Below, in pieces: positions 1-34,675 of a stretch of 34,675 nucleotides of DNA. Both the position numbers and the translations under genes were made by a program. This stretch comes from a bacterium (lineage in GTDB: Bacteria > Armatimonadota > Chthonomonadetes > Chthonomonadales > CAJBBX01), in contig JAJZOL010000231.1 in NCBI GenBank assembly GCA_021811565.1, forward strand, positions 1 through 34,675, given 5' to 3'. The notes under the pieces were generated by a model that ran no database searches, had not been told where the DNA came from, and saw only the letters and a list, made by a program, of their open reading frames with translations. Numbering within the stretch: position 1 is the stretch's first letter; the number at the start of each line of letters is the position of its first letter.

Positions 1-88
1 AACCATCTGATACCGCACCTCCGATCATTAGGATAAATAAAATTGTCGTCAACAAGGTAAGCGCATACGGATATTTTTTTATAATCAT
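1..88 (-). CDS. 5' end of an unidentified exported or membrane protein (partial)
   Basis: Too short for the ORF track. On the minus strand an ATG at 86-88 opens a frame of 29 codons to the window edge, beginning MIIKKYPYALTLL and containing a hydrophobic stretch of about 17 residues after two lysines. This is the shape of a signal peptide or N-terminal membrane anchor. An AAGGA-type ribosome binding site lies about 8 bases upstream of the ATG. The rest of the gene is outside the window, so no function can be given. A near-identical inverted copy of bases 1-20 lies at 338-357. Confidence 0.6.
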   Translation of the reverse strand, partial: MIIKKYPYALTLLTTILFILMIGGAVSDG

Positions 89-569
89 ACTCTTATCCTT
101 CGATGAAATAAAGACATTCCGGTTCAATTTTCGTCCAGTCGCATTCATGTCGCGTGGGTCGCAAGGAGCAATCCTTCCGTTAAAAGGTCGTGGGTGTCAG
201 GATATGCAATGTCCGTGATTATATTTGCATTGGGTTAGGAGGGTTCTCCAAACTATCGTCGTTTTAAGAGGTGATGCTTCTCGCTTGCCTTCCATTGTTC
301 CACCTTTTCGCCTCTCTACGCTACTGAATCTGAATCAAGGTGCGGCATCAGATGGTTCAACTATATTTCAAACTATTCTACCATACGAAGCGTTTGCACT
401 TTTTCGAGACCGAGCGTTATGCATCTCCCTTCGGGAATAGGTTGTATGGAACTCAACGCTTAATGTTTCCTTGCCTTACCGGTTATAATAAGTAAACTCA
501 GTCATCGGTTCATAAACGGTCCGATACTCGATTTTTGCAATTACCTGTTTAGTTTAAGGGAATAAGGAT
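89..569. other. 481-base intergenic region upstream of hpnA
   Basis: The region separates the divergent partial gene from hpnA. It holds an unconvincing 71-aa ORF (225-440) that I do not call as a gene and an inverted copy of the window's first 20 bases (338-357). A TATAAT hexamer at 483-488 could be the -10 of an hpnA promoter, but no good -35 sits 16-18 bases upstream. A copy of the dispersed TTTTGCAATNACCTG motif is at 530-547. Confidence 0.5.
338..357 (+). repeat. Inverted copy of window bases 1-20
   Basis: Bases 338-357 read AGGTGCGGCATCAGATGGTT. The reverse complement of bases 1-20 reads the same except for one base (C to T). Read in frame, both encode a GA(V/A)SDG peptide, in the partial minus-strand gene and in ORF 225-440 respectively. 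This could be a degraded duplicate of the edge gene or the two arms of an inverted-repeat element. The left arm touches the window edge, so the extent of the match is unknown. Confidence 0.5.
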
Positions 570-1592
570 ATGCGTGCGTTTTTAACGGGAGGGTCCGGTT
601 TTATCGGTGCACACGTTGCAAGGGCATTAAAGGATGAGGGATGGGAGGTTCAGGCACTCGTTCGCCCGACAAGCAGAACCGAAAATTTGAAGAAACTTCA
701 GTGCAATATCATCACGGGCGATTTGAGAGAGATGCAATCCCTCAAAGAGGGCATGGCTGGTTGCGACTTGGTCATGCATGTCGCCGCCGATTACCGATTA
801 TGGGCGCGAAACCCTGAGGACTTATACAAAAGCAACGTCGACGGCACTCGTAATATTTTGCAAGCCGCTCTGGATTTGAAAATCCCCAAGGTGGTTTACA
901 CCAGTTCCGTGGGTACGCTGGGCATTCCAGAAGATGGCACTCCCGGCAACGAGGAAACCCCGGTGACTCTTGAGGATATGATCGGACATTACAAGCGTAG
1001 CAAGTTTCTGGCTGAGAGAGAGGCGGAACGCTATTTCAAGGATTACAATCTCCCTGTGGTGATCGTCCATCCAAGCACTCCCGTAGGCGAGGAGGATGCC
1101 AAGCCGACGCCAACCGGAAAAATCATTGTCGATTTCCTGAACAACAGGATGCCCGCATACGTGCAGACAGGGCTGAATCTTGTGGATGTGCGAGATGTGG
1201 CAATGGGACATTTACTCGCCGCAAGGAAAGGCGAACCTGGGAGAAAATATATTCTAGGTTCGCAAAATATTACCTTCCGTGGTATATTAGAATTGCTTGC
1301 GCAATTAACGGGACGACGAGCGCCTGTCTTACAAATTCCGCATTCTGTTGTGAGCGTATTGGCGAATATTGACACTTTAATATTTGATAAGATACTTCAT
1401 AGGGAGCCACATATCCCCGTCGAGGCGGCGAGAATGGCGCGCAAATTCATGTTTTTCGATTCCTCTCGAGCGGTTCGTGAGTTGGGATTTCCTCAGCGCC
1501 CTGTGGAAGACGCTCTCGTACGCGCAATCAAATGGTATTGTGATAATGGATATGTATCCAAACGATCAATGAAAGAAATAAGATGCAAATAA
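570..1592 (+). CDS. hpnA: Hopanoid-associated sugar epimerase/dehydratase HpnA
   Basis: This is an NAD(P)-dependent extended short-chain dehydrogenase/epimerase of 340 aa. The N-terminal Rossmann motif is LTGGSGFIGAHVA (about residues 5-17). The catalytic Tyr-x3-Lys is Y141-K145 (HYKRSK), with the supporting TSS at 111-113. Overall wording (MHVAADYRLW, VHPSTPVG, NLVDVRDVAMGH) is that of the HpnA subfamily found in hopanoid clusters, where it is thought to act on the sugar side chain; the exact reaction is not settled. The neighbouring ispH and hpnG-like genes support the assignment. An AAGGGA site 8 bases before the ATG supports the start. The end overlaps ispH by 10 bases, suggesting translational coupling. 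Confidence 0.88.
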   Translation: MRAFLTGGSGFIGAHVARALKDEGWEVQALVRPTSRTENLKKLQCNIITGDLREMQSLKEGMAGCDLVMHVAADYRLWARNPEDLYKSNVDGTRNILQAALDLKIPKVVYTSSVGTLGIPEDGTPGNEETPVTLEDMIGHYKRSKFLAEREAERYFKDYNLPVVIVHPSTPVGEEDAKPTPTGKIIVDFLNNRMPAYVQTGLNLVDVRDVAMGHLLAARKGEPGRKYILGSQNITFRGILELLAQLTGRRAPVLQIPHSVVSVLANIDTLIFDKILHREPHIPVEAARMARKFMFFDSSRAVRELGFPQRPVEDALVRAIKWYCDNGYVSKRSMKEIRCK

Positions 1593-2533
1593 CGAAACAT
1601 GATGGGCGGACAAACCAAGACAACCCATTACATAAGTCAATTCGAAAGGTCACCTTGGCTAAGGAAGTTGGTTTCTGCTTCGGAGTGAAAAGAGCGATAA
1701 ACCTCACTCGGCAGGCAATTGCGGAGAGAGAGAATGTCTTTATCGTGGGGGATCTCGTTCATAACAAATCCGTAACTGATGAGCTTGAAAGCAAGGGGCT
1801 ACAAAAGATATCCGATTTCGATGAGCAGCGCAATGGCACAATGGTGATTCGCGCCCATGGAATTCCCAAAGTCAAATTAAACGACGCTCGCAACCGAGGT
1901 TTGGAGATTGTAAACGCCACATGTCCCATCGTGATGCGAGCGCAGGAAGCGGCGAAGAACCTGGAAAATCGCGGATGCCAGGTTGTTATCATCGGGGATC
2001 AAAACCACGCGGAAATCAAGGGAATTTTGGGAGCGTTGGATCAGCCGGCGCTTGTCATCGACAGCCTTGCGGAGTTACACGCCGCACGCGCGGAGCATCG
2101 TTTGAAGCGCAAGGTGGGGGTGATATTTCAAACCACACATGCATTGGAGTTATGCCGCGAAATTGTGAATGAGCTTGTTTTCATGTGCAAAGAGATCCAA
2201 ATCATAAACACCATATGTCGCCCTGTTCAAATGAGACAGGATGACGCCTTGGATTTGGCGGAGAAGGTGGATTTGATGCTCGTTGTTGGAAGCCGTACAA
2301 GCGCCAACACCATGGAACTTGCAAGTCTGTGTCGGCATCACAACCCGTATACCTTAACACTTCAAGACGAAGAGGAGCTACGGGATGAGGATTTCGAATG
2401 GGCGTATCATATCGGCATCGCTTCCGGACTTTCCACTCCCGAGGACATCGTGGAGAATCTAAGACAACGTATCCTTCGCTACGCTGGTCCCGTCATACCG
2501 GAGAAACGTCCGCAATTATCCTATGATGGATAA
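1583..2533 (+). CDS. ispH: 4-hydroxy-3-methylbut-2-enyl diphosphate reductase IspH
   Basis: IspH (LytB) is the iron-sulfur enzyme that catalyses the last step of the MEP pathway, reducing HMBPP to IPP and DMAPP in the cytoplasm. The three cluster cysteines are visible at C32 (EVGFCFGVKRAI), C114 (NATCPIV) and C212 (NTICRPVQMRQ). The substrate-binding histidines H60, H92 (RAHGIP) and H142 (QNHAE), the catalytic E144, the QTT motif (183-185) and the C-terminal SGLSTPEDIV are also present. At 316 aa it has the usual length. The first 20 residues are weakly conserved in kind, so the true start could be slightly later. It overlaps hpnA and the hpnG-like gene, so the operon couples isoprenoid precursor supply to hopanoid modification. 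Confidence 0.95.
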   Translation: MQITKHDGRTNQDNPLHKSIRKVTLAKEVGFCFGVKRAINLTRQAIAERENVFIVGDLVHNKSVTDELESKGLQKISDFDEQRNGTMVIRAHGIPKVKLNDARNRGLEIVNATCPIVMRAQEAAKNLENRGCQVVIIGDQNHAEIKGILGALDQPALVIDSLAELHAARAEHRLKRKVGVIFQTTHALELCREIVNELVFMCKEIQIINTICRPVQMRQDDALDLAEKVDLMLVVGSRTSANTMELASLCRHHNPYTLTLQDEEELRDEDFEWAYHIGIASGLSTPEDIVENLRQRILRYAGPVIPEKRPQLSYDG

Positions 2534-3305
2534 TATATCGATGGAAACGGAATCCAAAGACAGTCCCATTGGAATCCTGACATCGGTGCGCCAGGAAATG
2601 GTGGCGATTGCGTGTCTGTTAAATCCCATCAGTTTATTTAAACGCAACGGAGTGTCCTACTATCACGGGGAAATCGATGGGATACCCGTCATACTCACTC
2701 GCTCGGGAATGGGGTGGGAAAGAGCGCAGCGAGCGGTAATAGGATTAATAAGAGACGGTTCCCCCAAATCGCTGATCATTGCCGGATTTGCAGCCTCATT
2801 ATCTCCGAATATTAAAAGAGGCGAGATCATCATCCCGGACTGTGTACAAGCGAGCCATAACCTCGCACCAGACTCACCTTCACTCATTCCCTCACATCCA
2901 CTGGTCAAGGCGATCAATATTCCTAATTTTCAAATAAGCAAAGGAGGATTGATCACTCATGACCGCATAGTGATACATGCATCCGAAAAACGTGCAATCG
3001 CCGGCGCCCACCCTAACTGCGCCTCATTGGATATGGAAAGTTACCCTATGGCGATGGAGGCGGAAAAGGCGAAAATCCCTTGGATAATCGTAAGAGGAAT
3101 CACCGACGATTTCAACGAGGACATGCCCTTGGATTTCAACCGTTACATTGGGGCGAACGGAGAAACCTCCACATCACTCGTGGCTATGGCGGTATGTCTG
3201 CGCTTTTGGAAAATCCCGGCTATGATCGATTTCGGTAAAAATGCTCAGCAAACCGCCGATAAGATCGCGAAAACGGTGAAAAACCTCATCCTCTCCTTGG
3301 CATGA
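2523..3305 (+). CDS. hpnG: HpnG-like hopanoid-associated phosphorylase (nucleosidase family)
   Basis: This 260-aa protein belongs to the MTA/SAH-nucleosidase and purine-phosphorylase fold. The glycine-rich strand LTRSGMGWERA (about 59-69), the AGFAASLSPNIKRGEII segment (87-104), the acidic SLDMES motif (168-173) and RGITDDF (191-197) fit that family. In hopanoid clusters HpnG removes adenine from adenosylhopane to give ribosylhopane, so the context of hpnA and ispH points to this role. No hpnH or squalene cyclase gene is in view. The start overlaps ispH by 11 bases. An in-frame ATG at 2541 is an alternative. A generic nucleosidase is the main competing reading. Confidence 0.75.
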   Translation: MMDNISMETESKDSPIGILTSVRQEMVAIACLLNPISLFKRNGVSYYHGEIDGIPVILTRSGMGWERAQRAVIGLIRDGSPKSLIIAGFAASLSPNIKRGEIIIPDCVQASHNLAPDSPSLIPSHPLVKAINIPNFQISKGGLITHDRIVIHASEKRAIAGAHPNCASLDMESYPMAMEAEKAKIPWIIVRGITDDFNEDMPLDFNRYIGANGETSTSLVAMAVCLRFWKIPAMIDFGKNAQQTADKIAKTVKNLILSLA

Positions 3306-3352
3306 AATTCGCTTCCGCATTATTCCCGCGCAAGTGAATAGCTTTACACCTT

Positions 3353-3382
3353 TTGACCCCTATATGCATCGTGTGATATACT
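3353..3382 (+). promoter_or_regulatory. Sigma-70 promoter for the beta-propeller gene
   Basis: TTGACC at 3353-3358 and TATACT at 3377-3382 are separated by 18 bases. They lie about 40 bases upstream of the ATG at 3424, which has a GGAGGA ribosome binding site. Confidence 0.65.
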
Positions 3383-3423
3383 GAAAAATCATCCCGGCAT
3401 CGGCGAATATCGGAGGAAATCTC

Positions 3424-5583
3424 ATGAAATCGCTGCTTACGCGATTCAAGATGATTCTATTCCTTGGATCTATCTTTATACTCATATCCTATTTTAGCCA
3501 GGCGCAAACCCTCAATTATCAAACCACATGGCTAGGCAACTCATACGGCGGAAAAAATGACAAATGGGTGCAGGATTGGGTGGAGGCGATGTACGTGACC
3601 CCCGATGGCACGGTTTACACGGACGCCTTCTGGGATGAGGGCGGCAGAGAGGTCGGCGTTTACAAAGATGGCAAGATCATCGGCATGGCGGGACACACTC
3701 ATGGATGGGGTATGACCGGCGGCGGGGCAGTGACATCGAACGGTAAATACCTCTTCTTCGCCCAATCGGTGAACAACGAAGGCGGTCATCTCAAGGACGC
3801 CGGCACTTGGCCGCCGGTGGGGGATGTGTGGTATGGTGTGTCTCGTAGGTCCATTGCGAACATCCAAAATGCCGATCCCTTCGCTGGAGGCAAGGGAGGA
3901 GCAGGAGACACCCTGCGAGACACATTTTTGCTTGTAAACCAAACTGCATCCGATGTCCATGCGGAGATCAAGGGAATCGCGGCATCCGCAACACGCCTCT
4001 ACCTAAGCGATCCCGCAAACAGCCTCATACGTGTGTATGATTGCGATACAATGGCGCAGTTGGCGCAGTGGAAGGTGTCGCGTCCCGGCGCATTGACATT
4101 GTCGAAGGATGGCTCCATATGGGTCTTGCAAAGCGGAGATTCCCATGCCCCCGCTCGGATCCTTCATTTCGATTCGAAAGGGAAAAGACTGCCCCAATCC
4201 ATTGTGTTTCCAAATTGGATGACTCCGCGAGCCATCTGTTTCGATCCAAAAGGACGATTGCTCGTTGCGGATGACGGTCCTCAGCAAAACATAAAAATCT
4301 ATGATGATTTGAATAATACGCCCAAGCTAGCGCAAACATTCGGGGGGAAATATGGCGTGTTCGCGCATGGTGGAGTAATCGCTCCCCTCCGTTTCCACGA
4401 TCTCTCGGGAGTGGGTTGCGATGCCAAGGGAAATATCTACGTGGCAGGTGGCTATGGCGTCGCTGGGGACGGTGTGGGCACGGAGTTATCGGCATACACT
4501 CCCACAGGAAAGGAGTTATGGAGATTATACGGTCTGCTCTTTGTGGATGAATCGGAGACTGATCCCGCGAATGCAACCATGGCGTATTCCAAGCATGCCA
4601 TCTTCACTTTAAACTATCACAAAACACAGCCCGGATCGGAGTGGGGATACAAGGCGTTCACTCTGGATCGTTTTCGTTATCCGCAGGATCCAAGACTGCA
4701 CGTTTATCCGACCAATACATGGGTGCGACGGATTAAAGGACATTTGCTACTATACATGTGCGACATGTATTCGAGCTTTCTGGCAATCTACCGTTTTGAC
4801 AACGCCAAGCAGGGATACATCGCCATTCCCTGCGGCTTTTTTGCCAAGAGCCACTTCAAAGGGGATTGGCCCCCCAACCAACCCTCACAAGGCGAATGGA
4901 TATGGAGGGACAAAAATGGCAACGGTTCTTTCGATGCGGGTGAATTCGATAGCCTGAAACAGGACGCCCCAAGTCTATGGGGATGGTCGGTGGATTCACG
5001 TGGGAACATATGGCAGGCGACCGATAACTCCGGGGTGAGATATTTCCCACTGAGAGGCTTGGACAAGCACGGTTCCCCCATTTACACCTACGATTACATG
5101 AAGGTATTTCCCATGCCAAGCCCCTTCAATAATCTGCAGCGAGCCGATTACATTCCCTCATCTGACACGATGTATCTCGCGGGTTACACCAACGAGTATC
5201 CGAACGACCATGGTTACTGGAAGGTGATCGGAAGAGTTATCGCCCGATACGATCATTGGTCGAAGGGAAATCGAAAGCCAAGATGGGTTCTAAACGTATC
5301 GCATAGCGATTCCAAAGGCGATACGCTGATACCCGCCTCATTCTGCTTGTGCGGTAAATATCTATTCACTGTGGGGGTGCGGAGCGCTATGGTGCGAGTA
5401 TACGATAACTCCGATGCGAAATATGTCGGCTCAATCTCCCCCGGGCGGGAGGTGGGAAGAGAGAGCGGATGGGTAGACATCCCTTACGGCATCTGTGCTC
5501 GTCGACTGAAGGATGGGGAATATTTGATAACGGTAGAGGAGGATTGGCATGCCAAGAATATCCTTTACCGATGGAAACCATAG
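3424..5583 (+). CDS. Large secreted beta-propeller/NHL-like protein
   Basis: The 719-aa product starts with a clear Sec signal peptide (basic MKSLLTRFK, hydrophobic run, SQA cleavage region near residue 27). The mature part has recurring segments of the type 'LTLSKDGSIWVL', 'ICFDPKGRLLVADDGPQQNIKIYD' and 'VGCDAKGNIYVAGGYG', as in NHL or SMP-30-like propeller blades. Near residue 497 there is a calcium-loop-like DKNGNGSFDAGEF, similar to EF-hand or dockerin loops. No catalytic residues are recognisable, so a binding or scaffold role outside the cytoplasm is the safest statement. It has its own promoter and a GGAGGA site, so it is probably monocistronic. Confidence 0.75.
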   Translation: MKSLLTRFKMILFLGSIFILISYFSQAQTLNYQTTWLGNSYGGKNDKWVQDWVEAMYVTPDGTVYTDAFWDEGGREVGVYKDGKIIGMAGHTHGWGMTGGGAVTSNGKYLFFAQSVNNEGGHLKDAGTWPPVGDVWYGVSRRSIANIQNADPFAGGKGGAGDTLRDTFLLVNQTASDVHAEIKGIAASATRLYLSDPANSLIRVYDCDTMAQLAQWKVSRPGALTLSKDGSIWVLQSGDSHAPARILHFDSKGKRLPQSIVFPNWMTPRAICFDPKGRLLVADDGPQQNIKIYDDLNNTPKLAQTFGGKYGVFAHGGVIAPLRFHDLSGVGCDAKGNIYVAGGYGVAGDGVGTELSAYTPTGKELWRLYGLLFVDESETDPANATMAYSKHAIFTLNYHKTQPGSEWGYKAFTLDRFRYPQDPRLHVYPTNTWVRRIKGHLLLYMCDMYSSFLAIYRFDNAKQGYIAIPCGFFAKSHFKGDWPPNQPSQGEWIWRDKNGNGSFDAGEFDSLKQDAPSLWGWSVDSRGNIWQATDNSGVRYFPLRGLDKHGSPIYTYDYMKVFPMPSPFNNLQRADYIPSSDTMYLAGYTNEYPNDHGYWKVIGRVIARYDHWSKGNRKPRWVLNVSHSDSKGDTLIPASFCLCGKYLFTVGVRSAMVRVYDNSDAKYVGSISPGREVGRESGWVDIPYGICARRLKDGEYLITVEEDWHAKNILYRWKP

Positions 5584-5622
5584 AGCTATGAATAGAGCCT
5601 GATATATTTCATTCATTCACCT

Positions 5623-5646
5623 AATAAAGAAAAGTTTATTTTTTTT
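5623..5646 (+). terminator. Weak A/T-rich terminator candidate
   Basis: AATAAA (5623-5628) and TTTATT (5635-5640) can pair around a 6-base loop and are followed directly by a run of T. The stem is all A/T, so termination here is uncertain. Confidence 0.3.
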
Positions 5647-5656
5647 AAAAAACCCC

Positions 5657-5684
5657 TAAAGATACTGTGATGACCCGCCGATAA
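5657..5684 (+). promoter_or_regulatory. Sigma-28 (FliA)-like flagellar promoter
   Basis: GCCGATAA at 5677-5684 matches the classical flagellar sigma-28 -10 element exactly. TAAA at 5657-5660 lies 16 bases upstream; the enterobacterial consensus spacing is 15. It sits just upstream of flgB, the first gene of the flagellar operon. Confidence 0.55.
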
Positions 5685-5773
5685 TACGGGTAACACCGAA
5701 GAAGCCACCATGGAACTCGATACGAGTGGCTCACAAGAGTTCGGAAACACCGAACCAGTTCACGAAAGCGATC

Positions 5774-6169
5774 ATGCCAATGCTGGAATCCCTGTTTTCC
5801 AATTCGTCATTCAAAATAGCGGAGGACGCACTCAACGGTCTTGCGGCGCGACAGACCGCGATAAGCAACAACATCGCCAATGTCAACACTCCGGGATACA
5901 AAAGGGAGGAAGTTCCCTTCGAGCAACAACTCGCCTCCGCAATAAACCAGAGTTATAATCCCTACACGGGCGTGAAGCAGACTCATGTATCCTCCTTTAC
6001 GCCGGAAACTGTTGAGGACACAAGCTCCTCTCTCAGACTTGACGGGAACAACGTGGATATCGACCGTGAAATGGTGATGTTAGCTGAAAACACACTGCGC
6101 TATGAAACGATGAGCGAGTATATGTCCTATTATTTCACGAATCTTAAAACGGCGATCAATGTCACTTAA
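5774..6169 (+). CDS. flgB: Flagellar basal-body rod protein FlgB
   Basis: FlgB forms the proximal rod of the flagellar basal body in the periplasm. The family signature ARQTAISNNIANVNTPGYKR is present near the N terminus. The C-terminal rod motif NVDIDREMVMLAENTLRYETMSEY precedes LKTAINVT. The ORF track uses a GTG at 5726, but the normal FlgB start falls at MPMLESLF. I therefore place it at ATG 5774 (131 aa), with ATG 5780 as an equal option. It is the first gene of the operon and lies behind the sigma-28-like promoter. Confidence 0.9.
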   Translation: MPMLESLFSNSSFKIAEDALNGLAARQTAISNNIANVNTPGYKREEVPFEQQLASAINQSYNPYTGVKQTHVSSFTPETVEDTSSSLRLDGNNVDIDREMVMLAENTLRYETMSEYMSYYFTNLKTAINVT

Positions 6170-6211
6170 TGCAAGACGATGGATAGGATTTTTTGGAAAG
6201 GAGCATATCCC

Positions 6212-6643
6212 ATGAGCATATCCGGGTCACTCGGAATCAGCGCCTCCGGTCTCACAGCCGAAAGATTGAGGATGGATGTCATCAGCAACAACTTGGCGAA
6301 TGTCAACACCACCCGCACGCCATCCGGAGGCCCCTATCGAAGAGAGCATGTGGTGCTGGAGGAGCGATTCAAAAACGATGGTTTCGGCTCTTTTCTCAAT
6401 AACGCCATGGGCAACGGGGTGGAGGTGGTTTCGGTGCAACCGGATAACACCCCATTGAAAAAAGTGTATGATCCAGGCAATCCGGATGCGGGTAAGGACG
6501 GATATGTGTTGATGCCTAATGTGGAACCTGTGATGGAGATGGTAGACTTAATATCAGCAACTCGTGCATATGAGGCTGGGGTCAGCGCCATAGATTCCGC
6601 CAAACAGATGCAATCGAGCGCGCTTAGCATAGGAAAGGCGTAG
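6212..6643 (+). CDS. flgC: Flagellar basal-body rod protein FlgC
   Basis: FlgC is the second proximal rod subunit. The N-terminal signature SLGISASGLTAERLRMDVISNNLANVNTT and the C-terminal VDLISATRAYEAGVSAIDSAKQM are both diagnostic. The ORF track begins at 6179, but AAAGGAG (about 6197-6203) sits at correct spacing before the ATG at 6212 (MSISGSLG), so the true product is 143 aa. It follows flgB closely and is 5 bases from fliE. Confidence 0.94.
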   Translation: MSISGSLGISASGLTAERLRMDVISNNLANVNTTRTPSGGPYRREHVVLEERFKNDGFGSFLNNAMGNGVEVVSVQPDNTPLKKVYDPGNPDAGKDGYVLMPNVEPVMEMVDLISATRAYEAGVSAIDSAKQMQSSALSIGKA

Positions 6644-6648
6644 TCGGG

Positions 6649-6969
6649 ATGAGAATAGATACGATATCCCCGGATATTTTAAACGGCATCGCCTCCGGGG
6701 CTCAACCGGATTTGCTATCCAAAACCATCCCTTCCGGCGAGGGAGCGGGGAAATCTTTCGGGCAGTTCCTGACGGAAGCCCTCGCGGAGGTGAATGGATC
6801 GCAACAAAACGCGAATGACATCATGTCGCGTTTCGCCGAAGGGCAACCCATAGACATTCATCAGGTTATGATCGCCATGGAGGAGGCATCCACCTCTCTC
6901 GCTTTGACCGTGCAGGTTCGAAACAAAATTGTGGAAGCTTATCAGCAGATAATGCAAACGCAAGTATAA
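6649..6969 (+). CDS. fliE: Flagellar hook-basal body adaptor FliE
   Basis: FliE joins the MS ring to the proximal rod and is exported through the flagellar type III apparatus. The 106-aa protein carries the typical C-terminal half: FGQFLTEALAEVNGSQQNANDI, then a D-x-HQVMIAMEEASTSLALTVQVRNKIVEAYQQIM motif. The family length and gene order flgB-flgC-fliE are standard. Confidence 0.93.
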   Translation: MRIDTISPDILNGIASGAQPDLLSKTIPSGEGAGKSFGQFLTEALAEVNGSQQNANDIMSRFAEGQPIDIHQVMIAMEEASTSLALTVQVRNKIVEAYQQIMQTQV

Positions 6970-7021
6970 CGGGAATCCCTTAACAAACGCATTGCGTTCT
7001 GGAGAGAGATCAAATTGTAAA

Positions 7022-7050
7022 TTGACCGGATATATTCCCCGAAATATACC
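7022..7050 (+). promoter_or_regulatory. Candidate internal promoter before fliF
   Basis: TTGACC at 7022-7027 and TATACC at 7045-7050 are spaced by 17 bases in the 111-base gap between fliE and fliF, the longest gap of the operon. The match is good but not perfect. Confidence 0.4.
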
Positions 7051-7080
7051 CGGCGTAAGCTGTTATATGGGGGTAACTCG

Positions 7081-8748
7081 ATGGGAAATGGCCTTAGCAA
7101 GTTGAAAGAGCTTTGGCAGAACACAAGCCGAACCAATCAGATCATGGTGGCGACACTGCTCGCGGCAATGATTTTGGTGGGGATCGGTTTTGTTTTTTAT
7201 GCGGATTCTCCGGATTACACAACGCTTGTATCCAATCCGGCATCCTCGGATTCCGCGAAAATTCTCGATTTGCTCAAGCAGCAGAAAGTACCGTTTCGAA
7301 TCAGTAACGACGGTACGTCGATTGAAGTGCCAAAAGCCGATGAGCCTGAGCTTAAAATGACACTGGCGGGACAGGGGCTCCTTAATTCCGGAGCTCCCGG
7401 CTACTCCTTGCTTGAAAACGCTCCGTTCGGAGAGACGCAGGCGTTGGAAAAGAGCAGAATACGGGAGGCGCTGGAGGGTGAGATGGAAAACGCCATCCAA
7501 TCACTGGACCCGGTTTCCTCGGCAAGTGTGAAATACGCACCGGGTGACGATTCTCCATTGGTCAATATCGATCAGAAAGCCCCATCAGCAAGCGTTATCG
7601 TTCATTTGAAGCCGGGAAGCCAATTGACGGACGCCAACATCAAGGCGATAGTCGATCTAGTTAAATCGGCGTACACCGGTCTCTCGGAGAAAAATATCAC
7701 ATTGGTGGACGGTGAAGGGAACCTTCTCTGGGATGGAGAGGAGATGAGTTCCGGGGTGCCCGGCTCCAATGACCGAATATCCGAAGAGAAAGCCTACTCG
7801 GATGCGCTCAAGCGACAGATAGAATCCCAGATCGATCAACTCGTGGGGCCGCATAAGTCCTCCGTTTTAGTGAGAGCTAGCCTGGATATGGACAAGCAAA
7901 CCCAAACGGTTCACACGGTTCTTCCGGGCCAGCGCACCTCCAAATCCATCGAAGAGGAAACGCTTACCGGAGGCGGATCCATATCCGGCGGAGCGCAACC
8001 CGCCGGAATAGCGTCGAACACCTCCACTAACTCCGCACCCCCTGTGTATGGTTCAGGAAACGTGAAAACCAGCGGGGGAAACTATTCTCACACCACAACC
8101 ACGGAAACCGATAGCGTAAGTACTTCTGATACGCAAACCGTCAAGGCCCCAGGGGATGTGCAAAATTTAAGAGTTTCCATAGCGCTCGATAGTTCGATCC
8201 CCCCAGCCACCGCCCAAGCGGTGCAGAGTATGATTCAGAATTACATCGGCGCCTCTCCCTCCACCCCAAATCGTCAGGTTGTGGTGCAATCGGTGCCATT
8301 CGACCAATCCGTATTGTTGAGTGAAAAGAAAGCGGCGAAACAACAAGCCACATCCGCAATGATTCACACGTATGTCAATTACATAGTTCCGTTATTGCTT
8401 ATCATCGTGATGCTTATCCTCCTTGCAAGAGGATTGAAACGCACGGTGATTCCATCTCGGGAATTGGCTCTGGCGGGTGGTGGCGGAAGCATTGCCGGTT
8501 ATGGAAGGAACAGCATGCAGACGGCAGGACTGGACATGACTGTTGGTCAAAACGATTCGAATGAGATGATTTTGGCGGATGGCGAAATGCCCAAGGTAAT
8601 CGGTGTGAATTCCGGAGAGAACGTACATACGTTCGAGGTGATAGAGGAAGCGTTTGATGCAAACCTGGAGAGCATCATGCACCTCGCCAAATCAAAACCG
8701 GAGACAATAGCGCGTCTTGTCAAAAGCATGATGAGCGAGGATAAATAA
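7081..8748 (+). CDS. fliF: Flagellar MS-ring protein FliF
   Basis: FliF assembles the inner-membrane MS ring on which the rotor and export gate are built. The 555-aa protein has a first membrane span at about residues 21-41. The ring-building YscJ/FliF domain follows (YTTLVSNPASSDSAKILDLLKQQKVPFRI; GYSLLENAPFGETQALEKSRIREALEGEM). After a Ser/Thr/Gly-rich low-complexity loop (about 290-355) comes a second span near 431-450. The cytoplasmic tail is the expected FliG-binding region. A run of G before the ATG serves as ribosome binding site. Confidence 0.95.
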   Translation: MGNGLSKLKELWQNTSRTNQIMVATLLAAMILVGIGFVFYADSPDYTTLVSNPASSDSAKILDLLKQQKVPFRISNDGTSIEVPKADEPELKMTLAGQGLLNSGAPGYSLLENAPFGETQALEKSRIREALEGEMENAIQSLDPVSSASVKYAPGDDSPLVNIDQKAPSASVIVHLKPGSQLTDANIKAIVDLVKSAYTGLSEKNITLVDGEGNLLWDGEEMSSGVPGSNDRISEEKAYSDALKRQIESQIDQLVGPHKSSVLVRASLDMDKQTQTVHTVLPGQRTSKSIEEETLTGGGSISGGAQPAGIASNTSTNSAPPVYGSGNVKTSGGNYSHTTTTETDSVSTSDTQTVKAPGDVQNLRVSIALDSSIPPATAQAVQSMIQNYIGASPSTPNRQVVVQSVPFDQSVLLSEKKAAKQQATSAMIHTYVNYIVPLLLIIVMLILLARGLKRTVIPSRELALAGGGGSIAGYGRNSMQTAGLDMTVGQNDSNEMILADGEMPKVIGVNSGENVHTFEVIEEAFDANLESIMHLAKSKPETIARLVKSMMSEDK

Positions 8749-8815
8749 GATATAGATATCTTACGATTGGGGCTTCTCGTTGAATGAATGGTAAGGAAAG
8801 GATGGCGAAGGAATA

Positions 8816-9826
8816 TTGGCTCGAACCTTGACGATATCTAACAAACAGAAAGCCGCTATTCTTATTATGGCTCTCGGACCAGAGATCACCAGCACTATTT
8901 TCCCCTACATGGCGGAACAGGACGTTGAGCAACTAATGATCGAGGTTGCGCGCCTAGGGCAGGTGGGTTCCGCTGAGAGAAACGCAGTGATCGCCGAGTT
9001 CCGCGAAATGTGCATGGCGCAGGAGTATATCTCCGAGGGAGGAATCGACCATGCAAGGCGCTTTCTGGAATCCGCATACGGCGCGGATCGAGCGAACTCC
9101 CTGATCAACCGCGTGGTTCAAGCGCTTCAGGTGATGCCGTTTGATTTCATCAAGAAAGCCGATCCCGCTCAGTTGCTCTCCTTCCTTCAAGAGGAGCATC
9201 CGCAGACAATCGCTTTGATATTGGTACACCTCGCCCCCAATCAAGCTGCGGCTGTGATATCGGGATTGCCGCAGGAGGTGCGCGCTGAGGTGGCGCGACG
9301 CATCGCCATCATGGATCGCACCCCTCCGGATGTTATTAATCAGATAGAGAAGGTTCTCCAGCAGAAGATGTCCTCCGTTGTGACGCAGAAATTCACTGCA
9401 GTGGGTGGCGTAAAGGCGTTGGTCGAGGTGCTGAACTGGGTGGACCGAACCACGGAAAAGACGATTTTGGAGACGCTCTCGGAAAATAATCCGGAGCTTG
9501 CGGACGAAGTCAAAAAGCTAATGTTCGTATTTGAAGATATTACTCTCCTGGATGACGCCTCCATCCAGAAAGTCCTCCGAGAGGTTGAGACCAAGGAGTT
9601 GGGGCTTGCACTCAAAGGAGTTGGGGAGGATGTGCAGAATCGGATTTTCAAGAATATGTCCGAACGCGCAAGCAATATGCTCCGGGAAGAGATGGAGTTC
9701 ATGGGACCTGTCCGATTGCGAAACGTGGAGGAGGCGCAACAACGGATCGTCGGCATCATCCGTCGGCTGGAGGAGGCTGGAGAGATTATCGTAGCCCGTG
9801 GAGGCGGCGAGGAATTGATCGTGTAG
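8816..9826 (+). CDS. fliG: Flagellar motor switch protein FliG
   Basis: FliG is the rotor protein that binds FliF and receives torque from the stator. The 336-aa sequence has the N-terminal domain (SNKQKAAILIMALGPEITSTIF), the middle EEHPQTIALILVHL motif, and the C-terminal torque helix DITLLDDASIQKVLREVETKELGLALKG with its conserved charged residues. The end (RIVGIIRRLEEAGEIIVARGGGEE) is typical. The start is a TTG, preceded by an AAGGA site. It lies 67 bases after fliF. Confidence 0.95.
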   Translation: MARTLTISNKQKAAILIMALGPEITSTIFPYMAEQDVEQLMIEVARLGQVGSAERNAVIAEFREMCMAQEYISEGGIDHARRFLESAYGADRANSLINRVVQALQVMPFDFIKKADPAQLLSFLQEEHPQTIALILVHLAPNQAAAVISGLPQEVRAEVARRIAIMDRTPPDVINQIEKVLQQKMSSVVTQKFTAVGGVKALVEVLNWVDRTTEKTILETLSENNPELADEVKKLMFVFEDITLLDDASIQKVLREVETKELGLALKGVGEDVQNRIFKNMSERASNMLREEMEFMGPVRLRNVEEAQQRIVGIIRRLEEAGEIIVARGGGEELIV

Positions 9827-9841
9827 TTTGGGAGTAAAATC

Positions 9842-10570
9842 GTGTCGAAAATAATAAAAACCACCGAACAGACTCACGCGGCGATATTCGAGGATATTGA
9901 ACAGATTGCGGAGGAGGAACGAAGTCGAATTTTCGGCGCCCCGTCAGAGCCCGAGGATATCCAGATACTCCGCGAGGAGACCCAAAAGGAATGCCAACGA
10001 CTCATCCTAGAAGCGAAGGAACAGGCGAAAGCGATTCGCGCCCAAGCGAAAGAGGAGGGCTATAATCAAGGCAAGGAGAATGGATACCGGCAAGGTTTTG
10101 AAAACGGTATGGCTCAAATGGCGGAGGAGAAAGAGCGTTATCGATCCCAACTGGAAAGCTTCGTCGCTTTGATCGAAGAAGAGAGATTGAGACTTTGGAA
10201 AGAGGCGGAACCTCAAATTGTGCAGTTCGCACTTGAGATAGCGCAAAAGATCGTCAAGGATGAGGCTCGTATCAATCACGAGGTGGCGATCTCCGTCATT
10301 AAGAACGCGATGAGACGCATCGTGGATACCAATAACATCCGCATACGTGTGAACGGCTCCGATCTCGAGGCCGTGCGCGGAGCGCGAGAGGATATCGCCC
10401 AGTTGGTGGATGGCATCCGCCATCTTGAGATCGTCGAGGATAGACGTGTGTCGCCGGGCGGATGCGTGGTGGAAACGAGCGGAGGGAATATCGATTCGCG
10501 CATTGAGACACAACTCGCGGAAGTGGAGAAACTGTTCACAACCGGATCCGCTAATTCCGCTGCTTCTTAA
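9842..10570 (+). CDS. fliH: Flagellar export regulator FliH
   Basis: FliH binds and regulates the export ATPase FliI at the membrane. The 242-aa protein is charged and coiled-coil rich in its first 130 residues, with the GYxQGxExGY..GxExG repeats seen in the family (EGYNQGKENGYRQGFENGMAQ). The C-terminal domain contains FALEIAQKIVKDEARINHEV and the DRRVSPGGCVVETSGGNIDSRIETQL ending. The start is a GTG behind GGGAGT. It lies between fliG and fliI as usual. Confidence 0.92.
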   Translation: MSKIIKTTEQTHAAIFEDIEQIAEEERSRIFGAPSEPEDIQILREETQKECQRLILEAKEQAKAIRAQAKEEGYNQGKENGYRQGFENGMAQMAEEKERYRSQLESFVALIEEERLRLWKEAEPQIVQFALEIAQKIVKDEARINHEVAISVIKNAMRRIVDTNNIRIRVNGSDLEAVRGAREDIAQLVDGIRHLEIVEDRRVSPGGCVVETSGGNIDSRIETQLAEVEKLFTTGSANSAAS

Positions 10571-10592
10571 CGTATGATGCAAGGAACTCACG

Positions 10593-11939
10593 ATGCAAGA
10601 CTTGAAGATTCCTTCCGAACCACTTCCTCCTATCAATTTGGACAGATATCGCCAAGCTCTGAGCCGATTCGACTCCGTGAAAATGAATGGAAGAGTGGTG
10701 CAGGTGATTGGCTTGGTGATAGAATCCTGCGGCCCCTCCGCGATGATAGGCGAAATATGCAATATCATAGTGGATCGCTTTAAACCTCCGGTTTTAGCGG
10801 AGGTGGTGGGTTTTCGCGAAAACAGGGCGTTGCTGATGCCGCTCGGGGTGATGGAGGGTATCAAGCCAGGCAGCGAGATCGTGGCGACTCGCTCCATGCA
10901 CCATATAAACGTCGGAGAGGAGCTACTGGGCAGAGTGTTGGATGGATTGGGCAATCCCATCGATGACAAAGGCTCCCTTCAAACCACCCAAAGCTATCCG
11001 GTTAATTCCTCCCCTCCAAACTCGCTGCAGAGGAAAAGAATTACCGATCCCCTCCCGATGGGGATAAGAGCCATCGATTCCTGCCTAACCATCGGCAGAG
11101 GACAACGTGTAGGGATATTCGCCGGTTCCGGAGTGGGAAAGAGCACCACGCTTGGTATGATCGCACGCAACTCCAAGGCGGATGTGAACGTGATTGCATT
11201 AACCGGTGAGCGCGGCAGGGAGGTGCGTGATTTCATTGAGGAGTCGTTGGGCGAGGAGGGATTGGCTAGATCCGTGGTGGTGGTCGCCACATCCGATCAG
11301 CCTGCACTCGTAAGAATAAAATCGGCGTTGGTCGCCACGACTATCGCGGAGTTTTTCCGAGACCAAGGGGCGGATGTCATCCTGATGATGGATTCCGTCA
11401 CTCGCCTCGCCTTGGCGCAGAGGGAGGTCGGATTGGCGATCGGAGAGCCTCCCGCAACTAGGGGATACACTCCATCGGTCTTCGCGTTGCTACCCAAATT
11501 ACTTGAAAGAGCGGGCACTTCGGACAAGGGAAGCATTACCGGGCTTTATACGGTTTTGGTGGAAGGGGATGACATGAACGAGCCGGTTGCGGACGCGGTT
11601 CGAGGGATATTGGACGGACACATCGTCCTATCTCGCGCCTTGGCTCACCAGAACCACTATCCCGCCATCGACGTCCTGCAGAGCGTCTCTCGTGTTATGC
11701 CCTCCATCACCTCCCCGGTGCATCGGACCGCAGCGGGAGAGTTGCGATCCTTACTATCGGCATATCGCGATGCGGAGGATCTGATTAACATTGGCGCGTA
11801 TGTGGAGGGTTCGAACCCGCTCATCGACCGCGCGAAACGGCATATCGACAAAATACGAGGCTTCCTGCGGCAGGATTCCTCGGAATCAGCGGACTATCAG
11901 AATTCATTGCAAAAGTTACAGGAGATTTTCATAACTTAG
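10593..11939 (+). CDS. fliI: Flagellum-specific export ATPase FliI
   Basis: FliI is the F1-beta-like ATPase that energises flagellar protein export. The Walker A motif GSGVGKST lies at 178-185, the Walker B region near VILMMDSVTR (about 259-268). The family signature LAIGEPPATRGYTPSVFALLPKLLERAG follows, as does DDMNEPVADAVRGILDGHIVLSR. The 448-aa length is normal. It lies 22 bases after fliH. Confidence 0.96.
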   Translation: MQDLKIPSEPLPPINLDRYRQALSRFDSVKMNGRVVQVIGLVIESCGPSAMIGEICNIIVDRFKPPVLAEVVGFRENRALLMPLGVMEGIKPGSEIVATRSMHHINVGEELLGRVLDGLGNPIDDKGSLQTTQSYPVNSSPPNSLQRKRITDPLPMGIRAIDSCLTIGRGQRVGIFAGSGVGKSTTLGMIARNSKADVNVIALTGERGREVRDFIEESLGEEGLARSVVVVATSDQPALVRIKSALVATTIAEFFRDQGADVILMMDSVTRLALAQREVGLAIGEPPATRGYTPSVFALLPKLLERAGTSDKGSITGLYTVLVEGDDMNEPVADAVRGILDGHIVLSRALAHQNHYPAIDVLQSVSRVMPSITSPVHRTAAGELRSLLSAYRDAEDLINIGAYVEGSNPLIDRAKRHIDKIRGFLRQDSSESADYQNSLQKLQEIFIT

Positions 11940-12000
11940 TATTCACTCAGGGTTTGAGAGAATGAAACTCAATCCAAGACAACCGGTATAAACATGGATT

Positions 12001-12435
12001 ATGCGTAAATTTGAATTCCGATTTGAAACGGTTTTGAAACACCGAACCATAATAGAGGAGATGAAAGCCCTCGCTTTAGGAAGAGTTGAGCATGAGCTTT
12101 CTGAATGCGATGACCGAATCGCCCTTCTCCAAGCCAAAGTGAAAGAGACATACTCGCATTCGCCAATGTCATTTGCTGGAGACCCCTTGATAAGGGAAAG
12201 ATACTTGGAGGCGTTGCGAGAAAAGATACGACATGAAAATATCATACGTAATGAAATCATGACGCGTTTGAATCAAGCCAGAACCGAATTAGTTAAGGCG
12301 AGACAGGATCGTGAATCCATCGATAGGATAAAACAGAACGACCTTCTCATATACAAGCACGAAGCTCTCAAGAGCGAACAGGATACGCTCGACGACATAG
12401 CATCAATCCGTGCAAGAAGGAGAGATATGAAATGA
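12001..12435 (+). CDS. fliJ: Flagellar export chaperone FliJ
   Basis: The 144-aa product is highly charged and predicted to be all helical. It starts with KFEFRFETVLKHRTIIEEMKA, the usual FliJ opening, and its downstream position after fliI is the standard one. FliJ is the central stalk of the FliI ring and cycles export chaperones. Sequence conservation in this family is low, so the call rests on the N terminus and gene order. Its stop overlaps the next start (ATGA). Confidence 0.85.
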   Translation: MRKFEFRFETVLKHRTIIEEMKALALGRVEHELSECDDRIALLQAKVKETYSHSPMSFAGDPLIRERYLEALREKIRHENIIRNEIMTRLNQARTELVKARQDRESIDRIKQNDLLIYKHEALKSEQDTLDDIASIRARRRDMK

Positions 12436-13025
12436 GCATCGAATCCGTTCAAGCGCGCATAGCGGAGATAGAGGCGCGCATTCGAGCTTTGACGCCGGAA
12501 GCTCCCGCACCTCAACCCGTATTGCAAGACAAGAGTTATGTGGAGGGAGCGAATATTCCCACTCTTCCACCCGACAAGCCATTCAATGTGGCGTTGGCGG
12601 AGGCGACCGGAGGCGTGAACATAAAACCGGACAACCCACCGTTTTCCCCCGAGATCGAATCCCTGATTTCCAAATACAGCGCCCAATATGGATTGAATCC
12701 AAACTTGGTTAGAGCGGTGATTCGGGTTGAATCGGACGGGAACACAAAATGCGTCTCCTCCAAAGGGGCGATGGGTTTAATGCAATTGATGCCGGAGGAA
12801 TTGAACGAATACGGAGTGAGTAACCCTTTTAATCCCGATGAGAATATCGCTGCGGGGGTAAAGCAACTTTCCGATAAATTGAAACTATTCAATGGAGACT
12901 TGCCTCTCGCACTCGCCGCGTACAATGCCGGTTCCGGAGCCGTGGAAAAATATCACGGTGTTCCACCCTATCCGGAAACGCAACGATATGTTCAAAAGAT
13001 TCTACAAATGATCTCCAATCCATAA
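12432..13025 (+). CDS. SLT-type lytic transglycosylase in the flagellar operon
   Basis: A C-terminal soluble-lytic-transglycosylase domain spans about residues 73-197. It has the catalytic glutamate E100 (IRVESDGN), GAMGLMQLM (113-120) and LAAYNAGSGAVEKY (161-174). It would cleave peptidoglycan to let the rod through, the job done by FlgJ in enterobacteria. The first 70 residues are a coiled-coil start followed by a Pro-rich linker. There is no visible Sec signal peptide, so export through the flagellar apparatus is a reasonable inference. The ATG overlaps the fliJ stop by 4 bases. Confidence 0.88.
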   Translation: MSIESVQARIAEIEARIRALTPEAPAPQPVLQDKSYVEGANIPTLPPDKPFNVALAEATGGVNIKPDNPPFSPEIESLISKYSAQYGLNPNLVRAVIRVESDGNTKCVSSKGAMGLMQLMPEELNEYGVSNPFNPDENIAAGVKQLSDKLKLFNGDLPLALAAYNAGSGAVEKYHGVPPYPETQRYVQKILQMISNP

Positions 13026-13040
13026 GGAGTCGCGAATACA

Positions 13041-13520
13041 TTGAAGTATGTTTTAGCGGTTTTGATACCGTTACTGATTATAGGAGGGGTGGTCTTCGGA
13101 TTGATGTATTCGAAGGTGGTCCCGTTCGCGTCCGTGAAAACAACCAAGGCGTCGAAACAAGCGTCAACACCGGCATCCACCGCAAGCTCTCCCACATACA
13201 CCGCCTCCAGCGCCAATTCCAAGCCGACCTCCAGCGCATCAAGCTATCCCGCTTCCATGAACACCTCGCCAAGCTACCCCTCTTCGACAGCGGCAACCGT
13301 GGTTTCCACCCCGGACCCGAACGCGGAAGAGAATGCGGCGCATCTGGCATCGGTTTACGAGCAGATGCAACCCCAGGACGCAGTGAAAATCCTCGCCAAA
13401 CTGCCGGATCCGATTGTTGTAAAATTGCTTGGCAAAATGGATAGCATGCAGGTCAGCAAAATATTGCCCCTCCTACCGGTGGATCGTTCCGTGCGGATCA
13501 CCAAGGAATTGATGAAATGA
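13041..13520 (+). CDS. motE: MotE-like membrane protein with MgtE-N-type domain
   Basis: This 159-aa protein has an N-terminal membrane span (about residues 3-23), a long Ser/Thr/Pro/Ala-rich linker (35-95) and a C-terminal helical domain. The last reads YEQMQPQDAVKILAKLPDPIVVKLLGKMDSMQVSKILPLL, matching the MgtE-N/FliG-like repeat of MotE. MotE is a periplasmic chaperone-like partner of MotC and motor assembly in epsilonproteobacteria, and similar genes sit after fliJ in many flagellar operons. The start is a TTG 10 bases after AAGGAGT. The symbol is by analogy. Confidence 0.75.
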   Translation: MKYVLAVLIPLLIIGGVVFGLMYSKVVPFASVKTTKASKQASTPASTASSPTYTASSANSKPTSSASSYPASMNTSPSYPSSTAATVVSTPDPNAEENAAHLASVYEQMQPQDAVKILAKLPDPIVVKLLGKMDSMQVSKILPLLPVDRSVRITKELMK

Positions 13521-14059
13521 ATGGCAAACACATCGCTTTGGTTATCATCGTATTGGCAGTATGCGCAGGGTGCTGGCGCTTGTGGTTAAAAAACAGTGCG
13601 CATATGGATGATCCGTTCGAGTCATGGAGCCCCACGCAAGAGGATATATTAAAAGCCGTGGGCGGAGGCGGCCCTGGCAACTGGCGAGATGAACGGCATC
13701 TCAAGTTCTCGGCAATGTTTCAGAAACGTTTTCGATCCAGAAGATACCCTGTTCGTATTTTCTTCACCAGCCCGAATAAGGCCATTCTCTTCTGCGGCGC
13801 AATGATCCCTGTCGGTCAGATAGCGCATATCTCGCTACAAGCGTTTAACGAGGCGAAAGGCGTATTCAATAAAAATTACGATGTGGAAGTGTTTGAAACC
13901 TATATCATGCTGCGCCCGCGCAAACTGGCGGACGTCCGGATGGACGGGAAATATGGCGTGCCGATATGCAAGTTCGTTTGGGCTGAACCGAACGAACGAC
14001 CTCAGTATCTAATTCACTACCCTACAAATCCAACCTCTAACGATGCTTCTCAGCCATAA
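13517..14059 (+). CDS. Unknown membrane-anchored protein at the end of the flagellar operon
   Basis: The 180-aa product starts inside the stop of the MotE-like gene (ATGA overlap), so it is translated with the flagellar operon. It has one N-terminal membrane segment (about residues 5-23) that contains a Cys (VCAGC). The LAVCAGC stretch resembles a lipobox only loosely. The rest is a compact soluble domain (YPVRIFFTSPNKAILFCGAMIPVGQIAHISL). I do not recognise the family. Position suggests a periplasmic accessory role in motor or rod assembly, which is inference only. Confidence 0.7.
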   Translation: MNGKHIALVIIVLAVCAGCWRLWLKNSAHMDDPFESWSPTQEDILKAVGGGGPGNWRDERHLKFSAMFQKRFRSRRYPVRIFFTSPNKAILFCGAMIPVGQIAHISLQAFNEAKGVFNKNYDVEVFETYIMLRPRKLADVRMDGKYGVPICKFVWAEPNERPQYLIHYPTNPTSNDASQP

Positions 14060-14065
14060 GATGCG

Positions 14066-14263
14066 CTACGCGGCTTCGCGAATTTCGGGCGGGGTGTCCC
14101 AGCCGATAAGGCACATCGTGGTGGCGGCGGTGTGATGTTTTCCATGGGCGATGAAGATGACCACTTCACCGTAAATTTGAATTTCGGCGTGTTCGTAGTA
14201 GGTGCCGGCGCTATGTCCGGGTTCGGTGACGCTAAGTGTTCCCTTGCCTTCGATGATAATCAT
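14066..14263 (-). CDS. Small conserved-looking hypothetical protein (65 aa)
   Basis: The ORF track starts at 14485, but an excellent AGGAGG site directly precedes the ATG at 14263. This gives a 65-aa protein beginning MIIIEGKGTLSVTE and ending CLIGWDTPPEIREAA. A strong sigma-70 promoter lies about 45 bases upstream. It reads as a beta-rich small domain with several histidines (YYEHAEIQ, AHGKHHTAA) that could bind metal, but no family is recognised. Its stop lies 6 bases from the stop of the convergent flagellar operon with no terminator between. Confidence 0.65.
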   Translation of the reverse strand: MIIIEGKGTLSVTEPGHSAGTYYEHAEIQIYGEVVIFIAHGKHHTAATTMCLIGWDTPPEIREAA

Positions 14264-14618
14264 TTCCGTCCTCCTATTGATGCTCGCGAATTCACTGCCA
14301 TTGTTCCCATTATAACAAATCTTTGAAGGAGTCACAACTTTTATTTTTTGTGTGACTTGCAAAAAATCATTCCGCCCAATGGGCATTCCGGTTATTTCAC
14401 AACGTATATGATTGTATGAGGTAATAAAGCGAAACAAATATGGTTGTGAGGGAGGCATTTGCAAAATTCCGCGTAACGAAATCACAATGCGCGGTCTTCA
14501 TCTTAAAACAGGCGGGCAAAATCAATTTGCAATTTCCCGATCGGGCTGATGAAACACGGATTTGATAGTTCCTTGTTTAGTGAAGGTTTTCCGCAAGGTC
14601 TGATGGGAGGTGGTCCTA
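14264..14618. other. Divergent intergenic region with repeat-like motifs
   Basis: It contains the strong minus-strand promoter for the 65-aa gene, a GTCACA/TGTGAC inverted repeat (14331-14336 and 14351-14356) overlapping its -35 side, and a copy of the dispersed TTTGCAAAATTCCG motif at 14457-14471. I see no convincing promoter for the plus-strand PrcB-like gene and no additional coding frame. Confidence 0.5.
14309..14337 (-). promoter_or_regulatory. Sigma-70 promoter for the 65-aa gene
   Basis: On the minus strand TTGTGA (14332-14337) and TATAAT (14309-14314) are separated by 17 bases. A GTCACA-N14-TGTGAC inverted repeat starting at 14331 overlaps the -35 and could be an operator. Confidence 0.65.
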
Positions 14619-15083
14619 ATGAACCGAAGACTTGCATGCGTGGGAACGATGATCCTTTTATTAGGAGCGATGAGTGTCATGGCATACGGAGAGTCGGAGA
14701 AACCGGCGGATACGAATAAGCCCCTCTTCTCCTGTTCCGGATTGAGAAGTTCCATCAAGCAAAAAGAGACCGTTATTATCCATGACGCCAAGGCTTTCAG
14801 CGATTTGTGGCAGAGATACAACGGCGACAAGGATGTTTCCGTACCGAAAGTGGATTTCTCCAAGTACGACGTGGTGGCGGTGTTTGCTGGCATGAAACCC
14901 ACCGGCGGATACGCGGTGGAGATTGAGGATTTGCAAAAGAAGAACGGAAAGAATTTCATCCCCGTCAAACTGATCTCTCCATCCAAAGGAATGATAGTGG
15001 TGCAGATGATCACCTATCCCTTTGCCATGAAGGCGGTGCCTAAGCTCCCTGCGAACACGCAGATCGATTTCAATGAGAAATAA
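14619..15083 (+). CDS. Secreted PrcB-like domain protein
   Basis: The product is 154 aa from ATG 14619, which has GGGAGG at 9 bases; the ORF track begins at an upstream GTG. A signal peptide is visible (MNRRLACVGTMILLLGAMSVMAYG). The mature domain has FSDLWQRYNGDK, then YDVVAVFAGMKPTGGYAVEIEDLQKK, then VVQMITYPFAMKAVPK. The GGYxVEI core is the signature of the PrcB C-terminal domain, a partner domain of the treponemal dentilisin protease. No PrcA or PrtP-like gene is adjacent, so function here is unknown. A strong terminator follows 6 bases after the stop. Confidence 0.75.
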   Translation: MNRRLACVGTMILLLGAMSVMAYGESEKPADTNKPLFSCSGLRSSIKQKETVIIHDAKAFSDLWQRYNGDKDVSVPKVDFSKYDVVAVFAGMKPTGGYAVEIEDLQKKNGKNFIPVKLISPSKGMIVVQMITYPFAMKAVPKLPANTQIDFNEK

Positions 15084-15088
15084 AATTA

Positions 15089-15127
15089 GGCGTCGGCAGG
15101 GGATCTCCTCCGACGCCATTTTCGTTT
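15089..15127. terminator. Bidirectional rho-independent terminator
   Basis: GGCGTCGG (15089-15096) pairs perfectly with CCGACGCC (15110-15117). ATTTTCGTTT follows on the plus strand and a T-rich TAATTTTATT follows on the minus strand. It separates two convergent genes. Confidence 0.8.
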
Positions 15128-15139
15128 GCAGTTACGTGT

Positions 15140-15421
15140 CTATTCGGTGTAATCTTCGATCTCTTCGACTGTATCCTCTTCCAACTCATCATCCTCCAAA
15201 GCGATTTCAGCGGCTGCGCCAATGTGGTTCAGCTCTTCGAGATCATGCAAGTTGCGATGAATATCCACATCCGCCATGCCGGGAATGCGAGGATGCTTCT
15301 GACGGCACTCCTCGCACTGGAACTTCACCTTCGCTCCGGCAAGCCATGCCGGAATGGTGGATATCGGCTTTTTGCATTCGCAACAGTTTACTTCCTTTAA
15401 ATGTTGCTCATCGACTCTCAT
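15140..15421 (-). CDS. Small zinc-ribbon protein with acidic tail
   Basis: The 93-aa protein has two Cys-x2-Cys knuckles, C13-C16 (CCEC) and C36-C39 (CEEC), about 20 residues apart. This is a zinc-ribbon layout. The C-terminal third is very acidic (EDDELEEDTVEEIEDYTE). No signal peptide is seen, so it is cytoplasmic. Such small ribbons bind nucleic acid or protein partners, but the function here is unknown. An AAAGGA site 7 bases before ATG 15421 supports the start. Confidence 0.7.
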   Translation of the reverse strand: MRVDEQHLKEVNCCECKKPISTIPAWLAGAKVKFQCEECRQKHPRIPGMADVDIHRNLHDLEELNHIGAAAEIALEDDELEEDTVEEIEDYTE

Positions 15422-15458
15422 TCATTGTCCTTTCCGTTTCAGACAAAATGTCTCATAT

Positions 15459-15701
15459 CTATTTATCGGAGGTCTTCTTCTGGGAGGGTTGCTGTGTGAC
15501 GGGCTTTTCATCATAGGATTTTAGCGTAAGAAAGCCATTCGCCAGCATGATTATCGCCCCCGCAAGATACTCCAAACTGGCGTAATGATTGATCGGTTGT
15601 CCTGGCTCCGATATAAGAACGCTATTCGTGGCGAACCCCGCAATGCTTAACACGAATAGAATTACGCCAATCACGATAAAACTATTGAAATATTTTAGCA
15701 A
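15459..15701 (-). CDS. Small two-span membrane protein
   Basis: The 80-aa product has two hydrophobic segments (about 8-26 and 42-60) and a polar Lys/Gln/Ser tail. The start is a TTG at 15701 behind AAGGGG. No family is recognised. It may be cotranscribed with the zinc-ribbon gene, which starts 37 bases downstream of its stop. Confidence 0.6.
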   Translation of the reverse strand: MLKYFNSFIVIGVILFVLSIAGFATNSVLISEPGQPINHYASLEYLAGAIIMLANGFLTLKSYDEKPVTQQPSQKKTSDK

Positions 15702-15844
15702 TTCAAACCCCTTTTCGGATCACATCAAAGCGTATCAGTTCCTATCCATGCATATTTCCATGGGCTTTTCGCAATCCTTTATCGCAAGCGTGTAGTATAT
15801 CCGCAAACAATGCAAATGTCAAACATCCCGAGATTTTTTTGCAT

Positions 15845-16666
15845 CTACCCCTTCACCCCTATCCGAATCCTATAGCTGAAATACCATGGGGATGGCGTAT
15901 CCCCCATAATGCGCCTGCATTTTATACGCATTTCCTCCAAACCCAATTTCTCTTCGGACAAACCGGTTTTTAAAAGCGTTTCCACGCTCCCCTGACTCAG
16001 CAACAAACCCACCAACCGTTCCGCATCGCCCATTTCCATATGATGCATGCATATCTCTCTTACATACTGAAAATATCCCGATTCATTGATATTTGCAAGA
16101 TGCTTGTTCTTGCTCCACCGTTTGATCGGCTCGGTTGTTCCAAGCTCCCTTTCGAGGGCGTTAATTTTCGCGGCGGTCTCCCTATAGATCATCTCCGCCA
16201 TGGGAGTAATGACCGGGGGCCAGTCACAATCCACTGTGGCGAAGAGCCCGCCAGGGCGCAATATTCGGTTCACCTCCGCAAGTGTTGTGACAGGGTCCAT
16301 CCAATGAAACGATTGGGAGCAGGCGACGATATCCGCGGAGCCATCCGCAAGGGTGGTGTCGGCGGAGTGACCTTCGATGTAGCGGACAATGGTCCCCTGA
16401 TCCTCGGAAGGCGAGGCTGCCTGAGCGACTTCGCGCATGTCGGGGTTTGGCTCGACCCCGAGAACCTCGCGGGATTTACCGATCCATATTCGCGTGAAAA
16501 GCCCCGTTCCACTGCCAAGGTCCACCACCCTGTCCGCGACGCTCGAACCAAGGTATTGCAATAAAATCCTCGTCAAATCCGCCGGGGGTTGAGGTCGAAA
16601 GCGATCGTATAGATCGGCGTAACCGCTGAAACGCTCCACGTTGGCAACGTTGAATGCACTATTCAT
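15845..16666 (-). CDS. Class I SAM-dependent methyltransferase
   Basis: The 273-aa protein has motif I VVDLGSGTGLFTRIW (about 42-56) and the acidic end of strand 2 (LGVEPNPDM). A FHWMD segment and a RILRPGGLFATVD motif follow, as in the UbiE/Methyltransf_11 group. It resembles stand-alone small-molecule methyltransferases (AdoMet-dependent, cytoplasmic). The substrate cannot be read from the sequence, and the neighbours give no clue. Confidence 0.85.
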   Translation of the reverse strand: MNSAFNVANVERFSGYADLYDRFRPQPPADLTRILLQYLGSSVADRVVDLGSGTGLFTRIWIGKSREVLGVEPNPDMREVAQAASPSEDQGTIVRYIEGHSADTTLADGSADIVACSQSFHWMDPVTTLAEVNRILRPGGLFATVDCDWPPVITPMAEMIYRETAAKINALERELGTTEPIKRWSKNKHLANINESGYFQYVREICMHHMEMGDAERLVGLLLSQGSVETLLKTGLSEEKLGLEEMRIKCRRIMGDTPSPWYFSYRIRIGVKG

Positions 16667-16785
16667 TTCTCTTTAAAATCCTCGTTATTCATGTAATTGC
16701 GATATTCTCTATGCGGGAGCTTGGTTACACGGGAGATGAATGAAGACGGTATCATCTTCCAATCCTTGAAACGCCTCCGTTTCAA

Positions 16786-19158
16786 CTATTTTGGAGTTGC
16801 CAACACCATGGGAAAGCCACAACCATATATCTCCTGCCCCACTTCTCCCGAAAGTGTCCAACCGTCGTTCACATCCTCCACGGGTATGTAAAGAGAGAGG
16901 TCGTTCGGATGGTTTCGACCGTTTATCGGTGTGACGGACCCCTTCGCCATGAACGGAGGCAGTGTGAACCGTAAAACCGTCGGGGCGTATCTTAAAAACT
17001 CTGAAACCATCTCCCGAGCGTCGGAGGGTATGTGGACGGATGCAACTCGTTCATACTCCTCCAACGCCATCATGCTCTGATACTCTTCGAACGCCGCGAC
17101 GTAGGCGCCGGGCATGGCGCTCACCGCGAAAAAGTAGCTGTCTTTTTTGTGATATCCGTAACTTGCATCCCATAACCAGCAATGACGAATGAAATTCGCC
17201 ACCGGTATGAGACTCAGTTTGAGGTAAGAATCATCTCCGGTTATCTTCCACATCCTTGCGCAAGCCGCTGCGGACAACGCCGTGAGATGCATTTCGTAGG
17301 AATAGTTTAAACCGTATGGCTCGATATGCTTCAAGGCTGCCTTAGCCTCGTTAAGGTAACTTCCCTCCTTGAATAGCTGATCCGCCTGCAGCATGAGATA
17401 GGCGTACGCGCCGGTGCAATCCGGCTCGGAATATTCGTGCGAACCCATCGTCTGCGGGTTGTAGAATACGGGAAATTGATAGTCGCAGACGTGGGCGTAG
17501 GTAATGAGATACGGTAAAGATTCCCGAACCAATACCTTCGCCTGACTGTTGCCGAGAATCGCCGCGCGTGATAGTTGTATCAAGGGAAATATCAGATACC
17601 AGCTATCCGCCTTGGTCGGTTGGTCACTCTTGTTCCAATCACTTAGCCAGTGGAGTGATGGAAGATAAAAAGCCCCCAAGCCATTGGCGACCTTCCCCAC
17701 CCAAGGCTCTTGGATTCCTTTGTTCCGTTCGTACATGAATGTGGCGACAAAGGGATCCAACTGTGTCATTAACTCCTCGGCTCCGGAATCCCAAGGCTCA
17801 TTCACATAGTTCCGAAAATAGCTTTTTTCCGTATTGGCGACGCATACTGGGAGAGTGAGATCATGCAAAGTCTTTTGCGCCACATCGTTCCAATCCGTTT
17901 GAACCGTCGGAGGATGGGGAAGTTCATGGTAAATCGCAGTGATCATACTCAGGTACTTCACCGATAACTCAAGAGGCTGCACGCTCTCACCGGGTTGCAG
18001 AATCAGATAACTATCCGCAAGCAACAGGTGCGTTCCTGCGGGAAAAATCATCTGCGAATTCACTGGAATCCGATATCCGAAACCGCTCATCTCCGCTTTT
18101 ACCGCCGCATCGGGGGAGACATGCGCGGCTTCGAAATAGGGGTCCAACGCCGAGTAGTTCTCCACATACAGCGCTGTCCCCCCTATAAACGGGTTGGCGG
18201 GGAGAAAAGCCTCCCCGGTTTCATAACCCACCTGTCCGAACTGATGCGCTGCCAGGAGATACGCTTGGGCGTTTGCCTCACCGTTAACCGACCATTTCGC
18301 CATGTAATGGCATTCGGGATCCTCCGAAGGCAAAGCATGAGGTTGTTTCCAGTCGGCGCTCACTGTCCAGTGGAGGATTGGCGTTCTCCCCGGCATCACG
18401 GTCATCCGCGTTTCAAAATCCACCCAATCCTTGGAGGAGTGCACAATGATCGTATTGGCGTTACTCTCCTTTTTCAGAGAATAAGATTGCATTGAAGACT
18501 CATATGGCAAAGGAATCGATATCCCGCCAACCGTTTGAGCGTTCCCGATAATGAATTGGGATGTCGAAGCGGAGAACCCACATCGCCAATCCCCGTCGCG
18601 TAACACCTCATTCTCCTTGATCTTTGCCGTCCCTCCGTAATTCGCGGACGAGGCAAGGAAGATGCGACCAAATGTCACCGTGGCGCCGGGTTGCCCGACG
18701 ACGAAGAGGCGCAGTTCGATGTTTTGACTGCCTTTCCATCCGCCCATCTCCCGGAGGTTCGTCAAATACAATCCGGTTTTATCGCCTCCGGGCGGATTGC
18801 CTTCGATGTCATGGGGGTTTTGAGGGTCGTAGGGGCGATTGTCCATCTTCAAAGCCCAGGACGCACCTTGTCCAAGGGATTTGACCTCGATTGCGAGGAA
18901 CGGAGTTTTGTCGACATTCACGGGAACGATGCGAGTCACCGCCGCCCATGTGCGCCCATCAGGCAGAGTCAAACGAAACCCCTCCCCTTGAACGGCGCTC
19001 ATCGTTGGCCGTCCGCCCCAATCGGGAAGACGCCACATCATCGTGTTTCCCAGATTTTGTGCGCAAACCAAAGCGGGGATTTCGATGAGGAGACATGCGA
19101 AAACGACGATAGCCGCCAGAGAATATGCGCCGCTATTCATTATCCGATTTCGTGACAT
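16786..19158 (-). CDS. Large secreted protein, possibly alpha/alpha-toroid carbohydrate-active
   Basis: The 790-aa product has a Sec signal peptide (hydrophobic run about 12-31, cleavage near VCA-Q at 33). The N-terminal half is beta-rich. The C-terminal half (from about residue 420) is helical, with repeated Trp/Tyr-rich hairpins such as LHWLSDWNKSDQ, CDYQFPVFYN and DCTGAYAYLMLQADQL. This resembles the six-hairpin folds of glycoside hydrolases and lyases. I do not recognise a specific family, and no catalytic pair can be assigned. GGAGG lies 10 bases before the ATG. Confidence 0.7.
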   Translation of the reverse strand: MSRNRIMNSGAYSLAAIVVFACLLIEIPALVCAQNLGNTMMWRLPDWGGRPTMSAVQGEGFRLTLPDGRTWAAVTRIVPVNVDKTPFLAIEVKSLGQGASWALKMDNRPYDPQNPHDIEGNPPGGDKTGLYLTNLREMGGWKGSQNIELRLFVVGQPGATVTFGRIFLASSANYGGTAKIKENEVLRDGDWRCGFSASTSQFIIGNAQTVGGISIPLPYESSMQSYSLKKESNANTIIVHSSKDWVDFETRMTVMPGRTPILHWTVSADWKQPHALPSEDPECHYMAKWSVNGEANAQAYLLAAHQFGQVGYETGEAFLPANPFIGGTALYVENYSALDPYFEAAHVSPDAAVKAEMSGFGYRIPVNSQMIFPAGTHLLLADSYLILQPGESVQPLELSVKYLSMITAIYHELPHPPTVQTDWNDVAQKTLHDLTLPVCVANTEKSYFRNYVNEPWDSGAEELMTQLDPFVATFMYERNKGIQEPWVGKVANGLGAFYLPSLHWLSDWNKSDQPTKADSWYLIFPLIQLSRAAILGNSQAKVLVRESLPYLITYAHVCDYQFPVFYNPQTMGSHEYSEPDCTGAYAYLMLQADQLFKEGSYLNEAKAALKHIEPYGLNYSYEMHLTALSAAACARMWKITGDDSYLKLSLIPVANFIRHCWLWDASYGYHKKDSYFFAVSAMPGAYVAAFEEYQSMMALEEYERVASVHIPSDAREMVSEFLRYAPTVLRFTLPPFMAKGSVTPINGRNHPNDLSLYIPVEDVNDGWTLSGEVGQEIYGCGFPMVLATPK

Positions 19159-19399
19159 TTGAAGGTATCCTCCAGTATAGGAATGAGAACGTTATCGCAA
19201 TCCTCTTTCAATTCGTTTTCGATGGGATTAGGCAATAAGGTGATCGCTATAATAGGATAGCACCTATTTTGGAACGCATGGAGAACCCATTTTTATTTTT
19301 TCCAAGCAACCTGTAATGGCCTCATCCAACATGGTCATGCTCTCGAATGCGAGTTGTGCGACTAATACAATTACCCGTGGTGTTGAGGATATATTTGGA

Positions 19400-19966
19400 A
19401 TGGATTTCGTCATCTCGGTTTGTTGGATCGTGTTTGTCTTGTATTGGGGCGTCAGCGCCATCGGAACAAAGAAAACGGCGGAGCGCCTAGGCATTGCGGC
19501 GTTGATCAAAAACAGACTTCCGGTGATCCTAGGAGTGATTTTGCTCTTTGCACCCACTCCCAAAACATACCTTCGTTTTCTTGGCGTGCGCATTGTACCG
19601 CATGACGCCGCTCTTATGATCATGGCGGATTTTTTCTGTTTGTCAGGATTGGCGGGAGCCATTTGGGCACGACGCACCATCGGCGGGAACTGGAGCGGCG
19701 ATGTGGTAATCAAGGAGAACCATACCTTGGTGGAGTACGGCCCGTATCGCTGGGTTCGTCATCCTATTTACACTGGTATGCTGCTGATGATGCTCGGAAC
19801 AGCAATGGCTACGGGACATATTGGGGACATTTTGGGTTGGGTCTTAATACTTTGCGGCCTGCTCGTAAAATTGAAGCAGGAAGAATCTCTCATGCTATCG
19901 CATTTCCCGGACGCCTATGCGGATTACATGTCCCGTGTAAAGAGACTCATACCCTACGTGTATTGA
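19400..19966 (+). CDS. Isoprenylcysteine carboxyl methyltransferase-family membrane protein
   Basis: The C-terminal signature is clear: YGPYRWVRHPIYTGMLLMMLGTAMATG, followed by EESLMLSHFPDAYADYMSRVKRLIPYVY. This is the cofactor-binding region of the ICMT/PEMT-like family of integral membrane methyltransferases. Four to five hydrophobic spans are visible. The ORF track starts at 19316, but the first 28 residues look non-coding. ATG 19400 (MDFVISVCWIVF) gives a 188-aa protein of usual size. The substrate in bacteria is generally unknown. Confidence 0.8.
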   Translation: MDFVISVCWIVFVLYWGVSAIGTKKTAERLGIAALIKNRLPVILGVILLFAPTPKTYLRFLGVRIVPHDAALMIMADFFCLSGLAGAIWARRTIGGNWSGDVVIKENHTLVEYGPYRWVRHPIYTGMLLMMLGTAMATGHIGDILGWVLILCGLLVKLKQEESLMLSHFPDAYADYMSRVKRLIPYVY

Positions 19967-20269
19967 TTTTTCCCCTCTACGGATTTGAATGGAAGAAGAA
20001 GCTATCCCCCCCCACCACTTCGATGAAAGAGTGCGGAGTTTGAATCCTTTCGGATTGATGACTTGTCACCCATCCACCTGACACTAAAAAAAAAATGGAG
20101 GATGCCTGGTCGGTCATCCTCCAAAGGGGGGCGTGTTCTCCATTGAATGCGGGAATTCTCTCCGCTATGAGGGCTATCGCGACCCTGGGCTTTTGTCCGC
20201 TCGAACGATGCCACCTATCCGTTGGGAATCTCTCCATCGGAATATGTTATTGTTGAGCCATAACCCTAA
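19967..20269. other. Convergent intergenic region with a terminator
   Basis: It contains the strong minus-strand terminator of the pseudopilin gene. Two overlapping ORFs in the track (19977-20237 and 20002-20214) cross that terminator and look like shadows. I see nothing else. Confidence 0.5.
20086..20122 (-). terminator. Rho-independent terminator of the pseudopilin gene
   Basis: On the minus strand GGAGGATG (20115-20122) and CATCCTCC (20097-20104) form a perfect 8-bp stem with a 10-base loop. A T followed by a run of ten T-strand bases follows. Confidence 0.88.
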
Positions 20270-21199
20270 TCAGTTGCAGTTGGGGTGCGGCGCATTTTGA
20301 TCGGTCGCCCAATAACAGATATTATCTATCAGTTGGGCATAGGGTATGGCCTTCGCATGACCGTCCGTAAAGACGCAGTTCACCATTCCCATGTGCCTTG
20401 ACGCACCATCCTGGAGCGCCTGGGCGGGGGGAGTGTCCACCCACTGTCCGTTTTGCACATTCCAACTCCATTTCGAATTGCCGATGTTCTTCCAGTAATT
20501 CTGATAGAAAGGCGACTGGTAATTCGCATAGCTGAGATCCGCACCGTTCGCCGCCTCGTTGATAAGATGTCCGGTGACGTTGGCGACATCCGGCCCCGCG
20601 CCATAGTAGGTTGCGTCGCAAATGAGCACGATGGTTCGAGGCACCGCCGCTTCGTTCACCACCGATACAGCGCTGGAGTTGTCGGCGTATCGATTTGCGG
20701 GGCTGAGCCAGAGATCGTTGTGACCGTAGCTGTTTTGTCCGCCGTATCCCACGCCACCGCATCCCACGCTCGTATTGTTGGCTGATCCGCCGCATGGAAC
20801 CCCGTCGGTGTTCGTGCCAACCCAGGCGTTTGGATTATCAGGACACTTAAAGATATCCAAACTCTTCACGTAGGGCTGTAGGATGCTAATCCAGAAGGTT
20901 TTCACTGCAGCGGCGCCATTGATGGGGCTGTTCGCTCCCCCGGTGATTGGGATCATAGGATTGGTTCCCGGTCCCGAGTTCCAGCGATGGGGGTAAAATG
21001 TGCCATCGTAGTCCTGAAGATACATCATCGTGGCCAAGCCCATTTGCTTCATATTGGACAGGCAGACCGCCTGCTCCGCCTTCGATCGCGCCTGTGCGAA
21101 AACAGGGAAAAGAATCGCCGCCAATATCGCTATAATCGCGATAACCACGAGTAGCTCAATCAGCGTGAAACCGTTTCGATATTGTCTTTTCGTAAACAC
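20270..21199 (-). CDS. DUF1559-type pseudopilin (H-X9-DG protein)
   Basis: This is a type II secretion-like pseudopilin with the prepilin peptidase motif [29 protein letters not shown] at the N terminus. The C terminus has [12 protein letters not shown], the H-X9-DG motif of the DUF1559 family. Such proteins are numerous in Armatimonadota and Planctomycetota and are thought to be surface or periplasmic. The track starts at ATG 21205, but AAGGAG abuts that ATG with no spacer. GTG 21199 lies 6 bases from it, so I prefer the 309-aa product beginning [10 protein letters not shown]. Confidence 0.9.
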
Positions 21200-21397
21200 T
21201 TCCATCTCCTTTCCGAATCTGTCGAGTGTGAAAGGAAGCCCTCAAGAACCGCCATATCGCCTTTGACACTGCGCCTTTGCGGAATGCGTTCCCGGGTTTC
21301 ATGATCGTGTTTATTATAAGAGGTCAAGGTTAAAAGGGGTTTAAGGGAAGATTAATCTTTTGTAAATTTTACGGAGGAGGGCGAACGGGGATGGAGC

Positions 21398-23839
21398 CTA
21401 TTTAAACACCAAGAGCAATAAAAGAAACTCCTCCGAACCCATCACGCCCTCGCGCGTCCTTTTTTCCATCCAGTCAACGATAGCCTGAACGCTTTTTGAT
21501 TCCTTTTGATCGCTCGCATATCTTAACAGTATCTGCGCTGAATCCACAAACCGGCCGTCCTGATAGTGTTCGGCAGCCAACTGGAGGGATCGGTATCTTC
21601 GCTTGGCGCTAAAGGATTCCCTGCTTGTCGCTCGGTCTTTTCTGAGCATCTCCTGGAAAATCCTCGATACCGCTTGATCCCGTTCGTAACTTTCCATTGC
21701 TAGGATTGGATAGAGTCGATCCTCCACACCGACTAGGTTCCCGATCGCGTTAATGATCTGCTTTCGCGCTACGGGAGAGTGAACGACTTCCAGCGACGCC
21801 AAAAGGTTCGGGATGGCTTCCGAGGCGCCGCACATCGCCAGCGATACGGCAATGCGAGAGATCATGGCGGAATCGTTTTGCTGATCCAAGAGTTTCATCA
21901 ATGCGGAAGCGGATCTCTTGGAGCCGATATCCCCCAATGCTCGCACAATGGCGCGTTGCAAGGAGGCGTTACCGTTTTCCAAATACTGTTCAAGCTCTCT
22001 CGCAACCCTTTCCGACCCGGAATTCCCCAACGCTCGAATGCACGCCTCCGCCAAACCCGGCTTGTTTTTTGTGGTTTCGGAATTCAAAGCCTTAAGGAGC
22101 AACTCCTGAGACTCAACGCATCTTATTTTCCCAATGGCTTTGGCGGCGGCGAGGCTATCAATTGTTTCACCCGATTCAAGAACCTCGCCCAAGGCATTCA
22201 CCGCTTGGGAATCCCCGATGGAACCCAACGCCAGTGCACACTCCTCCACGATGCCTGACGCAGGATCGGCGAGTTTCGAAAGCAAGGCGGGCGTCGCTCG
22301 AACATCCCTGATCTCCCCCAATGCAATCGCCGCCTCTTCACGCACATGAAGGCTGGGGTCGTCCAAGGCTGCTATGAGTTCATCCACAGCCAATGTGGTG
22401 CGACTGCTTTTTAATGATTGCGCCGCCTCCAGTTTCTCCCCTTCGTTAGACGATTTTTGCAAACGTCTAATTTGCTTCCAGGAGCCAACCGGGGCACTGC
22501 CGAGCTGTGCCAAAACCTCCTTGGCGCTTGCCGAGCCCCTCTCCACCACCGGTTTCAAAGAGGCGAGTGCCACAAAGCGGAAGATGGTGTTAATGAAAAA
22601 TACGATCTGGTAATTCCCGACAAGGATATCCTCGACGACAAAATGAACCGGCTTAAAGGCTGTCATCAATATTCCGCTTAGGATGGGGGCGACACCCCCT
22701 GCTAATCCCACAACAGCGGACCATGCCCCGACGTAAACGGATTTATTCTTCATCGGAGTGGATGCTATCAGGAGATTGAACTGCCCTAATCCGACACCCG
22801 CCCAGAAAACACCTGATGCGGTATTAATGAACGTAACAATCAAATACGCCATCAAAAGATGTTTTCGCGTGGTGAAATCCCATATGAGAGGCAACAGAGC
22901 CACGCCGGCGGTTGAGATGGCAATGATAGGTTTGTTCCCGAACTTATCCCCGATGTAACCCCACAAGGGCAAGGATAGCATGGATAAAAGGCTAGTGTAT
23001 ACCGTAAATATCTGGATGACGGTGTAACTGAATTTTAGCTTTTCCAACTGGTACACGAGAAAAAATGGCGCGGCGAAGAACTGGGAGAAGGCGAACAGGC
23101 CGCCAAACAACACATATGCTCGAAACTCACGATCCAGAAATGGCATGCGATAGAAGGAGAGCGCCCCTTTCAAGCCTGCTTTGTGGTTCACATCGCTTCG
23201 AACCATGGGAGGCTCCGCCTGATGCATCAACGCCGCAAAACTCAACAAAGCGCAGACTACTGCCGTGGCGAACAGACAGGCGAAACCGATTCTCTCCGGA
23301 AAACGGTGATACTTTGTGGACTGATCCAGAAACCAGCCCGCAGGCATGGAGATGATGAGAGTCGTCAGTCCGCCCAACATATTCCGCTTACCAAAATAAC
23401 GCCCTCTCATATCCTGAGGAACTAGATCGGATATCCATGAGGACCAAGCCGGTTGTGTGATGCTAAGAAGCACATTGGATAGCAAGAAGAGTATGGCGAA
23501 AACAAGGAACCTAAAATGAGGAGGGACTATGAAAGGGATTAAAAGGATGGGCAGAAAAAGGATCCGACCTATCAACGAATAGGTACCGCAGAATCTTTTT
23601 CTATTTCCGCTCAACTCAACGAAATAGGAGGAGACGATTTGAAACAGTCCCGCCAGCATGGGGACTGAGAAGATGATCCCCATCCAGAAGTCGTTCGCCT
23701 TGAGATAAAGAGCGAAACCAGTTAGAAATGCTCCACCTGTAAGAATGGCGAACGCAGTGGCGTAAACGGCGTCCCAGTTGGAGTATTTCAGGGCGCGCAT
23801 GATCTCAAGGCGGTTTAACTGGGGTTTTTCAGCGTTCAT
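21398..23839 (-). CDS. MFS-type transporter fused to HEAT repeats
   Basis: The first 430 or so residues form about 12 membrane spans with major-facilitator features (DLVPQDMRGRYFGKRNMLGG, LPLWGYIGDKFGNKPI). From about residue 460 to 720 there are at least seven HEAT/PBS-lyase-like repeats of about 31 residues (LIAALDDPSLHVREEAAIALGEI, LLSKLADPASGIVEECALALGSI). The tail is soluble and helical. The transported substrate is unknown. The HEAT domain probably lies in the cytoplasm and binds a partner. The track uses TTG 23866; ATG 23839 gives 813 aa, and neither has a strong ribosome binding site. Confidence 0.85.
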   Translation of the reverse strand: MNAEKPQLNRLEIMRALKYSNWDAVYATAFAILTGGAFLTGFALYLKANDFWMGIIFSVPMLAGLFQIVSSYFVELSGNRKRFCGTYSLIGRILFLPILLIPFIVPPHFRFLVFAILFLLSNVLLSITQPAWSSWISDLVPQDMRGRYFGKRNMLGGLTTLIISMPAGWFLDQSTKYHRFPERIGFACLFATAVVCALLSFAALMHQAEPPMVRSDVNHKAGLKGALSFYRMPFLDREFRAYVLFGGLFAFSQFFAAPFFLVYQLEKLKFSYTVIQIFTVYTSLLSMLSLPLWGYIGDKFGNKPIIAISTAGVALLPLIWDFTTRKHLLMAYLIVTFINTASGVFWAGVGLGQFNLLIASTPMKNKSVYVGAWSAVVGLAGGVAPILSGILMTAFKPVHFVVEDILVGNYQIVFFINTIFRFVALASLKPVVERGSASAKEVLAQLGSAPVGSWKQIRRLQKSSNEGEKLEAAQSLKSSRTTLAVDELIAALDDPSLHVREEAAIALGEIRDVRATPALLSKLADPASGIVEECALALGSIGDSQAVNALGEVLESGETIDSLAAAKAIGKIRCVESQELLLKALNSETTKNKPGLAEACIRALGNSGSERVARELEQYLENGNASLQRAIVRALGDIGSKRSASALMKLLDQQNDSAMISRIAVSLAMCGASEAIPNLLASLEVVHSPVARKQIINAIGNLVGVEDRLYPILAMESYERDQAVSRIFQEMLRKDRATSRESFSAKRRYRSLQLAAEHYQDGRFVDSAQILLRYASDQKESKSVQAIVDWMEKRTREGVMGSEEFLLLLLVFK

Positions 23840-23973
23840 TCGGGTGTTTGTCGCCTTCGTTCTCAAAGTGAAGCATTATTGATACTTTGGAGCCGCCTTG
23901 GAAATGACTTCCTACAGCGCTCCATCCATCGTTTTCAAACTCAAAATGAACACCGTTTGCGGAGTTGCGCATA

Positions 23974-24005
23974 AAACGGCGCCCATATTATTATGGGCGC
24001 CGTTT
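23974..24005. terminator. Perfect 14-bp stem terminator
   Basis: AAACGGCGCCCATA (23974-23987) and TATGGGCGCCGTTT (23992-24005) are exact reverse complements around a 4-base loop. Short T runs flank on both strands. It lies 50 bases past the stop of the Met-rich gene and before the divergent side of the MFS gene. Confidence 0.8.
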
Positions 24006-24054
24006 ACTCGATTTAACACAAGAATGTGTTAAGCTTCCAAAACCTAATAAAGGC

Positions 24055-24450
24055 TTAGCTCTTCATCGGGCACATCGCACCGGATTTCTTGCTCATTCCG
24101 GACATGTTTTTCATATTCTTCATGCCTTTCATGCCCTTCATTTTCATCATCATCATATGCTGTTTCTTCAGAGCCACGGCAATCTTTTGATACTTTTGCT
24201 TTAAAGACAGCTTATTGAACATCGGGGGACAGCTTTTGCAGCAAAAAAGCACTTTATACTTGCCAACCACTTCGCTGCCTGCGCCCTTTCCCTTCACCCA
24301 TTGATCGGTGATAGGGCAAACACGCACCAGAACAAGCTTATGAATCGCTTTGGATTTGGGATGAGCCTTTGTTTTGGCATGAGCCACTCCATAAGACGCT
24401 CCACCTATTAAAAGAACCGCCACGACCCACGACAAAGCCTTTTTAACCAT
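24055..24450 (-). CDS. Secreted Met-rich metal-binding-like protein with TRASH/YHS-type Cys core
   Basis: The product is 131 aa from ATG 24450, which has GGAGG at good spacing (the track starts 11 codons earlier). A signal peptide ends near AHA-25. The core has a CPIT motif, then KYKVLFCCKSCPPMFNKL, the CP...CCxxC layout of heavy-metal-binding TRASH/YHS-like domains. The last 34 residues contain 12 methionines (HMMMMKMKGMKGMKNMKNM) and end AMCPMKS. Met clusters of this kind bind Cu(I) or Ag(I) outside the cytoplasm. A copper-handling role is inference; no copper ATPase or oxidase is adjacent. Confidence 0.75.
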   Translation of the reverse strand: MVKKALSWVVAVLLIGGASYGVAHAKTKAHPKSKAIHKLVLVRVCPITDQWVKGKGAGSEVVGKYKVLFCCKSCPPMFNKLSLKQKYQKIAVALKKQHMMMMKMKGMKGMKNMKNMSGMSKKSGAMCPMKS

Positions 24451-24464
24451 GTTAACCTCCATAA

Positions 24465-24503
24465 AAAATGTATCATCCGTCATAAGGTGAACGAATACAT
24501 TTT
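24465..24503 (-). promoter_or_regulatory. Inverted AAAATGTAT half-sites upstream of the Met-rich gene
   Basis: AAAATGTAT at 24465-24473 and its exact complement ATACATTTT at 24495-24503 are spaced by 21 bases, with matching positions 30 bases apart (about three helix turns). The pair lies 15-53 bases before the ATG and could be an operator or a leader hairpin. Confidence 0.4.
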
Positions 24504-24645
24504 AGATACGCAACGAACACTTTAATAAGTTTCATCCTCGGTATATTTATTTATTCTTAAAAAGTATTGTCATTCATCATTTTCTGGCATTTCATCCAGC
24601 GTGATCGAAAAGATAAAAGCATATTTTTCTGATCTTGCTAACACC

Positions 24646-25065
24646 TCAGTAAGCCACTGGACGATCCGCCGTTCGATCCGCCGCCGGAAGGCTGTAATCC
24701 GTCTCCTCGAATTTGACCACTTTTCGGGACGCCGCAACTTGGAGCAGGTGCACATAGGAGCATCGGGACCAGATCGCCTCCCCACGGTTCCAGTAGATGA
24801 GAAGCGCCTGTTTCCCATCCGTGGTGGGGGTCCATCCGTCCACCCCGCCACCCGTAAAAAGCACTACCCGAGTGTAGGGCTTGATAGGCACATCATCCGT
24901 AAAGATATAAGTTTCCTGAGCCGACTTGCCGGCATTCCCCGAGAGCCATGCATCCCCTGTTAAAGCCCAGCCTTTGAGAGATACGGTCGATATGCCGAGA
25001 TTTTGCAACACAACGTATTCCTTGCCCGGAGTGTCTCCCGGATGCAGTTCCACAATTTTCAACAT
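24646..25065 (-). CDS. Lamin-tail-domain (LTD) protein
   Basis: From ATG 25065, behind AAAGGAG, the gene encodes 139 aa; the track's start at 25155 runs into nrdJ. The N-terminal 95 residues read as one LTD immunoglobulin-like fold: LKIVELHPGDTPGKEYVVLQNLG, then SLKGWALTGDA, then PYTRVVLFTGGGVDG. There is no signal peptide, unlike most bacterial LTD proteins. It begins 53 bases after nrdJ on the same strand and could be in its operon. The C-terminal 40 residues are unlike any domain I know. Confidence 0.7.
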   Translation of the reverse strand: MLKIVELHPGDTPGKEYVVLQNLGISTVSLKGWALTGDAWLSGNAGKSAQETYIFTDDVPIKPYTRVVLFTGGGVDGWTPTTDGKQALLIYWNRGEAIWSRCSYVHLLQVAASRKVVKFEETDYSLPAADRTADRPVAY

Positions 25066-25118
25066 CGCCCCGCTCCTTTCGTGATGAATGATAATACGAT
25101 CGTTCCGAAGATGTGATA

Positions 25119-27902
25119 TTACGAACAACCCAGCACGGCGCCGCAGTTCAAACATTTGTAACAGGCGCCGTTACGCACCATGAGCGCCCCGCACTCCGAG
25201 CAGGCTGGAGCGTCGGATTGAAGCTGGAATATTTCCGCCTCCTTGGCGCTGAACCCGCTTGATGTGAGCTTCGTCTCCCGCGTTTCCATGGCGACGGAAC
25301 CGTTTCCATTAAGCGATTTCTCCTCCTTGGGAGGCTGGGAATCGCCCGGAAGAAATTTAACGCCCAGCCATCGGAAAATGTAATCCGGTATGGACTTGGC
25401 GAAACGAATCTCAGGGTTGGGCGTCATACCGGAAGGTTCGAATCGCATATGAGCGAACTTATTGCACAAAGTCTCCAAAGGCACGCCGTATTGCAGGGCG
25501 AGGGAGGTCATCGTGGCGATGGTGTCCATCAACCCCGAGATCGTGGAGCCCTCCTTGCTCATAGTGAGAAATATCTCGCCGGGGGTTCCATCATCATACA
25601 TTCCCACTGTGATATATCCCTCGTGCCCGGCGATACTGAACTTATGCGTAATCGCCTTCCTCTCATCCGGTAATTTCCGGCGAATCGGCATGAACTCTGG
25701 CGTTTCCCCCTTCGCAGTTGAAGCGTCCTTTTCACCCTCTGCCTTTTTAGTTTTCAAAGGTTGGGTGCGTTTGGAGCCGTCGCGATAAACGGCGATCGCC
25801 TTCAGACCAAGTTTCCAACCCTCCACGTACACTTGGGTGATATCCTCTCGGGAAGCGTCATTGGGCAGGTTCACGGTTTTACTGATAGCTCCGCTAATAA
25901 AGGGTTGAACGGCGGCCATCATTTTAACGTGCCCCATGTAATGAATGGAGCGGGAACCGTTGGCGGGAACGAAGGCGCAATCGAAAACCGAGAGTTGCTC
26001 GTTAAGCAGATGGGGCGCCCCTTCGATGGTGTCATTCGCGTCGATATATTCCAGGATATCGTTGATCTCCTGTGGAGAGTACCCCAGGTTTTCCAAAGCC
26101 TCGGGGACGGTATTATTCACCAGCTTCATCAAACCGCCGCCCACAAGCGTTTTGTATTTCACAATGGCTATGTCAGGCTCCACTCCGGTTGTGTCGCAAT
26201 CCATCATAAATCCAATGGTTCCCGTGGGGGCGAGCACAGTTGTTTGGGAATTGCGATACCCGTATTTCTCCCCCAGTTCAATCGCCTCATCCCAGCTCTT
26301 TCGTGCCGCGTCCATAAGAGGAGAGGGCGTATATTTCTCATCGATATGCTCTATGGCGGCGCGATGCATATGCATCACTTCCAGCATGGATTCCCTGTTC
26401 TCCGGGAATCGCGGAAACGCCCAACCATGGTCCCGCGCTAATATTGCGGATTGCCGATACGCCTCCCCCGTCATGATCGCTGTGATCACCGCAGCAAGGG
26501 CGCGCCCGGCGTCGCTGTCATACGCCAACCCATTCGCCATTAGAAGAGCTCCGAGATTGGCGTATCCCAAACCAAGCGGTCGGAAATCATGGCTGTTCAA
26601 GCCGATACGCTCCGTGGGATAGCTCGCGTTATCCACAATGATTTCCTGAGCGGTGATCAGAACGCGGCACGCATGCAGGAAGCTTTCAAGATCGATGGAT
26701 CGATCCTCATTGCGGAATTGCATCAGGTTCAAGGAGGCGAGATTGCAACTCGTATCGTCCAGGAACATGAACTCGCTGCATGGATTGCTGGCGCGAATAG
26801 GGCCCGTAGCCTTGCAGGTATGCCATCTGTTAATGGTGGTGTCGTATTGCATCCCCGGATCGCCGCATATCCATGCGCTGTTGGAAATCCACTCCATCAC
26901 ATCTCTCGCCTTAAATGTCTCCGCGATGGCACCGCCTTTCACATTGCGGGTGTGCCACTCCCTTCCCGCGAGAAAAGCCTCCATGAAATCGTCCGTGACG
27001 CGCACTGAGTGATTGGCGTTCTGATAACTCACGCTATCGTAAGCGCCGCCAGGCACATTGAAGTTGCCATCATATCCGGCATCTATCAACGCCCAAGCTT
27101 TTTTCTCCTCGTCCGCCTTGCAGGTGATGAAATGACGAATGTCGGGATGGTCCACATTCAAAATCACCATTTTCGCCGCACGGCGAGTCTTGCCTCCGGA
27201 TTTGATGACCCCCGCAAAGGCGTCGAACCCGCGCATGAAGGAGACGGGTCCGGAAGCGGTGCCTCCGCCTTGAAGAGTCTCCTTGGAGGAACGAAGCGAG
27301 GAAAGATTGGTTCCTGTTCCGGAGCCGAATTTGAAGAGCATGCCCTCCGTTTTCGCCAATGTGAGGATGCTCTCCATGGTGTCCTCGACGGAGTTTATGA
27401 AGCAAGCGGAGCATTGCGGATGAGGCTGATCCTCCAAACCGACGTTGAACCAAACGGGCGAATTAAACGCCGCCATCTGATGCAGCAGAAGATATGTTAA
27501 CTCGTCTCGAAATGCGAGAGTGTCCTCGTCGGTTGCGAAATATCTATTCCTTCCACCCCATTCCGCTATGGTGTAAGAGACTCTTTGGATAAGCTGCCTG
27601 ACGCTTTTTTCACGGTCTGGCGCGTTTAAGTGACCGCGAAAATACTTGGAGGCGACCACCTTGATCGCCTGCTGCGACCAGGATTGCGGTGCGTCGATGT
27701 CGTGTTGCTCGAACACCACCTCCCCCTTTCCCCCGGTGATGATCGCCGAACGCTTCTCCCATTCCACCGTCGCCCAGACATCCTGACCAGGCTTGGTATA
27801 TCGCCGCTCCATGCGAATGCCTTTCGGGGCATCGTTGGTTTCCTTCGTGCTGAAAGCGTGCACAGCGGCATCACTTTTTCCGTTATTTTTGTCTTGATTC
27901 AT
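25119..27902 (-). CDS. nrdJ: Vitamin B12-dependent (class II) ribonucleotide reductase NrdJ
   Basis: This enzyme reduces ribonucleotides to deoxyribonucleotides using adenosylcobalamin. Recognisable blocks are NSPVWFNVGLEDQPHPQCSACFINSVEDTMESI, GSGTGTNLSSLRSSKETLQGGGTASGP, NPCSEFMFLDDTSCNLASLNL and APTGTIGFMMDCDTTGVEP. The C-terminal zinc-ribbon is CSECGALMVRNGACYKCLNCGAVLG. The track starts at 28010 with a 36-residue extension of poor quality. ATG 27902 (MNQDKNNGKSD) gives about 927 aa, normal for the family. A cobalamin riboswitch was looked for upstream and not seen. nrdR lies 0.4 kb upstream on the same strand. Confidence 0.95.
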   Translation of the reverse strand: MNQDKNNGKSDAAVHAFSTKETNDAPKGIRMERRYTKPGQDVWATVEWEKRSAIITGGKGEVVFEQHDIDAPQSWSQQAIKVVASKYFRGHLNAPDREKSVRQLIQRVSYTIAEWGGRNRYFATDEDTLAFRDELTYLLLHQMAAFNSPVWFNVGLEDQPHPQCSACFINSVEDTMESILTLAKTEGMLFKFGSGTGTNLSSLRSSKETLQGGGTASGPVSFMRGFDAFAGVIKSGGKTRRAAKMVILNVDHPDIRHFITCKADEEKKAWALIDAGYDGNFNVPGGAYDSVSYQNANHSVRVTDDFMEAFLAGREWHTRNVKGGAIAETFKARDVMEWISNSAWICGDPGMQYDTTINRWHTCKATGPIRASNPCSEFMFLDDTSCNLASLNLMQFRNEDRSIDLESFLHACRVLITAQEIIVDNASYPTERIGLNSHDFRPLGLGYANLGALLMANGLAYDSDAGRALAAVITAIMTGEAYRQSAILARDHGWAFPRFPENRESMLEVMHMHRAAIEHIDEKYTPSPLMDAARKSWDEAIELGEKYGYRNSQTTVLAPTGTIGFMMDCDTTGVEPDIAIVKYKTLVGGGLMKLVNNTVPEALENLGYSPQEINDILEYIDANDTIEGAPHLLNEQLSVFDCAFVPANGSRSIHYMGHVKMMAAVQPFISGAISKTVNLPNDASREDITQVYVEGWKLGLKAIAVYRDGSKRTQPLKTKKAEGEKDASTAKGETPEFMPIRRKLPDERKAITHKFSIAGHEGYITVGMYDDGTPGEIFLTMSKEGSTISGLMDTIATMTSLALQYGVPLETLCNKFAHMRFEPSGMTPNPEIRFAKSIPDYIFRWLGVKFLPGDSQPPKEEKSLNGNGSVAMETRETKLTSSGFSAKEAEIFQLQSDAPACSECGALMVRNGACYKCLNCGAVLGCS

Positions 27903-28038
27903 CCCGCTCAACCTTCCATAGTAAACAAGAGTTAATTGCAAAAGTTCAATAGCCGCACAATTACCGCGCGTATCACGCTTGAAAGTAACCCGACTGATTG
28001 AAGTTTGCATCTATTCCATATATATAAATCTTACGGCT

Positions 28039-28123
28039 GCAATTGCAAAATTCGGAAATGACGATTAATACCGTTCATTTCACGCTTGGGGAATCTTCGA
28101 ATATCGAATTCTGCAATCACCTG
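28039..28123. repeat. Inverted-repeat copy of a dispersed GGTGATTGCAAAATTCG motif
   Basis: GCAATTGCAAAATTCGG (28039-28055) faces CGAATTCTGCAATCACCTG (28105-28123), with ATTGCARAATTCG shared in opposite orientation. The same ends appear at 29199/29395 and single ends at 530-547, 14457-14471 and 33941-33957. It lies between the small ORF and nrdJ. Confidence 0.5.
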
Positions 28124-28129
28124 AGTGGA

Positions 28130-28345
28130 TCAGCTTTTCATGTTGGAGTGAGGCTTTAATACAATAGGCGGCAAATCCGCATCCAATAATGTCGGAACAT
28201 CGTTGAAAGTGAAGGGAGCGAATTCCACCGCTCTTTCACCTGCGTCAAAATGTCGTTCCGAAAGATTCATGCTTCCCTCTTTTTGTACATACCAAGCGAG
28301 GAAAGAGCAATCCATTCGAAATACTCTTTTAGATTCGGATTGCAT
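28130..28345 (-). CDS. Small hypothetical protein between nrdR and nrdJ
   Basis: A 71-aa frame starts at ATG 28345, just past the nrdR stop, with GGAGAGG 7-10 bases ahead. A shorter reading from ATG 28270 (MNLSERHFDAGERAVEFAPF, 46 aa) also has a good GAGGGA site. No family is recognised. Tight spacing to nrdR suggests co-expression. The C terminus (LLDADLPPIVLKPH) is proline-rich and non-membrane. Confidence 0.5.
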   Translation of the reverse strand: MQSESKRVFRMDCSFLAWYVQKEGSMNLSERHFDAGERAVEFAPFTFNDVPTLLDADLPPIVLKPHSNMKS

Positions 28346-28348
28346 CAC

Positions 28349-28831
28349 TCACCTCTCCGTTTCCTTCTTGGATTTTCGCGTGAGCATGTTAACGATATCC
28401 CGAAATTCCGTTGCATCTTCGAACTGTTTATACACCGAGGCGAAACGAACATATGCAACCTGATCCAGCGACCTAAGTCGCTCCATCACGAGGTCGCCGA
28501 TCTCTCTGGAGTGCACCTCTTTCTCAAGACGGTTATAGAGCATGCGTTCGATATCATCCGCTATCTCCTCCAGATCGCTTGAGTTGACGGGGCGACCCGT
28601 GCACGCCAAATGCAAACCTTTCAACACTTTATCCCTGCTAAACGGCTCTCTACTCGCATTGCTCTTCACAACGTAAAGCTGCGTCTCCTCAATCTGTTCG
28701 AAAGTGGTGAAACGACGGTTGCATTCCTTGCACTCGCGTCTGCGTCGTATGATCTTACCGTCGGCGGCCTCTCTTGAATCCAACACATGATCTTCTCTCG
28801 AACCGCAGTAAGGACAAAGCATAGCTTTCAT
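28349..28831 (-). CDS. nrdR: Transcriptional repressor NrdR
   Basis: NrdR represses ribonucleotide reductase genes in response to the ATP/dATP balance. The zinc ribbon has C6-x2-C9 and C34-x2-C37 (MLCPYCGSRED; RRRECKECNRRFTTFEQ). It is followed by the ATP-cone (VVKSNASREPFSRDKVLKGL ... VMERLRSLDQVAYVRFASVYKQFED). From ATG 28831, which has AAGG at 6 bases, the length is 160 aa, usual for NrdR. The track's start at 28903 would translate across the promoter and operator sites and is rejected. The gene is next to nrdJ, its expected target. Confidence 0.95.
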   Translation of the reverse strand: MKAMLCPYCGSREDHVLDSREAADGKIIRRRRECKECNRRFTTFEQIEETQLYVVKSNASREPFSRDKVLKGLHLACTGRPVNSSDLEEIADDIERMLYNRLEKEVHSREIGDLVMERLRSLDQVAYVRFASVYKQFEDATEFRDIVNMLTRKSKKETER

Positions 28832-28875
28832 CAACCTTTCAACATAAGATGTCCGCTCAATATGTTTGATGAATC

Positions 28876-28891
28876 TACCAATATCTTGTGG
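28876..28891 (-). promoter_or_regulatory. NrdR box 1
   Basis: TACCAATATCTTGTGG fits the palindromic NrdR-box pattern (aCACAATATATTGTGt type) at the CwAtATnTwG core. It lies just downstream of the nrdR -10. Confidence 0.7.
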
Positions 28892-28898
28892 ACATATA

Positions 28899-28928
28899 AT
28901 CATATCATCCCAATATGTTGCCTGTCAA
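28899..28928 (-). promoter_or_regulatory. nrdR promoter
   Basis: On the minus strand TTGACA (28923-28928) and TATGAT (28899-28904) are spaced by 18 bases. NrdR box 2 lies in the spacer and box 1 immediately downstream, so a bound repressor would block RNA polymerase. Confidence 0.75.
28908..28923 (-). promoter_or_regulatory. NrdR box 2
   Basis: TCCCAATATGTTGCCT has the CAATATGTTG core of an NrdR box. Its core starts 32 bases from that of box 1, about three helix turns, as in known tandem NrdR boxes. Confidence 0.65.
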
Positions 28929-29008
28929 GAACCATGAGAGTTTTTTTGAAAATATTTTTCCGAGAGGGATCACCTCATCCCGTCAAGCGGGATTTACTGT
29001 TTGTTTGC

Positions 29009-29037
29009 TTGACAGTCATGAGAAGATTGGATACAAT
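29009..29037 (+). promoter_or_regulatory. Consensus sigma-70 promoter far upstream of the SprT-like gene
   Basis: TTGACA (29009-29014) and TACAAT (29032-29037) are spaced by exactly 17 bases. The first plus-strand gene downstream starts about 400 bases later. Confidence 0.75.
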
Positions 29038-29198
29038 CAAATGAATGGATGCATTATCCAGTCATCTCCCATGCTCATTTAGACAGAGTAAGAGAAATGA
29101 CGACATGGATTCACCCCGCCACGACGCAACGCCCCTCGCCAGGTTATTGACGTCCATTTCACGCCTCCATATGGTTTGAACCCTTGATCACAGGATAT

Positions 29199-29395
29199 AA
29201 GGTGATTGCAAAAAGCGGAAATCGAGGTTGTGCGCAATCAGCGCGGCATACGCGAATAATAAACGAGATTTTTCCTTTCACCGAACATAAGGGTTTTTGC
29301 ATTCTGATGGTATTGCATCATACGGAAGAAATGGCGATCACCGATCTTTTCGCTTTCGGTGATGACACCCGGGTGGTGAATTTCGCAATCACCTG
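29199..29395. repeat. Inverted-repeat copy of the dispersed motif, about 197 bp
   Basis: AAGGTGATTGCAAAAAGCGG (29199-29218) faces GAATTTCGCAATCACCTG (29378-29395). The ends share GGTGATTGC in opposite orientation. The interior shows no similarity to the 28039-28123 copy. Confidence 0.45.
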
Positions 29396-29444
29396 TTCCT
29401 ATTGGATTTATATGTTATTTTTTTGCTGAGGGAAAGTGAGTCCT

Positions 29445-30314
29445 ATGAATGGCAATGGCTTGAGAACGGACGATTGGCTTAAAAAACGATTGGAGAGATT
29501 AATCGAGCTACACTATTCCGATGTCAATCGGGGCTATCCGATCCGCATACGATTTGGTTCGCGCGCCCGATTCCGTTTCGGATCCATCTACTCCGTCAAT
29601 GAAGAGTGTCACATTCTCATCAATAAACTGTTCGCCTATCCCGAAGTCCCGGAATACGTCGTGGATTCCACTTTGGTTCATGAGTTGGCGCATTATGTGC
29701 ACGGATACGGATCGGGTCTGCGAAAAATGCACGCTCAGCCGCATCGCGGGGGCGTTGTGGACGAGGAAATGCGCAAACGCGGATGCGATCATTACGAAAT
29801 CGATGCGGCGGAATGGCGTAGATTGCATTGGAGAAACCTGTACGATCTCCATGCAAAAGATATCATAGACAAAAAGTCCGAACGGGAAAACCGGGATATC
29901 GCGATCTGGGAAAGATATCTGAAAACCCCTGGCTTCCATACGGAGGAGGAGTTAAGATCGCGATGGGGATACCTGAAACAGGTGTTTGATCAAACTGAAA
30001 ATGACACGAAAATTGAATGGCTCCACGGTTCCTTGCATCAAAACGGTTTGTCTTATCGTTATGGCAAGGAGGGCGTGGTACGCATGCACGGCGTTCTCGC
30101 CAACAAATCCGTTCCCGACTATGTCCTTGATTACGAAATGATCTATTGGCTCGCCGAGATGTCCTGTGACGGTTGGAGAGAGATCGAGGAAACCATAAAA
30201 AGGGCGGGGCTCTGGTCGACAGCGGAGAAGGCGATCGCATGGCGCACTCATCGTTGGAAAGGGTTTCTGAGGAAAAATCACCCTCTGCGCAAGAGAGCCG
30301 CCATCCAACAATAA
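29445..30314 (+). CDS. SprT-like metallopeptidase-type protein with a degenerate second copy
   Basis: The first half carries a zinc-peptidase motif HELAH (residues 79-83 from ATG 29445) in STLVHELAHYVHGYGSG. More histidines follow (KMHAQPHRGG), as in SprT/M48-like domains. The second half (about 190-285) repeats the pattern ...VPDYVLDYEMIYWLAEMS, aligning with VPEYVVDSTLVHELAHYV but lacking both histidines. The product is 289 aa, with no signal peptide or membrane span, so it is cytoplasmic. GAGGGA 11 bases before ATG 29445 favours it over GTG 29436. Substrate unknown. Confidence 0.72.
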   Translation: MNGNGLRTDDWLKKRLERLIELHYSDVNRGYPIRIRFGSRARFRFGSIYSVNEECHILINKLFAYPEVPEYVVDSTLVHELAHYVHGYGSGLRKMHAQPHRGGVVDEEMRKRGCDHYEIDAAEWRRLHWRNLYDLHAKDIIDKKSERENRDIAIWERYLKTPGFHTEEELRSRWGYLKQVFDQTENDTKIEWLHGSLHQNGLSYRYGKEGVVRMHGVLANKSVPDYVLDYEMIYWLAEMSCDGWREIEETIKRAGLWSTAEKAIAWRTHRWKGFLRKNHPLRKRAAIQQ

Positions 30315-30352
30315 TCCATTCGCGACTATGCGACATCAAATAGGGGGTTACA

Positions 30353-32392
30353 ATGCGCAAGGAACCATCCGGCGGCAAGAAAGTTACGAGGAGGATAGCT
30401 GGCTCCTCGCGAAGAGAGTTCCTCGGAAAGGTGAGCATGGCAACGGGTTTGCTGCTTGCAGGACTTCCGAATGCCCATGCGCTTCTCGATTCTTCGGCGA
30501 CAGCCACCGAATCCATTGGAGCCACCCTAATCCCCTTCTATACCGGCAATCTCAGCGTAACACCTTTCATGATATACTGGGGAACGGCGAAGAAGTCCGC
30601 CCTACCGGTTAAGGAAGTGGATTCCACCCTCCTCTCCACCCTGCGCAGGATCAGCGTTTTCGCGGACGTGGATTATCTGGCGTGGTGCCTTGCGGAAAAG
30701 AACAAGGGCACATGGGACTTCTCCTACTACGCCAACAACGCCAAGAGTCTGAACGAAGCTGGATTCAAATACGTCGTTTTCTGCTGGGTGCACTTCCCCC
30801 CGAAATGGGCGAAGGAGGGTGGGGATTTCACCCCTTACGCACGTTTGGAGGACGGGGTGACGACAAGGCAATTGTCGCCATGGGATCCTCGATTTAAAGA
30901 GATTTACGATAGGTTTTACGCAGCACTGAGTCACTCTCTCGGTTCGCGTATCGACTTCCTGCGCGTGGGATATCCGTCGGAGTACGGCGAGATGGGTTAT
31001 CCGAACGGAATGACCACCTGGCTCGTGCCGCAGGAGCATTCCGGTCCGGGATTCTGGTGCGCCGATCCCCATGCGAAGGCCGATTTCCGGCGAGTTTTTC
31101 TCGAACGCTACGGCTCGATTGCGGCGATAAACAAAGCATGGGGAACGGAATTCGCAAACGAACAGGATATCTCCATGCCGGAGGCGGTTAACTACGCCAC
31201 AGCCACTCTGGGGCGTAACCACGCGAACGTACAGGCTCGGTACCGATGGTTGGATTTCGTGAATTGGTATCAGGATCACGTGGATATATGCTTTAGCGCC
31301 ATATGCGAGGTGATCCGCCGCCACTTTCCGGGCAAAAGACTCGTGGGCAGCCTTGGATACGGGAGCGAGCAGTGCCGCTACGGTAACGACACCAGCCGAC
31401 ATGTGAAGATGCTGAAGAGGATCAACGCCTGTGCCCAGACACCCGGGGCGATCGGTTATTTCGCCACGCGCAGGGTCTCCAGCGCCTGCCATTTCTACAA
31501 AACACCATACTACACGGAACCGCCGGGAACGGTAGACCCCATGGATGAGATAAAACGCATCTGGATGGACTCCACAAACGGCTGTCAAGTCTATTTCGAC
31601 TATCCCAACAACCTAAATGGTGCCATCCCGGAGTTCAAGGAGTATAAAAAACTACTGAACGGCGATCGCTCCATCACGGATTTCGCATACCTCTTTCCAA
31701 GCTCCTCCTTCTGGCTGGAGGCTTCAACGGATTGGCCCATCATGACTTACGAACTCGGCGAACACCTGCGCTATCGTCTGGATTACGAGCTCATTGACGA
31801 GCAAATGATACAGGACGGTGCCTTGCAGGCGATGGGGATCAAAACGCTTGCTTGGGTTGAGGGAGCCTTTGCTGACGCTAAAACGCTCGATATGATCCGC
31901 AAATGGTTGGAGGACGGCGGGGTTTTGATCCGCCGAAAGAACGGCGAGATGTACGATCTGGAAGGACGCGAAGTAGACTGGCTGCACGGTCTCTCCGCAG
32001 GAGACTGTACTCAGGATTTTCAGCGGGTTTGGCGAGATTCCCTCCATTCCCTCGGAGAAGGAAAATTGCTGTTGATACAGGCGGAAGATTCCAACATGGA
32101 GCGTTTCGCGCGATGCATGCTGGAGTTCTCGGTGAACCGAACGCTTTACGGCGGCTCCGGGATGACGAACACTATGGATCTCAATCCCGATAACATTACG
32201 GATGTCTATTTAAGCCTATTCAAGGATCGCATCCTGATACTCAACGACTCCCGTACCAGCGCAGTCGATTTCCCCTTGAGATTGCGAGAAGAGGATTTCC
32301 GCAAGCGACATCTTCCCCTTCCGGAGACTCTCATCGCGACAATTCATATTCCGCCTCGTTCCATACGCACGATTCGGCTTAAAAAGGGATAA
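30353..32392 (+). CDS. Tat-exported GH42-like (beta-galactosidase-type) TIM-barrel protein
   Basis: The 679-aa product begins with a twin-arginine signal (SRREFLG at 19-25, followed by a weakly hydrophobic run to AHA). The next 400 residues look like a glycoside-hydrolase barrel: WDFSYYANNAKSLNEAGFKYVVFCWVHFPPKW, then DFLRVGYPSEYGEMGYP, then INKAWGTEFANEQDI and FVNWYQDHVDICF. These resemble GH42 and GH14-type enzymes, with E in SEYGE a candidate catalytic residue. The C-terminal 230 residues resemble the trimerisation-like domain of GH42 (LEDGGVLIRRKNGEMYD). The substrate is not predictable. Confidence 0.72.
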   Translation: MRKEPSGGKKVTRRIAGSSRREFLGKVSMATGLLLAGLPNAHALLDSSATATESIGATLIPFYTGNLSVTPFMIYWGTAKKSALPVKEVDSTLLSTLRRISVFADVDYLAWCLAEKNKGTWDFSYYANNAKSLNEAGFKYVVFCWVHFPPKWAKEGGDFTPYARLEDGVTTRQLSPWDPRFKEIYDRFYAALSHSLGSRIDFLRVGYPSEYGEMGYPNGMTTWLVPQEHSGPGFWCADPHAKADFRRVFLERYGSIAAINKAWGTEFANEQDISMPEAVNYATATLGRNHANVQARYRWLDFVNWYQDHVDICFSAICEVIRRHFPGKRLVGSLGYGSEQCRYGNDTSRHVKMLKRINACAQTPGAIGYFATRRVSSACHFYKTPYYTEPPGTVDPMDEIKRIWMDSTNGCQVYFDYPNNLNGAIPEFKEYKKLLNGDRSITDFAYLFPSSSFWLEASTDWPIMTYELGEHLRYRLDYELIDEQMIQDGALQAMGIKTLAWVEGAFADAKTLDMIRKWLEDGGVLIRRKNGEMYDLEGREVDWLHGLSAGDCTQDFQRVWRDSLHSLGEGKLLLIQAEDSNMERFARCMLEFSVNRTLYGGSGMTNTMDLNPDNITDVYLSLFKDRILILNDSRTSAVDFPLRLREEDFRKRHLPLPETLIATIHIPPRSIRTIRLKKG

Positions 32393-32479
32393 ACTATTTC
32401 CGTATTTGGCGGAAGCGAGGCTTCAAATGCATGAGATGACCTCCGTTCCGCGGAAATGAAATAATTGGAGGAGGTTTGC

Positions 32480-32740
32480 ATGTCCGAGCCCGCTCTTTGG
32501 ACCGGGATGGCTGTATTGTTTGTGCTCACTAGCCTGTTGCATTTCGGCAAGGCGATCAGGAAGTCTGATAACCGTCGGTCGGCTCGCATCGCTCTCGGCG
32601 TCTCCAGCCTCTGTTGGGCTGCGTCCGCCCTTCTTTTTCGCTTCTACACTCCCATTACAGCGTATTGCTTCGCCGGCATGGGTGTTGTATGCATTATCGC
32701 GGGAGGAATCGTATCCGCAAGGAACAGGACTGGGATTTAA
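32480..32740 (+). CDS. Small three-span membrane protein
   Basis: From ATG 32480, preceded by GGAGGAGG, this gives 86 aa; the track starts five codons earlier at a TTG that lies inside the ribosome binding site. Three hydrophobic segments are visible (about 8-24, 39-54, 58-77). No family is recognised. It ends 12 bases before the tRNA gene, which is on the other strand. Confidence 0.6.
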   Translation: MSEPALWTGMAVLFVLTSLLHFGKAIRKSDNRRSARIALGVSSLCWAASALLFRFYTPITAYCFAGMGVVCIIAGGIVSARNRTGI

Positions 32741-32752
32741 AGGGATGTTGCA

Positions 32753-32835
32753 TGCCGGAGAAGGGAGTCGAACCCCCACGCGGTTGCCCGCAAGTGATTT
32801 TGAGTCACCCGTGTCTGCCATTCCACCACTCCGGC
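32753..32835 (-). tRNA. tRNA-Leu (anticodon CAA)
   Basis: Read on the minus strand, the acceptor arms GCCGGAG and CTCCGGC pair over 7 bases with discriminator A. The anticodon loop is CTCAAAA, giving anticodon CAA, in a GGTGA/TCACT stem. A long variable arm (TGCGGGCAACCGCG) marks a class II tRNA, and GGTTCGACTCC is the T-loop. CCA is not encoded. Confidence 0.95.
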
Positions 32836-32845
32836 ATGGATGTAT

Positions 32846-32875
32846 ATTATAGAACATGTTCGAAGGGGATGTCAA
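32846..32875 (-). promoter_or_regulatory. Consensus promoter of the tRNA-Leu gene
   Basis: On the minus strand TTGACA (32870-32875) and TATAAT (32846-32851) are spaced by 18 bases and end 11 bases before the tRNA 5' end. Both hexamers match consensus perfectly. Confidence 0.88.
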
Positions 32876-33011
32876 ATTTCAAACGATCCGTAGAAAGGAA
32901 GTTGCCGCTCAATTTCACTTTTTTTCTGAATTAACAAAGGATGCGGAATTGGAGGAAAGACGAGATTTTTATGACTGCCATGCATTACAAATAATGGAAA
33001 TTGGTATGTTG

Positions 33012-33130
33012 GAGTGTGTTGCATAAATATAATCAGAATCAGTGCGCATACAATATATCGGATATATAACGGCTTGATTATGCATATATTGTATCAGTGT
33101 GCGGTTCAAATACATTTGTGCAACACACTC
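33012..33130. mobile_element. MITE-like 119-bp inverted-repeat element with 8-bp target duplication
   Basis: The ends GAGTGTGTTGCATAAATATA (33012-33031) and the complement of 33111-33130 match at 18 of 20 positions. An exact 8-bp direct repeat GTATGTTG flanks the element (33004-33011 and 33131-33138), which is a target-site duplication. A second perfect 11-bp inverted pair, ATACAATATAT/ATATATTGTAT (33048-33058 and 33084-33094), shares the same centre. There is no transposase gene. The termini loosely resemble IS5/IS903-type ends (GTTGMATAAAT), which is a guess. The remaining bases of the gap between the tRNA promoter and the sigma factor hold nothing I can name. Confidence 0.8.
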
Positions 33131-33158
33131 GTATGTTGATACTCTTTTTAAGCTCCCC

Positions 33159-33761
33159 CTATTTTATACATCGCTTTAAAATTCGCCGAAGGCGGCATGT
33201 TATTCTGTATAGACTCTGCCTCACGGACCGCTCGGATAGCTTCATGGAGAGCGCTATATCCCTAATCGATTCCCCGTTTCTGAAATGCCGCCGATACAGG
33301 TCGCGTTGGCGAGGGGTGAGAAACTCCGCCATCCCGTCCATCATCTCCATAAGCTCCTCATCGATTAGTTCCTGTACCGGATCGGTGAGAACCGAGCTGT
33401 TCCGAAACTCCTCCCATTCCTGCGAAGTCAAATGAACCTCTAAGCCATCATGACGCCGAATTTTCTCGTCGAAATCGATGGCATGGTTTTTCGCGCATTT
33501 GAAGACGTATTGAACGCTGCACATCCCGTTCGCCCTCTTCTCTAGCATCTCGACGCTCTCGCAGAAAGCCTTGATGAGAAACTCCTGGGCGCAATCCTTG
33601 GCGTTCTCCGGCGTAATGCGATACCGAATAATCCAGAATCGAATTGCGCGCATCAGGCAGGTCTCGCATACGGCGTAGGAGCGAGCGGGGCATCGACTCC
33701 CGGAATCATATGGAGTTAATCGCGGAGACTTTATCTCGAACTCGGAGTTGGCAAGGGTCAT
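33159..33761 (-). CDS. Sigma-70 family (ECF-like) RNA polymerase sigma factor
   Basis: The 200-aa product has a region 2-like segment (ENAKDCAQEFLIKAF ... YVFKCAKNHAIDFDEKIRRHD, about 52-105). Region 4 (about 148-196, LTPRQRDLYRRHFRNGESIRDIALSMKLSERSVRQSLYRITCRLRRIL) is a helix-turn-helix for the -35 element. Region 3 is absent, as in ECF factors. The N-terminal 35 residues contain three cysteines (RCPARSYAVCETC) that could be redox- or zinc-sensing. No anti-sigma gene is adjacent. AGGAGG before ATG 33761 supports the start. Confidence 0.85.
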   Translation of the reverse strand: MTLANSEFEIKSPRLTPYDSGSRCPARSYAVCETCLMRAIRFWIIRYRITPENAKDCAQEFLIKAFCESVEMLEKRANGMCSVQYVFKCAKNHAIDFDEKIRRHDGLEVHLTSQEWEEFRNSSVLTDPVQELIDEELMEMMDGMAEFLTPRQRDLYRRHFRNGESIRDIALSMKLSERSVRQSLYRITCRLRRILKRCIK

Positions 33762-33808
33762 GTTTACCTCCTACCGGAGATGAAAAAAACGCAACGAAAC
33801 GCAAGGCA

Positions 33809-33836
33809 ATTATATCAAAATTCACGGAATTGTCAA
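33809..33836 (-). promoter_or_regulatory. Consensus promoter of the sigma-factor gene
   Basis: On the minus strand TTGACA (33831-33836) and TATAAT (33809-33814) are spaced by 16 bases, about 50 bases upstream of the ATG. Confidence 0.8.
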
Positions 33837-33968
33837 GCGTTTTTTTATTTTAAGGCTTGTCGTACAAGTAATCCAAAGTTCGGCGAGTGCGCATTGTGAA
33901 TTGGGGTGTTTCCAACAATAGACGACCCGGTTCGATTTATGAAACTTCGCAATCGCCATAAGTAATCA

Positions 33969-34675
33969 TTACGCCACCCAGCGCCCCAGAGCGAAAAGAA
34001 CCATGAAAAACCCGGAGAGACATGCGAACAGAGGCAGGATCGAATCCCGCAGGCTCCCGCGCCGAGTCATCAGCGCAAGGGAGAGAAAGAGCGGAAAGAT
34101 ATCTAAATCGTAACGCATCATGGAAACCAGCAGTCCCGAGGAGATGATCACCAGCAGAGTCAATGCGGAATAGATCACATAACTCCCACGCATTATTCCC
34201 CAGGAATATACGACCAATACAATGGAAAGCAGGGTGAACGCAAGATCAATCATGGAGTGATCCGGTCCATGAACCACCAATGGGGAGTTGAAAAAATTGG
34301 CGAGGACAATCCAAGGCGCCGCCGGAATTCTATCCCATGAAGCTTGGGAAGTCACAAATATGAAAGGGTTATGATACTTCTCATACATATAAAGAGGCCA
34401 AATCGAAAAAATAACTCCAATCAAACCTATCCAAAGGACATCCCAGCGGATGCGGCGGATATGGAAATGGAGTTGATCCGCATATTCATAGAGATAAGGA
34501 ATCATTAGGAGGATCCCATATGGTCTCGCAATCGCGGCGAGCCCTCCTAACAACCCCGCCAACATCCAGCTGCCCTTTCGAGCGCTGTAAAAAGAGATAA
34601 GCGCTATGGCGAGAAAAAGGGATTCCGGATAGACTGCGGAGAGAAAGAGAGTGGAAGGGAAAACAAGCAGGAACA
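33969..34675 (-). CDS. PIG-V-like membrane mannosyltransferase (5' end outside window)
   Basis: The track begins at an internal ATG (34565), but the frame stays open to the window edge and continues the family pattern. FLLVFPSTLFLSAVYPESLFLAIALISFYSARKGSW leads into MLAGLLGGLAAIARPYGILLMIPYLYEY. The SAVYPESLF and ARPYG motifs are those of bacterial PIG-V/GPI mannosyltransferase-2-like proteins, which use polyprenyl-phosphate sugars. About seven more spans follow in the remaining sequence. The product is at least 235 aa, with the N terminus missing. The acceptor is unknown. Confidence 0.75.
   Translation of the reverse strand, partial: FLLVFPSTLFLSAVYPESLFLAIALISFYSARKGSWMLAGLLGGLAAIARPYGILLMIPYLYEYADQLHFHIRRIRWDVLWIGLIGVIFSIWPLYMYEKYHNPFIFVTSQASWDRIPAAPWIVLANFFNSPLVVHGPDHSMIDLAFTLLSIVLVVYSWGIMRGSYVIYSALTLLVIISSGLLVSMMRYDLDIFPLFLSLALMTRRGSLRDSILPLFACLSGFFMVLFALGRWVA

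Follow-up and report, generated by a model that had tools for sequence, protein, structure and literature searches.

A recently spread MITE family and its probable parent insertion sequence in an Armatimonadota genome

Introduction

Is the short hairpin that lies behind a sigma-like gene in this genome a structured RNA of that gene, or a mobile element that landed beside it? The hairpin lies in a 34,675-nucleotide stretch of DNA (the window), and a sequence-only reading had proposed that it is a complete, non-autonomous MITE-like element with an 8-bp target duplication and a parent at some other place in the genome. MITEs are a well-known element type; the family described here, MITE1, is a newly found example, and its oddity is the 8-base repeat that flanks the window copy.

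Results

The window element is an ordered, geneless unit

The architecture proposed for the 119-bp window element was found as described (Table 1). Its 20-nt inverted ends are complementary at 18 of 20 positions (90%), the nested inverted pair is 100% complementary over 11 nt, both pairs share the centre 33071, and exact copies of GTATGTTG flank the unit, with the stop codon of the sigma-like gene starting 20 nt past the second copy. For one pair of flanks, an exact 8-bp match is expected by chance about once in 65,000 (~1.5e-5). No transposase or other identified gene lies inside the 119 bp. When folded as DNA, the element scored z = -4.3 and none of 200 shuffles folded equally well, and its minus-strand RNA folded at -34.6 kcal/mol (z -3.55), so the structure of the window element goes beyond chance.

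Table 1. Features of the window locus (window positions) and copies of a second MITE-like family (locus positions)
Feature	Position	Strand	Remarks
119-bp MITE copy (family MITE1)	33012..33130	.	23 full-length genome copies, 91-96% identity to window copy
Left terminal inverted repeat, GAGTGTGTTGCATAAATATA	33012..33031	+	15/18 match to candidate parent IS left end
Right terminal inverted repeat, inward reading, GAGTGTGTTGCACAAATGTA	33111..33130	-	16/18 match to candidate parent IS right end
Nested 11-bp inverted pair, left arm, ATACAATATAT	33048..33058	.	
Nested 11-bp inverted pair, right arm, ATATATTGTAT	33084..33094	.	
8-bp flanking repeat, left copy, GTATGTTG	33004..33011	.	probable target duplication, atypical length
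8-bp flanking repeat, right copy, GTATGTTG	33131..33138	.	
Sigma-like gene, sigma-70 region 4 protein	33159-33761	minus	Pfam Sigma70_r4_2 PF08281, E 1.9e-6
tRNA-Leu(CAA) gene	32752-32836	minus	other side of element from sigma-like gene
Second MITE-like family, window's own genome	L011:1618-1711, L012:1620-1709, L013 and L015 flanks		
Second MITE-like family, congener genome G001	L194:2231-2320, L232:2991-3080, others		

MITE1 is multicopy in one genome and was not found in the relatives searched

The window's own genome (G000; a draft of 4,007,490 bases in 248 contigs, 92% complete) contains 23 full-length copies including that of the window (E 9e-57 to 5e-42), and the similarity of the 22 others to the window copy extends across their full length. 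This recurrence of the 119-bp unit 23 times in the genome is the strongest evidence for a real element. It supplies the multiple copies with the same ends that the sequence-only reading had proposed to look for, and the outcome named there as fatal, a sequence unique in the genome, did not occur. With all copies oriented one way, they differed from each other at a mean of 6.8 positions, and the window copy differed from the consensus at 3. Under a crude open reading frame model, 17 of the 23 copies overlap no frame of at least 100 aa. A second MITE-like family harbours four of the copies, and a third small repeat has two in it or beside it, so MITE1 seems often to insert into other small repeats, themselves neutral landing sites.

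The second family is ~90 bp long, has the ends AGGTAATTGCAAAATTC / GAATTTTGCAATTACCT and is present both in this genome and in the congener G001. The third repeat (TTATTAAATC.GCAATT ends) was seen at L019:1621-1708 and L022:1620-1725; it is absent from G001 at the L022 site.

Searches with the full element across 101 genomes (its own and 100 relatives) found no MITE1 outside its own genome. The pattern of the MITE1 ends, with up to one mismatch, occurred 41 times in that genome; across 291 genomes of the phylum, no other had more than one occurrence, indicating that these ends form a family only in this genome of that set. Those one-mismatch matches elsewhere in the phylum that were inspected either fell in coding sequence or stood alone, and none had a paired end. 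The ends of MITE1 and of the candidate parent described below matched nothing in plasmids or phages, and no paired ends of either were found in viral contigs.

Empty sites place the insertions after the split from the congener

We compared these loci with G001, the closest relative, a same-genus genome of about 90% DNA identity, by local alignment of 80 stretches. At seven copies (L002, L006, L014, L017, L018, L020 and L022), G001 has a clean empty site, with continuous flanks, a single 4-bp target and no element, and at L015 it lacks both MITE1 and the second-family repeat that MITE1 had entered. These empty sites indicate that MITE1 arrived by insertion and, together with the 23 copies sharing the same ends, they support the proposal of a non-autonomous transposed element. 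MITE1 is thus short and multicopy, lacks coding capacity, and has terminal inverted repeats, target duplications and empty sites, as is generic for MITEs. Its spread is recent, within one lineage after the split from the nearest sequenced congener.

At the window locus itself, positions 29466-32876 and 33202-34321 align to contig C5 of G001, with the flanking genes conserved and collinear and an ortholog of the sigma-like protein present. The intergenic stretch has diverged (154 bp in G001 vs 325 bp in the window), and the alignment revealed no MITE1 in the orthologous interval between the sigma-like gene and the tRNA gene. Since the flanking genes are collinear and the element is absent from G001, the window insertion is specific to this lineage; the pre-insertion sequence is not readable there because the intergenic region has diverged. 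The flanks of the window copy (32877-33011 and 33131-33230) were not found as repeats among the sequences compared.

These data also bear on whether the hairpin is instead a conserved structured RNA, or a terminator or attenuator serving the sigma-like gene, and is repeated by coincidence. The strong minus-strand fold and its position just 3' of the gene would suit such a role. We nevertheless regard it as highly improbable, since the orthologous interval of G001 lacks the element, and with it the hairpin at a conserved site in relatives that the sequence-only reading had named as contrary evidence. Furthermore, stem changes across the 23 copies are one-sided, several of them pair-breaking and none compensatory, no run of T follows the hairpin, and Rfam returned only a sub-threshold match to a plant microRNA, as expected by chance. 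The 23 copies adjoin unrelated genes and have target duplications, which likewise argues for a transposed element rather than an RNA. The hairpin lies 3' of the stop codon and most likely has little effect on the sigma-like gene, and annotators should not take it for a regulatory RNA.

Target duplications are 4 bp long except at the window copy

The 4-bp flanks are identical in 19 of the 22 other MITE1 copies and differ by one base in the remaining three, compared with 7 matches in 506 when left and right flanks were mispaired as a control. At the window copy, the adjacent 4-mers (GTTG vs GTAT) do not match, yet the 8-mers GTATGTTG are identical; no other of the 23 copies has an 8-bp repeat, and a 9-bp flanking repeat is absent from all of them. 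With a 4-bp rule for MITE1 and 8 bp at the window, the window copy is atypical of its own family. Thus, the 8-bp target duplication put forward by the sequence-only reading is exact at this copy and does not extend to the family, whose duplication is 4 bp.

A candidate parent insertion sequence has similar ends and the same duplication length

When the genome was searched for MITE1-like ends, two longer sequences came up, both truncated where their contigs end. A left end, GAGCCTGTTGCATAAAT, is present at contigs C144 and C235, where the sequence starts GAGCCTGTTGCATAAATC and reaches ATG TCC TAC AAT TTC ATT; a right end, GAGTGTGTTGCGCAATTG, is present at C5, C95 and C145, where a frame ends ...IQSGLKTRRDGLFDRMTRSYKLPQ followed by a stop. 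The readable transposase of this candidate parent therefore consists of an MSYNFI start and ...LFDRMTRSYKLPQ. All of these ends are cut by contig ends, as expected of a repeated element.

Ahead of the left end, C144 closes with ...GACCATAG, and behind the right end C145 opens with ATAGGATACC; G001 joins the two regions as GACCATAGGATACC across a single ATAG, which flanks the IS on either side in the window's own genome. Since the two contigs are continuous with each other in G001 over one ATAG, they carry the two ends of one IS, with ATAG duplicated on insertion. The parent is accordingly a reconstruction from its ends and one synteny-supported junction, with assembly breaks inside the IS, and the assembly contains no transposase gene joining the two ends. 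As to a parent elsewhere in the genome, two IS halves with similar ends were found at contig ends, but no full-length parent carrying its transposase.

Each MITE1 end best matches the IS end of its own side (Table 1), and the local alignment of the right ends was better than all of 500 shuffles. The interiors show no clear relation, so MITE1 is at most a possible internal deletion derivative of the candidate IS. Nevertheless, the same 4-bp duplication and the side-specific similarity of the ends make the candidate IS the likely source of transposase, and we infer that it supplies this enzyme to MITE1 in trans.

Several features suggest that this parent is of IS1182 type. Like that family, the candidate has ends that begin GAGCCTGT and a transposase that starts MS-x-NFI, and a decayed copy of IS1182 type in G001 (C19:8852-9947; NCBIfam NF033551, E 1.2e-39) resembles it in both. 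In addition, the 17-nt left end of the parent is fused to an IS1182-type transposase fragment in a viral contig (L262). The target duplication of the IS1182 family is 4 bp, which agrees with the ATAG duplication at C144/C145 and its empty site in G001. A studied member, IS1272, differs in that it reportedly replaces stem-loops and leaves no target duplication (PMC5678879), in contrast with the duplications seen here, and folding the joined MITE1 flanks gave no clear pattern of IS1272-like hairpin targeting. A search of the genome with the IS1182 model found no copy with the candidate's ends, and the C-terminal peptide of the IS returned no relatives.

Other candidates were set aside. None of the DDE_Tnp_1 loci at C119, C211, C214 and C156 was shown to have MITE1 ends. 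The exact IS-end pattern gave one chance match in a wider contig search, inside a Polynucleobacter gene, and GAGTGTATTGCATGAT, seen at C31:434, C38:5537, C67:12005 and C145:777, represents codons shared by paralogous prepilin-like genes on the reverse strand rather than ends of an element.

Two of these transposase loci, C119:650-1420 (L068) and C214 (L070), hold broken, contig-truncated DDE_Tnp_1 (PF01609) genes whose visible ends are unrelated to MITE1. At C211 (L069), a broken IS5/IS1182-like DDE transposase gene is immediately preceded by an end sequence of the second MITE-like family.

Discussion

We estimate at roughly 0.93 the probability that MITE1 is a geneless element moved by the DDE transposase of a resident full-size IS, likely the GAGCCTGTTGCATAAAT/GAGTGTGTTGCGCAATTG element and probably of IS1182 type, and that it spread in this lineage after the split from its congener. 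The transposase, encoded by a full-size IS in the same genome, would recognise the ~18-bp ends of MITE1 (GAGTGTGTTGCRYAAWT...), cut out or copy the element and insert it at staggered cuts, and repair of a 4-bp stagger would normally yield a 4-bp target duplication. In this scheme, the likely parent is the IS with the ends named above, which would itself make 4-bp duplications. For a phylum in which few such elements have apparently been described, this adds a recently active MITE family together with its probable parent IS, and a real mobile element was found by reading a single sequence. Prepilin sequences, too, point to Armatimonadota as the probable phylum.

A close parallel is MITEAba12, a 113-bp element of the Moraxellaceae whose parent is ISAba12 and which makes 9-bp duplications (PMC6382973). 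Both elements are AT-rich, geneless and of similar length (113 and 119 bp), produce target duplications, and have imperfect ends of 16-20 bp with the common core TGTTGCAYAAA; MITEAba12 is moved in trans by a resident IS whose ends match its own, as is probable for MITE1 too. MITEAba12 differs in its ends (GGC rather than GAG), its 9-bp duplications, its interior and its unrelated hosts.

This likeness raises the question of whether a different IS, such as one of IS5/IS903 type with ends sharing TTGCAYAAAT, moved MITE1. The ends of ISAba10, GGCTTTGTTGCATAAATA / GGCTTTGTTGCACAAATA, do share TGTTGCATAAATA / TGTTGCACAAAT with MITE1 (PMC6382973). However, IS of the ISAba10 type give 9-bp duplications and begin with GGC, not GAG, while the 22 other MITE1 copies show 4-bp duplications, counting the three that are one base off. 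Moreover, the resident IS already combines GAG ends with a 4-bp duplication, and a search of the genome for IS5-type DDE_Tnp_1_2 genes found none above the cut-off. We therefore consider an IS5/IS903 parent quite unlikely and favor the resident GAGCCTGTTGCATAAAT/GAGTGTGTTGCGCAATTG element.

At the window copy, the 8-bp repeat appears to be a true but aberrant target duplication. It is probably real, and would stem from a wider stagger or else from something that happened later at the neighbouring 4-bp targets GTAT and GTTG. Such a later event could be, for example, a recombination between copies inserted 4 bp apart, at GTAT and at GTTG. GTATGTTG consists of exactly these two 4-mers side by side, and crossing the two insertion products would, by inference from the sequence, yield the observed arrangement; this history nevertheless requires two independent insertions within 4 bp, and we hold it as a tentative, rather doubtful explanation that concerns the window copy only. 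It is also unlikely, in our estimate, that a transposase with a usual stagger of 4 bp is capable of one of 8 bp, with the window copy representing a doubled target duplication. If true, the 8-bp stagger would reveal unusual flexibility of a DDE transpososome. Many 4-bp duplications beside one of 8 bp pose a small, testable question about the constancy of the stagger that such a transposase makes.

Three further observations concern the surroundings of the window copy. The stretch from the tRNA-Leu gene to the element (32877-33003) is without a counterpart in G001. Within it, a 15-bp imperfect inverted pair (32910-32924 / 32989-33003), which is not repeated in the sequences compared, stops exactly at the left GTATGTTG. 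On the plus strand, positions 30353-32392 encode a 679-aa protein matching Pfam glycoside hydrolase families 14 (E 4.9e-12) and 42 (E 1.4e-8).
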